This document shows, one piece after another, positions 1 to 64,000 of a DNA stretch of 64,000 nt; the stretch's first letter is position 1, and each line of letters opens with the position of its first letter. The position numbers and the translations under genes are program-made. The DNA is from Micromonospora terminaliae (GTDB lineage: Bacteria > Actinomycetota > Actinomycetes > Mycobacteriales > Micromonosporaceae). The stretch is taken from positions 5,660,001 through 5,724,000 of the forward strand of contig NZ_CP045309.1 in assembly GCF_009671205.1 (NCBI RefSeq), written 5' to 3'. Below the pieces are notes generated by a model. That model made no database searches. It was not told where the DNA came from and saw only the letters and a program-made list of their open reading frames with translations.

Positions 1-233
1 CGGTCGGCCCGCCGGAGGAGCGGCACACCGACGTCAGCCTCTGGTTCGTGCTGTCCGGCAGCCGCGACCAGCAGCTGATCCCCGACCCGGCCGAGTTCCG
101 GGCCGTCCGCTGGTGGACGCCGCGCGAGGTGGCCGAGGCCGCGCCGGGCAGCGTCGAGCCGCACCTCGGCAGGATGCTGGCGAAACTCAGCCGAGGCGCG
201 CGGTCAGCGGGCGCGGGTCCCGGCGTGGCGTGA
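1..233 (+). CDS. NUDIX hydrolase, C-terminal fragment
   Basis: Open from the window edge to a TGA at 231-233; the start lies outside. The readable part contains HTDVSLWFVL, then DPAEFRAVRWW and a TPREV helix, which matches the end of the NUDIX fold (substrate-side strand and last helix) in MutT-like pyrophosphohydrolases. The NUDIX box itself is not in the window, so substrate class cannot be assigned. The last 47 bases overlap the 3' end of the convergent membrane-protein gene. The terminal low-complexity tail (SRGARSAGAG) is not part of the fold. Confidence 0.7.
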   Translation, partial: VGPPEERHTDVSLWFVLSGSRDQQLIPDPAEFRAVRWWTPREVAEAAPGSVEPHLGRMLAKLSRGARSAGAGPGVA

Positions 234-1260
234 GTGCCGTGAGCAGCAGGGCGAGCGCGCTGGCCAGGCCGATCAGGAAGAACAGCGAGAGGGTCGGCTG
301 ACCCAGCCACTCCCAGAGCGGGTGCCAGCTCGGGTGCGGCTCGTCGAGGTGGTGCCGGGCCAGCGACGACGTGGCGAGCAGCACCGGCACCCACCAGAAG
401 AACAGGGTGACCCCCAGCAGCAGGGGCGCCCGCCGCCTGCCCTCGGTGCGTCGGCTCGCCCAGCCGAAGACCAGCCAGGCCAGCGCGCCACCGAGCAGCC
501 CGGCCAGCACGGCGGCGGGCAGCACGGCCGGCGGTGCGGCCCGCTGCAACGCCACCCCGAGGTACGAGCCGAAGGACCGGGGATCGTCGAAGGTGGCCGT
601 CAGCACGGTGTCGCCCCGGCGGGCCACCAGGACGGTCTCGACCGGCTGGCTCGCCGGGTCGCAGCGCGGGTCGGCGCAGGTCTGGAGCACCTCGGAGGTC
701 GGCTCGTACACCTGCCAGCCGGCGGCCCGGAGACGCTGCTGCGCGGTCGCCAGCGTCTCCGCCTCGGACGTCGGCATCGGGCCGGTCGCCGAGCCGCCGG
801 CCGACCCCTCCTGGTATTCGCCGCCGTCGCCGAGCAGCAGGCCGCGCAGGGACGCCCGGGAAACCGGCTGGCCGTAGAAGACGAACAGCGCGCGGGCGGT
901 CGACACGTCCTCGCCAAGGCGGTGCCCGGGGAACGCCTCGGCGAAGACCGCGACGAACTCGGCCCGGTCCGGCTGCGGCCGGGAGGTCTCCCAGGCGACC
1001 CGGCTGGCCAGCGCGGCGGTGAACAGCCCGCAGATCAGCGCGGTGAGGACGGCCCACACGCCGACCGTGCTGCTGGCCGGCCGGCCGAGGCGGCAGCGCA
1101 GGCCGGCCCGGACCAGGTCGGCCGCCTCGCGCAGGGTGGGGCGGGTCCGCCCGGCGGGAGCACCGTCGAGCAGCAGGCCGAGGATCTCCTCACCGCGCTC
1201 CCGCCGGTACGCGCGGGGGTAGGCGAGCAGCAGGCGCCGGTAGCGGCGGGCGAGCGACAT
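187..1260 (-). CDS. Four-helix membrane protein paired with a PadR regulator
   Basis: A 357-residue protein. The cytoplasmic N-terminus is rich in Arg and Tyr (SLARRYRRLLLAYPRAYR), a pattern common in actinobacterial membrane proteins encoded directly after PadR regulators. Four hydrophobic segments follow: one near residues 65-88, then a long extracytoplasmic region of about 140 residues with two Cys, then three helices in the last 110 residues. It lies 54 bases downstream of the PadR gene on the same strand and is probably cotranscribed. No enzymatic motif is visible. It may be the envelope function that PadR controls, but the role is unknown. Confidence 0.75.
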   Translation of the reverse strand: MSLARRYRRLLLAYPRAYRRERGEEILGLLLDGAPAGRTRPTLREAADLVRAGLRCRLGRPASSTVGVWAVLTALICGLFTAALASRVAWETSRPQPDRAEFVAVFAEAFPGHRLGEDVSTARALFVFYGQPVSRASLRGLLLGDGGEYQEGSAGGSATGPMPTSEAETLATAQQRLRAAGWQVYEPTSEVLQTCADPRCDPASQPVETVLVARRGDTVLTATFDDPRSFGSYLGVALQRAAPPAVLPAAVLAGLLGGALAWLVFGWASRRTEGRRRAPLLLGVTLFFWWVPVLLATSSLARHHLDEPHPSWHPLWEWLGQPTLSLFFLIGLASALALLLTALTPRRDPRPLTARLG

Positions 1261-1314
1261 GGTCTCCCCTGCGGTCGGAAGGCGTGCGGTCGGAAGGCGT
1301 GGGCGGGACGCGGG

Positions 1315-1644
1315 TCAGGCGGTGCGGGGGCGCAGGGCGCGCAGCCGGGCCTCGGCGGCGGTGGTGAGTTGACGCAGCCGGGCGGTCTCGGCCCGGAGGG
1401 CGTCGAGGCCGACCGAGGTGAGCCGGTAGTAGCGGCGCAGCCGGCCGTCGACCACCTCCTCGTGGTCGGGCTCGACCAGGCCCTGCGCGGTGAGCCGGTC
1501 CAGCGCCGTGTAGAGGGTGCCGGGCAGCAGGGTGACGCGCTCGGCGGAGAGCGTGGTGACCTCCTGGATGATCCCGTAGCCGTGCCGGGGGCTGCCGGCG
1601 AGCGCCGTGAGGATCAGGAACGTGGGCTCCCGCATCTGCGTCAC
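1315..1644 (-). CDS. PadR-family transcriptional regulator
   Basis: A small winged-helix DNA-binding protein. The core FLILTALAGSPRHGYGI, the LLPGTLYTALDRL recognition region and the wing with RLRRYYRLT are classic PadR. It is about 109 residues if the GTG at 1644 is used, or 106 from the ATG at 1635; both lie downstream of a good promoter, and the GTG sits where transcription should start, suggesting a leaderless message. It is divergent from the MerR-PP2C gene and heads a two-gene unit with the membrane protein. PadR proteins usually repress their own operon and are relieved by small aromatic or cationic ligands; the ligand here is unknown. Confidence 0.9.
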   Translation of the reverse strand: MTQMREPTFLILTALAGSPRHGYGIIQEVTTLSAERVTLLPGTLYTALDRLTAQGLVEPDHEEVVDGRLRRYYRLTSVGLDALRAETARLRQLTTAAEARLRALRPRTA

Positions 1645-1652
1645 ACCGGGAA

Positions 1653-1680
1653 CATATATAAGTGATCGATACATCGTCAA
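1653..1680 (-). promoter_or_regulatory. Promoter of the padR operon
   Basis: On the minus strand TTGACG (1680-1675), a 16-base spacer and TATATG (1658-1653) form a strong sigma-70-like promoter. The predicted transcript start falls at or next to the GTG at 1644. The AT-rich stretch around it (TATCGATCACTTATATATG) stands out from the GC-rich surroundings and is a natural place for PadR autorepression. Confidence 0.6.
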
Positions 1681-1682
1681 CG

Positions 1683-1715
1683 CCTTGACCCTGCCCCTGC
1701 GGCAAGGCCCAGCGT
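1683..1715 (+). promoter_or_regulatory. MerR-type promoter/operator
   Basis: CCTTG (1683-1687) and CAAGG (1703-1707) form an inverted repeat lying between TTGACC (1685-1690) and CAGCGT (1710-1715). The 19-base spacing between the hexamers is the long spacer typical of MerR-activated promoters, which the regulator untwists. It precedes the MerR-PP2C gene, so autoregulation is likely. Confidence 0.5.
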
Positions 1716-1776
1716 GGTCCGTGCCGGTCGCCGCGACCGGCACGAGGAACGCGACCGGCGCGAGGAGGATGGGTCC

Positions 1777-2829
1777 GTGGAGCTGCTGACGATCGGGGCG
1801 TTCGCCCGCGCGGCGCGCCTGACGCCGAAGGCGCTGCGGCTCTACGACGAGCTGGGGCTGCTGCCACCGGCCGCCGTCGACCCGCACTCGGGCTACCGGT
1901 ACTACGCGCCGGCCCAGCTCGACCGGGCCCGGCTGATCGCCGCGCTGCGCCGGGCCGGGATGCCGCTGGCCGAGATCCAGGCCGTCTGCGGCCTGCCGCC
2001 GGACGCCGCCGCCGAGGCGGTGGACGCCTGGTGGCGGCGGGTCAGCGCCGACACGGCGGCCCGCGGTCGTGCCGTCGCGCTCCTCGTCGAACAGCTCACC
2101 GAGAGGGGCACCACCATGTCCGAGACCACCTTCCGGTACGCCACCCGCTGCGAGACCGGCACCGTCCGGGACTCCAACGAGGACACCGTGTACGCCAGCG
2201 GGAGCCTGCTCGCCGTGGCGGACGGCATGCGGGGCCTGGGCGGGGCCGCCGCCAGCACCGCCGCCGTGGACGCCCTGCGGCCGCTGGAACCGGCCGACGA
2301 GCCGGCCACCGAACTGCTCGCCGCGCTGGCCGACGCGGTGGACGCCGCCGACCGGGCGGTACGCGCACACGCCACCGACGCCCACCAGCCGGTCACCACC
2401 CTCACCGCCATCCTGCGGCGCGGCACCCGGCTGGGCCTCGTGCACGTCGGGGACACCCGGGCGTACCTGTTGCGCGGCGGCGAGCTGTCCCGGCTCACCC
2501 AGGACCACACCTACGTCCAGTCACTGGTCGACCAGGGCCGGCTCACCCCGGCCGAGGCCCTGGCGCACCCGCAGCGGGCCCTGCTGGCCCGGGCGCTCGG
2601 TGCCGGCGAGGTCGAGGCCGATCTGGCGCTGCGCACGGCCCTGGCCGGGGACCGCTACCTGCTCTGCTCCGACGGGCTCGCCGCAGTGGTCGAGCCCGAG
2701 GCGCTGCACGCCGCGCTCGCCGGGGCCGACGACCCGGAGACCGCCGTCGGGCGCCTGGTCGACCTCGCGTACGAGGCCGGTGCGCCCGACAACATCGCCT
2801 GCGTGGTCGCCGATCTGGTGGAGGCGTAG
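1777..2829 (+). CDS. MerR regulator fused to a PP2C serine/threonine phosphatase
   Basis: A 350-residue two-domain protein. Residues 1-70 are a MerR winged helix (LLTIGAFARAARLTPKALRLYDELGLL, then GYRYY). About 40 linking residues follow. From residue 114 a PP2C phosphatase begins: RDSNEDT, ADGM, HVGDTRAYL, CSDGL and PDNIACVV, giving the metal-binding Asp residues. The usual DGMGG reads DGMRG. The GTG at 1777 is chosen because GAGGAGG lies about 9 bases upstream and the protein then starts at the MerR helix. An in-frame ATG at 2116 with GAGAGGGG before it could also yield free phosphatase. The likely role is transcription control linked to protein dephosphorylation; ligand and targets are unknown. 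Confidence 0.85.
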   Translation: MELLTIGAFARAARLTPKALRLYDELGLLPPAAVDPHSGYRYYAPAQLDRARLIAALRRAGMPLAEIQAVCGLPPDAAAEAVDAWWRRVSADTAARGRAVALLVEQLTERGTTMSETTFRYATRCETGTVRDSNEDTVYASGSLLAVADGMRGLGGAAASTAAVDALRPLEPADEPATELLAALADAVDAADRAVRAHATDAHQPVTTLTAILRRGTRLGLVHVGDTRAYLLRGGELSRLTQDHTYVQSLVDQGRLTPAEALAHPQRALLARALGAGEVEADLALRTALAGDRYLLCSDGLAAVVEPEALHAALAGADDPETAVGRLVDLAYEAGAPDNIACVVADLVEA

Positions 2830-2835
2830 TCGGTC

Positions 2836-2864
2836 GACCCGGGCCGGGCTGTCCGGCCCGGGTC
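2836..2864 (+). terminator. GC-rich hairpin after merR-PP2C
   Basis: A perfect 12-bp stem, GACCCGGGCCGG (2836-2847) and its complement (2853-2864), with a 5-base loop, starts 7 bases after the stop codon. It has no U-run, as is common in high-GC actinobacteria. Confidence 0.6.
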
Positions 2865-2878
2865 GTACCCTGGCGATC

Positions 2879-3757
2879 ATGCGGATTGGCATCGTGATCC
2901 TCCCCGACCAGCGCTGGTCGGATTCCCGGCGGCGCTGGCAGCAGGCGGACGAGTGGGGCTTCGACCACGCCTGGACCTACGACCACCTGGGGTGGCGCGA
3001 CCTGGTCGACGGCCCCTGGTTCGACTCGATGACCACGCTGACCGCCGCCGCGACGGTGACCTCCCGGATCCGCCTCGGCACCCTGGTCGCCTCGCCCAAC
3101 TTCCGGCACCCGGCGGCGTTCGCCCGGCAGGTCACCGCGCTGGACGACGTCTCCGGGGGCCGGGTGCTGCTCGGCCTCGGGGCCGGCGGCATCGGCTTCG
3201 ACTCGGCGGTCCTCGGCGGCGAGACCCTGCCGCCGCGGCAGCGGGTAGACCGGTTCGCCGAGTTCACCGAGCTGCTCGACCTGATCCTGCGCGAGGACGG
3301 CACGACCTGGCGCGGCGAGTGGTTCGCCGCGGTCGACGCGCGGAACAATCCCGGCTGCGTCCAGCAGCCCCGGGTGCCGTTCGTGGTCGCCGCGAACGGG
3401 CCCCGCTCGATGCGGCTGGTCGCCCGCTTCGGGCAGGGCTGGGTGACCACCGGTCTCGGGGGCGACGACCTGGAGAGCTGGTGGTCGAGCGTGGCGGAGC
3501 TGTCCGCCCGGCTCGACGCGACGCTGGAGCAGGCCGGGCGTGACCCGGTCACCCTCGACCGCTACCTGTCGCTGGACTCGGCACCCGCGTTCTCACTCAC
3601 CAGCGCCGACTTCTTCGCCGAGCAGGTCGCCCGGGCCGCCCGGCTGGGCTTCACCGACGTGGTGACGCACTGGCCCCGGGCCAGCAGCTGGTACGCGGGC
3701 GACGAGGCGGTGCTGGTCCGGGCGGCGGAGCTGCTGCCGGAGCTGCGCCGGGCCTGA
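2879..3757 (+). CDS. LLM-class flavin-dependent oxidoreductase
   Basis: A 292-residue luciferase-like monooxygenase of the F420- or FMN-dependent type, with the single (beta-alpha)8 barrel length. Visible family features are the N-terminal strand RIGIVILPDQRW, the helix with WTYDH, RIRLGTLVASPNFRHP, GGRVLLGLGAG and PFVVAANGPRSMRLVARFGQGW. Such enzymes oxidise or reduce organic substrates using a reduced deazaflavin or flavin; the substrate is not predictable. TACCCT at 2866-2871 lies 7 bases before the ATG, so the message is probably leaderless and independent of the upstream hairpin-terminated gene. Confidence 0.88.
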   Translation: MRIGIVILPDQRWSDSRRRWQQADEWGFDHAWTYDHLGWRDLVDGPWFDSMTTLTAAATVTSRIRLGTLVASPNFRHPAAFARQVTALDDVSGGRVLLGLGAGGIGFDSAVLGGETLPPRQRVDRFAEFTELLDLILREDGTTWRGEWFAAVDARNNPGCVQQPRVPFVVAANGPRSMRLVARFGQGWVTTGLGGDDLESWWSSVAELSARLDATLEQAGRDPVTLDRYLSLDSAPAFSLTSADFFAEQVARAARLGFTDVVTHWPRASSWYAGDEAVLVRAAELLPELRRA

Positions 3758-3761
3758 CCGG

Positions 3762-4196
3762 TCAGGTGCCCAGGTCGCCGGTGCTGATCCCGCCGTCGCC
3801 GGCGGAGACCAGCCGGAACCGGATGCAGACCACCTTGGTGTCGTCGTCGACCGGGAAGCCCACCCGGGCCCAGTAGCGGCGGTGGCCCTCGCGCCACTCC
3901 TCGATGGACCGGTCACCCTCACCTTCGGAGCGGGCGAAGTCCCAGGACACGTCGGCGAAGCGGACCACCTCGACGCCGGTGACCTCGACCACGCCGATGA
4001 GCTTGTCGTCGTCGTCCACCAGGACGAGCCGCTCGCCGACCTGTTCCAGCTCCTCGTTCTCGGCGGCGTACTCGTCGGTCAGCAGGCCGGCCGTCGCGGT
4101 CTTCACGCCGGAGAGCACGAGGGTGTTGAGGGTGGTGCGCAGCTCACCGGGCGTGCCGAGGGCGAGGGTGCGGAGTCCACCGATGCGGGGCCACAT
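3762..4196 (-). CDS. ASCH domain protein
   Basis: 144 residues. LALGTPGELRTTLNTLVLSGVKTATAGLL is the diagnostic ASCH start, with the GxKTxT motif and a downstream beta-barrel (ERLVLVDDDDKLIGVVEVTGVEVV). The C-terminal WREGHRRYW helix is also typical. ASCH folds resemble the PUA RNA-binding fold, and some members bind or cleave RNA or hydrolyse modified nucleosides. TAGCCT on the minus strand (4209-4204) is 7 bases before the ATG, indicating a leaderless transcript. The gene is convergent with the LLM gene, 4 bases apart. Confidence 0.88.
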   Translation of the reverse strand: MWPRIGGLRTLALGTPGELRTTLNTLVLSGVKTATAGLLTDEYAAENEELEQVGERLVLVDDDDKLIGVVEVTGVEVVRFADVSWDFARSEGEGDRSIEEWREGHRRYWARVGFPVDDDTKVVCIRFRLVSAGDGGISTGDLGT

Positions 4197-4295
4197 CCTG
4201 CCGAGGCTAACGGCCGGCCGCCGGCCCGTCGCGGGATTTCGCCGGCCGTTCCGCCGAGGTGCCGGGCCGGGTCCGCACCGCCGTCGAGGATCTCG

Positions 4296-5315
4296 TCAGA
4301 TGAGCTGACCGGCGTAGCCGGCGGCGGCCAGCACCCGTGCGTCGCCGGTCGCCGCGTGCGCCTCCAGCACCGCGTCGGCGAGCTTCACCACGTGTGCGTC
4401 GCCGTGCCGGGCCGCCCGGGCGAACACCTCCGCGGGACCGCCGTCCGTGACCTTCGGTGCGGGGGCCGGCGTGGGTGGGGCGTACACCGAGGTCACGGCG
4501 GCCGTGGCCGACCAGGCCGCGGCGACGCTCGGCGCCCAGAGCGCCGGATCCAGGGCCGGCAGGGTACGCAGGACCGCGGTCGGCGCGGTCACCGCGTGCA
4601 CCAGCATCACCGGGTTGCCGTGCCCGAACCGCAGGTAGTCCAGCCCGGCCCGGTGCACCAGTTCGGTGAGGGTCCGCTCGGCATCGGCGGGGTCGGCCGG
4701 TGGGCGTAGTCCCGTCGCCGCGCCGGACCAGCCGGGCAGGTCGGGCAGCCGGCCCAACCGGTCCCGGATCCCGCCGGTCTGCACCGGGATCCGGGGCACC
4801 GCCGCGAGGGCGGCCGGCACGTCGGACCGCCCGGTGAGCGGGCCGGCGCCGGGTACGGGCTGCCAGCGCGCGGCCCAGTAGCCGAGGGCCTGGCCCAGCT
4901 CGGCCAGCCGCTGCGGATTCTCCCCGTCGGTACGCAGCACCCGCACCGCGTGCCCGACCCGGATCACCCCGTGGGTCGCCCCGGCCGCGATGCCCGGCAG
5001 CAGCCGCGGCCACCACTCGCCGAGCACCTGGCGCCAGGGGCGCTCGTGCAGTTCCCGGTCGAAGTGGGCGAGCCAGTCGCCGGCCCGCTTCGGGTCGCCG
5101 AGCGCGGCCCGCCAGTCGTCGATCGGCCGCAGCCCGCGCGGCAGTTCGTCCAGCCGGCGCACGTAGTCGTCCAGCCAGCGGTGCACCCGCGGGCCGTGGC
5201 CGTGGCGCACCAGCGCCTCGACCGCCATCGGTCCGTGGTTGGAGAGCCAGCCTTCGAACTCGGGGCCGGTCCGGTGCAGCCGTTGGTACGCCTCGTCGAG
5301 GATGCCGTCGTCCAT
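4296..5315 (-). CDS. Questin oxidase family protein (DUF4243)
   Basis: 339 residues, mostly helical, with the family pattern of scattered His pairs: SNHGPMAVEAL near the N-terminus, GATHGVIRVGHAVR in the middle and HGNPVMLVHAVTAP in the C-terminal half. Fungal members are Baeyer-Villiger-type questin oxidases; bacterial ones are of unknown substrate, and Micromonosporaceae carry them outside obvious polyketide clusters, as here. The ATG at 5315 coincides with the predicted transcription start of a 19-bp-spacer promoter, so expression may depend on a SoxR/MerR-type redox-responsive activator. Confidence 0.8.
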   Translation of the reverse strand: MDDGILDEAYQRLHRTGPEFEGWLSNHGPMAVEALVRHGHGPRVHRWLDDYVRRLDELPRGLRPIDDWRAALGDPKRAGDWLAHFDRELHERPWRQVLGEWWPRLLPGIAAGATHGVIRVGHAVRVLRTDGENPQRLAELGQALGYWAARWQPVPGAGPLTGRSDVPAALAAVPRIPVQTGGIRDRLGRLPDLPGWSGAATGLRPPADPADAERTLTELVHRAGLDYLRFGHGNPVMLVHAVTAPTAVLRTLPALDPALWAPSVAAAWSATAAVTSVYAPPTPAPAPKVTDGGPAEVFARAARHGDAHVVKLADAVLEAHAATGDARVLAAAGYAGQLI

Positions 5316-5321
5316 GCGTCG

Positions 5322-5352
5322 ATCTTCGGAGTTGAAGCTCCCTTGAGGTCAA
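5322..5352 (-). promoter_or_regulatory. SoxR/MerR-like promoter of the questin oxidase gene
   Basis: On the minus strand TTGACC (5352-5347), 19 bases, then GAAGAT (5327-5322). The spacer begins with TCAAG, so the left half reads ACCTCAAG, matching the SoxR half-site; the right half CTTCAACT is degenerate (5 of 8 symmetric). The 19-base spacing and the half-site suggest activation by a MerR-class protein. The predicted start is the ATG itself. Confidence 0.45.
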
Positions 5353-5355
5353 CCC

Positions 5356-5904
5356 TCAGGGCAGTTGCTCCCCGGTGAGCAGGGCGCGCAGCCCGAGCCG
5401 CGCGGCGACCGGCGCCGGACAGGTGGCGACGAGCGCGGCCGTCCCCAGGAACTCGGCCCCGCTGCCGTCCACCAGGCGGCGCAGCGCGTCGAGCTGCGCC
5501 CCGGTGGCCACCCAGTCGTCGGCCAGCAGCACCCGGTCACCGGGGCCGAGGCGGCGGGCGTCCACGCCGATCCGGAGCTGCCGGCCCCGGTAGTCGGGGG
5601 GTGTCTCGGCCCAGCGCATCGGCCCGACCCGGCGCCGCTCCCCGCCGTCCCTGTACGCCGGCAGGAACCCGGCCCCGGCGGCCACCGCGACCAGCGGGCC
5701 GAGCAGCAGCCCGGTCACCTCGGGGGAGATCACGACGGTCGGCCGGGCGGCCGGGAAGAGACCGGCCAGCGCGGGCCCGACCCCGGCCAGCACCTGCGGA
5801 TCCCGCCACCAGCCGGAGAGGTCGCTGACCAGGTGGCTGCTCGCGGGGCCGGGGTCGACCCAGCGGAACAGCTCGACCAGGCGTCGGCTCAGCACGCCGT
5901 CCAT
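5356..5904 (-). CDS. Phosphoribosyltransferase family protein
   Basis: 182 residues from the ATG at 5904, which precedes the first conserved segment (SRRLVELFRWVDPG). The type I PRTase PRPP-binding loop reads RVLLADDWVATGAQ, the usual two acidic residues followed by a Thr-Gly turn. PTVVISPEVTGLLLGPLVA matches the dimer-interface and flexible-hood region of adenine PRTase-like proteins. It probably salvages or senses a nucleobase, but the hood is short and the substrate cannot be told. Its stop is just 4 bases before the questin oxidase promoter. Confidence 0.75.
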   Translation of the reverse strand: MDGVLSRRLVELFRWVDPGPASSHLVSDLSGWWRDPQVLAGVGPALAGLFPAARPTVVISPEVTGLLLGPLVAVAAGAGFLPAYRDGGERRRVGPMRWAETPPDYRGRQLRIGVDARRLGPGDRVLLADDWVATGAQLDALRRLVDGSGAEFLGTAALVATCPAPVAARLGLRALLTGEQLP

Positions 5905-6033
5905 CCTGGTGCACCGGCACCAGGCATCGCCGCACCGGTCCCGGCCAGCGCTCCTTCCGTCGTTCGGCTGAGGGGTACTCGCCTGAACGGCTACACGTAC
6001 CAGGGTAAATGCGGGCATAGCACCATGATCACG

Positions 6034-6064
6034 TTGACTTCCGAAGTGCTTCTCTCGTTACGGT
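6034..6064 (+). promoter_or_regulatory. Candidate promoter of the RlpA-like gene
   Basis: TTGACT (6034-6039) and TACGGT (6059-6064) are separated by 19 bases and would start transcription near 6071, leaving a leader of about 30 bases with the Shine-Dalgarno AAAGGA at 6089-6094. Confidence 0.4.
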
Positions 6065-6101
6065 CCGAGCCGGTTTGTTCCGCAGACGAAAGGACCGGGC
6101 G

Positions 6102-6731
6102 GTGGCTGGTAGGCACCTTCGTACCCGCAAGTTCTCCTCGCCGGCCGGCATCGCCGCCACCGCGGCCGTCGGCGTGGTGCTCGCCATCGGCGGCACCGTC
6201 GGCGCGGTCCAGCTCACCTCCGCCGAGCCCGCCGCCGAGCCGGCCGCCGTCGAGGCCCTGCCCAGCACCCTCGCCCCCACGTCGGCGTCTCCCTCGGCCT
6301 CGCCGAGCGCGTCGCCGAGCCTCAGCCCCTCGCCGAAGGCCACCCCGAGCCCGACGGCCACCCGGACGCAGGCGGCGTCCCGGAGCAAGACCCGGACCGC
6401 CAGCCCGAAGCCGACCGCGAAGAAGACCACCACGTCCGCGAAGGTCATCGACAGCGGTTCCTGCGGCGCGTCCTTCTACGACGAGGGGCAGATGACCGCG
6501 AACGGCGAGACGTTCAACCCGGACGCGCTGACCGCCGCCCACAAGACCCTGCCGTTCAACACGAAGGTCCGGGTCACCAACCCGGCCAACGGCAAGTCGG
6601 TCGTGGTCCGGATCAACGACCGTGGGCCGTACATCGACGGCCGGTGCCTCGACCTGTCCCGGGCCGCCTTCGCGGCGATCGCCTCGACCGACCTCGGCGA
6701 GCTGACGGTGAGGTACGAGGTCCTCGGCTGA
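6102..6731 (+). CDS. RlpA-like double-psi beta-barrel protein, secreted
   Basis: 209 residues from the GTG at 6102, which is 7 bases after GAAAGGA. A basic start and hydrophobic stretch at about residues 15-37 act as signal peptide or anchor. A Ser/Pro/Thr-rich spacer (about 45-115) probably crosses the wall. The C-terminal domain carries the RlpA barrel: [32 protein letters not shown] and [10 protein letters not shown], including the Asp and Glu positions used by lytic RlpA enzymes. Gram-negative RlpA cleaves peptidoglycan lacking stem peptides; here it may be a wall-remodelling enzyme or a resuscitation-type factor. It is monocistronic. Confidence 0.88.
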
Positions 6732-6831
6732 CCGGGTGGCCGGCGGCGATCGGGTCGGTGACGGGATCCGGCCGGCCAGAACATCCTCGGACGACGGGTC
6801 AGGTTCATTCACCCGTTCACGTCCATCAGGC

Positions 6832-7959
6832 ATGCTGTCCGATGTACGCACGCAACCCTTCCAGTCGGGCCACGGCCCGCTGAGCCCCGGATCCCGCGCC
6901 GGCCTCGGCGCGGCCCTCGCGCTGCTCGCGATCGTCTCGGCCGTCGAGCTTGCCGACGGGCGCCCGGCGCACTACGTCGCGCTGATGGTGGCCGCCCCGT
7001 TCCTCGCCGCCGCGCTCGCGTCCTGGCGAGTGGTGCTCGGGGTGGGCCTGCTCGCCACCGGGATCGGGGCCGCGTTCGCCCTGGCGGAGCAGACGATGTC
7101 GCTGGTCACCGCGGTCAACGTGGCCGGGATCGCGCTGGCCACCGCCATCGCCGGCGCGGTGGCGGCGGTCCGTCAGCGCCAGTCCGAGCGGATCGCGGAG
7201 CTGTCCCGGCTCGCCTCGGTGGCCCAGCAGGCGGTGCTGCGCTCGCTGGGCCCGCAGGTCGGCACTCTGGCCGTGGCCGCCCGCTACATCTCCTCGACGG
7301 CGACCGCCGAGATCGGCGGTGACCTGTACGAGGCCATGGACACCCCGTACGGCGTCCGGATGATCATCGGCGACGTACGCGGCAAGGGGCTGGACGCGGT
7401 CCGGCTGGCCAGCATCGTGCTGGGCTCCTACCGGCACGTGGCGTACGAGCGGGCGGACCTGCGGGCCGTGGTGACCGACCTGGACCGCGCCGTGGCCCGC
7501 AACGTCGGCGACGAGGACTTCGTCACCGCCGCGCTGGTCGAGGAACGGGGTGGCACCCTCACCATCGTCAACTGCGGCCACCCGCCACCGCTGCTGCTGC
7601 GCCGGGGGGCGGTCATCCCGCTCGAACCGCCGGCGCCCGCGCCGCCGCTCGGCTTCATGCCGGTGGTCCGGCCCCGGGTCGAGCGGCTGGAGCCGGGCGA
7701 CCGGCTGCTGCTCTTCACCGACGGGCTCGGCGAGGCGCGCCGGGACGGGGAGTTCTTCCCGACCGCCGACCGGGCCTGGCGGCTGCTCGGCCACGGGACG
7801 GTCGCCGACGGTCTGGCCTCCCTGGAGACCGCCCTGGTCGAGTGGGTGCACGGCCGGCTGGACGACGACATCGCGCTGGTGCTGATGGAGTACACCGGGC
7901 CGCGCAGCGCCGCGGCCACGCCTGTGCCGAGCTGGGAGGTCGGCGCGGCCGAGACCTGA
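6832..7959 (+). CDS. Membrane-bound SpoIIE/PP2C-type phosphatase
   Basis: 375 residues from the ATG at 6832. Four hydrophobic segments lie within residues 25-112 with short loops, giving a compact membrane sensor with no obvious ligand domain. A linker coiled segment (RQSERIAELSRLASVAQQAVLRSL) leads to the phosphatase: AEIGGDLYEA, IGDVRGKGLDA, NCGHPPPLLL, LLFTDGLGEARR and LDDDIALVLMEY, all SpoIIE/RsbU hallmarks. These enzymes dephosphorylate anti-anti-sigma proteins of the STAS class in stress or developmental switches. No anti-sigma or STAS gene is nearby, so the partner lies elsewhere. Confidence 0.88.
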   Translation: MLSDVRTQPFQSGHGPLSPGSRAGLGAALALLAIVSAVELADGRPAHYVALMVAAPFLAAALASWRVVLGVGLLATGIGAAFALAEQTMSLVTAVNVAGIALATAIAGAVAAVRQRQSERIAELSRLASVAQQAVLRSLGPQVGTLAVAARYISSTATAEIGGDLYEAMDTPYGVRMIIGDVRGKGLDAVRLASIVLGSYRHVAYERADLRAVVTDLDRAVARNVGDEDFVTAALVEERGGTLTIVNCGHPPPLLLRRGAVIPLEPPAPAPPLGFMPVVRPRVERLEPGDRLLLFTDGLGEARRDGEFFPTADRAWRLLGHGTVADGLASLETALVEWVHGRLDDDIALVLMEYTGPRSAAATPVPSWEVGAAET

Positions 7960-8022
7960 GCCGGGCCGGGCCACGATCGGGTGAACCGGAAGTGTGTAAT
8001 CGCTGTCACTTCGGAGATCGGC

Positions 8023-8073
8023 TTGTCGTTGGCTACCCGCGAGTAATACAGTCTGGAGTTACTGATCGGTAAC
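8023..8073 (+). promoter_or_regulatory. fadE5 promoter with two TTAC-N6-GTAA operators
   Basis: A promoter candidate is TTGTCG (8023-8028) with TACAGT (8047-8052). Two related inverted repeats cover it: CTACCCGCGAGTAA (8033-8046) between the hexamers, and GTTACTGATCGGTAAC (8058-8073), symmetric at 14 of 16 bases, just after the expected start. Their centres are 26 bp apart. This layout fits a TetR-type fatty-acid repressor. Confidence 0.6.
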
Positions 8074-8100
8074 ACCTGTCCGGAAGCGGGGCCAGCGAGC

Positions 8101-9957
8101 ATGACCCACTACAAGAGCAACCTTCGGGACCTCGAGTTCAACCTGTTCGAGGTCTTCGGGGCGGACCGGACGTTCGGCCAGGAGCCGTACACGGACCTGG
8201 ACGTCGACACCGCCCGTAGCTTCCTCTCCGAGGTCGACCGCCTGGCCCGCGAGGACCTGGCCGCCAGCTACTCGGACAGCGATCGCAACCCCCCGGTCTT
8301 CGACCCCGCGACGCACACCGCGCCGCTGCCGGAGTCGTTCAAGAAGTCCTACCAGGCGTTCATGGACTCCGAGTTCTGGCGGCTCGACCTGCCGGAGGTC
8401 CTCGGTGGCACCAACGCCCCGCGCGCCCTCTGGTGGTCGCTCGCCGAGCTGGTGCTCGGCGCCAACGCCCCGATCTGGATGTACGCCTCCGGCCCGTCCT
8501 TCGCGCACGTGCTGCACGTCGAGGGCACCGAGCAGCAGAAGAAATGGGCCCGGCTCTTCATCGAGAAGCAGTGGGGCTCGACCATGGTGCTGACCGAGCC
8601 GGACGCCGGCTCGGACGTCGGCGCCGGCCGTACCCGCGCCGTCCCGCAGCCGGACGGCTCCTGGCACATCGAGGGCGTCAAGCGCTTCATCACCTCGGGT
8701 GAGCACGACCTGACCGACAACATCGTCCACTACGTCCTGGCCCGCCCGGTCGGCGTCGAGGGCGTCGGTGGCCCGGGCACCAAGGGCCTGTCCCTCTTCG
8801 TCGTGCCGAAGTTCCACTTCGACGAGGAGACCGGCGAGCTGGGCGAGCGCAACGGCGTCTTCGCCACCAACGTCGAGCACAAGATGGGCCTGAAGGTCTC
8901 CAACACCTGCGAGGTGACCTTCGGCGAGCACGGCGTGCCGGCCAAGGGTTGGCTGCTCGGCGAGAAGCACGACGGCATCCGGCAGATGTTCATGATCATC
9001 GAGTACGCCCGGATGATGGTCGGCACCAAGGCGATCGCCACCCTCTCCACCGGCTACCTGAACGCCCTGGAGTACGCCAAGAACCGGGTGCAGGGCGCCG
9101 ACCTGGTCCAGCAGGCCGACAAGGCCGCCCCGCGGGTGACCATCACCCACCACCCGGACGTGCGCCGCTCGCTGCTCATGCAGAAGTCGTACGCCGAGGG
9201 CCTGCGCGCGCTGGTCTGCTACACGGCCACCTGGCAGGACAAGGTCGCGGTCGCCGAGGCGGCCGGTGACGAGAAGGCCACCAAGCTGGCCAAGCGGGTC
9301 AACGACCTGCTCCTGCCGCTGGTCAAGGGCGTCGGCTCGGAGCGGGCGTACGAGCTGCTCGGCCACGAGTCGCTGCAGACCTTCGGCGGCTCCGGCTTCC
9401 TCCAGGACTACCCGCTGGAGCAGTACGTCCGGGACGCCAAGATCGACACCCTCTACGAGGGCACCACGGCGATCCAGAGCCTCGACCTGATCTTCCGGAA
9501 GATCGTCCGGGACAACGGCAAGGCCCTCATGGCGGTCGCCGGCGAGATCCAGGAGTTCATCGCCTCCGAGGCCGGCAACGGCCAGCTCAAGGAGGAGCGG
9601 CAGGCGCTCGGCAAGGCGCTCGGCGAGATCCAGAACATCCTCGGCGTGATGACGGGCTGGCTGGCCGAGGCACAGGGCGGCGACACCCGGGCCCTCTACA
9701 AGGTCGGCCTGAGCAGCCGCCGGTTCCTGCTGGCGATCGGCGACCTGGTGGTCGGCTGGCTGCTGCAGAAGCAGGCGGACGTGGCGTTGCAGGCGCTCGG
9801 CGGCGAGGTCTCCGCCACCGATAAGGCGTTCTACACCGGCAAGGTGGCCGCCGCCCGGTTCTTCGCCCGCGAGGTGCTCCCGCGCATCGGCGCCGACCGG
9901 CGGATCATCGAGGGCGCCGACCTGGAGATCATGGACCTCCCGGAGGAGGCGTTCTGA
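8101..9957 (+). CDS. fadE5: Acyl-CoA dehydrogenase, FadE5 type
   Basis: 618 residues with the extended FadE5 architecture: the N-terminal signature [18 protein letters not shown] closely resembles mycobacterial FadE5, followed by FAD-binding segments ([22 protein letters not shown]), the helical C domain with [14 protein letters not shown] holding the likely catalytic Glu, and an extra C-terminal domain. It catalyses alpha-beta dehydrogenation of acyl-CoA in beta-oxidation, passing electrons to ETF; mycobacterial FadE5 takes a broad range of chain lengths. The length matches the family (about 610). It is monocistronic, bounded by a double operator and a strong terminator. Confidence 0.92.
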
Positions 9958-9987
9958 TCCCCGCTGGGGTTTTCGGCCCTGACGACC

Positions 9988-10030
9988 GGCGGCCGGCGAG
10001 CGCACAGCTCGCCGGCCGCCGCCGTGTTTT
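9988..10030 (+). terminator. Rho-independent terminator of fadE5
   Basis: A perfect 14-bp stem, GGCGGCCGGCGAGC (9988-10001) with its complement at 10007-10020 and a GCACA loop, is followed by GCCGTGTTTT. It is one of the few hairpins here with a true T-run. Confidence 0.85.
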
Positions 10031-10127
10031 CCCCCCGCGGCCGGTAGCCCGGCCCCCTGGCGGGTAACCGCCGTGGACCACGACAGGAGCACGCCCAAGG
10101 GCCACCGCACAGGGGAGTGCAGCGCAC

Positions 10128-10397
10128 ATGGGCATTGGCAGCGCCATCTTTCTCATCGCGCTCGGCGCGATCATGACCTTCGCCATCCGGGCCAACGTCT
10201 GGTGGATCGACCTGCGCGCGGTCGGCTGGGTGTTCATCCTGGCCGGGCTGGGCGTGCTGCTCACCACGCTCTGGTTCTGGCAGGACCGCCGCAAGCGGGC
10301 ACGCACGCTCATCGTGGAGGAGAACCGGCTCTCGCACCCGACCGCCATGATGCCCCCGCCGCCGGATCCGCCGCCGCCCACCGCCCCACCGTCCTGA
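10128..10397 (+). CDS. DUF6458 family small membrane protein (copy 1)
   Basis: 89 residues. The family signature MGIGSAIFLIALGAI forms the first transmembrane helix, then a short loop (RANVWWIDLRAVGW) and a second helix (FILAGLGVLLTTLWFW) followed by Arg/Lys-rich RRKRAR and a Pro-rich tail. It is a paralogue of the gene at 11106, which has the same first 15 residues but a charged tail. The function is unknown; these proteins are near-universal in actinobacteria and may be membrane structural or stress proteins. Confidence 0.85.
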   Translation: MGIGSAIFLIALGAIMTFAIRANVWWIDLRAVGWVFILAGLGVLLTTLWFWQDRRKRARTLIVEENRLSHPTAMMPPPPDPPPPTAPPS

Positions 10398-10399
10398 CC

Positions 10400-10429
10400 G
10401 GCTGAGCCCGCCGCACGGCGGGCTCAGCC
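10400..10429. terminator. Bidirectional hairpin between DUF6458 and sixA
   Basis: GGCTGAGCCCGCCG (10400-10413) pairs perfectly with 10416-10429 (two central bases CA). It lies between convergent genes and can serve both. Confidence 0.65.
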
Positions 10430-10482
10430 GCGTGCGGTGTGCCGGCCGGTGACTCAGCCGCGTGCGGTGTGCCGGCCGGTGA
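10423..10482. repeat. 30-bp perfect tandem duplication at the 3' end of sixA
   Basis: The 30 bases at 10423-10452 (starting CTCAGCCGCGTGCGGTGTGC) recur exactly at 10453-10482. The second copy holds the last codons and stop of sixA (ending TARG); the first copy is an untranslated echo just after the stop. Confidence 0.9.
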
Positions 10483-10990
10483 TGGGCGCCCCGCCCGGCC
10501 CCAGCTCGGCCCACCGGGTGGTGGGCCGGTGCACGACCAGGTCCGTGGTGCGCAGCCCGTCCGGATCCGCCCGCTCCGGGTCCAGCAGCGCGGAGAGCAG
10601 CGAGATGCCCGGGTTGTGGGCGATCAGCAGCACGTAGGCGGCCTTGGGGTCGACCGTCCGGACCACCTCCAGCAGCGCGTCCGGGTGCGCGTCGTACGCG
10701 GCCGGCTCGTAGCGCACCGCGGGCGCCGACCCCGCCGGACCCCCTTCCGGCGGGGATCCCGTCGCGCCCAGCGCGACCCCGTGCCAGGTCTGCCGGGTCC
10801 GTTTGGCGGTCGAGCAGAGCACCACGTCGGGAAGGAGCGCGTGCCGGGCCAGCCAGGCGCCGGCCGCGGCCGCGTCGGCGTGCCCCCGCGCGGTCAGCGG
10901 CCGCTCCTCGTCCGGCATCTCCTGGGACTGCTCCGCCTTGGCGTGTCGCAGCAGCACCAACGTCCGCTGCTGGTTCCTGCCGTCGGTCAT
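10454..10990 (-). CDS. sixA: SixA-like phosphohistidine phosphatase
   Basis: 178 residues of the histidine-phosphatase superfamily. The catalytic LLRHAKAE (RHA motif) is near residue 15, PLTARGHADA follows, then VLCSTAKRTRQTW with the conserved Arg, and AHNPGISLL supplies the second catalytic His. SixA proteins remove phosphate from phosphohistidine on HPt or PTS carriers. An insertion, GATGSPPEGGPAGSAP, makes it slightly longer than the 155-160 norm. The gene stands alone between two DUF6458 genes and converges on the first. Confidence 0.87.
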   Translation of the reverse strand: MTDGRNQQRTLVLLRHAKAEQSQEMPDEERPLTARGHADAAAAGAWLARHALLPDVVLCSTAKRTRQTWHGVALGATGSPPEGGPAGSAPAVRYEPAAYDAHPDALLEVVRTVDPKAAYVLLIAHNPGISLLSALLDPERADPDGLRTTDLVVHRPTTRWAELGPGGAPITGRHTARG

Positions 10991-11105
10991 GCGCTCAGCT
11001 TGCCTGATTGGCGATCTCCGCGCCTGGGTATGTCGATGTGCGCCGCTACCTCAACCATGGCCGCGGCGGGCAGAAACGCCAGCAGGACGCCAAGGAGGCG
11101 ACGTC

Positions 11106-11396
11106 ATGGGCATCGGTGCCAGCATCTTCCTCATCGCGCTCGGCGCGATCTTCGCGTTCGCCATCGACGCCAACCTGGGATGGCTGAACCTGAACGTGGT
11201 GGGCTGGGTGCTCATGCTCGCCGGAGTGGCGGGCCTGATCACCACGCTCTACTTCTGGAACAGCCGCCGCCGGGTGGTGGCCGCCCCGGTGCGGGAGCGC
11301 GTCGTCGCCGAGCCGGTCGTGCCCGTGCAGGACGACCGGGTCGTGCGCGAGGAGTACCGCGAGGTGCGCCGCCCGGGCTCGGGCTACCCGGCCTGA
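11106..11396 (+). CDS. DUF6458 family small membrane protein (copy 2)
   Basis: 96 residues from the ATG at 11106, 7 bases after a perfect AAGGAGG. Two transmembrane helices (GASIFLIALGAIFAFAI and VVGWVLMLAGVAGLITTLYFW) match copy 1 at 10128; the tail is long and charged (VRERVVAEPVVPVQDDRVVREEYREV), suggesting a cytoplasmic interaction arm. Function unknown. Unlike copy 1 it has a strong ribosome binding site, so it may be the more abundant form. Confidence 0.87.
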   Translation: MGIGASIFLIALGAIFAFAIDANLGWLNLNVVGWVLMLAGVAGLITTLYFWNSRRRVVAAPVRERVVAEPVVPVQDDRVVREEYREVRRPGSGYPA

Positions 11397-11413
11397 CCCG
11401 CACCACGAACTGT

Positions 11414-11443
11414 CGAGGGCCCCGCAACGGCGCGGGGCCCTCG
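11414..11443. terminator. Hairpin between DUF6458 copy 2 and trhA
   Basis: CGAGGGCCCCGC (11414-11425) and its exact complement (11432-11443) enclose a 6-base loop between convergent genes. Confidence 0.65.
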
Positions 11444-11466
11444 CGTGCGTTCCGGACCGGCCGGCG

Positions 11467-12144
11467 TCAGGCGAACAGCGCGAAGTAGATCGCCACGTGG
11501 TGGCAGATGGCCGCGACCAGCGTGCAGGCGTGGAAGAACTCGTGGTGGCCGAAGACGGTCGGCCACGGGTTGGGCCGGCGCAGCGCGTAGAAGACCGCGC
11601 CCACGCTGTAGATCGCCCCGCCGACGCTGAGCAGGACCAGGGCGGTGACTCCACCGGCGTGCAGGATCTCCGGCAGCATCGCCACCGCGACCCAGCCGAG
11701 CGCCAGGTAGAGCGGGGCGGAGACCCACCGCGGGGCGTGCGGCCAGATCAGCTTGAGCGCCACTCCGGCCAGGGCCCCGCCCCACACCAGGCTGAGCATG
11801 ATCGTGGCGTGCCGGGTGTCGAGCAGCAGGGCGCAGAACGGCGTGTAGGTGCCGGCGATGAACACGAAGATCATCGAATGGTCCAGCCGGCGCATGACCT
11901 GGTAGCCCCGCTCCGACCAGACCCGGCGGTGGTAGAGCGCGCTGGTCCCGAAGAGACCGCACACCGTCAGGCTGTAGATGAGGCAGCTCACCAGCGGGGC
12001 CCAGCCGGGGCGGGCGGCGGCGATGGAGCACAGCACGATGCCGCAGACCAGCGCGGCGAAGAACGCGTAGGTGTGCAGCCAGCCGCGCATGCGGGGTTTC
12101 CCGATGTCGACCGGCTTGAGCCGGAGCGGTGCGGAGGTGGTCAC
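11467..12144 (-). CDS. trhA: PAQR-family membrane homeostasis protein TrhA (hemolysin III family)
   Basis: 225 residues with seven hydrophobic segments. Family residues are SALYHRR after TM2, LDHSMIFVFIAGTYTPF, and GHHEFFHACTLVAAICHH at the end, giving the Ser-His/Asp/His-His set that binds zinc in PAQR proteins. TrhA has been linked to membrane fluidity control; hemolysis is not implied. The GTG at 12144 lies 7 bases after TAACCT on the minus strand, so the transcript is probably leaderless. It diverges from pxpB across a short region containing a palindrome. Confidence 0.9.
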   Translation of the reverse strand: MTTSAPLRLKPVDIGKPRMRGWLHTYAFFAALVCGIVLCSIAAARPGWAPLVSCLIYSLTVCGLFGTSALYHRRVWSERGYQVMRRLDHSMIFVFIAGTYTPFCALLLDTRHATIMLSLVWGGALAGVALKLIWPHAPRWVSAPLYLALGWVAVAMLPEILHAGGVTALVLLSVGGAIYSVGAVFYALRRPNPWPTVFGHHEFFHACTLVAAICHHVAIYFALFA

Positions 12145-12151
12145 GCCAAAC

Positions 12152-12182
12152 AGGTTACGACACCGTAGGTTACTTGCAAGTA
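12152..12182. promoter_or_regulatory. trhA promoter with a perfect palindrome
   Basis: On the minus strand TTGCAA, a 16-base spacer and TAACCT (12157-12152) form a promoter. The -35 sits within the perfect 12-base palindrome TACTTGCAAGTA (12171-12182). GGTTAC occurs twice (12153 and 12168). The palindrome is between divergent trhA and pxpB and could regulate either. Confidence 0.5.
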
Positions 12183-12220
12183 GTGTGGACCGTCACGGTC
12201 GCCGACGCGAGGATGACGGG

Positions 12221-12832
12221 ATGCGGATCCGGCCCGTCGGCGCGCACGCCCTGCTGCTCGACTGCGACGGCCCCGAGCAGGTGGAGGCCTGGCGGGCTGA
12301 GCTGTGGCGCCGCCGGACAACGGGGGAGCTGAGCGCCGTCGAGATCGTCCCGGCGGCGGCCACCGTCCTGCTCGACGGCGTGCCGGACCCGGTGCCGGCC
12401 GCCGCGCGGATCGCCCGGTGGACCCCGAAGGGTGCCAGCGCCACCACCGGCACCGCCGAGGTCCGGGTCCCCACGGTGTACGACGGCGCGGACCTGCCCG
12501 CCGTGGCCGAGCACTGGGGCGTCGACGTGCCCGCCGTGGTCGAGCGGCTCCGGCGGACGGAGTTCCGGGTGGCGTTCTGCGGGTTCGCGCCGGGGTTCGC
12601 GTACCTCACCGGCTTGCCCGCCGAGCTGGCCGTGCCCCGGCTCGCCACCCCGCGTACCCGGGTGCCGGCCGGCTCGGTGGCGCTCGCCGGCCCGTACGCC
12701 GGGATCTACCCGACCGCCTCGCCCGGCGGCTGGCTGCTCGTCGGGCGGACCGACCTGGTCCTCTTCGACGTGCACGCCGACCCGCCGGCCCGGCTCACCC
12801 CGGGTACCCGCGTCCGGCTGGTCGACCCGTGA
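12221..12832 (+). CDS. pxpB: 5-oxoprolinase subunit PxpB
   Basis: 203 residues from ATG 12221. The KipI/PxpB signature is clear: RIRPVGAHALLLDC at the start, EIVPAAATVLLD, then FCGFAPGFAYLTGLP and the GSVALAGPYAGIYPTASPGGW loop. With PxpC and PxpA it forms the ATP-dependent 5-oxoprolinase that opens pyroglutamate to glutamate, a repair step for a spontaneous damage product. It heads the operon and its stop overlaps the pxpC start (GTGA). Confidence 0.92.
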   Translation: MRIRPVGAHALLLDCDGPEQVEAWRAELWRRRTTGELSAVEIVPAAATVLLDGVPDPVPAAARIARWTPKGASATTGTAEVRVPTVYDGADLPAVAEHWGVDVPAVVERLRRTEFRVAFCGFAPGFAYLTGLPAELAVPRLATPRTRVPAGSVALAGPYAGIYPTASPGGWLLVGRTDLVLFDVHADPPARLTPGTRVRLVDP

Positions 12833-13752
12833 TCGAGGTGCTCCGGGCCGGTGCCCTCACCACCGTGCAGGACCAGGGCCGCCCCGGCTGGGCCCACCTC
12901 GGCGTGCCCCGCTCCGGCGCGCTCGACCCGGCCGCCCTGCGGCTGGCCAACCGGCTCGTCGGCAACCCCGAGCACGCCGCCGGACTGGAGATCACCCTGA
13001 CCGGCTGCACGCTGCGGTTCGGCCGGGCCGTCGGCGTGGCCCTCACCGGCGCGCCGGTGGACGTGCTGGTCGAGCGCGGGCCCTTCGACGCGTCGCGCGG
13101 CGGGCGCCGGCCGGCCGGGCCTCGGCCCGCCGAAGCGCCGCCTGTCGAACGTCGGCCCGGGGACGTGGGCCGGCCGCTGTCCCTGCCCGCCGGGGCGACC
13201 CTGCGGATCGGTCCCGCGCGGGCGGGGGTGCGCACCTGGCTCGCCGTCTCCGGCGGGATCGCCGTCGAGCCGGTGCTCGGCAGTCGCGCCACCGACACCC
13301 TCTCCGGCCTCGGCCCGCCACCGCTGCGCGACGGCGACCGGCTCCCCCTGGGCACCCCGACCGGGCCGCCGGCACCGGTCGACCTCACCGTCGCCCCCGC
13401 CCCGACGGCCGTGCTGCGGCTGGCCCTGCGCCCCGGCCCGCGGCAGGACTGGTTCACCCCCGCGGCGCTCGACCGGCTGCTGACCACCGCGTACGCGATC
13501 AGCCCCGCCAGCAACCGGGTCGGCGCGCGACTGGCCGGCGCGACCCTGCCCCGCGCGGTCGCCGGCGAACTGCCCAGCGAGGGCCTCGTCCTCGGCGCGG
13601 TCCAGGTGCCGCCGGACGGCCAACCGCTGATCTTCCTGGCCGACCACCCCACCACCGGCGGGTACCCGGTCATCGGGGTGGTGGAGGACGTGACCCCGCT
13701 CGCGCAGGCCCGCCCAGGGACTACGGTGACGTTCCATGGACCTCAACGCTGA
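12829..13752 (+). CDS. pxpC: 5-oxoprolinase subunit PxpC
   Basis: 307 residues; the GTG at 12829 overlaps the pxpB stop, implying translational coupling. The KipA/PxpC signature includes LTTVQDQGRPGWAHLGVPRSGALD, ANRLVGN, ITLTGC, and near the end the SNRVGARL and LPSEGLVLGAVQVPPDGQP segments plus DHPTTGGYPVIG. A low-complexity Arg/Pro insertion (RGGRRPAGPRPAEAPP, about residues 87-115) is inserted into an otherwise compact fold and is probably a surface loop. It overlaps pxpA by 17 bases. Confidence 0.9.
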   Translation: MIEVLRAGALTTVQDQGRPGWAHLGVPRSGALDPAALRLANRLVGNPEHAAGLEITLTGCTLRFGRAVGVALTGAPVDVLVERGPFDASRGGRRPAGPRPAEAPPVERRPGDVGRPLSLPAGATLRIGPARAGVRTWLAVSGGIAVEPVLGSRATDTLSGLGPPPLRDGDRLPLGTPTGPPAPVDLTVAPAPTAVLRLALRPGPRQDWFTPAALDRLLTTAYAISPASNRVGARLAGATLPRAVAGELPSEGLVLGAVQVPPDGQPLIFLADHPTTGGYPVIGVVEDVTPLAQARPGTTVTFHGPQR

Positions 13753-14485
13753 CCTCGGTGAGGGATTCGGCATCTGGCGGCTGGGCGACGACGAGGCACT
13801 GCTGGGGCTGGTCACCTCCGCCAACGTCGCCTGCGGGTTCCACGGCGGGGACGCGTCCACGATGCACCGGGTCACCGCGGCCGCCGCCCGCCGCGGGGTC
13901 ACCGTCGGCGCCCAGGTCGGCTACCGGGACCTCGCCGGCTTCGGACGGCGGCACATCGCGTACGAATTCGCCGCCCTGCGCGACGAGACGATCTACCAGC
14001 TCGGGGCGCTGGACGCCTTCTGCCGGCTGGCCGGCACCCGGGTGCGCTACCTCAAGCCCCACGGCGCGCTCTACCACGCGGCCGCCTGCGACGAGGCCCA
14101 GGCCGCCGCGCTGGTGGCCGCGGTGAGCGGCTACGACCGGGAGCTGCCGGTGCTCTGCCCGCCGGGTTCGGTGCTCGCCCAGCTCGCCGTGGGCGCGGGC
14201 CTGCGGGCGGTCGCCGAGGGCTTCGCCGACCGGAACTACCTGCCCAACGGGCAGCTGGTGCCCCGGAGTGCCGCGAACGCGCTGGTCAGCGACCCGGACG
14301 AGGTGGCCACCCGGGCGGTCCGGATGGCCACCGAGCGGACCGTGGTGGCGGTCGACGGCAGCGTGGTGCCCTGCCCGGTCGAGTCGATCTGCCTGCACGG
14401 CGACACACCGGGCGCGGTGCGCTGCGCCGAGCTGGTCCGGGCCGCCCTCATCGACGCCGGGGTCACTCCCACCCCGTTCGCCTGA
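13736..14485 (+). CDS. pxpA: 5-oxoprolinase subunit PxpA (LamB/YcsF family)
   Basis: 249 residues, typical length. MDLNADLGEGFG carries the metal-binding Asp, followed by SANVACGFHGGD, GAQVGYRDLAGFGRR, RYLKPHGALYH and SICLHGDTPGA, all diagnostic. It is the catalytic barrel subunit that works with PxpBC on 5-oxoproline. The order B-C-A with overlapping junctions indicates fixed stoichiometry. The end of the gene converges with the thioredoxin-NHL gene, 9 bases away. Confidence 0.93.
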   Translation: MDLNADLGEGFGIWRLGDDEALLGLVTSANVACGFHGGDASTMHRVTAAAARRGVTVGAQVGYRDLAGFGRRHIAYEFAALRDETIYQLGALDAFCRLAGTRVRYLKPHGALYHAAACDEAQAAALVAAVSGYDRELPVLCPPGSVLAQLAVGAGLRAVAEGFADRNYLPNGQLVPRSAANALVSDPDEVATRAVRMATERTVVAVDGSVVPCPVESICLHGDTPGAVRCAELVRAALIDAGVTPTPFA

Positions 14486-14494
14486 AGGGCGGCT

Positions 14495-16330
14495 TCAGCC
14501 CTCGTCGAGGCCGCGCAGCACCAGCGGCAGGCGGGTCGCCCCGCCGGCCACCACCCGGATCGGCACGCCCCAGTCCTGGCGGGTGAGGTGGCAGGCGGCG
14601 TGCTCGACGTCGGCGTCGCAGGTGGCCGCCTGGGCGGTCACCTGGAGCACGCCCTCGGTCACGTCGCCGCTGAGCACCAGCCGGCGGGACAGGTCGGTGC
14701 TCGTCCCGGCGCCCTCGACCAGCAGCTCCGGCGGGGACGCCGAGACCACCACCCGCGTCGACGGCCCGTACGTCTCGTCCAGCTTCTGCCCGGGCGCGGG
14801 CGTGAAGACCACGTCGAGGGTCAGCTCGCCGGCCGCCACGTCGGTGGGCTTGCGCTCCAGCTTGTGCCGCGGGCCGTCCACGGTGTTCGCGCCCGCCGCG
14901 GTCAGCGCGCCCGGTGCCAGCCGGGTCAGCCGGTGCGCGGCCGACTCGACCACCAGCACCTCGCCGTCGGCGGTGAGCACCAGGTCGCTCGGCTCGGCCA
15001 GCCCGTCGGCCACGGTGGCGACCTGGTTCGTCTCCGGGTCGAAGCGGCGCACCGCGCCGTTGTAGGTGTCCGCGATCAGCACCGAGCCGTCCGGCAGCGC
15101 GCAGACGCCCAGCGGGTGCTGGAGCAGCGCCCGGTCGGCCGGGCCGTCGACGTGGCCGAAGTCGAACAGGCCCTGCCCCACGGCGGTGCCCATCACGCCG
15201 TTCTCCACGTAGCGGATCGCGCTGGTCTCGCTGTCGGCGACCCAGAGGCGGGCGCCGTCGGCCGAGACGGAGAGGCCGGAGGGCTGGGCCATCCAGACGT
15301 CCGGCAGCGGGCCGTCGCGCAGCGCCTCCACCGTGGTCCCGGCGTACATGCCGGCGGTCCGCTTCGCCGGGTCGAACCACCAGAGCTGGTGGATGCCCGC
15401 CATGGCGACGACGACTCGGTCGTCGTACCAGGCCACGTCCCACGGGGAGGAGAGGTCGACCGAGCGGGCGTCGTGCGAGTGGTCGTCGACCGTCGAGCGC
15501 CACTGCCGCCCGGTGCCGGCGACCGTGACCACCTCGCCGGTCTCCAGCTTCACGCCGCGCAGCAGGTGGTTGACGGTGTCGGCCACGACCACGTCGTAGC
15601 CGGCCACCTCGGCCACGTGCGGGGGCAGCAGGCAGAGCCCCTGCGGCTCGGCGAAGGTGGCCGCCTCCGCCGGACCGTCGGAGTGGCCGCGGTCACCCGT
15701 GCCGATCCGCCGGACCAGGGTCTCGCCGTCCGGGGCCAGCTCGACCAGGGAGTGCCGGGCCGAGTCGGAGACCAGCAGGTTGCCGCCGTCGAGCACCACG
15801 GCCTTGCCGGGGAAGCGCAGCGGGGTCTCGGGCTCGGCCGGCGGCACGTACGGGCCCTCGCCCCGGTGCAGGGTGCCCTTCGCCTCGTGGGTGGCGATCA
15901 GGTCGTCGATGAGCCGGGCCAGCCCCTCGGCGTGCCCCTCGCCGGCCATGGTGGCGACCACGTAGCCCTCGGGGTCGACCACCGACAGGGTCGGCCAGGC
16001 CTTCGCGGCGTACTGCTGCCACATGTCCATCTCGGGGTCGTCGAGCACCGGGTGGTGCACGCCGTAGCGCTCGACGGCGGCCGCGAGGGCTGCGGCGTCC
16101 TTCTCGTGCTCGAACTTCGGCGAGTGCACCCCGATCACGACCAGCACGTCGCCGTACTTCTCCTCGAGCGGGCGCAGCTCGTCGAGCACGTGCAGGCAGT
16201 TGATGCAGCAGAAGGTCCAGAAGTCCAGCAGGACGATCTTGCCGCGCAGGTCGGCCAGCGTGACGTCCTTGCCGCCGGTGTTCAGCCAGCCCCGGCCGCG
16301 CAGCTCGGGTGCCCGTACTCGTGCGCTCAT
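14495..16330 (-). CDS. Thioredoxin-like protein with NHL beta-propeller
   Basis: 611 residues. The first 150 form a thioredoxin/TlpA fold: KIVLLDFWTFCCINCLHVLDEL with a CINC redox pair at about 42-45, then YGVHHPVLDDPEMDMWQQY and the cis-Pro stretch AWPTLSVVD. Residues about 160-480 hold NHL repeats (GLCLLP, PWDVAWYDDRVVVAM, PLGVCALPDGSVLIADTYNG, PSDLVLTADGEVLVVE). The C-terminal 110 residues resemble the thiol:disulfide interchange DsbD-like N domain. There is no signal peptide, so it is probably cytoplasmic. A redox or scaffold role is inferred; this fusion is conserved but its substrate is unknown. Confidence 0.87.
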   Translation of the reverse strand: MSARVRAPELRGRGWLNTGGKDVTLADLRGKIVLLDFWTFCCINCLHVLDELRPLEEKYGDVLVVIGVHSPKFEHEKDAAALAAAVERYGVHHPVLDDPEMDMWQQYAAKAWPTLSVVDPEGYVVATMAGEGHAEGLARLIDDLIATHEAKGTLHRGEGPYVPPAEPETPLRFPGKAVVLDGGNLLVSDSARHSLVELAPDGETLVRRIGTGDRGHSDGPAEAATFAEPQGLCLLPPHVAEVAGYDVVVADTVNHLLRGVKLETGEVVTVAGTGRQWRSTVDDHSHDARSVDLSSPWDVAWYDDRVVVAMAGIHQLWWFDPAKRTAGMYAGTTVEALRDGPLPDVWMAQPSGLSVSADGARLWVADSETSAIRYVENGVMGTAVGQGLFDFGHVDGPADRALLQHPLGVCALPDGSVLIADTYNGAVRRFDPETNQVATVADGLAEPSDLVLTADGEVLVVESAAHRLTRLAPGALTAAGANTVDGPRHKLERKPTDVAAGELTLDVVFTPAPGQKLDETYGPSTRVVVSASPPELLVEGAGTSTDLSRRLVLSGDVTEGVLQVTAQAATCDADVEHAACHLTRQDWGVPIRVVAGGATRLPLVLRGLDEG

Positions 16331-16392
16331 GCCCCCATCGTGCCGCACCGACCGTGGCGGCCGGCCCGATGGGGCGGTGAAGAGCGACACGG

Positions 16393-17043
16393 TCACCGGG
16401 CGGAGCGGGCCCGCCAGCGGGCCACCAGGTCCTCCTGCCGCGCCGGGGTGCCGGGGAGCGGGGCCTCGACGGGGTTGTGCAACGCCTGGAGCAGCAGGGC
16501 CAGGTAGCGGTGCCGCAGGGCGGCGCCCCGGTCGGCACCGGGAAGGTCCACCAGCATGACCGTCTCCAGCAGCAGCACGATGTCGGCGCCGCTGACGTCC
16601 TCGCGCAGGTCGCCCGACTCGCGTACCCGGTCGAGAAGCGTGTCGGCCAGCCGGGTCGCCTGCTCGGCCATCCGCCTCAGCTCCGGGGTCGGGTCGAAGG
16701 TGCCGGCCAGCCGTTGCGCGAGCGCCTGGCCGCCGCCCTCGACGACCCGGTGCAGGCAGGCCACGTAGGCGTCCCACGGTGGCGCCTCGGCGGTGAGCGC
16801 GGCCTCCAGGTCGGCGATGTAGCGGGCCAGACCGTCGGCCGCCAGCGCACGCAGCAGGTCCTGCTTGCCGGGGTAACGCCGGTAGAGGGCGCTCATGCCG
16901 ACGCCCGCGCGGGCGGCCACCGCCGCGACGGGCGCGTCGGGGTCGGCCAGGAAGACCTCGCGGGCGGCGTCGAGGATCCGGGTGTCGTTGCGGGCCGCCT
17001 GGGCGCGTCGGCCGCTGAGCGGGCCGTGATCGGGTGCGGACAT
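16393..17043 (-). CDS. TetR-family transcriptional regulator
   Basis: 216 residues. The N-terminal HTH reads RILDAAREVFLADPDAPVAAVAARAGVGMSALYRRYPGKQDLLRAL, canonical for TetR; the rest is the helical ligand domain. TATGGT on the minus strand lies 6-7 bases before the ATG at 17043, so the message is likely leaderless. It diverges from the maleylpyruvate-isomerase-like gene across two copies of a GGAAC/GTTCC operator, implying that it represses both. Confidence 0.9.
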   Translation of the reverse strand: MSAPDHGPLSGRRAQAARNDTRILDAAREVFLADPDAPVAAVAARAGVGMSALYRRYPGKQDLLRALAADGLARYIADLEAALTAEAPPWDAYVACLHRVVEGGGQALAQRLAGTFDPTPELRRMAEQATRLADTLLDRVRESGDLREDVSGADIVLLLETVMLVDLPGADRGAALRHRYLALLLQALHNPVEAPLPGTPARQEDLVARWRARSAR

Positions 17044-17060
17044 GGGCTGACCATAGCAGT

Positions 17061-17113
17061 GGAACAGATCGTTCCGTTCTGCTACGCTGAAGTGGAACGA
17101 AACATTCCGTTCC
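17061..17113. promoter_or_regulatory. Two TetR operators between divergent genes
   Basis: GGAACAGATCGTTCCGTT (17061-17078) and GGAACGAAACATTCCGTT (17094-17111) share GGAAC-N4-C-(G/A)TTCCGTT and are 33 bp apart. TACGCT (17084-17089) between them is a candidate -10 for the rightward gene. Confidence 0.65.
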
Positions 17114-17130
17114 CCGAAAGGACCGGCCAC

Positions 17131-17709
17131 GTGAGCTTCCCCGTACTCACCACCGCCCTGGACCTCCTGCGCCGCGCCGCCGAGGGGGTTCCGGCCGACC
17201 GGCTCGACGACCCGACTCCGTGCGACCAATGGACGGTCGGGCAGGTGCTCATGCACGCCGCCGGTGACCAGCACGCCTGGGCGGCGCAGGTCGGTGCCGG
17301 CGCGTTGCCGGCGTACAACCCGTTCGACCCGCCGCGCGGCCACGACGAGGGCGTCCAGGGTGTCGTGCGGGTCGCGATCGAGGCGGCCACCGCGACGTGG
17401 GAGCGGATCGACCCGGCGGGCGGGCCGGTGGGCACGCCGCTGCCGCCCGTACCGACCATGGACCCGCAGCTCGCCGCCGCCGCCTGCGCACTGGACGCCG
17501 CGGTCCACGCGTGGGACGTCGCGGTCGCCACGGGGCAGCCGGCGCCGCTCACCGCCGAGCTGGCCGAACAGCTCATGCCGGCGGCCCGGGCGACCGCCGA
17601 GCCGCTGCGCGGATTCGCGTACGCGGCCGAGCTGCCCACGCAGCCCGGTGCCGACCCGGTCGCCGTCCTGCTGGCCTACCTCGGGCGCGACCCCCACTGG
17701 CAGCGCTGA
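17131..17709 (+). CDS. TIGR03086-type, DinB/maleylpyruvate-isomerase-like metal-binding protein
   Basis: 192 residues from the GTG at 17131, 8 bases after GAAAGGA. DLLRRAAEGVPADRLDDPTPCDQWTVGQVLMHAAGDQ contains the W-x-V-x-L-x-x-H core of the mycothiol-dependent maleylpyruvate isomerase/DinB fold; a later His (AAVHAWDVAVA) supplies another metal ligand. Members bind a divalent metal and often act with mycothiol or other thiols. As the likely target of the adjacent TetR it may be a detoxification enzyme; substrate unknown. Confidence 0.85.
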   Translation: MSFPVLTTALDLLRRAAEGVPADRLDDPTPCDQWTVGQVLMHAAGDQHAWAAQVGAGALPAYNPFDPPRGHDEGVQGVVRVAIEAATATWERIDPAGGPVGTPLPPVPTMDPQLAAAACALDAAVHAWDVAVATGQPAPLTAELAEQLMPAARATAEPLRGFAYAAELPTQPGADPVAVLLAYLGRDPHWQR

Positions 17710-17712
17710 GAT

Positions 17713-17752
17713 ACGACGGCGGGGCCACGGATCACCGTGGCCCCGCCGTCGT
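17713..17752. terminator. Bidirectional 18-bp hairpin
   Basis: A perfect 18-bp stem (ACGACGGCGGGGCCACGG, 17713-17730, with 17735-17752) and an ATCA loop sit between convergent genes 17131 and 17761. Confidence 0.8.
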
Positions 17753-17760
17753 GTGCGTTG

Positions 17761-20577
17761 CTACTGGCCGGCCGGCTTGAGGCAGAGCACCCGGTTGCTC
17801 CCGTCGCCGGGAAGGACCACCTGGGGCTGGGCCGGGTCGGCGCACTTGTCCTTGCTGTCGACCTTCGACACCACGGTGAACGCGCCCTGCTCGCCGCAGC
17901 CGGCCTTCACCGCGGTCGTGCCGGACTGCTTGACGCAGGAGCCCACCGCCGGGTCGAAGCCCGCCGGCTTGTCGTCCCCACCGATCTTGCCGAGCAGGGT
18001 GAGCAGGCCGAGCGGCACCGCGAGGATGAGCACCGCGGCGATCAGCACCAAGGCCAGCACCCGGCCGTTGCGCACCTTCGGTGTGGGCACCTCGGTCTTC
18101 GGCTCCGACTCCGGCTTGAACGAGTCGAAGCGGCCCTGGTCCGGGTCACCGCCCGGACCCGCCTGCGGCCAGGCCGGCGGCCCCTGCTGTGGCGGCGGCG
18201 GGAACGCGGGCGGGAAGCCGCCCGGCTCGCCCATCGGCCCCTGCCCCGGTACGCCCACCGAGGCCCGGCCGCCGGCCGGCCCGCCGAACGGGTCGCCCGC
18301 TCCGGGACCGCCGAACGGGTCGTGAGGGCCGCTCGGCGCGTTGAACGGGTCCTGGTGTCCGGTGGGAGCGCCGAACCGGTCGTGCGGCCCGCCGGGGCCA
18401 CCGAACGGGTCGTGCGGCCCACCCGGGCGCTCGCCGTTGTGCGGGTGCACCCCGTTGACCGGCCGGCCGTTGGCGGGCGGGTCCACGAAGGACGGCACGC
18501 CGGGCGGGAAGGGCGGCGGAGCGGCGGGCGACGACGGCGGGGCCGAGTGCACCGGAGGGGCTTCGGCGTAGCCGTGCGGCCGCTCCGACTCGTCCGGGCG
18601 GGACTGCGGGCCCGGCTCGGCGAAGCCGTTCGGGCCGTCCTGCCCGGGCGGCTCCTCCGGCTCCGGACGGGCCGGCCGGCCGTAGACCCGGGGGCCCGGC
18701 ACACCGGCCGTCGGCAGCGGCTGGTCGGTAGGCGGCGTGACGCGGCTGGTCATCGGCACCGAGGCGCTGGCCGAGACCGCACCACCCCCGCCGGCCTCCG
18801 GCGAGGTACGCGGCGCGGGCACCATCGGCCCGGCCGGCGAGTGCGGCTCCTCGTGCGCCGGGCCGGCGGTGCCCCGGCCGGCGTCGGCAGCCGGCTCCGG
18901 CTCGTACGCCTGCGGGTTGCGGTCGCCCGGGTCGCCGCCGGAGGTGAACGGCGCGTAGTCGGCGGGCGGCGCCGCGGCCAGGGCGGCGCCCGGCACCCGC
19001 TGCTCCTGCGGCGGCAGCGGCACCGCGTTGGCCGGGGAGATCCCGGGGCCCGGGGCCGGCTGGTAGATCGGCCCGTCGTCGGCGCGGGCCGGCTCCCAGC
19101 CCGGCGACGAGGACTGCTCGGGCTGGGCCTCGCCGGCCCGGCCCCAGGCCGCGCCGGGCTCCCACGGCTCGGCCTCCGGGATGGCCGGGCGCTCGCGCGA
19201 CCACTGCCCCGGGTTGTCCTGGTTGCCGCCCCAGGCGGGCGGCGAGTCGGGGGACGGGACGGACGCGCTGGCCCGGGCCGGCACCTCGGCAGCCGCGGGC
19301 GCGGCGGCGGAACCCCAGCCCGGCTGCCCCGGCTCGTCGGCGGACCGCTCCGGCTCGCGCTGCTGCGGCACCGCCGCGGCAGCGCCCCACGCCGGACGCT
19401 GCTCCTCGGCGGCGCCCCAGGCACCCGGCTGCGGCGCCTCGGCCGCTCCGGCGGACCGGCCCGCGGCCCAGCCGCCGGAGCGGTCCGGATCGTCGTCCTG
19501 CGCCGTCGAGCCGTGCTGCCAGCCGCCGGACTGTCCCTGGTCGTCGCCGTGTGCGGCGGGGGCGTGCTGCCAGCCGCCGGACTGTCCCTGGTCGTCGTCC
19601 TGCGCCGTCGAGCCGTGCTGCCAGCCGCCGGACTGGTTCGGGTCGTCGCCGTGCGTGGCTGGGCCGTTCTGCCAGCGACCGGCTTGGCGCTGATCGTCCG
19701 GTGCGGGCCAGGCGTTCTCGGGACGGACGGCACCCGGGACGGAGACCTTGGCGGCGGCGCGGGCCGTCGGCTCGGCCGGCGACCAGCCGGGGGCAGCCTG
19801 CTCGCCCTGCTGCCCCCATGCGGGCTGGTCGTCCTGCTGCCGGGCGCCAGCCCCAACGGCCCAGCCGCCGGAATTGTCGTCCTGCGCGGCGCGCCAGCCG
19901 CCGGAGCGGCCCGGGTCGTCGTCCTGCTGCCCGGTCGCCGGGGTCCACCCGCCGGGCCGGTTCGGGTCGTCCTGCCCGGCCGGCGTGGCCCAGGACTCGT
20001 TGGGCACGGTGGCGGGCGCGGGCACCTGGGCGGCGCCCCGGCCACCCGGCTCACCGGCCTGCGCCCAGTCGGGCTGCTCACCCGACGGGGCCGGAGCGGC
20101 ACCCCAGGCGGGTTGGTTCGGTTCGGCGGGGTTGCCCGGCGGGGCGGCGGCCCAGGTGGGCGGCGCCGGCTCGGCGCCGCGCTGGGGACCGGCCTGCTCG
20201 GGCGCGCCCCAGGCGGGTGCTCCCTGGCCGGGCGTCTCCCAGGCCGGGGCGGCCTGCTCGCGCGAGCCCCAGGCGGGCTGCGCCGGGGGACCCCAGCCGC
20301 CCGGCTCGGCCGGTGGCGGCACCTGGGCGGCGGCCCGGCCGGCGGCGGGCTGCCCGCCCGGCGGTGTCCAGGCGGGGGGCTGGTCGTCGGCTGCGGCCCA
20401 CGCGGGGGCCGACTGGGCGGGCCGACCGGCCGGCGGGGGCGGAGCCCAGCCGAGGTCGGGCGCGCCGTACCCGTTGTCCTGCTGCGCCGGGCGGTCGCCG
20501 TACGGCACCGGTCCGCCGGCGCCCGGCGACACCTCGCCCGGCTCCTGGCCGGGGCGGTGCGGGGCCTCGGACGTCAT
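17761..20577 (-). CDS. Large disordered Pro/Gly-rich membrane protein with LppU-like C-terminal domain
   Basis: 938 residues from the ATG at 20577, preceded by GGAGGAGG. About 830 residues are Pro, Gly, Ala, Gln and Trp rich with many PxWG and SGGWQ motifs and no predicted fold; they would be cytoplasmic. One transmembrane helix follows (LVLIAAVLILAVPLGLLTLL) after a basic PKVRNGR. The last 75 residues lie outside and contain four Cys (SCVKQ, GCGEQ, KCAD, VLCLK), as in the LppU/SCO3897 family. It may be a membrane-anchored condensate-like or multivalent docking protein; function is unknown. Three adjacent 17-residue QSGGWQH units look recently amplified. Confidence 0.8.
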   Translation of the reverse strand: MTSEAPHRPGQEPGEVSPGAGGPVPYGDRPAQQDNGYGAPDLGWAPPPPAGRPAQSAPAWAAADDQPPAWTPPGGQPAAGRAAAQVPPPAEPGGWGPPAQPAWGSREQAAPAWETPGQGAPAWGAPEQAGPQRGAEPAPPTWAAAPPGNPAEPNQPAWGAAPAPSGEQPDWAQAGEPGGRGAAQVPAPATVPNESWATPAGQDDPNRPGGWTPATGQQDDDPGRSGGWRAAQDDNSGGWAVGAGARQQDDQPAWGQQGEQAAPGWSPAEPTARAAAKVSVPGAVRPENAWPAPDDQRQAGRWQNGPATHGDDPNQSGGWQHGSTAQDDDQGQSGGWQHAPAAHGDDQGQSGGWQHGSTAQDDDPDRSGGWAAGRSAGAAEAPQPGAWGAAEEQRPAWGAAAAVPQQREPERSADEPGQPGWGSAAAPAAAEVPARASASVPSPDSPPAWGGNQDNPGQWSRERPAIPEAEPWEPGAAWGRAGEAQPEQSSSPGWEPARADDGPIYQPAPGPGISPANAVPLPPQEQRVPGAALAAAPPADYAPFTSGGDPGDRNPQAYEPEPAADAGRGTAGPAHEEPHSPAGPMVPAPRTSPEAGGGGAVSASASVPMTSRVTPPTDQPLPTAGVPGPRVYGRPARPEPEEPPGQDGPNGFAEPGPQSRPDESERPHGYAEAPPVHSAPPSSPAAPPPFPPGVPSFVDPPANGRPVNGVHPHNGERPGGPHDPFGGPGGPHDRFGAPTGHQDPFNAPSGPHDPFGGPGAGDPFGGPAGGRASVGVPGQGPMGEPGGFPPAFPPPPQQGPPAWPQAGPGGDPDQGRFDSFKPESEPKTEVPTPKVRNGRVLALVLIAAVLILAVPLGLLTLLGKIGGDDKPAGFDPAVGSCVKQSGTTAVKAGCGEQGAFTVVSKVDSKDKCADPAQPQVVLPGDGSNRVLCLKPAGQ
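19500..19650. repeat. 51-bp tandem repeats inside the disordered protein gene
   Basis: CCAGCCGCCGGACTG occurs at 19519, 19570 and 19621, exactly 51 bases apart, each encoding the start of a QSGGWQH 17-residue unit. Neighbouring units are more diverged. Confidence 0.85.
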
Positions 20578-20861
20578 GGGTGCGCCTCCTCCATCACATG
20601 TCGGCCGCCGACTGCCGATCGGGACCGTCGGCATGGCTGCCGGCGTCGCCGGCAGGTACCGGCCGTGCGGGCTCCCCGCACCGTATCCGGTGGCCGCCCG
20701 GAGGCGCCCGGGGGAGCACGGGCCGTCACCGAACGTCACCGGACGATATCGATCGGTTGCTCTCGAAGTGATCGGTCCGGGGGCGGGCGGTTGGCGACCG
20801 AGCCCCACCGTACCGGGCGGTGCGGCGGGGTGGAATCCCGGTGCCAATCGACGTGAAACGC
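20578..20861. other. Noncoding stretch upstream of the LppU-like gene
   Basis: No convincing gene on either strand. It holds the GGAGGAGG ribosome site of the disordered protein next to 20577 and an AT-richer patch near 20728-20760 (ACGATATCGATCGG) that may be its promoter region. Long open frames here are GC-skew artefacts. Confidence 0.5.
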
Positions 20862-20896
20862 CGAAGACCCGCCCGGTGGTCCCGGGCGGGTCTTCG
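20862..20896 (-). terminator. Terminator of the 45-residue gene
   Basis: CGAAGACCCGCCCGG (20862-20876) pairs perfectly with 20882-20896 around a 5-base loop, 32 bases after the stop of the small gene on the minus strand. Confidence 0.7.
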
Positions 20897-20927
20897 AACT
20901 GGAGGAGGTGAGGAAAGTAGTGGAGCG

Positions 20928-21065
20928 TCAGCTCATGTGACGCTGGGCGATGGCGAGAAGCTCCTCGCGGACCGCGGGCGAGTTGGCGGAACGCAGCGCG
21001 TGCTCGATGGCACGGGCGCGGCGGTTGGCGTCGCGGCGGTTGCGGATTCGCTCGATCATGCTCAT
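20928..21065 (-). CDS. 45-residue basic helical protein
   Basis: Reads MSMIERIRNRRDANR, then RARAIEHALRSANSP, AVREELLAIAQRHMS. It is too short for routine gene callers, but AGGAGGAG lies 10 bases upstream, codon third positions are GC-rich, and it has its own terminator. The N-terminal half is strongly Arg-rich and amphipathic, while the C-terminal half is an EELLAIAQR helix. I recognise similar short proteins in Micromonosporaceae but know no function; RNA, DNA or ribosome binding would fit the charge. An alternative start is the Met two codons later (21059). Confidence 0.75.
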   Translation of the reverse strand: MSMIERIRNRRDANRRARAIEHALRSANSPAVREELLAIAQRHMS

Positions 21066-21226
21066 CTGGGTCTCTCCTCCTGGCTATTCGGTTGTCAGCC
21101 CCTTGATGTCTCTATTGAACAGCATGACGGCCCCAGATTCCATCGATTATTAGGTGAGCTGAGCCACGTGCCTAAGGATCGTAGGTCAGGAAGCCCGGTG
21201 CCCCGATGTTTCTTCCCCCAACGGCA

Positions 21227-21268
21227 ACGGCCGGTGTGCCGGGCGTTAACCCGTGGCACACCGGCCGT
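21227..21268 (-). terminator. Terminator of the bkd operon
   Basis: ACGGCCGGTGTGCC (21227-21240) pairs exactly with 21255-21268 around a 14-base loop, starting about 20 bases beyond the bkdC stop. Confidence 0.7.
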
Positions 21269-21288
21269 GACCTGGTGCTGTGCGACCG

Positions 21289-22749
21289 TCAGGTCCAGGC
21301 GAGCAGCGCCGCCTCCGGGTCGGCCAGGAAGTCCCCGATGTCGCGGAGGAACTTCGAGCCGAGCTCACCGTCGATGATCCGGTGGTCGAAGGAGAGGCCC
21401 AGGGTGGTGACCAGGCGCGGCTTGACCTTGCCCTTGTGCACCCAGGGCTGTTCCCGGACCGCGCCGAAGGCGAGGATCGCGGACTCACCCGGCGGCAGGA
21501 TCGGAGTGCCGGTGTCGACGCCGAACACGCCGACGTTGGTGATCGTCAGCGTGCCGCCGGACATGTCGGCCGGCGAGGTCTTCCCCGCCTTGGCCGTCTG
21601 GACGAGGGCGGTCATCGCGTCCGCCAACTCGCGCAGCGAGAGCCGGCCGGCGTCCTTGATGTTCGGCACGATCAGGCCACGCTCGGTGGCCGCCGCGATG
21701 CCCAGGTTCACGTAGTCCTTGACCACGATCTCCTCGCCGGCCCAGGTCGAGTTGACCATCGGGTGGCGCTTGACCGCGAGCAGCACCGCCTTGGCGACCA
21801 GCAGCAGCGGCGAGACCCGGACGTCCCGCCACTCGCGCCGCTCGCGGAGCCGTTCCAGGGCCTTCATGGCCCGGGTCACGTCGACGGTCAGGAACTCCGT
21901 GACGTGCGGCGCCGTGAACGCGGAGCGGGCCATGTTCTCCGCCGTGAGCTTGCGTACCCCCTTGACCGGGATGCGCTGCTCGCGGTCGGCGCCGAAGCTC
22001 GCGGCGGCCGTGGCCGGCGCCGCGACGGTCAGCGGCTCGGCCGCCGCCGGCGCCGCGGCCGCCCGCTGGACATCCTCCCGGGTGATCGAGCCCAGCGGGC
22101 CCGAGCCGGTCAGCGTGGCGAGGTCGACGCCGAGGTCCTTGGCGAGCTTGCGGACCGGCGGCTTGGCCAGCACCGCGCCGGTCGCCCGGCCGCTGCCGTT
22201 CGCCACCGGGGCGACCGGCGCCGGGACCACCGGTGCCGGGGTCGGCTGGACCGGGGCGGCCGGGGCCGCCGCGGCCTGGGCCGGGACGCCGCCCTTGCGC
22301 GGCCGCCGCTTGGCCGGCGCGTTCCGCGGGCCGTAGCCGACCAGCACGGCGGTACGCCCGCCCGGCGCGACGCCTCCGATGAGGCCCGGCTCGACCATGC
22401 CCTCCTCGGGCGCGACCTCGACGGCGGCCAGCGAGGCCGCCGACGGGGTGGGGAGGTCGGCGGCCGGCGCACCGGTCGTCGACTCCTCGATCGGCCCGGC
22501 GTTCGGGTCGGTGTCGATCGCGATGATCGGGCTGCCCACCTCGACGGTGGCACCCTCCGGGTGGAAGATCGCCTGCACCCGGCCGGCCCACTTCGCCGGG
22601 ATCTCGACCGCCGCCTTGGCGGTCTCCACCTCGACGATCGGCTGGTTCAGCTCGATGTCGTCGCCCACCTTGACCAGCCAGGCGAGGATCTCGCCCTCGG
22701 TCAGGCCCTCGCCCAGGTCGGGGAGGTTGAACGTCTTGATCCGTGACAT
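21289..22749 (-). CDS. bkdC: Branched-chain 2-oxoacid dehydrogenase E2 (dihydrolipoyl acyltransferase)
   Basis: 486 residues. A single lipoyl domain at 1-80 has the lipoylated Lys in VETAKAAVEI (about K45). An Ala/Pro linker leads to a subunit-binding domain near 195-235 (PPVRKLAKDLGVDLATLTG) and the catalytic domain from about 255, with SFDHRIIDG (catalytic His and Asp) near 455. It transfers branched acyl groups from E1 to CoA. The gene is last in bkdA-bkdB-bkdC. Assignment to branched-chain rather than pyruvate substrates rests on gene order and similarity to the mycobacterial bkd set. Confidence 0.9.
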   Translation of the reverse strand: MSRIKTFNLPDLGEGLTEGEILAWLVKVGDDIELNQPIVEVETAKAAVEIPAKWAGRVQAIFHPEGATVEVGSPIIAIDTDPNAGPIEESTTGAPAADLPTPSAASLAAVEVAPEEGMVEPGLIGGVAPGGRTAVLVGYGPRNAPAKRRPRKGGVPAQAAAAPAAPVQPTPAPVVPAPVAPVANGSGRATGAVLAKPPVRKLAKDLGVDLATLTGSGPLGSITREDVQRAAAAPAAAEPLTVAAPATAAASFGADREQRIPVKGVRKLTAENMARSAFTAPHVTEFLTVDVTRAMKALERLRERREWRDVRVSPLLLVAKAVLLAVKRHPMVNSTWAGEEIVVKDYVNLGIAAATERGLIVPNIKDAGRLSLRELADAMTALVQTAKAGKTSPADMSGGTLTITNVGVFGVDTGTPILPPGESAILAFGAVREQPWVHKGKVKPRLVTTLGLSFDHRIIDGELGSKFLRDIGDFLADPEAALLAWT

Positions 22750-22754
22750 TCCGC

Positions 22755-23743
22755 TCACCAGCCGAAGGTGCGGTCGACGGCGTCGAGCACCCGGTCGAGG
22801 TCGGGCAGGTACTCCTCCTCCACCCGGGCGGCCGGGTAGGGGGTGTCGAAGCCGGTGACCCGCAGCACCGGGGACTCCAGGGAGTAGAAGCACTCCTCGG
22901 TGATCCGGGCGGCGATCTCCGACCCGAGGCCCAGGTTGCCCGGGGCCTCGTGGACGACCACGCAGCGGCCGGTGCGCTTCACCGACTCGTACGCGGCGGT
23001 CAGGTCCAGCGGCGAGAGCGTGCGCAGGTCGACGACCTCCAGCTTCCGGCCGTCCTCGGCGGCGGCGGTGGCCGCGTCCAGGGCGGTACGCACCATCGGG
23101 CCGTACGCCAGCACGGTGGCGTCGGTGCCCGGCCGCGCGACCCGGGCGGCGTGCAGCGGGTACGCCTCGCCGAGCGGGGCGTCCAGCTCGACGGGGCCCT
23201 TCTCCCAGTAGCGCCGCTTCGGCTCCAAGAAGACGATCGGGTCGTCGGAGGCGATCGCCTGCTGGATCATCGAGTACGCGTCCTGCGGGTTCGCGCAGGT
23301 CACGACCTTCAGGCCGGCGGTGTGCGCGAAGTACGCCTCGGGCGACTCCGAGTGGTGCTCGACCGCGCCGATGCCGCCGCCGTAGGGGATCCGGATGACC
23401 ATGGGGATCCGTACCTTGCCCTGCGAGCGGTAGTGCATCTTCGCCACCTGCGACACGATCTGGTCGTACGCCGGGTAGACGAAGCCGTCGAACTGGATCT
23501 CGCAGACCGGCCGGAAGCCGCGGATGGCCAGGCCGACCGCGGTGCCGATGATGCCGGACTCGGCGAGCGGGGTGTCGATCACCCGCTGGTCGCCGAAGTC
23601 CTTCTGGAGGCCGTCGGTGATCCGGAAGACGCCGCCGAGCTTACCGACGTCCTCGCCCATGATGACGACCTTCGGGTCGTTCTCCAGGGCCTTGCGCAGG
23701 CCGGCGTTGAGGGCCTTGCCGAGGGTGAGCGTCTCCGTGGCCA

Positions 23744-23744
<1 letters not shown>
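22755..23744 (-). CDS. bkdB: 2-oxoacid dehydrogenase E1 component, beta subunit
   Basis: 329 residues, normal length. Conserved segments: GEDVGKLGGVFRIT, VIDTPLAESGIIGTAVGLA, PVCEIQFDGFVYPAYDQI, IRIPYGGGIGAVEHHSES with the catalytic His, and LRTLSPLD. It forms the alpha2beta2 E1 decarboxylase with bkdA, using thiamine diphosphate. Its ATG overlaps the bkdA stop by one base (TGATG) and bkdC follows after 5 bases, so all three are coupled. Confidence 0.92.
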
Positions 23745-24922
<1,178 letters not shown>

Positions 24923-25409
24923 CCGTCTCTCCCTGTCTGGTCTGCGCCGGCGCCGGGGGGTGACCCGTGCCGCGCACATCGTGCGCCCGATCCGGCATGG
25001 TGCCGGACCGGTCCCTGGCGGCCGCGCCTAGCCCCGGTGAGGGTTGCCGCGCGGCGTGAGCCGGGTCCCGTGAGGAGCCCGACCCGGGAGCGCCGGCGCC
25101 GTACCGCACCAGCCGCGGGGTGCGCGGAGGTGGCGGCTGCGTTGCCGTCGTGCCTGAATGATTGCAGAGGAGGTGAGCGGGCCCACAGTACGGCCTCCTC
25201 GGGCGGTGACGTTCCGTCGTGTTCGTGATGCATAGACGTATTTGTCTGGTGAGTCACTCTCGGGCGACGGACAATTTGTGTGTCGACACGCTGTGGTGGC
25301 TGGTGAACTGAGCGTCACTGGTTCAAGCTGACGGTGGTTCCCTTGTGGCTTTTGTCCGTTTGGCTTGCGCCGGGATCCTGCCCTGTCGACGCGTACGAGG
25401 AGTGTGTCC
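24923..25409. other. Noncoding intergenic region between bkdA and the anchored protein gene
   Basis: About 490 bases with no credible gene. Its left two-thirds, very GC-rich with short self-complementary stretches (GGGTCCCGTGAGGAGCCCGACCC), would be the bkd leader RNA. The right part is AT-richer and holds the bkd promoter at 25229-25257. Confidence 0.5.
25229..25257 (-). promoter_or_regulatory. Promoter of the bkd operon
   Basis: GTGACT (25257-25252 on the minus strand), 17 bases, then TATGCA (25234-25229). Transcription from it would start near 25222 and give a 5' leader of about 300 bases before bkdA. Confidence 0.5.
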
Positions 25410-26177
25410 GTGTCCGAGCCGCCAGAAGGTTCACCGTTCCTCGGGCGGCACCGGGCTGCGTCGCGGTCCACCTACCGGCGGGTGGTCGGCGCGCACCGCG
25501 CGCAGGGCCTGGGCGGCCCGAGCCGGGGCTACCTGTTCACCGTGGCGCTGCTGGCCGGCACCGCGTCCATGCCGATCCTCGCCGCGATCAGCGCCGGGTC
25601 GGCCACCGTGGGGAACAGCGCTCTTCCGGACACCAGCACCCCGTTCATCCCGACTCCCTCGGTCGGCCCGGTGGTGATCCCGCTGCCCGAGGGGACGCAG
25701 TCCCCGCTGCTGCCGTCCCCGACGCCGGTCGCCGGAGCCGCGACCGTGCCGCCCGCGGCACCGGTGCTGCCGGCCGCACCAGCCCTGCCCGACGACAGCG
25801 ACCTCGCCGCGCGCCACCGGTCCCGGCCGCCCGCTCCCGCGCCGGCACCCGGCCCGACCCGTACCAGGCCGGCCGTCCCGCCGCGCCCGTCGCCGGTGCC
25901 CTCGCCGTCGCCGTCGCCGTCCGACCCGGTCACGCCGGAGCCGAGCCCCAGCCCGACCGCCGAACCGACCGAGACCGAGCCGACCCCCGATCCGACGCCG
26001 ACGCCCGATCCGACGCCGACTTCCGAGCCGACGCCGACCGGCGATCCGACGACCGCCCCGCCGGACGGCACTCCGTCGCCCACCGGCACCCCGCCGGAGG
26101 AGTCGCCCACGCCGACCCGCACCCCGGCCGACGATCCGGACCCGAGCGCCACGGCGTCGGCCACACCCGAGGTGTGA
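25410..26177 (+). CDS. Pro/Thr/Ser-rich membrane-anchored or secreted protein
   Basis: 255 residues from the GTG at 25410, 7 bases after GAGGAG; a GTG two codons earlier (25404) is the alternative. A basic N-terminus (RHRAASRSTYRRVVGAHRAQ) precedes one hydrophobic stretch (FTVALLAGTASMPILAAI), probably a signal anchor. From about residue 70 it is nearly all Pro, Thr, Ser and acidic residues with repeats such as DPTPTPDPTPT. It looks like a wall-spanning, possibly O-mannosylated stalk. No catalytic domain is visible; function unknown. Confidence 0.7.
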   Translation: MSEPPEGSPFLGRHRAASRSTYRRVVGAHRAQGLGGPSRGYLFTVALLAGTASMPILAAISAGSATVGNSALPDTSTPFIPTPSVGPVVIPLPEGTQSPLLPSPTPVAGAATVPPAAPVLPAAPALPDDSDLAARHRSRPPAPAPAPGPTRTRPAVPPRPSPVPSPSPSPSDPVTPEPSPSPTAEPTETEPTPDPTPTPDPTPTSEPTPTGDPTTAPPDGTPSPTGTPPEESPTPTRTPADDPDPSATASATPEV

Positions 26178-26192
26178 GCCGGTGCCGGCGGG

Positions 26193-27413
26193 TCAGGCCG
26201 GGTCGTCGGTGAGGCGGTGGCGGTTCGCCTCGATCCAGGCGTCCAGCGCCACCGGGTCGTCCGGGTCGACGCCGTCAGCCATGAGCTGCGCGACCGCCGC
26301 CGTGGCCGGGCTGCGCCGCTCGCCGGTGCTGTAGAGCCGGGCGAACTCGGGGATCATCTCCTCGATCGCCTCGTCGGTGCGGGCGGCCGCCGCCGGCGCG
26401 AGCCCTCGCTGGCGGGCCGCGTACGCCGCCCAGCCACGCAGCACCCGCGGCAGCATGGCCGCGTCGTCCATGTCGAGGACGGCCCGCCGGTGCACCCAGT
26501 CGAGCAGGAACAGCTCGGCCACCGTCGGGCTCCACCGCATCGGGTCGGCGTCCGGGAAGCTCGCCGCGTGATCGAGCAGCAGCCCCAGGCAGAAGTGCAG
26601 CGAGGCCAGCTCCCCGTCGGCCACCCGGTCCAGGCCGAACCGGACCGCCTCCGGCGAGCCGAGGAAGGCGCGCACCAGCCGGGTCCGTGTCTCGTCGGTG
26701 AGCGGCGGGGCGACGGCCGCCGCCCCGGGCCCCGGAGCGGGCAGCGCGGCCAGCCGCGCGCCCACGAGCGCCCGGTCGGTGGCCAGCGAGCCCTGTGCGG
26801 GCAGCTCGCCGAGGTCGTCGGTGATCGCCAGATGCCGGCTCACCTCGGTGCGCATCCGGCCCGGGTCCTCGTTGCGGAACCAGGTGAACTCGTCCTGGGT
26901 GCAGATCTCCCGGGCCTGCTCGACGATCCGGGCGGCCGGACCGCCCACGAACACGTCCTTGGTGATCCCGATGTTGTGGTCGACGAGGGCCACGAGGGCG
27001 TGCTCCGGCCCGCCCTCGGCGTCGTCGTAGGCGAAGGTGGCCAGGTAGGAGGTCTGATCGCCGTACACGTCGCCGTACGACCAGGCACCCGTGAGGTGCA
27101 CCCGGCCGAGCTGGCCGGCCCAGGCCGGGGCGTACGCGCCCGGGCGGACCCGGGCGGCCCCCTCGGCGTCGGGGACCAGGGCGGCGAAGACGGCGCGGAT
27201 GGTCGTCGCGGCGGCGCTGCGGCGGCGCGAGGTGGCGGTGAGGAAGCCGGCCACGAACTCGCGGACGGCGGTGTCCCGGTCGGTCTCGGCAACGGCGTAG
27301 ACGCTGCCCAGCAGCGCGGCGCCGAGCATCTCCGCGTCCAGGGCGGAGTCGAGCCTCGTCACGTCGCGAGCGGCGTGCAGCACCGCCTCGTAGGGGGTCT
27401 GTGGCGTGGCCAT
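26193..27413 (-). CDS. Conserved protein of unknown function, 406 residues
   Basis: A soluble, mostly helical protein with no signal peptide or membrane segment. Its middle has a beta-like block, GQLGRVHLTGAWSYGDVYGDQTSYLATFAYDD, and EHALVALVDHNIGITKDVFVGG, which look like a conserved core with several acidic residues; the C-terminal half is Ala/Leu-rich helices (WVHRRAVLDMDDAAMLPRVLRGWAAYAARQ). I do not recognise the family. TAGGGT on the minus strand 6-7 bases before the ATG suggests its own leaderless transcript, although it follows the dynamin-like gene by 67 bases. Confidence 0.7.
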   Translation of the reverse strand: MATPQTPYEAVLHAARDVTRLDSALDAEMLGAALLGSVYAVAETDRDTAVREFVAGFLTATSRRRSAAATTIRAVFAALVPDAEGAARVRPGAYAPAWAGQLGRVHLTGAWSYGDVYGDQTSYLATFAYDDAEGGPEHALVALVDHNIGITKDVFVGGPAARIVEQAREICTQDEFTWFRNEDPGRMRTEVSRHLAITDDLGELPAQGSLATDRALVGARLAALPAPGPGAAAVAPPLTDETRTRLVRAFLGSPEAVRFGLDRVADGELASLHFCLGLLLDHAASFPDADPMRWSPTVAELFLLDWVHRRAVLDMDDAAMLPRVLRGWAAYAARQRGLAPAAAARTDEAIEEMIPEFARLYSTGERRSPATAAVAQLMADGVDPDDPVALDAWIEANRHRLTDDPA

Positions 27414-27480
27414 GCACCGACCCTACGCCGCCCGGCCCGCGCGGACACCGCTCAGCACGCCGGGCTTTCCGCGCCGGCAC

Positions 27481-29160
27481 TCAGCCGCGGGCCGCCTCCC
27501 GCAGCGCCTCGCGCGCCTGTCCGTAGCGGGCCAGCACCGCCCAGACCGGGTTCAGCACGTACTTCTCGCCGACGCTGCCCACCGAGGTGAGCAGCCGCTC
27601 CTCGGCCCGGTGGCGCGCACGCCGCGCCGCCCACCGGATCACCGGACGGGTCAGCGCCGCGACCAGCAGGCCGGCCAGCAGGCCGCCGAGCAGCAGCACG
27701 GTGGGCCAGGGCACCTCGCGGAGTTCCGGGTAGTCGAGGGCGGGCAGGCCGAGGATGCGCAGCGCGTAGCCCAGCACCAGCCAGGCCAGGCCGGCCAGCG
27801 CGGCGAGGGTGACCAGCCACTGCAGCCCACCGATCACCCGCCACCAGACCGGCCGGCGGTCCATGCCGAGGTCCGTGGCGGCCACCGCATGGTCCAGCGC
27901 GTCCGGCAGGTCGGCCAGCCGGGACCGGGCCGCAGCGGTCACCGCGGTCGGCCAGGGCGCCGGCAGGCCGGCGGCGGAGCGGTCGGCCACCGCGCGGATG
28001 GCCAGGTTGAGCGCCGAGCGCTGCGCGGCGGTCGGATCCGGTACGGAGGTGGCCGCGACGAGGCTCTCCGCCGGCGCGTCGGCGCCCCCGCCGGGCAGGT
28101 GCAGCCGGCGCAGCGGGTCCGGTCGCAGCTTCCGCCAGCCCCGGACCAGCGGCCAGCCGGTGCTGCCGACGGCCCGGTGCCGGTACGCCCCCTCGACCGC
28201 CTCCGCCACGGTCGGCACCCCGGCCGCTCCGGCCAGCGCCGTGGTGAGCTCCCGCGCCGAGGCGTCACCCGGCCCGGTGCGCGGCGGCTCCGGCCCGACC
28301 AGCGGGCCGAGTCCGGCCACCACGGCGTCCACGTCGCCGGCCAGCCGGCGCAGCGCGGCCTGCCGCTCGGCGACCGTGCGCTCCAGCTCGGCGCGGAGCC
28401 CGTCCAGCCCCGCCGGGTCCACCGCCACCGTGGGCAGCAGCGGCACCCCCTCCAGCCCGTCGGCGTCGAGCAGCCGGCGGAGGTCGCCGAGGACCCGGGG
28501 CAGCTCGGCCGGGGGCAGCCGGTCGGCCTGGTTGAGCACCACCACGGTCACGTCCCTGTGCCGGTGGAACTCGCGCAGGTAACTGGTGTGGATCACGCGG
28601 TCCGCGTACTTCTGCGGGTCGACCACCCAGACCACCAGGTCGACCAGGCCGAGCAGCCGGTCGACCTCCAGCCGGTGGCTCCGCTGCACCGAGTCGAAGT
28701 CGGGCAGGTCCAGCAGGACCAGGCCGTGCAGGGCCGACTCGTCGTCGCCGTCCAGCGGGCTCTCCCGGACGAACCGGTGCCGCGGCAGCACCCCGATCCA
28801 GTCGAGCAGCCGGGACGCGCCGTCGAGCTGCCCCCACACGCAGGCGTGCGCCACCCCGGTGGTCGGCCGGCGGACGCCGACCGGGGAGAGGTCCAGCCGG
28901 GCCAGGGCGTTGAACAGGCTCGACTTGCCGCTGCCGGTCGCACCGGCGAGCGCGACCACGGTGTGGTGGCCGGACAGGGCGAGCCGGGTGCCGGCCCGCT
29001 CGACCACGGTGTGCGCGGCGACCAGGTCGGCGTCGGGCACCTGGCCGTCGACGGCGCCGAGGAAGCGCTGGACCGCCTGGAGGCGCGCGATCAGGGCGTC
29101 GGGGTCGACGCGCTGGTCGCCCCGGAACGCCTCCCGCATCCGGCCGACGATGTTGCTCAC
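27481..29160 (-). CDS. Dynamin-like membrane GTPase (second of pair)
   Basis: 559 residues; the GTG at 29160 overlaps the stop of the upstream GTPase gene (GTGA). G1 is GATGSGKSS (about 72-80), G2 region RPTTGVAHA, G3 DLPDFDS, G4 NQAD. A hydrophobic pair of helices at about 437-460 and 480-507 near the C-terminus anchors it in the membrane. The pairing of two large GTPases with C-terminal membrane segments in one operon resembles Streptomyces dynA-dynB, which stabilise FtsZ rings in sporulation septa; equivalence is inferred from layout and motifs, not proven. Confidence 0.82.
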   Translation of the reverse strand: MSNIVGRMREAFRGDQRVDPDALIARLQAVQRFLGAVDGQVPDADLVAAHTVVERAGTRLALSGHHTVVALAGATGSGKSSLFNALARLDLSPVGVRRPTTGVAHACVWGQLDGASRLLDWIGVLPRHRFVRESPLDGDDESALHGLVLLDLPDFDSVQRSHRLEVDRLLGLVDLVVWVVDPQKYADRVIHTSYLREFHRHRDVTVVVLNQADRLPPAELPRVLGDLRRLLDADGLEGVPLLPTVAVDPAGLDGLRAELERTVAERQAALRRLAGDVDAVVAGLGPLVGPEPPRTGPGDASARELTTALAGAAGVPTVAEAVEGAYRHRAVGSTGWPLVRGWRKLRPDPLRRLHLPGGGADAPAESLVAATSVPDPTAAQRSALNLAIRAVADRSAAGLPAPWPTAVTAAARSRLADLPDALDHAVAATDLGMDRRPVWWRVIGGLQWLVTLAALAGLAWLVLGYALRILGLPALDYPELREVPWPTVLLLGGLLAGLLVAALTRPVIRWAARRARHRAEERLLTSVGSVGEKYVLNPVWAVLARYGQAREALREAARG

Positions 29161-30998
29161 GCGCGCCCGCCCTCGTCGGCGGCGGGCAACGCCGGACCCG
29201 GCGTGCCGGAGAGGCCGGCGCGGTGCCGGGCCTTCTCCACCTCGCCGGCCGCCCGGCGCAGCGCGGCACCGGTCTCGGTGGCCGGGCGCGCCTCGGCGGT
29301 GCGGGCGAGGAACCGGTCGGCCTCCTCGCCGAGCAGCGCGCCGATCCGGTCCAGCAGGTCCACCCGCGCCTTGCTGGCCAGGTTGCGGACCGCCTGGTCG
29401 CCGAAGATCGCCTGGAGCACCGCCTGCGCGGCGACCGTGGTGCCGGCGCCGGTGGCGACCTCCAGGCCGGTCGGGATGAAGGCGGTGGCCGCGAAGACCG
29501 CGATCATGACGGCCAGGCCGGTGGCGTTGACCGCGTACGCCGCGGTGCGCGCCACGAAACGCCGGTCGCCGCCCTCGGCCCGGACCAGCTCCAGGACCCC
29601 GCGCTGCCAGTCGCGGACCAGCCGCTCGGCCCGCTCGGGCAGGTCGGCCGACGCGTGCGCCAGCTCCGGTTCGAGCAGCGCCGCACCGGCCGGGTGCGCC
29701 TTCCACCCGGTGTACGCGTTTTCCGCCGCCTCGGCGGACACCCCGCGCAGCAGCGTGACCAGCTGGGACTCGATGGCGTTCCGCAGCTCGGCGGCCGGGG
29801 CCGGCCGGCCGGTGACCGCGGCCACCAGGCGGTCCCGCAGCCGGCCGATCCGGGCCTCCAGGCTGCGGAAGAACTCACCGGTGCCGACGAACTCCTGCCA
29901 GCGGGCCAGCACCTCGCCGCGCAGCAGCCGGCCGTCCTTGAGCCCCTGGTCGACGGTCCGCTCCGCCCCCCGGTACGCGGCCCGGACCCGCTCGTCCAGC
30001 GCGTCGGCGGCGGCCACCTGCTCGTCGGCGGCGTCGGCCAGCGCGTCGACGGTGGGGTGCAGGGCGGCCAGCGCGCCGTCGAGGGTCTGCCGGACCACCG
30101 CCGAACGCGCCTCGGCGTCGGCGGCGAGCCGGGCGAACCAGGCGGCCAGCGGCGCGGTCACCTTGTCGGGGAGCAGCCCCTGCCCGTCGACCCAGGTCTC
30201 GGGAAGGACGAACAGCGGCGCGGCCCCCAGATCCTGTGCCGCGAGCATCTCGGACAGGTGGGCGGCGATCTCGTCGGCCGCTTCCGGGGGCACGCGGTCG
30301 AGGACCATGGCCACGGCCGTGCCGCGGGCGCGGGCGCTGCGCAGCAGCTCCCATGGGACGGCGTCGGCGTAGCGGGCGGCCGTGGTGACGAAGAGCCAGA
30401 GGTCGGCGGCGGCCAGCAGCTGCCCGGCGAGCGCCCGGTTGGCGTCGACCACCGAGTCGATGTCGGGCGCGTCGAGGAAGGCCAGCCCGGCCGGGAGCGC
30501 CGGGGCGGTGACCAGCTGGAGGGTGCCGGGGTTCTCGCTCGGCTCGGTGGTGCGGGTGAGGCCGGGCAGCAGCTCGCCCTGGCGGAACCAGGCCGCGTCG
30601 GCCGGGTTGCAGACCAGCACCGGCGAACGGGTGGTCGGGCGGAGCACCCCGGCGGCGCTGACCCGCGCCTGGACCAGGCTGTTGACCAGCGTCGACTTGC
30701 CGGCGCCGGTCGAGCCGCCGACGACCACGAGCAGGGGGGCGTCGAGGCGGGCCAGCCGGGGCAGCAGGTAGTCGTCGAGCTGGTCGGTGAGGCCGGTGGC
30801 GGTGCGCCGGGCCGGCTCGGCCGAGGGCAGGGCGAGCGGGAACCGGGCCGCCCCGATCGCGGCCCGCAGGCCGGTGAGCGCGGCAGGCAGACCTTCGGCG
30901 GCGTCGGCCGGCAGGCCCCCACCGGCGTCGTCGGGCCCGCTGCGGGCTGCGACGGCGGGCGCGCCGGCATGGGTGGCGGGATCGCCGTGCGTCGTCAC
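29157..30998 (-). CDS. Dynamin-like membrane GTPase (first of pair)
   Basis: 613 residues from the GTG at 30998; a TTG at 31034 is a weaker alternative. G1 is GGSTGAGKST (about 92-101), G2 RPTTRSPVLV, G3 DAPDIDS, and the G4 position reads VLDRVP, a departure from NKxD. Long amphipathic helices follow, then hydrophobic segments near 485-530 (NATGLAVMIAVFAATAFIPTG). It may act as an obligate partner of the downstream GTPase in membrane or division-site remodelling, as for DynA/DynB. The 4-base overlap implies balanced synthesis. Confidence 0.82.
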   Translation of the reverse strand: MTTHGDPATHAGAPAVAARSGPDDAGGGLPADAAEGLPAALTGLRAAIGAARFPLALPSAEPARRTATGLTDQLDDYLLPRLARLDAPLLVVVGGSTGAGKSTLVNSLVQARVSAAGVLRPTTRSPVLVCNPADAAWFRQGELLPGLTRTTEPSENPGTLQLVTAPALPAGLAFLDAPDIDSVVDANRALAGQLLAAADLWLFVTTAARYADAVPWELLRSARARGTAVAMVLDRVPPEAADEIAAHLSEMLAAQDLGAAPLFVLPETWVDGQGLLPDKVTAPLAAWFARLAADAEARSAVVRQTLDGALAALHPTVDALADAADEQVAAADALDERVRAAYRGAERTVDQGLKDGRLLRGEVLARWQEFVGTGEFFRSLEARIGRLRDRLVAAVTGRPAPAAELRNAIESQLVTLLRGVSAEAAENAYTGWKAHPAGAALLEPELAHASADLPERAERLVRDWQRGVLELVRAEGGDRRFVARTAAYAVNATGLAVMIAVFAATAFIPTGLEVATGAGTTVAAQAVLQAIFGDQAVRNLASKARVDLLDRIGALLGEEADRFLARTAEARPATETGAALRRAAGEVEKARHRAGLSGTPGPALPAADEGGRA

Positions 30999-31082
30999 CG
31001 CTAAAGCGTGCCCGACCGACGCAAGGTAAGACAACCGGACGGTAATAACGGTCAGGTTGCGTCGGGTCGGCTCAACCTCGAC

Positions 31083-31128
31083 TTGCGGATCCCGTAGCGC
31101 GTGGCACTATTGAGTCAAGTTCACTCAA
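31083..31128 (+). promoter_or_regulatory. dnaK promoter with HAIR operator
   Basis: TTGCGG (31083-31088) and CACTAT (31105-31110) flank a 16-base spacer. Immediately after, TTGAGT-N7-ACTCAA (31110-31128) matches the HAIR inverted repeat bound by HspR, overlapping the transcription start. Confidence 0.85.
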
Positions 31129-31206
31129 CTTGTGGTGCGGTCGCTGCGGGCGACCCGCCGGGCAGGCCCGTTGACCTGCTCACCGTTACGAAGCGAGGAA
31201 GCGAAC

Positions 31207-33066
<1,860 letters not shown>

Positions 33067-33111
33067 CCTTCGGTCCCGGACACGTTTCTCGCAGAGGGAT
33101 GAGGTAGCCGC

Positions 33112-33870
33112 ATGACGGAGAAGCCACGAGCCGCCGACCCGGGCTCCACCGGGTCGGCGCCGGGTGGCTCCGCGACCGCCGGGCAGGGCGCCGGCGAGGA
33201 GCCGCGGGTCGTCATCCGTGACAAGCGCAAGATCAGCAAGACCACCGAGCAGGCGGTGACCGACACGTCGGCCGCCGACGCCGCGGCCGACGCCCCCGCC
33301 GAGGGGCTGGTCGAAGAGGCCGAGGTCGTGGTCGACGAGATCGAGGGCGAGGCCGAGGCCTCGGTTCCCGGCCCGCCGGTGGTCGACGCCCCGGCCCAGC
33401 CGAGCGGGGAGGCCACCCCGGCGAACGCCCCGCTCGGCGCCGAGCTGGAGTCGCTCCGGGCCGAGCTGGACGAGCGGACCCGCGACGTCCAGCGGGTGTC
33501 GGCGGAGTACGCCAACTACCGCAAGCGGGTCGACCGGGACCGCAGCCTGGTCCAGGAGCAGGCCACCGGCACGGTGCTGACCGCGCTGCTGCCGATCCTC
33601 GACGACCTGGACCGGGCCCGCGAGCACGGCGACCTGGTGGGCCCGTTCGGCAGCGTGGCCGAGCAGCTCAACACCGCGCTGACGAAGTTCGGCCTGACCG
33701 CGTTCGGCGAGCAGGGTGACCCGTTCGACCCGACCCGGCACGAGGCGGTGGCGCACCAGACCTCCGCCGACGTGACCGAGCCGACCTGCGTGCAGGTCAT
33801 GCGCCGGGGTTACCAGCTCGGCGAACGGCTGCTGCGGCCCGCCCTGGTCGCGGTCGCCGAGCCCGAGTAG
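33112..33870 (+). CDS. grpE: Nucleotide exchange factor GrpE
   Basis: 252 residues. The long acidic, Ala-rich N-terminal 110 residues are probably disordered. The coiled-coil and head follow: ELDERTRDVQRVSAEYANYRKRVDRD, LLPILDDLDRAREH and FDPTRHEAVAHQTSADV, then QVMRRGYQLGERLLRPALVAV. It releases ADP from DnaK and acts as a thermosensor. It is 45 bases after dnaK and 76 bases before dnaJ, where a strong hairpin intervenes. Confidence 0.97.
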   Translation: MTEKPRAADPGSTGSAPGGSATAGQGAGEEPRVVIRDKRKISKTTEQAVTDTSAADAAADAPAEGLVEEAEVVVDEIEGEAEASVPGPPVVDAPAQPSGEATPANAPLGAELESLRAELDERTRDVQRVSAEYANYRKRVDRDRSLVQEQATGTVLTALLPILDDLDRAREHGDLVGPFGSVAEQLNTALTKFGLTAFGEQGDPFDPTRHEAVAHQTSADVTEPTCVQVMRRGYQLGERLLRPALVAVAEPE

Positions 33871-33884
33871 TGCCGACCCGTGAC

Positions 33885-33915
33885 GTCCCGCCCGCCCACA
33901 CCGGGCGGGCGGGAC
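33885..33915 (+). terminator. Hairpin between grpE and dnaJ
   Basis: GTCCCGCCCGCCC (33885-33897) pairs perfectly with 33903-33915 around ACACC. It has no T-run and lies inside the operon, so it may attenuate dnaJ-hspR expression or mark an RNA processing or stability boundary. Confidence 0.55.
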
Positions 33916-33946
33916 GACCGGGAGTCCCGTGGAAGGGGGTGGACCG

Positions 33947-35128
33947 GTGAGTTCCAAGGACTGGATCGAGAAGGACTACTACGCCGCGCTGGGCGTGGAG
34001 AAGTCCGCCTCCTCGGACGAGATCAAGAAGTCGTACCGGAAGCTGGCTCGGGAGTCGCACCCGGACCACAACCCCGGTGACCCGAAGGCCGAGGAACGGT
34101 TCAAGGCCGTCTCCGAGGCGTACGCCGTGCTCGGCGACGAGAAGAAGCGCCGCGAGTACGACGAGATGCGGTCGCTCTTCGGCTCCGGCGCCTTCCGGCG
34201 CAACGCCCGCGGCGGGGGCCAGCCAGGCGGCATGCCGTTCGACGTCTCCGACCTGTTCGGCGGGGCGGCCGGCGGCGCCGACACCCGGTTCGGTGGCGGC
34301 GGATTCACCGATCTGTTCAGCTCGATTTTCTCGGGCGGCGGTGGCGGTGCGGCCCGCGCCCGCGGCCCGGCCCGGGGCCGGGACGTCGAGACCGAGGTGG
34401 CACTGGACTTCCCCGACGCGGTCCGGGGCGTCACCCTCCCGTTGACGCTGCGGGCCCCCGGGGTCTGCGAGACCTGCCACGGCAACGGGGCGAAGCCCGG
34501 CACCCAGCCGGTGGCCTGCCCGGTGTGCCACGGCGCCGGCGTGACCACCCGGAACCAGGGGTCGTTCAGCTTCTCCGAGCCGTGCCGCAACTGCCAGGGC
34601 GTGGGCACGATCGTCGAGGAGAAGTGCCCGGAGTGCCACGGCACCGGCGGCGTCACCAAGACCCGCACGCTGAACGTGCGCTTCCCGGCCGGTGTGGCCG
34701 ACGGCCAGCGCATCCGGCTGGCCGGCCGGGGTGAGCCCGGCGAGCGCGGCGGCCCGGCGGGCGACCTGTTCGTGCACGTCAAGGTCCGCCCGGACGAGCT
34801 GTTCGGGCGCACCGGTGACGACCTGACCCTGACCGTGCCGATCACGTTCGCGGAGGCGGTGCTCGGCATCGACCTGCGGGTGCCGACCCTGGACGGCACG
34901 GTGACCCTGCGGGTGCCGCCGGGCACGCCGAGCGGCCGGGTCCTGCGCGCCCGGGGCAAGGGCGTCGTACGCAAGGACGGCCGCGCCGGTGACCTCCTGG
35001 TCACCCTCGACGTGGTGGTGCCCGCGAAGCTGTCGGACGAGGCGCGGGCGGCACTGGAGACGTTCGCGGAGCAGACCCCGGCGGCCGCGCGGGAACATCT
35101 CGACGCGCGGGTGCGTCGATTCAGTTGA
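33947..35128 (+). CDS. dnaJ: Chaperone DnaJ
   Basis: 393 residues from the GTG at 33947, 8 bases after GAAGGGGG. J domain at about 9-75 with the HPD tripeptide (ARESHPDHNPGD), Gly/Phe-rich region next, then a zinc finger of four CxxCxGxG-like repeats (CETCHGNG, CPVCHGAG, CRNCQGVG, CECHG-type CPECHGTG) and the C-terminal substrate domain. It is a full type I DnaJ stimulating DnaK ATPase. The J-domain motifs and zinc ligands are all intact. Confidence 0.98.
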   Translation: MSSKDWIEKDYYAALGVEKSASSDEIKKSYRKLARESHPDHNPGDPKAEERFKAVSEAYAVLGDEKKRREYDEMRSLFGSGAFRRNARGGGQPGGMPFDVSDLFGGAAGGADTRFGGGGFTDLFSSIFSGGGGGAARARGPARGRDVETEVALDFPDAVRGVTLPLTLRAPGVCETCHGNGAKPGTQPVACPVCHGAGVTTRNQGSFSFSEPCRNCQGVGTIVEEKCPECHGTGGVTKTRTLNVRFPAGVADGQRIRLAGRGEPGERGGPAGDLFVHVKVRPDELFGRTGDDLTLTVPITFAEAVLGIDLRVPTLDGTVTLRVPPGTPSGRVLRARGKGVVRKDGRAGDLLVTLDVVVPAKLSDEARAALETFAEQTPAAAREHLDARVRRFS

Positions 35129-35159
35129 CCGGGTGACGAGGCAGCGGAGGTGAGCGGGG

Positions 35160-35600
35160 ATGTCGCAGGAGTTCGTCGGCTCGGGTGACCCTGCCTACGA
35201 GGCCAAGGTTCTGATGATCTCGGTGGCCGCGCGCATGGCGGGCATGCACCCGCAGACCCTGCGCCAGTACGACCGGCTGGGCCTGGTGCAGGCCGGCCGG
35301 GCGTCCGGGGGTGGCCGCCGGTACAGCGTCCGGGACGTGGTGCTGCTCCGCGAGGTGCAGCGGCTCAGCCAGGACGACGGGATCAACCTGGCCGGGGTCA
35401 AGCGGATCATCAACCTGGAACGGCTCCTGGAGGAGGCCCAGCAGCGGGTGGCCCGGCTGGAGGCGGAGCTGGACGCCGCGTACCGCCGGATCGCCGAGCT
35501 GGAGTCGCTGGGCGGATTCTCCCGCGGGGACCTCGTCCCCACGAACCGCACCTCCACCGCGCTCGTCGTCTGGCGCCCCCGCCGCACCTCCGAACGCTGA
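35160..35600 (+). CDS. hspR: Heat-shock repressor HspR
   Basis: 146 residues of the MerR superfamily. MISVAARMAGMHPQTLRQYDRLGLV and GGRRYSVRDVVLLREVQRLSQDDGINLAGVKRII are hallmark HspR, followed by a coiled-coil dimerisation region and a short Arg-ending tail. It represses dnaK-grpE-dnaJ-hspR and clpB by binding HAIR, with DnaK as corepressor; both HAIR sites are visible (31110 and 40535). As last gene of the operon it closes a negative feedback loop. GGAGG lies about 10 bases upstream of the ATG. Confidence 0.96.
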   Translation: MSQEFVGSGDPAYEAKVLMISVAARMAGMHPQTLRQYDRLGLVQAGRASGGGRRYSVRDVVLLREVQRLSQDDGINLAGVKRIINLERLLEEAQQRVARLEAELDAAYRRIAELESLGGFSRGDLVPTNRTSTALVVWRPRRTSER

Positions 35601-35718
35601 CCGCGATACGCCGCAGGCCGGTGCGTGCCCGCTCCCGGGTCGCGCCGGCCTTCCGCGTTCCGGTCCCCCGACCGGCCGCGGTCCGGGGTGCAGGAGTCGA
35701 TCAGTAACGTCTCGGCGC

Positions 35719-36642
35719 ATGAGAATTCTCGTCGTCGGGGCGGGCGCGACCGGAGGCTACTTCGGCGCCCAGCTCCAGCAGGCCGGCCGGGACGTCACCT
35801 TCCTCGTCCGGCCCCGGCGCGCCGACGTGCTCCGCGAGCGCGGGCTGCGGATCACCGGCCTGGGGACCGCTACCGTGCTCACGCCACGGCTGCTGACCGC
35901 CGCCGAGATCGACGGGCGCTACGACATCGTGCTCGTCTCGGTGAAGGCCACCGCGTTGCCGGCGGCCATCGAGGACGTCGCCGCCGCGGTCGGTCCGGGT
36001 ACCACGGTGATCCCGTTCCTGAACGGGATGGCGCACATGGACGCGCTCACCGAGCGGTTCGGCGTGGACGCCGTGCTCGGCGGCGTGGTCCGCGTCCTCA
36101 CCACGCTCGACGCCGAGGGGGACATCGTCCGGCTGGGCGCCCTCGCCGAGATCGTCATCGGCGAACAGCAGGGCGGCCCGTCGCCACGCGTCGAACAGAT
36201 CGCCGAGGTGCTGTCCGGGGCGGGCTTCGACTTCTCCGTCTCGCCGGACATCCGCCGGGCCATGTGGCACAAGTGGGTCTTCATCAGCACTTTGGCCGCC
36301 CTCAACACCCTGGTACGCGGTTCCGTGGGCGACGCGACGGCGACGCCGGGTGGCGACCGCCTCGGCCCGCAGATCGCCGCCGAGGCCGCGGCCGTCAGCG
36401 CGGCGGCCGGTTATCCGCTGCCGCAGCAGGCGCTCGACGGCGTCCAGGCCTTCGTGACCCGGCCCGGCTCGGCCGACACCGCCTCGCTCTACCGGGACCT
36501 GGTGGCCGGGCAGCCGACCGAGGTGGAGCAGATCTTCGGCGACCTCACGGCGCGGGCCCGCACGCTCGGCGTACCCACCCCGCTGCTGGACGCCACGACG
36601 GTGGCCCTGCGCGTGCACGAACGGCGCCTCACCGGCGAATAG
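35719..36642 (+). CDS. 2-dehydropantoate 2-reductase family protein
   Basis: 307 residues. The N-terminal Rossmann motif RILVVGAGATGGYFG binds NADPH; SVKATALPAAIED, PFLNGMAHMD and WHKWVFISTLAALNTL (with catalytic Lys) follow the ApbA/PanE family pattern. The classical reaction reduces ketopantoate in coenzyme A synthesis, but many paralogues act on other alpha-keto acids, so panE is not asserted. TAACGT (35705-35710) 8 bases before the ATG indicates a leaderless transcript, so it is independent of hspR. Confidence 0.85.
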   Translation: MRILVVGAGATGGYFGAQLQQAGRDVTFLVRPRRADVLRERGLRITGLGTATVLTPRLLTAAEIDGRYDIVLVSVKATALPAAIEDVAAAVGPGTTVIPFLNGMAHMDALTERFGVDAVLGGVVRVLTTLDAEGDIVRLGALAEIVIGEQQGGPSPRVEQIAEVLSGAGFDFSVSPDIRRAMWHKWVFISTLAALNTLVRGSVGDATATPGGDRLGPQIAAEAAAVSAAAGYPLPQQALDGVQAFVTRPGSADTASLYRDLVAGQPTEVEQIFGDLTARARTLGVPTPLLDATTVALRVHERRLTGE

Positions 36643-36748
36643 AGCTGCCGCAAGGCGAGTAAACCGGGGTGCCGGGCGGGCGCGATCCGCTACCGTCTGA
36701 ACCAGGCCCAACCAACTCAATCCGGACTCCGAACTGGCAGGGGGAGCC

Positions 36749-36958
36749 ATGGCGGAATCGGCGAAGACGGTGGCGGAACGGGCGGAGGAACGGCTGGAGC
36801 AGGTGGCCGAGAACGTCCGGGAGCGATTCGACCGGGTCACCGGAGGTCGCTTCACTGACAAGATCAAGGAAGGGCGCTTCGCCGACCAGTTGGACCACGG
36901 CGTCGACCGCGCCAGGGACGACGAGCGGCGGAAGAAGCGGGGCGGATCGACCGGCTGA
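36749..36958 (+). CDS. Rv0909/MT0933-type antitoxin-like small protein
   Basis: 69 residues, highly charged and helical: ERLEQVAENVRERFDRVTGGRFTDKIKEGRFADQLDHGVDRAR. The TGGRFTDKI segment resembles the short antitoxin-like family of which M. tuberculosis Rv0909 is a member, usually next to an SRPBCC-fold toxin. No such toxin gene is adjacent here, so it may be solitary or act as another stress protein. GGGGGA lies just before the ATG, and a candidate TACCGT -10 is at 36691-36696. Confidence 0.7.
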   Translation: MAESAKTVAERAEERLEQVAENVRERFDRVTGGRFTDKIKEGRFADQLDHGVDRARDDERRKKRGGSTG

Positions 36959-36973
36959 CCGATCCGCGACGTG

Positions 36974-37004
36974 CGGGCCGGGACCCACGGGGGGTCCCGG
37001 CCCG
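36974..37004. terminator. Hairpin after the antitoxin-like gene
   Basis: CGGGCCGGGACCC (36974-36986) and its complement (36992-37004) form a 13-bp stem with an ACGGG loop, followed by TTCGCC; it may serve the convergent gene ending at 37052 as well. Confidence 0.65.
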
Positions 37005-37051
37005 TTCGCCGTCTCAGGGCGGGGCCACACCCCACCCACAGAGCAGAGGAA

Positions 37052-37480
37052 CTAGAGCCGCCGGTTCTCCCGCACCAAGCCGCCCTCGCACCAGTCCCGG
37101 TACACGAAAAGGTCCGGCCGCGCCAGCAGCACCCGGCTGTTGTGCGCCCAGTTGCGCATCAGCTCGTCGCCGGCTCGCTCGGCATGTTCGACGAGCTTGC
37201 GGAAGCGGCGCTTCGGGTGGGCCCGGAAGTTCGTCCGGATGCCGTCGGCCGCGTAGATGTAGAGGCAGTGCAGGGCGAACCGGCGGGCCGGGCAGGCCGG
37301 GTCCATGGCCAGGTCGAAGAGCGTCTGCACCAGGTGGTCCCCGGCGACAAGCAGGTCCCAGTCGGGCGGCATCGAGGTGAGCGGGACGGAGTCCGGCTGG
37401 TAGGCCCACGACCGCAGCTCGGCGGGCGACGGGTCGACGGGGTTGGCGAAGCCGTGGAACGTCTCTTCCTGCACGCTCAC
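37052..37480 (-). CDS. Conserved protein of unknown function
   Basis: 142 residues from the GTG at 37480, which has GGAAGG about 9 bases upstream; a longer version could begin at 37513. It is soluble, with LTSMPPDWDLLVAGDHLVQTLFDLAMD, ARRFALHCLYIYAADGIRTNFRAHPKRRFRKL and LFVYRDWCEGGLVRENRRL. The clustered aromatic and Arg residues suggest a compact helical fold, perhaps an interaction module. Similar proteins occur widely in actinobacteria, but I know no function. Confidence 0.7.
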   Translation of the reverse strand: MSVQEETFHGFANPVDPSPAELRSWAYQPDSVPLTSMPPDWDLLVAGDHLVQTLFDLAMDPACPARRFALHCLYIYAADGIRTNFRAHPKRRFRKLVEHAERAGDELMRNWAHNSRVLLARPDLFVYRDWCEGGLVRENRRL

Positions 37481-37650
37481 CGGCCGACCTTCCGCTTCCG
37501 CTGGCGGGGGCACCGGCCACCCGCGGACCCTGGCTGCTGGGCCGAAACGTTAACGCGGTTTCGCGGGGCGGCGGTAGACCTTCCCGGAATCAATTCGGCA
37601 ACCGTTGGCCGGGCCGGGGCGACCGTACGGCGGACCCGGCCCGGCCGAGG

Positions 37651-38859
37651 TCAGTCGGCCACTCCCACCGGCACCGGCCGGCGGGCGGCGGCGCGCCGGC
37701 GCAGCCAGCGCTTGAACCAGGGCAGGTCGGGCAGACGGGCCAACATCGGGCCGGTCACCACGGTGATCAGCACGTACGCGGTGGCGAGCGCGGCCAGCCG
37801 GGGCTCGACCGGGTACGCGGCGGCGACGGCCAGCCCGGCGATGACGATGGAGAACTCGCCGCGCGGGGTGAGCGCGAAGCCGGCCCGCCAGCGACCGGGC
37901 TCGGCGATCCCGGCCCGGCGGGCGGCCAGGTAACCGGTGGCCAGCTTCGTCCCCATGGTGACCACGGCCAGCAGGAACGCCGGCAGCAGCACCGGCGGCA
38001 TGTCGAGCGGGTCGGTGACCAGGCCGAAGAAGACGAAGAAGACCGCGGCGAAGAGGTCCCGCAGCGGCGAGAGCAACTCGGTGGCGTGGTGCGCCACCGG
38101 CCCGGACAGGGCGATGCCGACCAGGAACGCGCCGACCGCGGCGGAGACCTGGAGCTTGGCCGCGACCCCGGCGACGAGCAGGGTGAGGCCGAGCACCCCG
38201 AGCAGGAGCGCCTCCGGGTCCTTCGCCGAGAGCGCGGCGGAGATCAGGTGGCCGTACCGGATCGCGACGGTCAGCACGACGACCACGGAGAGCACCGCGA
38301 CGGCGAGCGCGATGCCGCCCTTCACGAAGCCGACCCCGGCGAGCAGCGCGGTGACCAGCGGCAGGTAGAGGGCCATCGCCAGGTCCTCGATCACCAGGAC
38401 GGAGAGGATGACCGGGGTCTCCCGGTTACCGACCCGGCCGAGGTCGCCGAGCACCTTCGCGATGACGCCCGACGAGGAGACCCAGGTGACGCCGGCGAGC
38501 ACCACGGCGGCCACCCAGCCCCAGCCGAGGAGCAGGGCGAACGCGAAGCCGGGCAGCGCGTTGAGCACCGCGTCGATCAGGCCGGCAGGTGCGGCCGAGC
38601 GGAGGTTGCCCACCAGTTCGTTGGCGCTGTATTCCAGGCCGAGCATGACGAGCAGCAGGATGACGCCGATCTCCGCGCCGATGGCGAAGAACTCCTCGCT
38701 GGCGTTGAGCGGCAGCAGGCCGCCGTGACCGAAGGCGAGGCCGGCGAGCAGGTAGAGGGGGATGGGTGAGACACCGAAGCGGCGGCTGAGCCGGCCGAGC
38801 AGGCCGAGCAGGAGCAGCAGCGCGCCGACCTCGACGAGAAGCGTGGTGGTTTCGTGCAT
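37651..38859 (-). CDS. khtU: K+/H+ antiporter membrane subunit (CPA2, KhtU-like)
   Basis: 402 residues with about 12 hydrophobic helices of the CPA2/NhaA fold. GVILLLVMLGLEYS, GVTWVSSSGVIAKVL and VLVIEDLAMALYLPLV carry the ion-path residues, and ALTPRGEFSIVIAGLAV is the conserved late helix. It exchanges K+ or other cations for protons. It is 7 bases downstream of the khtT-like gene, the same order as in Bacillus khtTU, where KhtT gates the transporter in response to c-di-AMP. Confidence 0.87.
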   Translation of the reverse strand: MHETTTLLVEVGALLLLLGLLGRLSRRFGVSPIPLYLLAGLAFGHGGLLPLNASEEFFAIGAEIGVILLLVMLGLEYSANELVGNLRSAAPAGLIDAVLNALPGFAFALLLGWGWVAAVVLAGVTWVSSSGVIAKVLGDLGRVGNRETPVILSVLVIEDLAMALYLPLVTALLAGVGFVKGGIALAVAVLSVVVVLTVAIRYGHLISAALSAKDPEALLLGVLGLTLLVAGVAAKLQVSAAVGAFLVGIALSGPVAHHATELLSPLRDLFAAVFFVFFGLVTDPLDMPPVLLPAFLLAVVTMGTKLATGYLAARRAGIAEPGRWRAGFALTPRGEFSIVIAGLAVAAAYPVEPRLAALATAYVLITVVTGPMLARLPDLPWFKRWLRRRAAARRPVPVGVAD

Positions 38860-38866
38860 CCGCGCC

Positions 38867-39367
38867 TCAGCCGTCCGGGTCCGCTTCGGCGAGGATCGCG
38901 GTCACCCCGTCGAGCCCTTGCCGGGTGCCGACCACGACCACCACGTCACCGGCCTGGAACCGGAAGGTGGGATCGGGCGAGACGATCACCTCGCCCTGAC
39001 GCAGCACCGCCACGATGGAGGCGCTGGTGCGGGTGCGTGCCTTGGTGTCACCGAGCGGCCGGCCGACGTAGCGGGAGCCGGCCGGGATGGCGATCTGCTC
39101 GGTGAGCAGCCCGGCGGCCTGGTCGCGCAGCCCCGCGAGCTGGCCGAGCATGAGCGACGCGCCGAGGATGTCGGCCAGCGCCTCCGCCTCGTCGTCGGTC
39201 AGCGGTATGTCGTGCTGACACGAGTCGGGGTCATCCGGGTCGTACAGGACCAGGTCGCGGCGGCCATTGCGGTGGGAGACCACGCCGAGGCGGCGCCCGG
39301 ATTCCGTCATCAAATCGTGACGGACGCCGATCCCCGGTAGGGCAGTCTGTTCGACACGTACTCGCAC
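38867..39367 (-). CDS. khtT: KhtT-like regulatory subunit with TrkA-C (RCK_C) domain
   Basis: 166 residues from the GTG at 39367, placed where transcription from TAGCCT (39380-39375) should begin; this gives VRVRVEQTALPGIG, equivalent to the start of KhtT proteins. Residues 85-166 are an RCK_C domain (PAGSRYVGRPLGD, TSASIVAVLRQGEVIVSPDP, GDVVVVVGTRQGLDGV). In Bacillus the homologous domain binds c-di-AMP and regulates the antiporter. It is divergent from the lipoprotein gene, with only 31 bases between. Confidence 0.87.
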   Translation of the reverse strand: MRVRVEQTALPGIGVRHDLMTESGRRLGVVSHRNGRRDLVLYDPDDPDSCQHDIPLTDDEAEALADILGASLMLGQLAGLRDQAAGLLTEQIAIPAGSRYVGRPLGDTKARTRTSASIVAVLRQGEVIVSPDPTFRFQAGDVVVVVGTRQGLDGVTAILAEADPDG

Positions 39368-39398
39368 CCGCGCAAGGCTACCGTGCGGAGGAGGCCCC

Positions 39399-40511
39399 AT
39401 GATCGGGCGCCGATTGCTCCCGGGTCTCGGTCTGCTGCTGGTGCCGGCCATCGCCGCCTGCTCGATCGGTGACGTCCGCCGGGCCCCACCGGACCGGTCG
39501 TCCGCGCCCCCGCGGCCGGCGCCGACCGCGCCGGCGCCGTCGCGGCCCGTCGGTTTCGACGAGGTACGCCAGGTCCGGGTCGACGTCGACCGCCGGTACG
39601 ACCGCCCGTTCGTGGAGTTCGCCGACGCCGACCACGGCTACGCCCTCTTCGTCGCCGCCTGCGACAACCCGCCGCCCAGCGGCGGCTGCCCCGGCCCCCG
39701 GCTGTTCGCGACGGTGGACGGTGGCCGTAGCTGGCGCGCCCTGCGGCACCCCCGTCCGGTGGCGGCGAGCCAGCAGCTCTACGCCGTGCCGGGGGCGCTC
39801 GTGCTGCTCTCCGAGCCGTACGGTTGGTACACGTCGACCGACGGCGGGGCGACCTTCGTCCACAGCACGGGGGCGGAGCCGGCGCCGCTGGTGGCCGCGC
39901 GGGGCCGATTCCAGGTGGTCGAGGGGCGCGGTGCCGTGGCCGAGTGGGACGGCGCGAGCCTGCGGCCGACGGCCGCCCAGCCGTCCGTACCCGGGCTGAA
40001 CACCGTGGGCCACTCCGGCGACCTCGTGGTGGCGGCCGGCGTGCGCGACGGCCGTCCCTACGCCGCGCTGTCCCGGGACGGGGGCCGGCACTGGGCGTCG
40101 ACACCGGTGTCCTGGCGGGGCGACGAGGTGGGGGTGCTGCGCGTGGCGATCGCCCCGGACGGCGGCGTGTGGCTGGTCGGGGAGCGCCCGGACCGGACGG
40201 GTTTCCCGGCGCTGTGGCGGCTGGTGGCCGGCTTCGAGTGGGCCCTGGTCCGGGCCGTCGGGCATCCGGCGCAGGCCCGTTCGGTGGCACCGCTCGGGGC
40301 CGAGCTGGTGGCGGTGACCAGCCCGGACGGGGTGGGCGTGGTGGCCGGCGGCCGTTACTACCGGGTCGACTGGCCGCTCACCGGGGAGCACCACCTCAGG
40401 GTCCTGGGTGACGGCACGATCGCCGCCAGCGGACCGGACGACCTGGTGCTCGGCACGGGCTGGACCGCAAACCGGCGCTGGGTCCGGGTGGTGCTCGACA
40501 AACAGCCGTAG
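39399..40511 (+). CDS. Lipoprotein with Asp-box beta-propeller
   Basis: 370 residues. The signal peptide RRLLPGLGLLLVPAIAAC has a lipobox ending at Cys21, so it is a predicted membrane-anchored lipoprotein. After a Pro-rich stretch, at least three Asp-box-like motifs (TVDGGRSW, STDGGATF, SRDGGRHW) point to a sialidase-type propeller, though no catalytic sialidase triad is evident. A sensory or binding role at the cell surface is the most I would infer. GGAGGAGG sits before the ATG. Confidence 0.82.
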   Translation: MIGRRLLPGLGLLLVPAIAACSIGDVRRAPPDRSSAPPRPAPTAPAPSRPVGFDEVRQVRVDVDRRYDRPFVEFADADHGYALFVAACDNPPPSGGCPGPRLFATVDGGRSWRALRHPRPVAASQQLYAVPGALVLLSEPYGWYTSTDGGATFVHSTGAEPAPLVAARGRFQVVEGRGAVAEWDGASLRPTAAQPSVPGLNTVGHSGDLVVAAGVRDGRPYAALSRDGGRHWASTPVSWRGDEVGVLRVAIAPDGGVWLVGERPDRTGFPALWRLVAGFEWALVRAVGHPAQARSVAPLGAELVAVTSPDGVGVVAGGRYYRVDWPLTGEHHLRVLGDGTIAASGPDDLVLGTGWTANRRWVRVVLDKQP

Positions 40512-40534
40512 TGACGGGCGTCACACCACTGGAG

Positions 40535-40553
40535 TTGAGCGGAATAGACTCAA
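40535..40553 (+). promoter_or_regulatory. HAIR operator of clpB
   Basis: TTGAGC-N7-ACTCAA; the flanking bases extend the symmetry to GAGTTGAG/CTCAACTC, 8-base perfect arms around 9 bases. TAGACT (40545-40550) inside it is a candidate -10, so HspR binding would block RNA polymerase. Confidence 0.85.
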
Positions 40554-40599
40554 CTCTGGTTGTGTCCTTCCCAGTGGACACGCCGATCCGGGGGAGCCC

Positions 40600-43191
40600 A
40601 TGAACACGGAACGACTCACCACCAAGAGCCGCGAGACCATCACCGGTGCCGTCGCGCTGGCGAACCAGCGCGGTCACGCCACCGTGGAGCCCTGGCACCT
40701 GCTGCTGGCGCTGCTGGACACCGAGGGTTCGACCGCCGCGGGCCTGCTGCGCGCCGTCGGGGCGGACCCCGCCGAGCTGCGCCGGGTCGCCCAGCGCTCG
40801 GTCGACGCCCTGCCCGCGGCGCGCGGCTCCAGCATCGCCGAGCCCACCCTGGCCCGGGAGTTCGTCAACGCCATCGGCGCCGCCGAGCAGATCGCCCGGC
40901 CGCTGGGCGACGAGTACACCTCGACCGAGCACCTGCTGGCCGGGCTGGCCCGGGTGGGCGGCGCGGTCTCCGTCGCGCTGAAGAACTCCGGCGCCACCGA
41001 GGAGAACCTCGTCGCCGCCTTCCCGACCGTGCGCGGCGGGGACCGGCGGGTCACCACGGCCGACCCCGAGCAGACCTACCAGGCCCTCGCGAAGTACGGC
41101 GTCGACCTGACCGCGAGCGCGCGTGAGGGGAAGATCGACCCGGTCATCGGCCGCGACTCGGAGATCCGCCGGGTGATCCAGGTGCTGTCCCGGCGTACCA
41201 AGAACAACCCGGTGCTGATCGGCGAGCCGGGCGTCGGCAAGACCGCCATCGTCGAGGGCCTGGCCCAGCGGATCGTCGCCGGTGACGTGCCGGAGTCGCT
41301 GCGGGACAAGAAGCTCGTCTCGCTCGACCTCGGCGCCATGGTGGCCGGAGCGCAGTACCGCGGCCAGTTCGAGGAGCGGCTCAAGTCGGTGCTGGAGGAG
41401 ATCAAGAACTCCGACGGCCAGGTCATCACCTTCCTCGACGAGCTGCACACCGTCGTCGGCGCCGGCAAGGGCGAGGGCTCGATGGACGCCGGCAACATGC
41501 TCAAGCCGATGCTGGCCCGCGGCGAGCTGCGGATGGTGGGCGCCACCACGCTGGACGAGTACCGCGAGCACATCGAGAAGGACCCGGCGCTGGAGCGCCG
41601 CTTCCAGCCGGTGCTGGTGGGCGAGCCGACCATCGAGGACACCATCGGCATCCTGCGCGGCCTGAAGGAGCGCTACGAGGTGCACCACGGCGTCCGGATC
41701 ACCGACGCCGCGCTGGTGGCCGCCGCCGCGCTCTCCGACCGCTACATCACCGACCGCTTCCTGCCGGACAAGGCCATCGACCTGGTCGACGAGTCCGCCT
41801 CGCGGCTCCGGATGGAGATCGACTCCCGCCCGGTCGAGGTGGACGAGATCGAGCGGGCGGTACGCCGGCTGGAGATCGAGGAGATGGCGCTGGCCAAGGA
41901 GCCGGACGCCGCCTCCGCCGAGCGGCTGGCCCGGCTGCGCAAGGAGCTGGCCGACAAGCGCGAGCAGCTCACCGCGCTCTCCGAGCGCTGGCAGCTGGAG
42001 AAGAGCCACATCACCAAGCTCTCCACCGCCAAGGAGGAGCTGGAGCGGCTCGGCGGCGAGGCCGAGCGGGCCGAGCGTGACGGCGAGCTGGAGCGCGCCG
42101 CCGAGCTGCGCTACGGCCGGATCCCCGCCCTCCAGGCCGAGCTGAAGCGGGCCGAGGAGGAGCTGGCCCGGCTCCAGGCCGACGGCGCGATGCTCAAGGA
42201 GGAGGTCGGCGCGGACGACATCGCCGCCGTCGTCGCCTCCTGGACCGGCATCCCGGCCGGCCGCCTGCTGGAGGGTGAGACCGCCAAGCTGCTCCGGATG
42301 GAGGAGACGCTGGGCTCCCGCGTCGTCGGCCAGACCGAGGCCGTCACCTCGGTGTCCGACGCGGTCCGCCGTGCCCGGGCCGGCGTCGCCGACCCGGACC
42401 GCCCGACCGGCAGCTTCCTCTTCCTGGGCCCGACCGGTGTCGGCAAGACCGAGCTGGCCAAGGCGCTCGCCGAGTTCCTCTTCGACGACGAGCGGGCCAT
42501 GGTTCGCATCGACATGAGCGAGTACGGCGAGAAGCACTCCGTCGCCCGCCTGGTCGGCGCCCCGCCCGGTTACGTCGGCTACGAGGAGGGCGGCCAGCTC
42601 ACCGAGGCGGTGCGCCGCCGGCCGTACTCGGTGATCCTGCTGGACGAGGTGGAGAAGGCGCACCCGGACGTCTTCGACGTGCTGCTCCAGGTGCTCGACG
42701 ACGGCCGCCTCACCGACGGCCAGGGTCGCACCGTCGACTTCCGCAACGCGATCCTGATCCTCACCTCGAACCTGGGGTCGTCGGTCATCAGCGACCTGAC
42801 GCTGGCCGAGGAGCAGCGCCGGGAGGGCGTCCTCGCGGTGGTCCGGTCGCACTTCAAGCCGGAGTTCCTCAACCGCCTCGACGACATCGTGGTGTTCGCC
42901 GCCCTCCAGGGTGAGGACCTGCGAGCCATCGTGGACATCCAGCTCGACCGGATGCGGAAGCGGCTCGCCGACCGCCGGTTGTCGCTGGACATCAGCGACG
43001 CCGCCCGGGTGTGGCTGGCCGAGCACGGGTACGACCCGATCTACGGCGCCCGCCCGCTGCGCCGCCTGGTGCAGTCGGCGATCGGCGACCAGCTCGCGAA
43101 GGCCCTCCTGGCCGGCCAGATCCGCGACGGCGACACCGTGCGGGTCGACCTGTCCGACACCAAGGACGGCCTCACGGTGACGGCGGCCTGA
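40600..43191 (+). CDS. clpB: ATP-dependent disaggregase ClpB
   Basis: 863 residues, full length. ClpN repeats at 1-145, first AAA+ domain with GEPGVGKT, long middle coiled-coil ([20 protein letters not shown]) that binds DnaK, second AAA+ domain with GPTGVGKT and [15 protein letters not shown], then the C-terminal oligomerisation region. It extracts proteins from aggregates together with DnaK. Transcription is likely under HspR via the HAIR site 47 bases upstream. A GTGTCC/GGACAC hairpin (40562-40581) lies in the leader. Confidence 0.98.
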
Positions 43192-43205
43192 CCCCGGACC
43201 CCGGC

Positions 43206-43259
43206 GATCAAGGAGTTTGCGTCGGCTGCGGCACATCGGCCGACGCAAACTTCTTGATC
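43206..43259. terminator. 21-bp inverted repeat after clpB
   Basis: GATCAAGGAGTTTGCGTCGG (43206-43225, arm to 43226) pairs with 43239-43259 around a 12-base loop with a single G-U mismatch. It probably terminates clpB. The sequence GATCAAG(A/G)AGTTTGCGTC resembles palindromes I associate with Micromonospora intergenic regions. Confidence 0.7.
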
Positions 43260-43299
43260 AACAGGGTCGGCGGGGGCCGGCCGGGGAAATAGTGGGGGC

Positions 43300-43683
43300 A
43301 TGTTCGGGATCGGGGAGAAGGACCGGGAGTTGGACGCGGCCGTCGAGGAGCTTCGGCGGGCGGACACCCTCGCCTTCGGCGGGGTGGGTATCGCGGGGCA
43401 GATCCTGCCGGCGACCGAGGCGTACCGGCACGTGGAGCGGGCCCTGCGGGAGCATCCCGAGGCGGCCCGCAAGAAGGTCGACCGGCTGCTGAAGCACGGG
43501 TCGCCGGCCGGAAAGGCGTACGCGGCCACGCTGCTCGACACGGTCGACCCGGCGGCCGGCCGGGCCGCGTGGGAGCGGCTCCGCGACGACGACGGCGAGT
43601 TCACCACGTTCAGCGGCTGCCTCATGGACCGCGCCACCCTGCGCGAGTACGCCACCGAACGCCTCGCCGGCACCGCACGGTAG
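43300..43683 (+). CDS. Conserved protein of unknown function, 127 residues
   Basis: A soluble, alpha-helical protein: ELDAAVEELRRADTLAFGGVGIAGQILPATEAY, RKKVDRLLKHGSPAGKAYAATLLDTVDPAAG and FTTFSGCLMDRATLREYATERL. The GSPAGKAYAATLLD repeat-like helix pairs suggest a HEAT-like array, used for binding. I do not recognise it. It lies between clpB and the DUF4178 cluster and ends directly before the HAIR-like palindrome, so it may belong to neither operon. Confidence 0.65.
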   Translation: MFGIGEKDRELDAAVEELRRADTLAFGGVGIAGQILPATEAYRHVERALREHPEAARKKVDRLLKHGSPAGKAYAATLLDTVDPAAGRAAWERLRDDDGEFTTFSGCLMDRATLREYATERLAGTAR

Positions 43684-43700
43684 TTGAGCCGTCACTCAAC
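43683..43700. promoter_or_regulatory. HAIR-like palindrome with shortened spacer
   Basis: GTTGAG (43683-43688) and CTCAAC (43695-43700) enclose 6 bases; the arms are those of HAIR but the spacer is 3 bases too short for the usual HspR geometry. It lies between the 127-residue gene and the DUF4178 operon promoter. Confidence 0.4.
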
Positions 43701-43733
43701 GAACAACACTTCGGCGCGGGTGCGTCGGGTTGT

Positions 43734-43739
43734 TACCGT
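43734..43739 (+). promoter_or_regulatory. -10 element of the DUF4178 operon
   Basis: TACCGT with 8 bases to the ATG at 43748. This spacing equals the leaderless pattern seen across the window; the -35 is not recognisable. Confidence 0.45.
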
Positions 43740-43747
43740 CTCCGCCG

Positions 43748-43774
43748 ATGGACCTTGGGGGGAGACGGCCGTGA
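43748..43774 (+). CDS. Candidate leaderless 8-codon leader ORF (MDLGGRRP)
   Basis: ATG at 43748 lies where transcription from TACCGT should start. Its TGA (43772-43774) overlaps the GTG start of the DUF4178 gene (43771-43773). Translation of the leader would therefore terminate on the downstream start, coupling the two. It encodes two Arg and a Pro next to the stop. No homology can be judged for so short a peptide. Confidence 0.4.
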   Translation: MDLGGRRP

Positions 43775-44403
43775 ACGGTTCGCTGGCGTACGTGGTGACC
43801 ACGTTGGGCTGCCTGGTCGGGGTGGCCGGCGTCGTGATCGCCGTGGTCGCCCTGCGCAAGGCCCGGTCGGCGCCACGCCCGAAGGCCGCACCCGGTGACC
43901 CCTTCCGGGACCGGGACGCCGATGCGCTGCGCGGCGACCCCCGCGCCCTCAAGCCGGGCGACATCGTGGAGATCCGTCAGGTCCCCTACACCGTGCGCGG
44001 CTCGGTGCACCTGGTCGAGGGCGGCTGGAGCTGGGCGGAGCACCTGCTCGACGACGCCGGCGGCGTGAAGCGCTGGCTCTCCGTCGAGTCGGAGCCGGAC
44101 CTGGAGCTGGTGCTCTGGACCAGCGAGCCGTCGGCCACCGTCACCCCGGGCGCGCCGACCCTGGAGATCGCCGGGCGGCGCTACAACTGGGACGAGTCCG
44201 GCCAGGCCAAGTTCACCGCCACCGAGGGCACCGGCCTCGACCCGCGCGGCACCATGCGCTACCACGACTACCAGGCGCCCGGCGGCGCCCGGCTCTCGTT
44301 CGAGGCGTACGGGGAGGCCGGCTGGGAGGTGAACCTCGGCGAGCAGTTGCACCGGGCCGAGGTGATGATCTACCCGCAGGGCGGGCCGGAGAAGGTGGGC
44401 TAG
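43771..44403 (+). CDS. DUF4178 domain membrane protein
   Basis: 210 residues from the GTG at 43771 with GGGGGGAG just upstream. One N-terminal helix (LAYVVTTLGCLVGVAGVVIAVVAL) anchors it; the rest is cytoplasmic. The DUF4178 domain is at about 65-205: KPGDIVEIRQVPYTVRG, EGGWSWAEHLLDD, EPDLELVLW and YHDYQAPGGARLSFEAYGE. DUF4178 genes co-occur with spermidine synthase and DUF350 genes in actinobacteria and beyond. It is the first full gene of the cluster. Function unknown; an envelope-stress role is inferred from context. Confidence 0.87.
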   Translation: MNGSLAYVVTTLGCLVGVAGVVIAVVALRKARSAPRPKAAPGDPFRDRDADALRGDPRALKPGDIVEIRQVPYTVRGSVHLVEGGWSWAEHLLDDAGGVKRWLSVESEPDLELVLWTSEPSATVTPGAPTLEIAGRRYNWDESGQAKFTATEGTGLDPRGTMRYHDYQAPGGARLSFEAYGEAGWEVNLGEQLHRAEVMIYPQGGPEKVG

Positions 44404-44406
44404 AAC

Positions 44407-44898
44407 GTGCTCGTCGCCCTGGAGGCCCCGTACGTCGACACCCGCGCCGCCGATCTGAGCCTGGCCCTCGGTGGCCCCGAACGCCCCGCCCTGCACGTGC
44501 GCGAGCTGACGCTGCCGAGCGGGCTGCGGGTGCGGCTGCGCCTGCTCGGCGCCTCGCACCAGGTGGTCTGCGGCGACCTCACCGAGACGGTCGCCTGCCT
44601 GCCCGGCCGCCCTCCGCACCTGCCGGACGCCCTGCACGACGAGACCGCCGGCTACCGGTTCACCGCCACGGTGCTCCGGCCGGCGGGCGACGGCCTGCGC
44701 ACCCGGGTCGCCGCGCTCCGCGCCGACCTGGCCGACGACCCGTACGCGCTGGTCGGGGTCTTTCCCGGCGACGAGGACGCGGTCACCGCGCTCGCCGTCC
44801 GCCCGGACCCGCCGGACGGCTCGGTGGCCTGGCGCACCTGGCACGCGTATCCCCAGACGAACGAACTGGTCCTGACGGAGACGGTGGTGGCACTGTGA
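44407..44898 (+). CDS. DUF2617 family protein
   Basis: 163 residues from the GTG at 44407, only 3 bases after the DUF4178 stop. PYVDTRAADLSLALGG, LRVRLRLLGASHQVV and LVGVFPGDEDAVTALAV, then WRTWHAYPQTNELVLTETVV, are the DUF2617 profile. It is soluble with no catalytic motif that I can name. Its stop overlaps the DUF4247 GTG, showing tight coupling. Its constant company with DUF4178 and DUF4247 suggests a shared complex. Confidence 0.85.
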   Translation: MLVALEAPYVDTRAADLSLALGGPERPALHVRELTLPSGLRVRLRLLGASHQVVCGDLTETVACLPGRPPHLPDALHDETAGYRFTATVLRPAGDGLRTRVAALRADLADDPYALVGVFPGDEDAVTALAVRPDPPDGSVAWRTWHAYPQTNELVLTETVVAL

Positions 44899-45320
44899 CG
44901 TACCGACGGTGGTTCGTGGTCGGGATTGCGGTGGCCGTGGTGGGTGCCCTGGTCGCCGCCTTCGCGATCTTCTACGGCAACTTCTCGCCCCGCGGCTACG
45001 TGCAGGACCACTACACCCGGGCGGTCAGCCGGGACCTCGGCTCCGACGCGCTCGCGTACACCTCGACGCGGGCGCCGAGCCAGGTGGCGAAGGACGTCAC
45101 CGACGCCTGGCAGCCCGCCGACCAGTACGTCGACGGCAGCGGTGTCTACCTGCGCTACGACGACGACTCGGTGGTGATCCTGCCGCTCGCCGCCGGTTCG
45201 CTGATCCTGCTCGAACGGATGACCACCGCCTACCCCCGCTACCACCACGTCGTCGGCGGTGGCTGGGGCTGGGGCCGTGGCACCACCGTCCGGGGCGGCG
45301 GCCCCGGCGCCGGCAAGTAG
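44895..45320 (+). CDS. DUF4247 membrane-anchored protein
   Basis: 141 residues from the GTG at 44895. The N-terminal helix VVGIAVAVVGALVAAFAIFYG anchors an external domain: SPRGYVQDHYTRAVSRDLGSDALAYTSTRAPSQVAKDV, then SGVYLRYDDDSVVILPL, ending in a Gly/Trp/Arg-rich tail (GGGWGWGRGTTVRGGG). DUF4247 is a known companion of DUF4178 and DUF350. The external placement suggests a sensor or stabiliser for the membrane complex. It overlaps DUF2617 by 4 bases. Confidence 0.85.
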   Translation: MTYRRWFVVGIAVAVVGALVAAFAIFYGNFSPRGYVQDHYTRAVSRDLGSDALAYTSTRAPSQVAKDVTDAWQPADQYVDGSGVYLRYDDDSVVILPLAAGSLILLERMTTAYPRYHHVVGGGWGWGRGTTVRGGGPGAGK

Positions 45321-45350
45321 CCCGTCCGACCCCTCACCCTGGAGCCCCCT

Positions 45351-45773
45351 GTGCAGCACCTCGCCACCGATCTGCTGGTCACCCTCGCGTACGGGGTGGT
45401 CGGCGTCGTCCTGATGGGCATCGGGTACGCGCTGGTCGACCTGGCCACCCCGGGCCGGCTCAACCACCTGATCTGGCACGAGCGCAACCGGAACGCCGCC
45501 GTGCTGCTCGCCTCCAACCTGGTCGGCGTCGGCATCATCGTGGTCGCCGCGATCGTGGCGAGCGAGGACGACTTCGCGCTCGGCCTGGTCGGCGCGGCAG
45601 CATACGGGATCCTCGGCCTGGTGATCATGGCGGTGGCGTTCGTCCTGCTGGACGTGGCCACCCCGGGCAAGCTCGGTGAGCTGCTGGTCGACCCGGAGCC
45701 GCACCCGGCCGTGTGGGTCTCCGCCGTCGTGCACGTCGCCACCGGCGCGATCATCGCAGCCGCGATCAGCTGA
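45351..45773 (+). CDS. DUF350 four-helix membrane protein
   Basis: 140 residues made of two similar halves, each with a pair of helices: TLAYGVVGVVLMGIGYALVDLATPG and GLVIMAVAFVLLDVATPGK; the repeated xxVDLATPG/LDVATPG is the DUF350 mark. E. coli YjfL belongs to this family. It may act as a small membrane partner or channel for the cluster. It begins 30 bases after DUF4247 and its stop TGA shares a base with the next ATG. Confidence 0.88.
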   Translation: MQHLATDLLVTLAYGVVGVVLMGIGYALVDLATPGRLNHLIWHERNRNAAVLLASNLVGVGIIVVAAIVASEDDFALGLVGAAAYGILGLVIMAVAFVLLDVATPGKLGELLVDPEPHPAVWVSAVVHVATGAIIAAAIS

Positions 45774-46579
45774 TGGCGGCCCAGCGTTCCGACCTGACCG
45801 GGGCGAAGAGTCCGGTCAGCAGCGGGAAGAGCGCCACGGGCAAACAGATCCTCGGCGGGCTGGGCGTCGTGGCGGTGATCGGGCTGTGCGCGCTCGCCGG
45901 TGTGTTCGGCGCCAGCGACTCCGGCACCGACGTCCCCGCGCCCGTGACCGACGAGCGGGCCGCCACGGTCTCGATCCTCCAGCGCGCGGCCGACAGCCAG
46001 GGCATCTGCTACGGGTGGAAGCTCCTCGACTGGACCAACCCGACCGACGCCGGCTCGAACCTGGGCGAGGGGGTGGCGGTGAACACCGACCCGCGCTGCC
46101 CGCGCTACGTCGAGGTGGTGGCCAACATCCGCTACACCTCCGAGAGCAGCGAAGCGTCGGACTCGGCCGAGATCCACGTCGAGGGATCGTCCGACTTCGG
46201 CGACGCCGACCTCTCCGCGATGGCGAGCGGCCTCGCGCGGTTCGGGCTCGACGAGGACGCCTTCATCGACGACCCGGGCTGGGCGGTCACCCGCGCGGCG
46301 ACCACGCTTCCGCTGCTCGCCGCCGAGGCCGGGCTGGTGGAGCCCGCCCCCACCCCGACCGCCGCGCCGGCCGGTTCGCCCAGCCCGCTGCCCGCCGCGG
46401 GCAACGACTTCTGGCGGGACCGCTGGGGCGGCCTGCTCGCCGCGGTCGGGCTCTTCCTGCTCGCCGCGCTCCTGGTGGCCGTGGGCGTGGTGCAGCGCCG
46501 CAGGCAGCGTCGGGTGGCCGTGCCCGCGCAGCGTGCCGGGGCGTCGACCGCGCAGTCGCGTACCCGGGAGAAGGCGTGA
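45773..46579 (+). CDS. Bitopic membrane protein of the DUF4178/DUF350 cluster
   Basis: 268 residues. An N-terminal helix (ILGGLGVVAVIGLCALAGVFG) and a C-terminal helix (LLAAVGLFLLAALLVAVGVVQ) flank an external domain with ILQRAADSQGICYGWKLLDWTNP and DPRCPRYVEVVANIRYTSE, a two-Cys module that could form a disulfide. A Pro/Thr spacer lies before the second helix. I do not recognise the family beyond its position. It overlaps the spermidine-synthase-like gene (GTGA), so the two are made together. Confidence 0.75.
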   Translation: MAAQRSDLTGAKSPVSSGKSATGKQILGGLGVVAVIGLCALAGVFGASDSGTDVPAPVTDERAATVSILQRAADSQGICYGWKLLDWTNPTDAGSNLGEGVAVNTDPRCPRYVEVVANIRYTSESSEASDSAEIHVEGSSDFGDADLSAMASGLARFGLDEDAFIDDPGWAVTRAATTLPLLAAEAGLVEPAPTPTAAPAGSPSPLPAAGNDFWRDRWGGLLAAVGLFLLAALLVAVGVVQRRRQRRVAVPAQRAGASTAQSRTREKA

Positions 46580-48144
46580 CCGCCGAGGCGCCCGCACGGC
46601 CGCGGTGGCGCCCGGCCCGCGCGGCGGTCCTGCTCGCGGTCTTCGTGTGCGCGGCCTGCGGCCTGGTGTACGAGCTGGCGCTCGTCGCGCTCGGCAGCTA
46701 CCTGATCGGCGACGCGGTCGGCCAGGCGTCGATCGTGCTCGGCGTGATGGTCTTCGCCATGGGCGTGGGCGCGCTGGTCGCGAAGCCGTTCCAGTCCCGG
46801 GCGGCGGCCGCGTTCGCCGCGATCGAGCTGACCCTGGCCCTGCTCGGCGGGCTCTCCGTGCTCGGCCTCTACGCCGCGTTCGCCTGGCTCGACCTCTACG
46901 GGCCGGCGCTGGTCGGCACCGCCTTCGTACTGGGCCTGCTCATCGGCGCTGAGATCCCGCTGCTCATGGTGCTGCTGCAACGCATCCGCGCGCAGTCCGC
47001 CGGCAGCGCCGTGGCCGACCTCTTCGCCGCCGACTACGTCGGCGCGCTGCTCGGCGGGCTGGCCTTCCCGTTCCTGCTGATGCCGGTCTTCGGCCAGCTC
47101 AAGGGTGCCCTCGTGGTGGGCGCGGTCAACGCCGTCGCCGGTCTTGCGCTGGTCTGCACCGTCTTCCGGGCCGACCTCGGCCGCCGGGCCCGCGTCGCGC
47201 TCGGCGCCGGCGCCGCCGTGGTCGCCCTGTGCCTCGGGTACGCGTGGGTCACCGCACACGACTTCGAGGTGACCGCCCGGCAGCAGCTCTACCGCGACCC
47301 GGTGGTGCACGCCGAGCGCAGCCGCTACCAGGAGATCGTGCTGACCCGGTCGGTGCGGGAGGTCGGGCACACCGACACCGACCTGCGGCTGTTCCTCAAC
47401 GGCGACCTCCAGTTCAGCTCGATCGACGAGTACCGCTACCACGAGTCGCTGGTCCACCCGGCCATGCGCGGGCCGCACGGCAACGTGCTGGTGCTCGGCG
47501 CCGGCGACGGCCTGGCGCTGCGGGAGATCCTCAAGTACCCGGACGTGCGCCAGGTGACCCTGGTCGACCTCGACCCGGCCGTGGTGCGGCTGGCCCGCTC
47601 CGAGCCGCAGCTGCGGGATCTCAACCACCACTCGCTCGCCGACCCCCGGGTGCGGGTGCTCAACGTCGACGCGTTCGGCTGGCTGCGCTCCGCCACGGAA
47701 CGTTTCGACGTGGTCGTCGCCGACCTGCCCGACCCGGACGAGACGGCCACCGCCAAGCTCTACACGGTCGAGTTCTACGCGCTGATCCGGCCGGTGCTCG
47801 CCCCCGGTGGGCGGCTCGTGGTGCAGTCCGGCTCGCCGTACTTCGCGCCGCGGTCGTACTGGTCGATCGAGCGGTCGATCCGGGAGGCGGGCTTCGCCAC
47901 CGTGCCGTACCACGTGGACGTGCCGAGCTTCGGTGACTGGGGTTTCGTGCTCGCCGCCCCGGGTGCGACGCCGCCCGCGCTGGGGCTGCCCGCCGACGCG
48001 CCGCCGCTGCGCTTCCTCACCCCGTCGGTGCTCGCCGCGGCGGCCACCTTCCCGGCCGACCGGGCGCGCGTCGACGTGCCCGCCTCCACGTTGCTGCAGC
48101 CCAGGGTGCTGGAGTACGCCCGCGCGGAGTGGCGCGGCTACTAG
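46576..48144 (+). CDS. Membrane-embedded spermidine-synthase-like enzyme (polyamine aminopropyltransferase fold)
   Basis: 522 residues. The first 215 contain about seven hydrophobic helices with CGLVYELALVALGSYLIGDA and GAEIPLLMVLLQRI, as in membrane-tethered SpeE homologues. The AdoMet-type domain runs from about 230: RYQEIVL, LRLFLNGDLQFSSIDEYRYHESL, VLVLGAGDGLALREI (about 305), LVDLDP (331) and VVADLPDPDE (383). The GAGDG glycine loop and the acidic residues that bind decarboxylated AdoMet are kept. Whether it makes spermidine, another aminopropyl compound or senses polyamines is open. It ends the tight operon. Confidence 0.88.
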   Translation: MTAEAPARPRWRPARAAVLLAVFVCAACGLVYELALVALGSYLIGDAVGQASIVLGVMVFAMGVGALVAKPFQSRAAAAFAAIELTLALLGGLSVLGLYAAFAWLDLYGPALVGTAFVLGLLIGAEIPLLMVLLQRIRAQSAGSAVADLFAADYVGALLGGLAFPFLLMPVFGQLKGALVVGAVNAVAGLALVCTVFRADLGRRARVALGAGAAVVALCLGYAWVTAHDFEVTARQQLYRDPVVHAERSRYQEIVLTRSVREVGHTDTDLRLFLNGDLQFSSIDEYRYHESLVHPAMRGPHGNVLVLGAGDGLALREILKYPDVRQVTLVDLDPAVVRLARSEPQLRDLNHHSLADPRVRVLNVDAFGWLRSATERFDVVVADLPDPDETATAKLYTVEFYALIRPVLAPGGRLVVQSGSPYFAPRSYWSIERSIREAGFATVPYHVDVPSFGDWGFVLAAPGATPPALGLPADAPPLRFLTPSVLAAAATFPADRARVDVPASTLLQPRVLEYARAEWRGY

Positions 48145-48154
48145 CGTCGGAACC

Positions 48155-49183
48155 ATGCCCGCCCGTCCGTCCCGCTGGTCGCGACCGCCCCGGGCACTGG
48201 AGGCGCCGTCGTACCTTCAGGCGTTCGTGCTGTCCGGGGTGGTGACCGTGCTGGTCACCCGGGCGTACCTCCAGGCGACCGGGTTCCCGCAGCTCGGCGG
48301 CGGCGGGCTGCACATCGCGCACGTGCTCTGGGGCGGTCTGCTGATGACCGCGGGCCTGGGGGTGGGGCTGGTCTTCCTCGGCAGCGTGGCGCGCATCCTC
48401 GGGGCGATCCTGGGCGGGATGGGCTTCGGACTGTTCATCGACGAGGTCGGCAAGTTCGTCACCGCGGGCACGGACTACTTCTACGCACCGGCCGCCAGCA
48501 TCATCTACGTGGCGTTCGCCCTGCTGGTCGTGCTCACCCAGGCGCTGCGCGGCCGGACCCGGCTGTCCGGGCCGGAGCGCACGGCGAACGCGCTGTACAC
48601 CATCGTCGGCGGTCTCACCACCGGCCTCACGGCCCGGCGCCGGGCGGCCGTGCTGCGGCTGGTCCAGGGCTGCGGGCCGGAGGTGGAGGAGGCGGTCGTC
48701 CGGCTGCTCGACGTGGTGCCCCGGCGGGAGACGCCCCCGTTCCGGTTCTGGCACCGCTGGCTCCGCCTGGCCCGCCGCGGCCTGGTCTATGTGGCCACGC
48801 ACCGGTGGGTGGTGTCCCTGGTGGTGCTCTACGTGATCGGCGAGCCGTTCGTCGTGGTGCTGCGGGTGCTGCTCGACGCGATCACCGGCCAGCTGCCCGA
48901 CCAGGACGAATGGGGTGCGCTGCTCGGGGTCTCGGTCTCCGCGCTCATCACCGCGGTGCTGAGCATCCGCGGCGCCCTGCTGCTGCCCAGCGACCAGACG
49001 CGGGCCTTCCGGCTGTTCAAGCTCGCGCTCCTCGTGGACCTGCTGTTCGGGCAGATCTTCAGCTTCACGGTCAACCAGTTCGGCGCGGTCTTCGCGCTCG
49101 GCGTGGACCTCTTCCTGCTCGCGGTGGTGACGGCCGAGTACCGCCGGCTGCAGCGGGAGGCCGGGGAGGAGCCGACGAGCTGA
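48155..49183 (+). CDS. Polytopic membrane protein of unknown function
   Basis: 342 residues, about eight hydrophobic segments, starting with YLQAFVLSGVVTVLVTRAYL; a conserved-looking stretch GLHIAHVLWGGLLMTAGLGV, ILGGMGFGLFIDEVGKFVT contains a His and acidic residues within or near helices. TAGCGT at 48142-48147 overlaps the upstream stop and is 7 bases before the ATG at 48155, so it has its own leaderless promoter but is likely read by the operon too. I do not recognise its family. Confidence 0.78.
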   Translation: MPARPSRWSRPPRALEAPSYLQAFVLSGVVTVLVTRAYLQATGFPQLGGGGLHIAHVLWGGLLMTAGLGVGLVFLGSVARILGAILGGMGFGLFIDEVGKFVTAGTDYFYAPAASIIYVAFALLVVLTQALRGRTRLSGPERTANALYTIVGGLTTGLTARRRAAVLRLVQGCGPEVEEAVVRLLDVVPRRETPPFRFWHRWLRLARRGLVYVATHRWVVSLVVLYVIGEPFVVVLRVLLDAITGQLPDQDEWGALLGVSVSALITAVLSIRGALLLPSDQTRAFRLFKLALLVDLLFGQIFSFTVNQFGAVFALGVDLFLLAVVTAEYRRLQREAGEEPTS

Positions 49184-49253
49184 TCTTCGGTGCGCGGCAT
49201 CGATGGGTCCGGGCCGCTACTGTGTGGGCCTGATCTAGAGAAGGAGAGAGTCA

Positions 49254-50018
49254 ATGACCGATTCCTCCCCGGCGCCGGGCCGCGCGCGCCCGGGCGTGGT
49301 GGCGGCGTCCTTCTACCTGCTGCTGCTCTTCGCGCTCACCCAGTTGATCGGTCTGATCGCGACCGTCAGCGTCGCCAGCAAGCTGCGCGAGGGCTTCGAG
49401 CGGGCGTTCGAGGGCACGACGACGGGCGCCCAGGACGTCGGTACGTTCGTGGTCGGGTTCACCATCGGGACCGCCGCCCTGCTCCTCGTCCTCTCGCTGG
49501 TCCTGGTCGTCCTGGGCGTGTTCAACAACCGGGGCAGCAACGGCACCCGGATCACCACCTGGGTGCTGGGCGGCATTCTCGTCTGCTGCCTCGGTGGCAG
49601 CCTGATCAGCGGCGCCACCGGGGCCGTAGGCGGCAACACCGGGGGCGACGGGCCCTCCGCCGAGGAGCTGCGGCGCAGCCTCGACGACGCCCTGCCGTCC
49701 TGGTACACGCCGGTGAACACGGTGCTCGGTGTGCTGGGGCTGCTCTCGCTGCTGGTCGCCCTGATCCTGCTGGCGCTGCCGAAGGCCAACGAGTTCTTCC
49801 GCAAGCCGAAGCAGGGCTGGGAGCCGCCGGTCCCGGGTGGCGCCTACCCGGCCGAGCCCGGCTACCCGCAGACCCCGGGTTACCCGACCACGCCCGGTTA
49901 CCCGGGCCAGCCCGCTCCGGGCCAGCCGGGTGCGGCCGCTCCGGGGCAGCCGGGTCCGGCCGGTCCGTCGCCGGAGTCCGGGGAGCGCCGGGACGGCGAG
50001 CCGCCATCGGCAAGTTGA
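49254..50018 (+). CDS. Membrane protein with Pro/Gly-rich tail (copy 1)
   Basis: 254 residues. Helices occur at about 17-38 (FYLLLLFALTQLIGLIATVSV), 65-88, 98-118 and 150-172 (VNTVLGVLGLLSLLVALILLAL); a cytoplasmic tail of PGYPQTPGYPTTPGYPGQP repeats follows. The gene has a strong AAGGAG. It is a paralogue of 50091: both share the extracytoplasmic (L/Y)PSWYTPVN / YPDWWIPVN motif before the last helix and end in Pro-rich tails. Function unknown; tail repeats suggest multivalent protein contacts. Confidence 0.78.
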   Translation: MTDSSPAPGRARPGVVAASFYLLLLFALTQLIGLIATVSVASKLREGFERAFEGTTTGAQDVGTFVVGFTIGTAALLLVLSLVLVVLGVFNNRGSNGTRITTWVLGGILVCCLGGSLISGATGAVGGNTGGDGPSAEELRRSLDDALPSWYTPVNTVLGVLGLLSLLVALILLALPKANEFFRKPKQGWEPPVPGGAYPAEPGYPQTPGYPTTPGYPGQPAPGQPGAAAPGQPGPAGPSPESGERRDGEPPSAS

Positions 50019-50042
50019 CGTTCGGATAAGAGCGACGCCGAC

Positions 50043-50086
50043 GATCCCTCCGAGTAGGTTGCAAGCCGACGCCTACCGGAGGGATC
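50043..50086 (+). promoter_or_regulatory. Inverted repeat overlapping the ribosome site of 50091
   Basis: GATCCCTCCG and GTAGG (50043-50058, one unpaired A) pair with CCTAC and CGGAGGGATC (50072-50086). GGAGGG in the right arm is the Shine-Dalgarno of the next gene. If transcribed, the stem would hide it. TAGGTT within the left arm could also be a -10, in which case the repeat is an operator. Confidence 0.4.
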
Positions 50087-50090
50087 TGTC

Positions 50091-50831
50091 GTGTCGTACC
50101 CCCATCAGGTCCCGCCCCGCCGGCCGGGCGCGGTGGTCTCGGCGGCGGCGCTGCTGCTGCTGATGGCGGTGGGCGCCGTGGCGTACGCGGTGGCCAGCCT
50201 GCTGGTCACGGCGGGCACGGTGGACCGCTTCCGGGAGGCGGCACGGGCGACCGGCGCGAGCGGCGGCGAGATCGACGGGGTGGCGTCGCTGCTGCGCGGC
50301 TCCACAGTCCTCTCCGCCGTGCTCGGCGTGCTGGTCGCGCTCCTGCTCCTCGGGCTCGCCCTCGGCCTGCTGTCCGGCCGCGCCGGCGCCCGGGTGGCCA
50401 CCTGGGTGGTCGCCGGGCTGGGCCTGTTCTGCGGCTGCTGCGCCCTTGCGGTGCTGGTCGGGCAGCGGGCCGCCCCGCTCCGGCTCGGCGCCGACGAGCG
50501 GGTCACCGCCGACCTGCTGGCCCGGGTCGGCGACGCCTACCCGGACTGGTGGATCCCGGTGAACGCCGCGCTGTCCGTGGCGCAGATCCTCGGCTACCTG
50601 GTGGTCGCCGCCCTGCTGACGCTGCCGTCGGCCGGCGCCTTCTTCCACCGCCGCGCACCGCGCCCGCCGGCCGGTCCGACCCCGCCGCCCGGTCCGGTGG
50701 CGCCCGCGCCGACCGGTCCGGTGGCGGCCGCGCCCGCCTACGGACACCCGTCGCCCTGGGGGCCGCCCCCCGCCCCGCCGCCGCCGTCGGCCCCGCCCGG
50801 GCCGACCCGACCCCCCGAGGACCGCCCGTGA
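50091..50831 (+). CDS. Membrane protein with Pro-rich tail (copy 2)
   Basis: 246 residues from the GTG at 50091, 8 bases after GGAGGG. Helices at about 14-40, 72-93, 102-125 and 160-182 match those of 49254, including a YPDWWIPVN segment before the last. Two adjacent Cys (GLFCGCCALAV) in the third helix are unusual. The tail is Pro/Ala/Gly-rich, ending in RPPEDRP. Its stop overlaps the SDR gene start (GTGA), giving a coupled pair. Function unknown. Confidence 0.78.
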   Translation: MSYPHQVPPRRPGAVVSAAALLLLMAVGAVAYAVASLLVTAGTVDRFREAARATGASGGEIDGVASLLRGSTVLSAVLGVLVALLLLGLALGLLSGRAGARVATWVVAGLGLFCGCCALAVLVGQRAAPLRLGADERVTADLLARVGDAYPDWWIPVNAALSVAQILGYLVVAALLTLPSAGAFFHRRAPRPPAGPTPPPGPVAPAPTGPVAAAPAYGHPSPWGPPPAPPPPSAPPGPTRPPEDRP

Positions 50832-51637
50832 CCGACGCACCACCCCCCTCCTCGCGCCGGGCCCTCGTCACCGGCGCCAGCCTGGGCATCGGCGAGGCGT
50901 TCGCCCGCCGGCTCGCCGCCGACGGCTGGGACCTCGTCCTGGTGGCCCGGGACGCGGGCCGGCTCGACGCCCTGGCGGCCGAGCTGACCGGCCGGCACGG
51001 CCACCGGGTCGAGACCATCGCCGCGGATCTGTCCACCGACGACGGCTGCGCCGCGGTGGAGGGCCGGCTGACCGCCGAGCCGCCCGTCGAGCTGCTCGTG
51101 AACAACGCGGGGATCAGCCTCAACACCCCGTTCGTCCGGTCGGCCGTCGCGGACGAGGCCCGCCTGGTCCGGCTCAACGTGCTGGCCGTGCTCCGGCTGA
51201 CCCACGCGGCGCTGGGCCCGATGGTCGAGCGCAGCCACGGGGCAGTGATAAATGTCTCTTCCGTCGCGGGTTTCGGTGTCCCCATGCCGGGATCGACGTA
51301 CTCGGCCAGCAAGGCCTGGGTGACGAATTTCAGTGAATCGATCGGCCAGTCGGTGGCCCCGCTCGGCGTACGCGTGATGGCGCTCTGCCCCGGTTACACC
51401 CGCACCGGCTACCACGAGCGGGCCGGCATCGACATGTCGCGGACCCCGGCGTGGATGTGGCTGCGGGCCGCGGATGTGGTCGACGAAGGGCTGCGTGACC
51501 TGCGCAAAGGCAAAGCCGTCAGCGTGCCGAGCTGGAAGTACAAGCTGGCCGTGGCGGGGCTGCGGCACGCCCCGCGGCGGCTGCTGCGCGGGGCGTCCCG
51601 GGACACCCGCGGCCGGGTCGGCCGGTCCGGCGGCTGA
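50828..51637 (+). CDS. Short-chain dehydrogenase/reductase
   Basis: 269 residues from the GTG at 50828. Cofactor motif ALVTGASLGIGEAFA (GxxxGIG), NNAG at LLVNNAGISLN, the catalytic Ser in INVSSVAG and Tyr-Lys in STYSASKAW: all catalytic residues present. GYTRTGYHERAG follows. It is a classical SDR of the DltE/YxxxK type using NAD(P)H, oxidising or reducing alcohols or ketones; the substrate is unknown. A basic C-terminal tail (RRLLRGASRDTRGRV) is an oddity. Confidence 0.92.
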   Translation: MTDAPPPSSRRALVTGASLGIGEAFARRLAADGWDLVLVARDAGRLDALAAELTGRHGHRVETIAADLSTDDGCAAVEGRLTAEPPVELLVNNAGISLNTPFVRSAVADEARLVRLNVLAVLRLTHAALGPMVERSHGAVINVSSVAGFGVPMPGSTYSASKAWVTNFSESIGQSVAPLGVRVMALCPGYTRTGYHERAGIDMSRTPAWMWLRAADVVDEGLRDLRKGKAVSVPSWKYKLAVAGLRHAPRRLLRGASRDTRGRVGRSGG

Positions 51638-51802
51638 CCGCGGGTCGGTGGACAGGTGTGCCGTCGCCGGGATGCCCGCCCGCTGACCGGCATGGACGGT
51701 CGCACAGCGTAGTCGGCCGTCGCCACCCGCCGGTCGCCCGCAGGGTTGACCGGGGTGGACCCCATGCCCGCCTCCCAGACTTGCGAAGTACCCTCTATCG
51801 CC

Positions 51803-52342
51803 ATGGGGGACCACGACGACCTGCGTAAATTCATCACTGACCTGGCTGTGGTCCACGGCCGGGTGGTGCTCTCGTCGGGTCGGGAGGCGGACTGGTACGT
51901 CGACTTGCGTCGCGTCACGCTCCATCACCGGGCGGCGCCCTTGATCGGCCGGGTGATGTGCGACCTCACCGCCGACTGGGCGTACGACGCGGTGGGCGGC
52001 CTGACCCTCGGGGCCGACCCGGTGGCCACCGCGATGCTGCACGCGTCGGCCGGTACCGATCGCCCGCTGGACGCCTTCGTGGTCCGCAAGACGGGCAAGG
52101 CGCACGGCCTCCAGCGACGGATCGAGGGGCCGGACGTCGCCGGGCGCCGGGTCCTGGCGGTCGAGGACACCTCGACCACGGGCGGCAGCGTGTTGACCGC
52201 CGTCGAGGCATTGCGCGAGGCCGGGGCCGAGGTGGTGGGTGTGGCGGTTATTGTTGATCGAGGCGCCGGCGACGCGGTGCGAGCCGCCGGACTGCCTTAT
52301 AGGGCGGCCTATACGTTGGCTGACCTCGGCCTTGTGGCGTAA
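51803..52342 (+). CDS. pyrE: Orotate phosphoribosyltransferase
   Basis: 179 residues from the ATG at 51803; TACCCT at 51789-51794 is 8 bases upstream, indicating a leaderless message. SSGREADWYVDLRRVTLHH at the start, GGLTLGADPVATAMLH, FVVRKTGKAHG and the PRPP loop VLAVEDTSTTGGSVLTAVEAL fit PyrE of actinobacteria. It joins orotate to PRPP in UMP synthesis. It is solitary, away from other pyr genes, and is followed by an ArsR-type regulator 66 bases later. Confidence 0.93.
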   Translation: MGDHDDLRKFITDLAVVHGRVVLSSGREADWYVDLRRVTLHHRAAPLIGRVMCDLTADWAYDAVGGLTLGADPVATAMLHASAGTDRPLDAFVVRKTGKAHGLQRRIEGPDVAGRRVLAVEDTSTTGGSVLTAVEALREAGAEVVGVAVIVDRGAGDAVRAAGLPYRAAYTLADLGLVA

Positions 52343-52408
52343 AAGTTTGCCGATTCGGATCTGCTGATATGCAGGCGGATCGATGCTGCTGGTGGAAGGA
52401 TGGAAAAC

Positions 52409-52777
52409 GTGGGAACTGCGTTGGCTGAAATGACCATGCCTCAGATCTCGCCGCTTGCCGGCGAGCCGATCGAACGTGCCGACGCCGAGCGGCTTGCGGG
52501 GGTCCTCAAGGCCCTCGCGGACCCCGCCCGGCTGCGGCTGCTCAGCCTGATCCAGTCGGCTCCCGAGGGGGAGGCGTGCGTGTGTGACCTCACCGCGCCG
52601 CTCGGCCTCTCGCAGCCGACGGTCAGCCACCACCTGCGCATCCTCACCGAGGCCGGCTTGCTGGAGCGGGAGAAGCGTGGTGTCTGGGCGTACTACCGGC
52701 TGGTGCCGACCGCGATCGCGACGATCGCGGATCTGCTGACCCCGCCGCGGAAGCGGGCCACCAAGAAGGCCCGCTGA
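52409..52777 (+). CDS. ArsR/SmtB-family transcriptional regulator
   Basis: 122 residues from the GTG at 52409, 8 bases after GGAAGGA; a longer form could start at ATG 52400. The HTH LGLSQPTVSHHLRILTEAGLLEREKRGVWAYYRLV is canonical. The ACVCDL motif (Cys-x-Cys) lies in the alpha3 region where ArsR and CadC sense As, Cd or Pb, so metal or metalloid sensing is plausible. CTGC-TGATAT-GCAG at 52353-52366 upstream may be an operator. No efflux gene is adjacent, so targets lie elsewhere or it autoregulates. Confidence 0.9.
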   Translation: MGTALAEMTMPQISPLAGEPIERADAERLAGVLKALADPARLRLLSLIQSAPEGEACVCDLTAPLGLSQPTVSHHLRILTEAGLLEREKRGVWAYYRLVPTAIATIADLLTPPRKRATKKAR

Positions 52778-52859
52778 ATCCGGACGTGTCCGAGTCGGTG
52801 GCCGCCTCGCACGAGTGCGGCGACGGGTGGCGTGCCAGGGGTGGCGCCACCCATCGGAT

Positions 52860-52909
52860 GGCTGTCCGGGGTCGTGGCGCGGCGTCACACGCGCCGAGCC
52901 CGGACAGCC
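52860..52909. terminator. Imperfect long hairpin after the ArsR gene
   Basis: GGCTGTCCGGG (52860-52870) pairs with 52899-52909, with an inner GGCGCG/CGCGCC stem. It lies in the noncoding stretch 52778-53009, in which I see only hairpins. Confidence 0.5.
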
Positions 52910-52962
52910 ACGGGTGACGGCTGCCCGGCATCCGTGCCACCCGCAGGTCGACAGGTCGTAGT

Positions 52963-52997
52963 CGAAGGCCGGCCCCCGGTAAGGGGGCCGGCCTTCG
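52963..52997. terminator. Bidirectional hairpin between arsR-type and dedA-type genes
   Basis: CGAAGGCCGGCCCCC (52963-52977) pairs exactly with 52983-52997 around GGTAA, between convergent genes. Confidence 0.75.
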
Positions 52998-53009
52998 GTG
53001 TGTTCGAGG

Positions 53010-53819
53010 TCAGCGGCGGTGCTGGCCGCCGCGCCGGTGCTGCTGGTCGTCGTCGCCGTCGATGGCGTCCCGGACCGCGTCCACCGCGCCCGCCGCGCTG
53101 GCGGCGGCGACCACCGCGACCGCCTCGCCGCGCTTGCGCGCCCGCCGGTCGCGGAGGAACTCGAAGACGATCGGCAGCACCGAGATCAGGATGATCAGCG
53201 CGACCACCGGCAGGATGTACCGGTCGATCTTGTCGCCGATCGCGTCGTAGATCTGGTGGGCCAGCAGGTAGCCGATCAGCAGGATGCCGTCCACCCACAG
53301 GATCGCGCCGACCACGTTCCACAGGAGGAACTGGCGGGCGGGCATGCCGAGCACACCGGCCACCGGGTTGAGGAAGGTGCGCACGATCGGGATGAACCGG
53401 GCCAGCACCACGGCCTTCGCCGGGCCGAACTTCTGGAAGTAGTACTCGGCCTTCTCCACGTACTCCCGCTTGAACAGCCGGGAGTTGGGGCGGTCGAACA
53501 TCCGCTTGCCGTAGCGCGCGCCGAGCCAGTGCCCGAGCTGGGCGCCGGCGATCGCGCAGAGCGGGCCGCCGATCAGCAGGCCGGCCAGCGAGAGCCGGGT
53601 GCCGGATCCGAAGATCGCGTCGGCCACCGGCGAGGCGGCCACCCCGGCCAGGAAGAGGAGCGAGTCGCCCGGGAAGAAGAAGCCGACCAGCAGGCCCGTC
53701 TCGGCGAAGAGGATCGCCCACACGCCGATCATCCCGAAGGTGTGGATGAGCTCCTTCGGGTCGAGCGGGTTCAGGGCCACGCTCTCGGAGAGCACCCGGG
53801 TCTTCTCTGCTGTGTCCAC
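53010..53819 (-). CDS. DedA/VTT-family membrane protein
   Basis: 269 residues from the GTG at 53819. This start is preferred over the one at 53825 because TACCCT (53833-53828) lies 8 bases upstream of 53819, the leaderless spacing. Family motifs: FFFPGDSLLFLAG, LGARYGKRMFDRPNSR, ARFIPIVRTFLNPVAG and HWLGARYG region re-entrant loops. Such proteins flip lipids such as undecaprenyl phosphate or phosphatidylethanolamine. The charged C-terminal tail (RRARKRGEAVAV, then a His/Asp/Gln-rich end) is extra. Confidence 0.87.
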   Translation of the reverse strand: MDTAEKTRVLSESVALNPLDPKELIHTFGMIGVWAILFAETGLLVGFFFPGDSLLFLAGVAASPVADAIFGSGTRLSLAGLLIGGPLCAIAGAQLGHWLGARYGKRMFDRPNSRLFKREYVEKAEYYFQKFGPAKAVVLARFIPIVRTFLNPVAGVLGMPARQFLLWNVVGAILWVDGILLIGYLLAHQIYDAIGDKIDRYILPVVALIILISVLPIVFEFLRDRRARKRGEAVAVVAAASAAGAVDAVRDAIDGDDDQQHRRGGQHRR

Positions 53820-53873
53820 GGCCACAAAGGGTACCCGGGCCCGGTCCGGCCATGCGCCGGACCGGGGTACGGG

Positions 53874-56390
53874 TCACAGCCGCGGGTCGACCGGCTCGGA
53901 CTCGCAGGCGAGGATGGCGACGACCAGCTCGTGGCGGCGCCAGAGCGGGGCGTCCTCGGCCAGCGCGTCCAGGGCGGCCAGCCCCAGCGCGTGCTCCTGC
54001 AGGGCCAGGCCGCGCTTGCGGCCCAGCGACCGCTTGCGCAGCCCGGCGAGCTGCCCCGGCCCGGTGTACCCGGGACCGTAGATGATCCGCAGGTACTCCC
54101 GGCCCCGGCACTTGATCCCCGGCTGGAGCAGCGAACCCTTCGGCGAGCGGGCGGCCGGGCCCGCGTACGGCTTGACCACCATGCCCTCCCCGCCGGCCGC
54201 TGTGAGTGACAGCCACCAGTCGGTGGCCGCCGCCACCGCCGCCTCGTCGGCCAGGTCCACCACCTGCCGTCGGGTGGGGGTGAAGAACTCCGGGTCGGCC
54301 GCGCAGAGCCGGTCGGCCAGGGCCAGGTGCCAGCCGTGGTCCCGGTCGGCGTAGCTCGCCCCGGCCCCGGCCAGCACCGCGAACGGCGCCAGCGTCACCC
54401 CGCGCAGCCCGTCCGTCGGCCCCACGTACGCCCGGTAGGCCGCCGAGTACGCCTCGACCTCGGCCGCCCGGTCGGCCATCCGGCCGCGCAGCTCACCCAC
54501 CGGCAGCCCGCGTCCGCCGGCGGCGTCGAGCGTCGCCAGCACCGCCGGCAGGGCCGCCCGGCCGGCCGCACCGACCCCGGCGTACTGCTCGCGGATCAGC
54601 CCGCCCGCCTTCGCCGACCAGGGCAGCAGCTCGCAGTCGAGGAGCAGCCAGTCGGTGCCCAGCTCGGCCCAGAGACCGGCCGCGGTGACCGCCGCGCGGA
54701 CCCGGGCCAGCAGTTCCCCGTCCAGCGGCGGCCCGAAGAACGGCCGCCCGGTGCGGGTGTGCACGGCGCCGCCGGAGAACCGCCCCGGCTCCCGCTCGAC
54801 CAGCACCACGGCCCGCGAGCCCATGTGCTTCTCCTCGCAGACCACCCGGTCCACGCCCGCCGACCGGTAGTCGGCGAACGCCTGCGCCGGGTGCTCCAGG
54901 AACCCCTCGACCATGGAGGTCGAGCAGGGCGCCATGGTGGGCGGCAGCCAGACGAGCCGGTCCGGGTCGAGCGCGTACCGGCTCATCACCTCGAGCGCGG
55001 CGGCGGCGTTCTCGGCCGGCACGGTCAGCGTCCCGTACGCGTGCGTGAGGTGCCGCCGGCCGGTCACGTCGGCCAGGTCGAGCACGGTGTCCGGCCGGGC
55101 CGGCCCGGGCGCGACCAGCGGGCGGGCCGGGGCGTACCACTCCTTGACCGCCGGTACGGCGACCAGCTCCTTCTCCGGGTAGCGCAGGGCGGTGAGCTTC
55201 CCGCCGAAGACGCAGCCGGTGTCCAGGCAGATGGTGTTGTTCACCCACTCCGGCTCCGGGGTCGGCGTGTGCCCGTAGACGACCATGGCCGAGCCCCGGT
55301 AGTCGCGCGCCCACGGGTAGCGCACCGGCAGGCCGTACTCGTCGGTCTCGCCGGTGGTCTCCCCGTAGAGCGCGGACGACCGCACCCGCCCGGACGCCCG
55401 CCCGTGGTAGGCCTCCTTGAGGCCGGCGTGCGCCACCACCAGCCGGCCGCCGTCCAGCACGTAGTGGCTGACCAGGCCGTCGATGAACGCCGCGGTCTCC
55501 GCCACGAAGCTGTCCGGCTCCGCCTCCAGCTGGGCCATCGTCTCGGCCAGGCCGTGGGTGAGCCGCACGTCGCGGCCGCGCAGCTTGCGCAGCAGCTTCT
55601 GCTCGTGGTTGCCCGGCACGCAGATCGCGTGGCCGGCCGCCACCATGCCCATGACCAGGCGCAGCACCCCGGGGGAGTCCGGGCCGCGGTCCACGAGGTC
55701 ACCCACGAAGACCGCGGTACGCCCCGCCGGGTGCACCGCGTCCACCGGGCGGCCCGCGCCGTCGCGGTGCAGCGCGTAGCCCAGCCGGAGCAGCAGCGCC
55801 TCCAGCTCCTCGCGGCAGCCGTGCACGTCGCCCACGATGTCGAACGGCCCGGTCAGCTCGCGACGGTCGTTGAACAGCTTCTCGTAGCGGATCTCGGCGG
55901 CCTCGATCTCCTCGACGCCGCGCAGCACGTGCACCTTCCGGAAGCCCTCCCGGGCCAGCCGCCCGTACGACTGCCGCAGGTCGCGCTGCATCCGGCTGAG
56001 CACCTGCCGGCCGTGCGTCCGGTCGGCCCGGGAGTGCGTACGCTCCCAGGCCACCGCCTCCGGCACGTCCAGCACGATGGCCACCGGCAGCACGTCGTGC
56101 TCACGGGCCACCGCGATCAGCCCGGCCCGGGCATGCGGCTGGAGGTTGGTCGCGTCGACCACGGTGAGCCGGCCGCGGCGCAGCCGGATCCCGGCCACGT
56201 GGTGCAGCGCGTCGAACGCGTCGCCGGAGGCCGACTGGTCGTTCTCGTCGTCGGCCACCATGCCCCGGAACGTGTCGGAGGACAGCACCTGGCTGGGCCG
56301 GAAGTGCCGGCGGGCGAACGTCGACTTGCCGGAGCCGGAGACGCCGACCAGCGCCACCAGGGCGAGTTCGGGAATGTCCAGGACGGTCAT
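53874..56390 (-). CDS. pnkp: Polynucleotide kinase-phosphatase Pnkp (RNA repair)
   Basis: 838 residues in three domains. Kinase 1-175 with P-loop GVSGSGKST (16-24) and RxxxR-type TH(G)RQ; phosphatase from about 180 with GDVHGC (187-192), GDLVDRGPDS, GNHEQK and YGHT of the binuclear metallophosphoesterases; ligase-type adenylyltransferase from about 470 with CEEKHMGSRAVV holding the adenylated Lys. Pnkp heals 2',3'-cyclic-phosphate and 5'-OH RNA ends and, together with Hen1, seals them. It overlaps hen1 (ATGA), as in the characterised bacterial system. Confidence 0.96.
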   Translation of the reverse strand: MTVLDIPELALVALVGVSGSGKSTFARRHFRPSQVLSSDTFRGMVADDENDQSASGDAFDALHHVAGIRLRRGRLTVVDATNLQPHARAGLIAVAREHDVLPVAIVLDVPEAVAWERTHSRADRTHGRQVLSRMQRDLRQSYGRLAREGFRKVHVLRGVEEIEAAEIRYEKLFNDRRELTGPFDIVGDVHGCREELEALLLRLGYALHRDGAGRPVDAVHPAGRTAVFVGDLVDRGPDSPGVLRLVMGMVAAGHAICVPGNHEQKLLRKLRGRDVRLTHGLAETMAQLEAEPDSFVAETAAFIDGLVSHYVLDGGRLVVAHAGLKEAYHGRASGRVRSSALYGETTGETDEYGLPVRYPWARDYRGSAMVVYGHTPTPEPEWVNNTICLDTGCVFGGKLTALRYPEKELVAVPAVKEWYAPARPLVAPGPARPDTVLDLADVTGRRHLTHAYGTLTVPAENAAAALEVMSRYALDPDRLVWLPPTMAPCSTSMVEGFLEHPAQAFADYRSAGVDRVVCEEKHMGSRAVVLVEREPGRFSGGAVHTRTGRPFFGPPLDGELLARVRAAVTAAGLWAELGTDWLLLDCELLPWSAKAGGLIREQYAGVGAAGRAALPAVLATLDAAGGRGLPVGELRGRMADRAAEVEAYSAAYRAYVGPTDGLRGVTLAPFAVLAGAGASYADRDHGWHLALADRLCAADPEFFTPTRRQVVDLADEAAVAAATDWWLSLTAAGGEGMVVKPYAGPAARSPKGSLLQPGIKCRGREYLRIIYGPGYTGPGQLAGLRKRSLGRKRGLALQEHALGLAALDALAEDAPLWRRHELVVAILACESEPVDPRL

Positions 56391-57847
56391 CGGGTCGTCT
56401 CCTCCGTCCGGGTGCTGGTCTCCGTGCTGGTCAGGACGGCGAGCTGGGTCGGGGCGCCCACCTCCGGGTCGTGGTCGCCGATGCCGCTGATCGTCGCCGT
56501 GTAGCCGTGCGTGGTGGCCACCCGGTCGACCCAGGCGGCGAACTCGGCCCGGGTCCACTCGAAGCGGTGGTCGGCATGCCGGAACCGGCCCGCCCCGAGC
56601 CCCTCGTACCGGACGTTGTACTCGACGTTCGGCGTGGTCACGACGACCGTGCCGGGCCGGGCGTGACCGAACACGGCGTCCTCCAGCGCCGGCAGCCGCG
56701 GCGGGTCGAGGTGCTCGACCACCTCCATGAGCACCGCCGCGTCGTAGCCGCGCAGCCGGTCGTCCCGGTAGGTCAGGGCCGACTGCCAGAGCCGGATCCG
56801 GTCCCGCTGCCGCTCCGGCAGCCGGTCCAGCCGCAGCCGCCGGGCGGCCAGGGTGAGCGCCTGGCTCGACACGTCGGTGCCGACGACCTCGGTGAAGCGC
56901 CGGTCGGCGACCAGCGCGGCGAGCAGTGCGCCGCCCCCGCAGCCCAGGTCCAGCACCCGCGACGCCCCACTGGCGTGCAGCGCGGCCAGCACCGCCTCGC
57001 GCCGGCGTACGGCCAGCGAGGCCCTGGGTGCCTCGCTGCCGGCGCCGTCACCCGTGGCCGGCCCGCCCTCGACGCTGTCGTCGGCGGCCGGCTCGTCGGT
57101 GAGGCGCAGCTCGGCCAGGCGGGCCAGCGCGGTGCCGGCCAGGGCGCGCCGGTGCGCCAGGTAACGGCGGGTGATCAGACCCCGCTCGGGGTGGTCGGCC
57201 AGCCAGCCGGCGCCGGCCCGGAGCAGTTTGTCCACCTCGTCCGGCGCCACCCAGTAGTGCTTGGCGTCGTCCAGCACCGGCAGCAGCACGTAGAGGTGGT
57301 TCAGCGCGTCGGCGAGCCGCAGCGTGCCGGTCAGCGTCAGGTCGACGTAACGGCTGTCGCCCCACTCCGGGTACGCCTCATCGAGCGGGATCGGGGTGGC
57401 CGCCACGGCCCAGCCGAGCGGGCCGAACACCCGCATCGCCAGGTCGGCGCCGCCCCGGCAGCGCAGCACCGGCACCCGTACCTCCAGCGGGATGGCGGTG
57501 GCGGCCAGCTCCGGGCGGTCCCGGGACTCGCCGCGCAAGGCCGAGCGGAACACTTTGGCCAGCGCCGACGAGAGCAGGCTGGACGCCGCGTACGGGCGGT
57601 CGTTGACGTACTGCCCGAGCGTGAAGCTGTCCTGCGTGGCCGCCTGCCGGCGGCGACCGTTGCCCAGCTTCAGCGGGTCGACCTCGACCAGCAGCGCCGC
57701 CGTGCACCGCGCCTCGTCCGCCTCGGGGTAGAGCACGTGCGCGGTGCCGGCGGGCAGGTCGAAACTCTGCACGCGGTCCGGGTGCTTGACGAGGAGGTGG
57801 CCGAGGTCGGTGGCGGGGCGGTGAGTCGTGGTGAGGGTCAGCAGCAC
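56387..57847 (-). CDS. hen1: 3'-terminal RNA ribose 2'-O-methyltransferase Hen1
   Basis: 486 residues. Residues 1-240 form the bacterial Hen1 N-terminal domain that contacts the Pnkp ligase; a linker rich in acidic residues and Gly lies around 255-275. The AdoMet domain (about 285-470) has VLDLGCGGGALLAAL, the metal-binding MEVVEHLDPPRL and HRFEWTRAEF residues, in the arrangement known from Hen1. It methylates the 2'-OH at a broken RNA end before sealing, so the repaired RNA resists re-cleavage by ribotoxins. GTG start; the coupled order hen1-pnkp is typical. Confidence 0.95.
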   Translation of the reverse strand: MLLTLTTTHRPATDLGHLLVKHPDRVQSFDLPAGTAHVLYPEADEARCTAALLVEVDPLKLGNGRRRQAATQDSFTLGQYVNDRPYAASSLLSSALAKVFRSALRGESRDRPELAATAIPLEVRVPVLRCRGGADLAMRVFGPLGWAVAATPIPLDEAYPEWGDSRYVDLTLTGTLRLADALNHLYVLLPVLDDAKHYWVAPDEVDKLLRAGAGWLADHPERGLITRRYLAHRRALAGTALARLAELRLTDEPAADDSVEGGPATGDGAGSEAPRASLAVRRREAVLAALHASGASRVLDLGCGGGALLAALVADRRFTEVVGTDVSSQALTLAARRLRLDRLPERQRDRIRLWQSALTYRDDRLRGYDAAVLMEVVEHLDPPRLPALEDAVFGHARPGTVVVTTPNVEYNVRYEGLGAGRFRHADHRFEWTRAEFAAWVDRVATTHGYTATISGIGDHDPEVGAPTQLAVLTSTETSTRTEETTR

Positions 57848-57896
57848 GGTTCTGATGCTCTCAGGGGTGTCGATGCTATTTCGCGGTTGCGGTGTG

Positions 57897-57968
57897 GGTT
57901 TCCGGGGAGCCCGACCCGCTCCGGGCGGTCAGGCTTGATCCCTGCGCGGGTCGGGCTCCCCGGAAACC
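57897..57968. repeat. 23-bp perfect inverted repeat upstream of hen1
   Basis: The arm 57897-57919 (GGTTTCCGGGGAGCCCGAC, then CCGC) is the exact complement of 57946-57968, around a 26-base loop. No open reading frame depends on it. It sits between the LPxTG gene's end and hen1's start. Confidence 0.85.
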
Positions 57969-58033
57969 TGACCTCGTCCGGCGCCGTCCGTGCCGGCTGC
58001 TTTTTCGGGCCTTGGGGGTGACCCGGGAATGAC

Positions 58034-58066
58034 GGTGCCCCGCCTCCTGGGTGGGGGCGGGGCACC
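58034..58066 (-). terminator. Hairpin after the LPxTG protein gene
   Basis: GGTGCCCCGCC (58034-58044) pairs with 58056-58066; it starts 14 bases past the stop of the surface-protein gene on the minus strand. Confidence 0.6.
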
Positions 58067-58080
58067 TTCTCGGTGCTTTG

Positions 58081-59670
58081 TCAGGCGATGAAGCGGGTCT
58101 TGCGGCGGCGGGTCACCACGTAGCCGGCCGCGCCGGCGGCGAGCAGCAGGGCGCCGACGCCGGCGATCAGAGCGGTGTTGGCGCCGGTGATCGGCAGCGA
58201 GCCGCCGTCACCGCCACCCTGGCCACCGCCACCCTGGCCGCCGTGACCGATGGCCTTCACCACGATCTTCGCGGTGTCGTTGGCCGGGTTCAGGTCCTTG
58301 CGGCCGGTCTCGTCCGGCCCGCCGTGGAACAGCTCGACCGTGCCGGCGAGGGTGCCGGGCTGGTCGACACGGAGCGAGAACGGGAACTCCACCTTCTTGC
58401 CGCTGCCCACCACCTCCGGCACGAAGCAGGCGTAGACGGCCGCGCCGGCCTTGCCGGAGTCCTGACCGAACTCGCCCTCGGCGTCGGCGCACTGCTCGGG
58501 CGCCTTCACGGCCGTGGTGCCCTTGGGCAGGGTGACCAGCGCCAGCGTGTAGATGCCGTCCTCACCGCCGGCGTTGATCGCCGCCGGGCCGTTGTTGGTG
58601 AAGCCGACCGTGACCGGGACGGTGGCACCCACCTCGGCGTCCACGGTCGCGCCGTTGGCCGCGACATCGGCCTTCTGGTTGCCCTTGATTGCCAGCTGGA
58701 TCATGGTCTCGTTGTTGGTCGGGTCGACGTCCGTCTGCTGCATCGCGCGGGCCAGGGCCCGGGACGGAGCAGTCGGGTTGAGCTTCAGGACACCCTCGTC
58801 GCCCTTCTCGCTCTTGCCGAAGTCCGGCACCTCCGACCGGAACGCCTGCCAGTCCGCGGGGGTCATCCAGATCGCGAAGCCGTAGTCGGTGTTCGGCGCC
58901 CAGGCATCGCGCGGGACGGCAAAGCCGAAGGAGTCGTCCAGCTTCGCGCTGCCGCCCGCCGCAACCGTGGCGTCGAGCGTGCAGGCGTACGCGTACTCGT
59001 CGAAGTTGTCCTCGAAGTACTCGCAGTTCTCGTACCGCTTGGCCGGAGCGACACCGTAGGAGCCGAAGAAGAACAGCACGGCGCCCTCGGCGTCGGTCTT
59101 GCCCTGGTTGCCCACGGACAACGGCGCCGGGACGGTGCTGCCCGGGGTGCCGGACAGGTTGACGAACGGCTCGGACGTCAGGTCGACGCCTTCGCCCACC
59201 GTCACCGTGGAGCGGTAGGTGGCGGTGCCGGCGCTCGGGGTGGTGACGGTGAACTGGAGCTGGCCCTCCTGCCCGGCCTTCGCCCCGTCCCGCGGCAGCA
59301 CCGCGAGGGAGAGCAGGTCCAGGTCCGGCTCCGCGTCGTTCTTCACGGTGCACGTAAGGACGGCCCCGGTCTCGGTGCAGGAGCCCGGGCCCTCCGGCTT
59401 CTGCACGTCAGCGAAGCCGTCGACCGCACTGCGGTCCACCTTGACCGTGTAATCGGTGAACGGTTCGTCCACCAGCGAGTAGAGCGAGATCCACTTCTCC
59501 GGGCCGTCCGGAGCGACGATGACGTTGTTCGCGTACAGCGAGAAGCCCTCGGCCCCGACCGCGTCGGCGATGGTGGGGTCCGCGGCGAAGGCGGGGGTGG
59601 CGGAGGCGGCGACGAACGCGCCTGCGACGCCCAACCCGGCGAGCCAGCGCCGGGTGGAGTTCGTGAGCAT
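58081..59670 (-). CDS. LPxTG-type sortase-anchored surface protein
   Basis: 529 residues. Signal peptide WLAGLGVAGAFVAASATPAFA with cleavage after residue 29. The mature part has beta-rich domains with paired Cys (CTETGAVLTC, ENCEYFEDNF...YACTL, EQCADA...YACFV) resembling repeated CARDB/DUF11-like folds (NDAEPDLDLL, NQGKTDAEG, TDVDPTNNE). A Gly-rich GGQGGGGQGGGDGG spacer precedes LPITG, a hydrophobic helix and RRRKTR. A sortase would link it to peptidoglycan. No catalytic motif; adhesin or structural role is likely. It diverges from the sigma-LCP pair. Confidence 0.9.
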   Translation of the reverse strand: MLTNSTRRWLAGLGVAGAFVAASATPAFAADPTIADAVGAEGFSLYANNVIVAPDGPEKWISLYSLVDEPFTDYTVKVDRSAVDGFADVQKPEGPGSCTETGAVLTCTVKNDAEPDLDLLSLAVLPRDGAKAGQEGQLQFTVTTPSAGTATYRSTVTVGEGVDLTSEPFVNLSGTPGSTVPAPLSVGNQGKTDAEGAVLFFFGSYGVAPAKRYENCEYFEDNFDEYAYACTLDATVAAGGSAKLDDSFGFAVPRDAWAPNTDYGFAIWMTPADWQAFRSEVPDFGKSEKGDEGVLKLNPTAPSRALARAMQQTDVDPTNNETMIQLAIKGNQKADVAANGATVDAEVGATVPVTVGFTNNGPAAINAGGEDGIYTLALVTLPKGTTAVKAPEQCADAEGEFGQDSGKAGAAVYACFVPEVVGSGKKVEFPFSLRVDQPGTLAGTVELFHGGPDETGRKDLNPANDTAKIVVKAIGHGGQGGGGQGGGDGGSLPITGANTALIAGVGALLLAAGAAGYVVTRRRKTRFIA

Positions 59671-59847
59671 GGTTGGGGGTTCCTCCCGTGAATGATCAGG
59701 TGGAGCCCGTGGAGCTTAAAGAACCGTTAAGCCGCGCGCAGCCCTAGGCGGCGCCGCCCTGCAGATATTGACCGAACGGTTGATCGGCGTTGGTGCAATG
59801 TTCGGGCGGCCTGTGCCCGTCAACAGGGCGGGACACCGGGAGGTGCA

Positions 59848-60330
59848 GTGACGTACGAGGAGTTCGCCGACGCGCGGCTGGGCGCCCTGCTGCGGTACGC
59901 GGTCATGCTGACCGGCGATCCGCATCAGGCTCAGGACCTGGTGCAGGAGACCATGGTCCGGGTCCAGCTCAACTGGCGCCGGGTCGCCCGCAGCGACGCG
60001 CCGGAGCGGTACGTGCGCCGGATGCTCACCAACCAGTTCATCGACTGGCGGCGCGGCTCGTGGGCGCGCCGGGTGCTGCTGCGCGGCGAACCGGACGAAG
60101 GGGTGCCCGCCCCGGTCGACCACGCGCAGGCGGCGGTGGACCGCGACCAGGTCTGGTCGTGGCTGTCCCGGCTGCCCCGGCGGCAGCGGGCCACGCTGGT
60201 GCTCCGCTACTACGAGGACCTGCCCGACGCGGAGATCGCCGAGATTCTCGGCTGCGCCGTCGGCACCGTCCGCTCCTGCATCTCTCGCGCCCTGGCCACC
60301 CTCCGAGCCGAGTACGTGGAGGTCTGCTGA
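59848..60330 (+). CDS. SigE-family RNA polymerase sigma factor
   Basis: 160 residues from the GTG at 59848, preceded by GGGAGG. Region 2 DARLGALLRYAVMLTGDPHQAQDLVQETMVRV and region 4 LPRRQRATLVLRYYEDLPDAEIAEILGCAVGTVRSCISRALATLR are typical SigE-family ECF sigma, common in Micromonosporaceae and Streptomyces. It directs RNA polymerase to its own promoter set. It overlaps the LCP gene by one base (TGATG), so sigma and LCP are translated together. No anti-sigma factor with a zinc finger is adjacent. Confidence 0.92.
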   Translation: MTYEEFADARLGALLRYAVMLTGDPHQAQDLVQETMVRVQLNWRRVARSDAPERYVRRMLTNQFIDWRRGSWARRVLLRGEPDEGVPAPVDHAQAAVDRDQVWSWLSRLPRRQRATLVLRYYEDLPDAEIAEILGCAVGTVRSCISRALATLRAEYVEVC

Positions 60331-61379
60331 TGATCGAGGACGACCTGCGGGCCGCCTTCGCCCGGCGTGAGGAGCTGACCCCGGCGGTCGGCCCGGTCCG
60401 GGCCGCCATCGACCGGGCCGTGGTCCGCCGCCGGCGCCGCCGGCTCCGGCTCCGGCTCGCCGGAACGGCGTTGGCCGTGGTGGCCGCCGCCCTCGCGGGC
60501 TTCACCGCGGTCGCGCCCCGCCAGCCGGACACCGCCGACCTGATCGCCGCGCCGGCGACGCCGCCACCCAGCGGGGCGCTGAACGTGCTGCTGCTCGGCT
60601 CCGACGCGGCCGGCCCCGACGGGAGCCGCCGGGCCGACTCGATCCTTCTGGTGCACCTTCCGGCGGACCGCAGCCGGCTCTACCTGGTCTCCCTGCCGCG
60701 CGACCTGGTGGTGCCGACCCCGGGCCGGGGGACCGCGAAGCTCAACCTGTCCCTCGCCGCCGGGAAGGACCTGGCCGCGGGCTACCAGGAGACCCGGCAG
60801 GTGGTCGCCCAGCTCACCGGCGTACGGATCGACGCCGGCGCGGTCCTCACCTACCGGGCGACCCGCGAGCTCACCGACGCGGTCGGTGGCGTGCCGGTGT
60901 GCCTGCCGACCGCGATCCGCTCCTACCACACGCGGCGGACCTACCCCGCCGGCTGCCAACGTCTCGATGGGGCGGCCGCCGTGGACCTGCTCCGCCAGCG
61001 GTACAACATGCCCGAGGGCGCCGTGGACCGGGATCGCAACGCCGCCCGGTACGCGGCCGGACTGCTCCAGCGGGTCCAGGAGCAGGAAGTGCTGACCAAC
61101 CCGCTGCTGCTCAGCCGGTTGATCACGAAGGTCGGCCCGGACCTGGTGACCGACACCGGGGAGTCGTCCCTGCCGGCCCTGGTCTCGGCGGCCGGGGCGG
61201 CAGCGAACGCCGAGCCGGTCGCGGTCGGCCTGCCGGTCCGCCACGGGACCACGAAGGAGCTGCCGTACGGGTTCCGGCTCGACCCCACCCTGGCCCCGGG
61301 TTTCCTCGACGCGCTGCGCACCGACCGGCTGGGTGAGTGGACCGCCGCGCACCCGAAGCAGGTGACCACCCTGCGCTGA
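60330..61379 (+). CDS. LCP-family protein with anti-sigma-like N-terminus
   Basis: 349 residues. Residues 1-40 (DDLRAAFARREELTPAVG, then an Arg run RRRRRRLRLR) resemble the cytoplasmic N-terminus of membrane proteins that follow SigE sigma genes. One helix (AGTALAVVAAALAGFTAV) then an external LytR-CpsA-Psr domain from about 85: LNVLLLGSDA, RADSILLVHLPADRSRLYLVSLPRDLVV, YRATRELTDAVGG, and a C-terminal DRDRNAARYA with Arg residues for lipid phosphate binding. LCP enzymes attach glycopolymers to peptidoglycan. Its place downstream of a sigma gene is unusual. Confidence 0.88.
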   Translation: MIEDDLRAAFARREELTPAVGPVRAAIDRAVVRRRRRRLRLRLAGTALAVVAAALAGFTAVAPRQPDTADLIAAPATPPPSGALNVLLLGSDAAGPDGSRRADSILLVHLPADRSRLYLVSLPRDLVVPTPGRGTAKLNLSLAAGKDLAAGYQETRQVVAQLTGVRIDAGAVLTYRATRELTDAVGGVPVCLPTAIRSYHTRRTYPAGCQRLDGAAAVDLLRQRYNMPEGAVDRDRNAARYAAGLLQRVQEQEVLTNPLLLSRLITKVGPDLVTDTGESSLPALVSAAGAAANAEPVAVGLPVRHGTTKELPYGFRLDPTLAPGFLDALRTDRLGEWTAAHPKQVTTLR

Positions 61380-61380
61380 G

Positions 61381-61410
61381 GCGGGGCGGGGGCACCGGCC
61401 CCCGCCCCGC
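61381..61410. terminator. Bidirectional hairpin after the LCP gene
   Basis: GCGGGGCGGGGGC (61381-61393) pairs exactly with 61398-61410 around ACCG, between convergent genes. Confidence 0.75.
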
Positions 61411-61416
61411 GCGGGC

Positions 61417-61629
61417 TCAGCGGTAGTCGTCCTCGTCGGCGGTGACCACCCGGGCCTGCTCCATGGCGTCCCAGTCGTCGACCTCGAGCCCTCGCTGCGG
61501 CTCGCCGTCGCCGTCGTCGGGGGTGACCGCCACGGTTTGCTCGACCGCGTCGGCCGGCTCCGCCTCCAGGTCCCGCTCCTCCGGAGCGAGGTGGTCGCTC
61601 GGGGCGAAGTCCTCGTCGGGCTGACCCAT
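61417..61629 (-). CDS. Small acidic protein of unknown function
   Basis: 70 residues from the ATG at 61629, with GGGAGGGA upstream. It is strongly acidic (DLEAEPADAVEQ, VDDWDAMEQARVVTADEDDYR) with no hydrophobic core, and probably intrinsically disordered. The DAxEQ/DAMEQARVV...DEDDYR ending recurs in short actinobacterial proteins whose role is not known to me. Its stop is next to the hairpin that also closes the LCP gene. Its third-position GC is consistent with a real gene. Confidence 0.75.
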   Translation of the reverse strand: MGQPDEDFAPSDHLAPEERDLEAEPADAVEQTVAVTPDDGDGEPQRGLEVDDWDAMEQARVVTADEDDYR

Positions 61630-61767
61630 CGTCCCTCCCTGGATCTCGGTGCGGACAGTCACCACCACACCGTACGGGCTGACCCGGGCCCGCGCTCGGC
61701 GGCGGGCGGAACGGTGGAGTCGGCGATTGTCCCCTCCGGGGGGATCACCCGGTGCCAGGATGGTGAC

Positions 61768-62151
61768 GTGGGCTTCCTCATCCGGCTGGCGATCACCGCG
61801 GTCGCGCTGTGGATCACCACGCTGATCGTGCCCGGCGTGGAGGTGACTGGCCACAACGGTTTCAACACGGTGTTCACCCTGGTCGTGGTGGCGCTCATCT
61901 TCGGCGCGGTGAACGCCCTGCTGAAGCCGGTCATCAAGGTGATCGGATGCGTGTTCTACCTGCTCACGCTCGGCCTGTTCGCGCTCGTGGTCAACGCCCT
62001 GCTGTTCCTGCTCACCGACTTGATCGCCCGCGGGCTGGATCTGTCGTTCCACGTCAACGGCTTCTGGGCCGCCTTCTGGGGCGCCATCGTGATGGCAGTG
62101 GTGACCTGGCTGATCAGCGTCGTGCTGCCGGACAGCCTGGACGAGCGGTGA
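61768..62151 (+). CDS. Phage holin family 4-type membrane protein
   Basis: 127 residues from the GTG at 61768. Four hydrophobic helices: FLIRLAITAVALWITTLIV, TVFTLVVVALIFGAVNALLKPVIKVIG, FYLLTLGLFALVVNALLFLLTDLI and AAFWGAIVMAVVTWLISVVLP. This is the DUF360/phage_holin_4 type found singly across actinobacterial chromosomes, so it is not evidence of a prophage. CAGGAT lies 6 bases before the GTG, a weak leaderless -10. It may be a membrane structural protein; function unknown. Confidence 0.85.
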   Translation: MGFLIRLAITAVALWITTLIVPGVEVTGHNGFNTVFTLVVVALIFGAVNALLKPVIKVIGCVFYLLTLGLFALVVNALLFLLTDLIARGLDLSFHVNGFWAAFWGAIVMAVVTWLISVVLPDSLDER

Positions 62152-62167
62152 GCGGATCCCGGGTCGG

Positions 62168-62198
62168 TTGTGTCCGGCGCGCGCTCCTACGGGATACT
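62168..62198 (+). promoter_or_regulatory. Candidate promoter of fba
   Basis: TTGTGT (62168-62173), 19 bases, GATACT (62193-62198). CGGGA-TACT-TCCCG around the -10 is a small palindrome. It leaves a leader of about 105 bases before the fba start. Confidence 0.35.
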
Positions 62199-62313
62199 TC
62201 CCGCGGTGGACAGCGCGGTCCGGCGCACCCATGGACGTCAGCGGCCGGAACGGTCGCCTTCATGGAAGACAGCGGCCTGCACGGCCGAGAGCGGTAAGTA
62301 AGGAGCGTTCGAC

Positions 62314-63336
62314 ATGCCCATCGCTTCCCCCGAGGCTTACGCGGAGATGCTGGACCGGGCCAAGGCCGGCCGGTACGCGTACCCCGCGATCAACGTGACC
62401 TCGTCGCAGACGCTGAACGCGGCGCTCAAGGGCTTCGCCGACGCGGAGAGCGACGGCATCATCCAGGTCTCCACCGGCGGCGCGGAGTACCTGTCCGGCC
62501 CGTCCGTGAAGGACATGGTGACCGGCGCGGTGGCGTTCGCGGCGTACGCGCACGAGGTGGCCAAGAAGTACCCGGTGAACATCGCGCTGCACACCGACCA
62601 CTGCCCGAAGGACAAGCTGGACAAGTTCGTCCGGCCGCTCATGGCCATCTCGCAGGAGCGGGTGAAGAACGGCCAGGAGCCGCTCTTCCAGTCGCACATG
62701 TGGGACGGTTCGGCCGTACCGGTGGCGGAGAACCTGGAGATCGCCGAGCAGCTGCTCACCGAGGCCGCCAAGGGCAAGATCGTCCTCGAGATCGAGGTCG
62801 GCGTCGTGGGCGGCGAGGAGGACGGCGTCGAGAACGCCATCAACGAGAAGCTCTACACCACCGTCGAGGACGGTCTGGCCATGGTCGACGCGCTCGGCCT
62901 CGGCGAGAAGGGCCGCTACATGGCCGCGCTGACCTTCGGCAACGTGCACGGCGTCTACAAGCCGGGCAACGTCAAGCTCCGCCCTGCCGTGCTGCACGAC
63001 ATCCAGGTGGCCGTGGGCGCCAAGTACGGCAAGGACAAGCCGCTCAGCCTCGTCTTCCACGGCGGTTCCGGCTCGCTGCTGTCCGAGATCCGCGAGGCGC
63101 TGGACTACGGCGTCGTGAAGATGAACATCGACACCGACACCCAGTACACCTTCACCCGGCCCGTCGCGGACCACATGTTCCGCAACTACGACGGCGTGCT
63201 GAAGGTCGACGGCGAGGTCGGCAACAAGAAGATGTACGACCCGCGCGTCTGGGGCAAGGCCGCCGAGGCCGGCATGGCCGCCCGCGTCGTGGAGGCCTGC
63301 GAGCACCTGCGCTCCAGCGGCACCACCATGAAGTGA
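62314..63336 (+). CDS. fba: Class II fructose-bisphosphate aldolase
   Basis: 340 residues, usual for class IIA. AYPAINVTSSQTLNAALKGF at the start, zinc-binding ALHTDHCPK, QSHMWDGSA, EIEVGVVGGEEDGV, FGNVHGVYKPGNV and VFHGGSGSLLSEI holding the second zinc His set, then GVVKMNIDTDTQYTFT. It splits fructose-1,6-bisphosphate to two trioses (and the reverse in gluconeogenesis). GGAGC lies just before the ATG; the gene ends with a strong terminator and is monocistronic. Confidence 0.97.
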   Translation: MPIASPEAYAEMLDRAKAGRYAYPAINVTSSQTLNAALKGFADAESDGIIQVSTGGAEYLSGPSVKDMVTGAVAFAAYAHEVAKKYPVNIALHTDHCPKDKLDKFVRPLMAISQERVKNGQEPLFQSHMWDGSAVPVAENLEIAEQLLTEAAKGKIVLEIEVGVVGGEEDGVENAINEKLYTTVEDGLAMVDALGLGEKGRYMAALTFGNVHGVYKPGNVKLRPAVLHDIQVAVGAKYGKDKPLSLVFHGGSGSLLSEIREALDYGVVKMNIDTDTQYTFTRPVADHMFRNYDGVLKVDGEVGNKKMYDPRVWGKAAEAGMAARVVEACEHLRSSGTTMK

Positions 63337-63347
63337 GCTCGTGAAGA

Positions 63348-63375
63348 AAGGGGCCCCTCGTTCGAGGGGCCCCTT
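63348..63375. terminator. Bidirectional hairpin after fba
   Basis: AAGGGGCCCCTC (63348-63359) pairs exactly with 63364-63375 around GTTC; followed by CGTTC, between convergent genes. Confidence 0.75.
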
Positions 63376-63378
63376 CGT

Positions 63379-64000
63379 TCATGCGGTGAGCACCCGGACG
63401 GCCTCGCGGACGTCGTCGGTGAGGTGCACGGTGCGCGACAGGTCGCCGAACGGTGAGGCCGCGAAGAGCGGCCGCAGCAGCGACTCCACCGGCAGCTCGG
63501 TCGTCCAGTAGGTCCGGTCCAGGAACACGTACGCCCCGCTAGCCCCGTCGGTGCCGTAGTAGGTCTTCGTGGCCGCCTGGAACACCTCCTGCACCGTGCC
63601 GGCCCGGCCGGGCGCGAAGACGATCCCGCCCCGGGCCAGCCGCAGGATGGTGTCCTCGCGGATGGCGTTGGAGAAGTACTTGGCGATCCGCCCGGCGAAC
63701 AGGTTCGCCGGCTCGTGGCCGTACAGCCAGGTGGGGATGGCCAGCCCGCCCGAGCGGGCCCACTCGGTGCCCGCGGCCGCCGGGCGGGGCGTCGGCAGGG
63801 CCGGGCCGGCCGCGTACCGGGCCCGGACCCGCAGCGCCGCGTCGGTGTAGCGGTCGTGGTCGGTGAAGTCCGGCGCGGTGGCCAGCAGGTCGATCGCCGC
63901 GGTCAGCTCCTCCGCCGGCCAGGCCGCGAGGAACGCGCCCAGGTTGGCCGCCTCCATGACGCCAGGCCCGCCGCCGGTCACCACGAGCCGGTCGGCCCGC
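63379..64000 (-). CDS. LOG-family Rossmann protein, N-terminus outside the window
   Basis: Open through the right edge; at least 207 residues visible. GGGPGVMEAANLGAF is the LOG/lysine-decarboxylase-like nucleotide-binding motif. The second signature, usually PGGxGTxxE, reads APGRAGTVQEVF, as in a long-form subgroup. LAIPTWLYGHEPANLFAGRIAKYFSNAIRED lies between. LOG proteins act as phosphoribohydrolases on nucleoside 5'-monophosphates, some producing cytokinins, but this subgroup's substrate is unknown to me. Confidence 0.8.
   Translation of the reverse strand, partial: RADRLVVTGGGPGVMEAANLGAFLAAWPAEELTAAIDLLATAPDFTDHDRYTDAALRVRARYAAGPALPTPRPAAAGTEWARSGGLAIPTWLYGHEPANLFAGRIAKYFSNAIREDTILRLARGGIVFAPGRAGTVQEVFQAATKTYYGTDGASGAYVFLDRTYWTTELPVESLLRPLFAASPFGDLSRTVHLTDDVREAVRVLTA

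What the first reader, a model, noticed from the sequence alone, without database searches (positions are those of the whole stretch)
43683..48144. Compact DUF4178-DUF2617-DUF4247-DUF350-membrane-SpeE operon: a candidate polyamine/membrane system
Six genes are stacked with overlaps or tiny gaps (3 bases, 4-base overlap, 30 bases, 1-base overlap, 4-base overlap). Sequence shows an anchored cytoplasmic protein, a soluble protein, an anchored external protein, a four-helix protein, a two-helix protein with a possible disulfide, and a membrane-embedded aminopropyltransferase-like enzyme. The families are known to co-occur, but no activity is assigned to most. The architecture suggests a membrane complex that makes, senses or moves an aminopropyl compound, perhaps in envelope stress; that part is inference.
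Basis: partly seen in the sequence, partly recalled or inferred. Interest (0 to 1): 0.75.

Follow-up and report, generated by a model that had tools for sequence, protein, structure and literature searches.

The report
Candidate missing AdoMet decarboxylase, aminopropyl operon
This gene cluster, already described in print, pairs a membrane-bound aminopropyl-transferring enzyme with a small protein of unknown function (DUF2617) that looks like the missing enzyme making the aminopropyl donor in these bacteria.

Summary
The operon is real: DUF4178-DUF2617-DUF4247-DUF350-F (268 aa, no family)-membrane SpeE, spacings 3, -4, 30, -1, -4. The gene set is in print (Ravi 2024). New here is a donor problem and a candidate answer. 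The window's genome (100% complete) has no AdoMet decarboxylase of family PF02675 (SpeD), so its one strong SpeE lacks a known donor source. DUF2617 fits that slot. It is in 61 of 61 membrane-SpeE genomes of the family sample and 0 of 60 others, and in 16 of 18 of the phylum sample, both exceptions having SpeD. In 50 named genomes DUF2617 (41) and SpeD (9) are exactly complementary, by three switches. DUF2617's C-half matches a SpeD profile, weakly but above decoys, shuffles and reversal. Ser50, His51 and Thr127 are invariant in 225 of 225 sequences. Against: eight of 75 DUF2617 genomes also have SpeD; Pfam sees no kinship; the N-half matches nothing; fold searches do not discriminate. I predict that DUF2617 works like an AdoMet decarboxylase. 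No activity is tested.

The parts
43771..44403 (+). DUF4178 protein, 210 aa, one N-terminal helix, soluble part probably cytoplasmic (inference)
   Evidence: PF13785 124.7 bits; helix 8-26
44407..44898 (+). DUF2617 protein, 163 aa, soluble; proposed AdoMet decarboxylase
   Evidence: PF10936 168.5 bits; genome patterns; profile match of residues 72-163 to SpeD
44554..44559 (+). Codons of invariant Ser50-His51; Ser50 is the proposed pyruvoyl precursor (inference, placed by eye)
   Evidence: 225 of 225 sequences; position checked
44596..44598 (+). Codon of Cys64, proposed proton donor (inference, placed by eye)
   Evidence: Cys in 215, Tyr in 10 of 225
44842..44844 (+). Codon of His146, which the profile alignment sets on the His of the SpeD HTWPE motif
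   Evidence: 223 of 225, 2 gaps; alignment
44895..45320 (+). DUF4247 protein, 141 aa, N-terminal anchor, rest probably outside (inference)
   Evidence: PF14042 73.5 bits; helix 7-25
45351..45773 (+). DUF350 membrane protein, 140 aa
   Evidence: PF03994 94.2 bits
45773..46579 (+). F: 268 aa, helices at both ends, invariant Cys79 and Cys109 between them; facultative member
   Evidence: no family; 13 of 13; present in 13 of 40 and 10 of 80 loci
46576..48144 (+). Membrane SpeE: multi-helix N-terminal part fused to an aminopropyltransferase domain
   Evidence: PRK03612 694.6 bits; PDB aminopropyltransferases to E 6e-34; Asp311, Asp383, Asp386 invariant in 24 of 24

Best explanation
The operon encodes a membrane aminopropylation unit that brings its own donor-making enzyme. 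DUF2617 decarboxylates S-adenosylmethionine; the membrane SpeE moves the aminopropyl group from that product to an acceptor, which I think is a membrane or envelope component rather than free putrescine (the least certain part). DUF4178, DUF350, DUF4247 and F would form or guide the membrane complex. Shown: the conserved gene set; no PF02675 gene in the genome; the near one-to-one tie of DUF2617 to membrane SpeE; its exact complementarity with SpeD in 50 named genomes; a weak, controlled profile similarity of its C-half to SpeD; invariant Ser-His, Glu, Thr and His. Inferred: decarboxylase activity; a pyruvoyl made from Ser50 with Cys64 and His146 in the roles that N-half Ser and Cys and C-half His have in the eukaryotic two-half enzyme; the acceptor; the roles of the other four proteins.
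For: No PF02675 in the own genome, while the search rings in 8 of 14 control genomes. Family sample: DUF2617 in 61 of 61 genomes with long membrane-SpeE matches and 0 of 60 others. Phylum sample: 16 of 18 against 0 of 278 over the cut-off; the two without, G170 and G354, have SpeD. Soluble SpeE goes with SpeD in 15 of 17 genomes, membrane SpeE in 4 of 18. Fifty named genomes: DUF2617 in 41, SpeD in exactly the other 9. Controls: of the 10 with Spermine_synth at E<=1e-10, 8 have SpeD and not DUF2617, 2 (Corynebacterium glutamicum, Haloferax volcanii) have DUF2617 and not SpeD. Three Nocardia have one SpeE only, the membrane one, plus SpeD and no DUF2617. In 28 of 80 named loci DUF2617 is SpeE's only remaining operon partner. 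Profile match C-half to SpeD: 28.2 against 13.7 reversed, at most 19.0 for 57 other families, at most 20.3 for 100 shuffles. Invariant residues. The half-wise split of Ser, Cys and His agrees with the eukaryotic enzyme (PMC1282579 section 19, read).
Against: Pfam-A gives PF02675 for none of 33 DUF2617 members at E<=10. The profile match is weak (9% identity, probability 52%); a DUF2617 alignment built another way scored only 21.8. The N-half, which holds Ser50 and Cys64, matches nothing, so those two equations are by eye. Fold searches gave no significant match. Eight of 75 DUF2617 genomes of the family and phylum samples also have a PF02675 match, four with an intact motif, and in the family sample SpeD is as common with DUF2617 (6 of 61) as without (7 of 60). 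Only three switches on the SpeE tree, sign test p 0.25, one of them on a long branch of unsure place. In 6 of the 9 SpeD genomes SpeD is fused to or beside a second SpeE and may serve that one. Cys64 is Tyr in 10 of 225 and the Glu after HTWP is mostly Gln.
Confidence: 0.6

Rival explanations
1. DUF2617 is a non-catalytic partner of membrane SpeE (subunit, chaperone or sensor). Its likeness to SpeD, if real, is a dead AdoMetDC-like domain, as in human spermine synthase. The donor comes from elsewhere and the exclusion of SpeD is an accident of a few lineages.
For: A dead, structurally needed AdoMetDC-like domain exists in human spermine synthase (PMC12803844, passages). Only three switches. 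No activity known. PF02675 does not recognise it.
Against: Catalytic-looking residues are invariant in 225 of 225. A structural partner would not explain why SpeD appears exactly where it is lost.
Confidence: 0.2
2. Membrane SpeE uses AdoMet itself, for aminocarboxypropyl or methyl transfer, so no decarboxylase is needed; DUF2617 acts on the acceptor or product. SpeD in the other lineages serves soluble SpeE only.
For: No known source of the usual donor in the own genome. In 6 of 9 SpeD genomes SpeD stands with a second SpeE.
Against: In three Nocardia SpeD stands with membrane SpeE as the only SpeE at E<=1e-10. The catalytic Asp pair and Asp of GxGDG are kept as in donor-using aminopropyltransferases (roles recalled).
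Confidence: 0.1
3. The donor is made by another unrecognised decarboxylase, or by the eukaryotic-type family PF01536, elsewhere in the genome, and DUF2617 does something unrelated.
For: PF01536 was not searched. Absence was tested with PF02675 only.
Against: It does not explain why DUF2617 tracks membrane SpeE and is complementary to SpeD.
Confidence: 0.07

Closest known systems
DUF4247/DUF2617 operon variant of Ravi et al. 2024 (PMC11237479, passages; examples CCP45394 and CCP45395, which I recall as M. tuberculosis proteins)
   Same: DUF2617, DUF4247, DUF350, polyamine-type enzyme; DUF4178 and the membrane-fused spermine-synthase-like protein are described there in a sister group of operons
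   [quoted passage not shown] here none is in the operon and no PF02675 in the genome. They give DUF2617 no reaction. F is an extra gene.
S-adenosylmethionine decarboxylase, classes 1 and 2 (SpeD; PF02675, PF01536)
   Same: Genomic role beside SpeE; C-half profile match; Ser-His, Cys and His at comparable places, split over two halves as in the eukaryotic enzyme
   Different: Not recognised by PF02675; 163 aa with one predicted helix of length; N-half not alignable; no glutamate after the HxYP motif in most members
MFS- or membrane-fused spermidine-synthase-like proteins with SpeD (Li et al. 2019, not held; known to me from recall and from its citation)
   Same: Membrane-fused SpeE-like protein that needs a donor enzyme; a role other than free polyamine synthesis is suggested
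   Different: There the partner is ordinary SpeD; here DUF2617 stands in its place
Human spermine synthase (AdoMetDC-like N-domain plus aminopropyltransferase domain)
   Different: The human domain is catalytically dead (PMC12803844, passage); the fold match is level with unrelated folds

Membership tests
S-adenosylmethionine decarboxylase (SpeD) | Recognised by the family profile PF02675 | tested here: not met
   None of 33 DUF2617 members at E<=10; no PF02675 match in the own genome, which holds DUF2617
S-adenosylmethionine decarboxylase (SpeD) | Sequence kinship by profile-profile comparison | tested here: inconclusive
   C-half score 28.2 or 26.9, above all controls but weak; N-half none
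S-adenosylmethionine decarboxylase (SpeD) | Serine that becomes the pyruvoyl group | tested here: inconclusive
   Ser50 invariant in 225 of 225, but matched to the SpeD serine by eye only
S-adenosylmethionine decarboxylase (SpeD) | Processing histidine in the C-half motif HTWPE | tested here: met
   His146 set on that His by hhalign; His in 223 of 225, 2 gaps
S-adenosylmethionine decarboxylase (SpeD) | Catalytic cysteine | tested here: inconclusive
   Cys64 in 215, Tyr in 10 of 225; matched by eye
S-adenosylmethionine decarboxylase (SpeD) | AdoMetDC fold | tested here: inconclusive
   Confident models, no significant fold match
S-adenosylmethionine decarboxylase (SpeD) | Decarboxylates AdoMet after self-cleavage | not testable with these tools
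   Needs protein
Polyamine aminopropyltransferase, PRK03612 type | Over the family cut-off, with Spermine_synth domain | tested here: met
   694.6 against 472 bits; PF01564 110.8 bits
Polyamine aminopropyltransferase, PRK03612 type | Donor-side Asp residues kept | tested here: met
   Asp311, Asp383, Asp386 invariant in 24 of 24 and aligned to solved enzymes; roles recalled
Polyamine aminopropyltransferase, PRK03612 type | Aminopropyl transfer to a polyamine | not testable with these tools
   Acceptor unknown
Ravi 2024 operon variant | DUF4247 and DUF2617 with DUF350 | tested here: met
Ravi 2024 operon variant | AdoMet decarboxylase gene in the operon, as that text says | tested here: not met
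   None in the operon or, as PF02675, in the genome

The most novel reading that the evidence does not exclude
DUF2617 is a further, miniature two-half class of S-adenosylmethionine decarboxylase, spread over actinobacteria and at least one haloarchaeon, that supplies decarboxylated AdoMet to a membrane aminopropyltransferase acting on a lipid or envelope acceptor rather than on a free polyamine; it is the missing SpeD of the many actinobacteria that have SpeE without SpeD.
Probability: 0.45. Interest if true: 0.85.

Novelty: new variant of a known kind. Interest (0 to 1): 0.74.

Why it matters
Many actinobacteria carry an aminopropyltransferase gene but no recognised enzyme that makes its donor; for M. 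tuberculosis the gap was noted in 2005 ('lack clearly identifiable homologue', PMC1282579, passage). If DUF2617 fills it, a family of unknown function gets a reaction, the operon becomes a complete donor-plus-transferase unit, and the search for the acceptor becomes a defined experiment. A cheap complementation test decides the first step.

Tried and rejected
Direct use of AdoMet by SpeE was my first idea when SpeD proved absent; three Nocardia with membrane SpeE alone plus SpeD made it less likely. Structure as proof of kinship was tried and dropped: no match at E<=0.001 for the full or the C-half model, and solved AdoMet decarboxylases are not among the 50 rows shown, which excludes nothing. 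A DUF2617 profile against PDB sequences gave two chance hits. The two DUF2617 halves do not match each other by profile. No DUF2617 match in the plasmid collection at E<=0.01. No haloarchaeal DUF2617 sequence could be fetched; the archaeal point rests on the control tallies alone. PRK03612 rings in 10 of 14 controls but is over its cut-off in one, which is not named, so the control SpeE of H. volcanii may not be the membrane type. PF01536 was not searched. One search's check for SpeE near SpeD used a reference set with wrong-frame rows; I rely. The gene after SpeE was first read in a wrong frame and corrected. One search's hits for SpeE were the word 'speed'.

Rows dropped before counts: 9 of 70 genomes with partial hits (44.7-56 bits), leaving 61, 11 of 46 genomes with partial or other hits (41-58.4 bits; two of them have SpeD), leaving 18 membrane and 17 catalytic-region-only ('soluble', my label), one hit under the cut-off (G264). 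G170 and G441 show the same SpeD and SpeE coordinates and are probably one genome, so the samples overlap. Copy numbers of DUF2617 and SpeE agree in G248, G427, G429 and G432 (2 and 2) but not in G434 (2 and 1), G422 and G456 (1 and 2).
Full report
What is there. The window (contig 1 of a 6.74 Mb genome, 100% complete; nearest named loci are Micromonospora) holds the six genes at the stated places with the stated spacings. Pfam names five of the six, all far over cut-off; NCBIfam names SpeE; F (268 aa) has no family. The first gene more likely starts at GTG 43771, where its closest homologues begin.

Is it known? As an operon, yes. Ravi et al. 2024 (PMC11237479; passages) describe membrane-fused spermine-synthase-like proteins, DUF350 and DUF4178 in PspA operons and, in a variant without PspA, DUF4247 and DUF2617. 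They propose that such systems monitor polyamines or aminopropylation of other substrates, and call DUF2617 a predicted enzyme with two conserved His, an Asp and a Glu, without a reaction. A full-text search for DUF2617 gave three papers: this one, a Streptomyces synteny survey that lists the name (passage), and a serum proteomics paper that mentions one protein (passage). Four searches around missing or alternative AdoMet decarboxylases in actinobacteria gave listings in which I saw no such proposal; of the listed papers I looked into passages of six only. The library lacks most subscription journals.

How far the order is kept. In 80 named loci, all actinobacteria by title: 47 with DUF350, SpeE and at least two of the others, 28 DUF2617-SpeE alone (all Streptomyces), 5 other or cut by a contig end. 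DUF2617 is thus the most constant neighbour of SpeE: 68 of 80 loci hold it, and DUF350 is in 50.

The donor problem. Aminopropyltransferases take the group from decarboxylated AdoMet, made by AdoMet decarboxylase (established knowledge; stated in PMC1282579 section 19). The own genome has no PF02675 match; its Spermine_synth matches are the window's gene and two marginal ones at 25 bits. In the family sample 13 of 121 genomes have PF02675. In the phylum sample 15 of 17 genomes with a catalytic-region-only SpeE match have it, but 4 of 18 with the membrane type. PF01536, the eukaryotic type, was not searched.

DUF2617 fills the gap by pattern. Family sample: the 61 genomes with full-length or long split membrane SpeE are exactly the 61 of 121 with DUF2617. 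Phylum sample: 16 of 18, against 0 of 278 others over the cut-off; the two exceptions, G170 and G354, have SpeD. Fifty named genomes: DUF2617 genome-wide in 41 and SpeD in exactly the other 9, namely Nocardia 5, Saccharopolyspora 2, Actinopolyspora 1, an Acidimicrobiales MAG 1; Fisher p 4e-10 if genomes were independent, which they are not. On a SpeE tree there are three switches, all in the expected direction; that cannot reach significance (p 0.25), and the MAG sits on a long branch. Control panel: of the 10 with Spermine_synth at E<=1e-10, eight have PF02675 and not DUF2617, and two, Corynebacterium glutamicum and the archaeon Haloferax volcanii, have DUF2617 and not PF02675. In three Nocardia (G436, G441, G443) the only SpeE at E<=1e-10 is the membrane one, with SpeD and without DUF2617; in the other six SpeD genomes a second SpeE is fused to or beside SpeD.

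Against the pattern. Eight of the 75 DUF2617 genomes of the family and phylum samples also have a PF02675 match. Two (G143, G313) have Tyr for the catalytic Cys, two (G086, G095) lack the motif, four (G046, G062, G081, G097) look intact. Within the family sample SpeD is no rarer with DUF2617 (6 of 61) than without (7 of 60, which also lack membrane SpeE). SpeD homologues that decarboxylate ornithine or arginine instead are common and include actinobacterial ones (PMC10407285, passages), so these copies may do other work; that is not tested.

Sequence kinship. Of 58 alignments built from other frames of the same loci, the best (21.8) is an independently built DUF2617 alignment, and the best of the other 57 scores 19.0. 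With 225 DUF2617 sequences the score is 26.9; as targets the best of 57 unrelated families gives 16.9, and the best of 100 column-shuffled SpeD profiles 20.3. The alignment sets helix on helix, the DAVT127 strand on SpeD's GVT/S strand, and H146xYP on HTWP. The N-half finds nothing; by eye its LGAS50H51...E60TVAC64 resembles the SESH...D..TC stretch of SpeD. In the eukaryotic enzyme too only the C-half aligns readily with prokaryotic SpeD, with pyruvoyl Ser and Cys in the N-half and the processing His in the C-half (PMC1282579 section 19, read; which half holds the Cys is recalled). S50, H51, E60, P73, T127 and P149 are the same in 225 of 225, W142 and H146 in 223 with 2 gaps each, C64 in 215 with Tyr in 10 (120 of the 225 are the 120 best hits, mostly Streptomyces where named).

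SpeE. The catalytic part aligns with solved aminopropyltransferases to E 6e-34, and the GxGDG Asp, the Tyr of YHE and the DxPD pair are invariant in 24 of 24 (roles recalled). The acceptor is unknown; fused helices and membrane neighbours make a membrane-bound acceptor plausible (inference).

Verdict. The operon is of an already described kind. The useful result is the prediction that DUF2617 works like an AdoMet decarboxylase. I do not file it as a member of that family, because the family profile does not recognise it. The case rests first on genome patterns, second on a weak but controlled profile match, third on invariant residues. One complementation experiment would settle it.

Noticed in passing
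window 43206-43259: Inverted repeat of two 21-base arms (43206-43226 and 43239-43259) with one mismatch, 12 bases apart, between the ClpB/ClpC-like gene and the small gene before the operon; it looks like a terminator hairpin without a T run.
   Followed up: partly
window 43300-43683: A 127-aa protein with no Pfam family lies before the operon; it recurs in 2 of 40 loci searched (L076, L092).
   Followed up: partly
window 48155-49183: A 342-aa multi-helix protein without Pfam family starts 10 bases after SpeE and may be in the same transcript; homologues were found in 2 loci only, L099 and L076.
   Followed up: partly
window 45773-46579; L065, L115, L116, L123, L124, L149: F is not confined to Micromonosporaceae: profile matches lie in the same operon, on the other side of DUF350, in Thermomonospora, Actinomadura, Saccharopolyspora, Actinopolyspora and Patulibacter.
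   Followed up: partly
L209, L210 (G313, G143): A SpeD-like protein of two genomes of one genus, probably Streptomyces, keeps SASH and HTWPE but has Tyr for the catalytic Cys, the same exchange as in 10 of 225 DUF2617 proteins.
   Followed up: no
L183, L184, L182: SpeD and a divergent SpeE share one open frame (396-413 aa) in two Nocardia and an Acidimicrobiales MAG.
   Followed up: no
L076: The DUF2617 gene of G003 has an insertion between Ser50-His51 and Glu60, in one open frame of 407 codons.
   Followed up: no
L039 (G143): The membrane SpeE match holds one in-frame TGA; not pursued.
   Followed up: no
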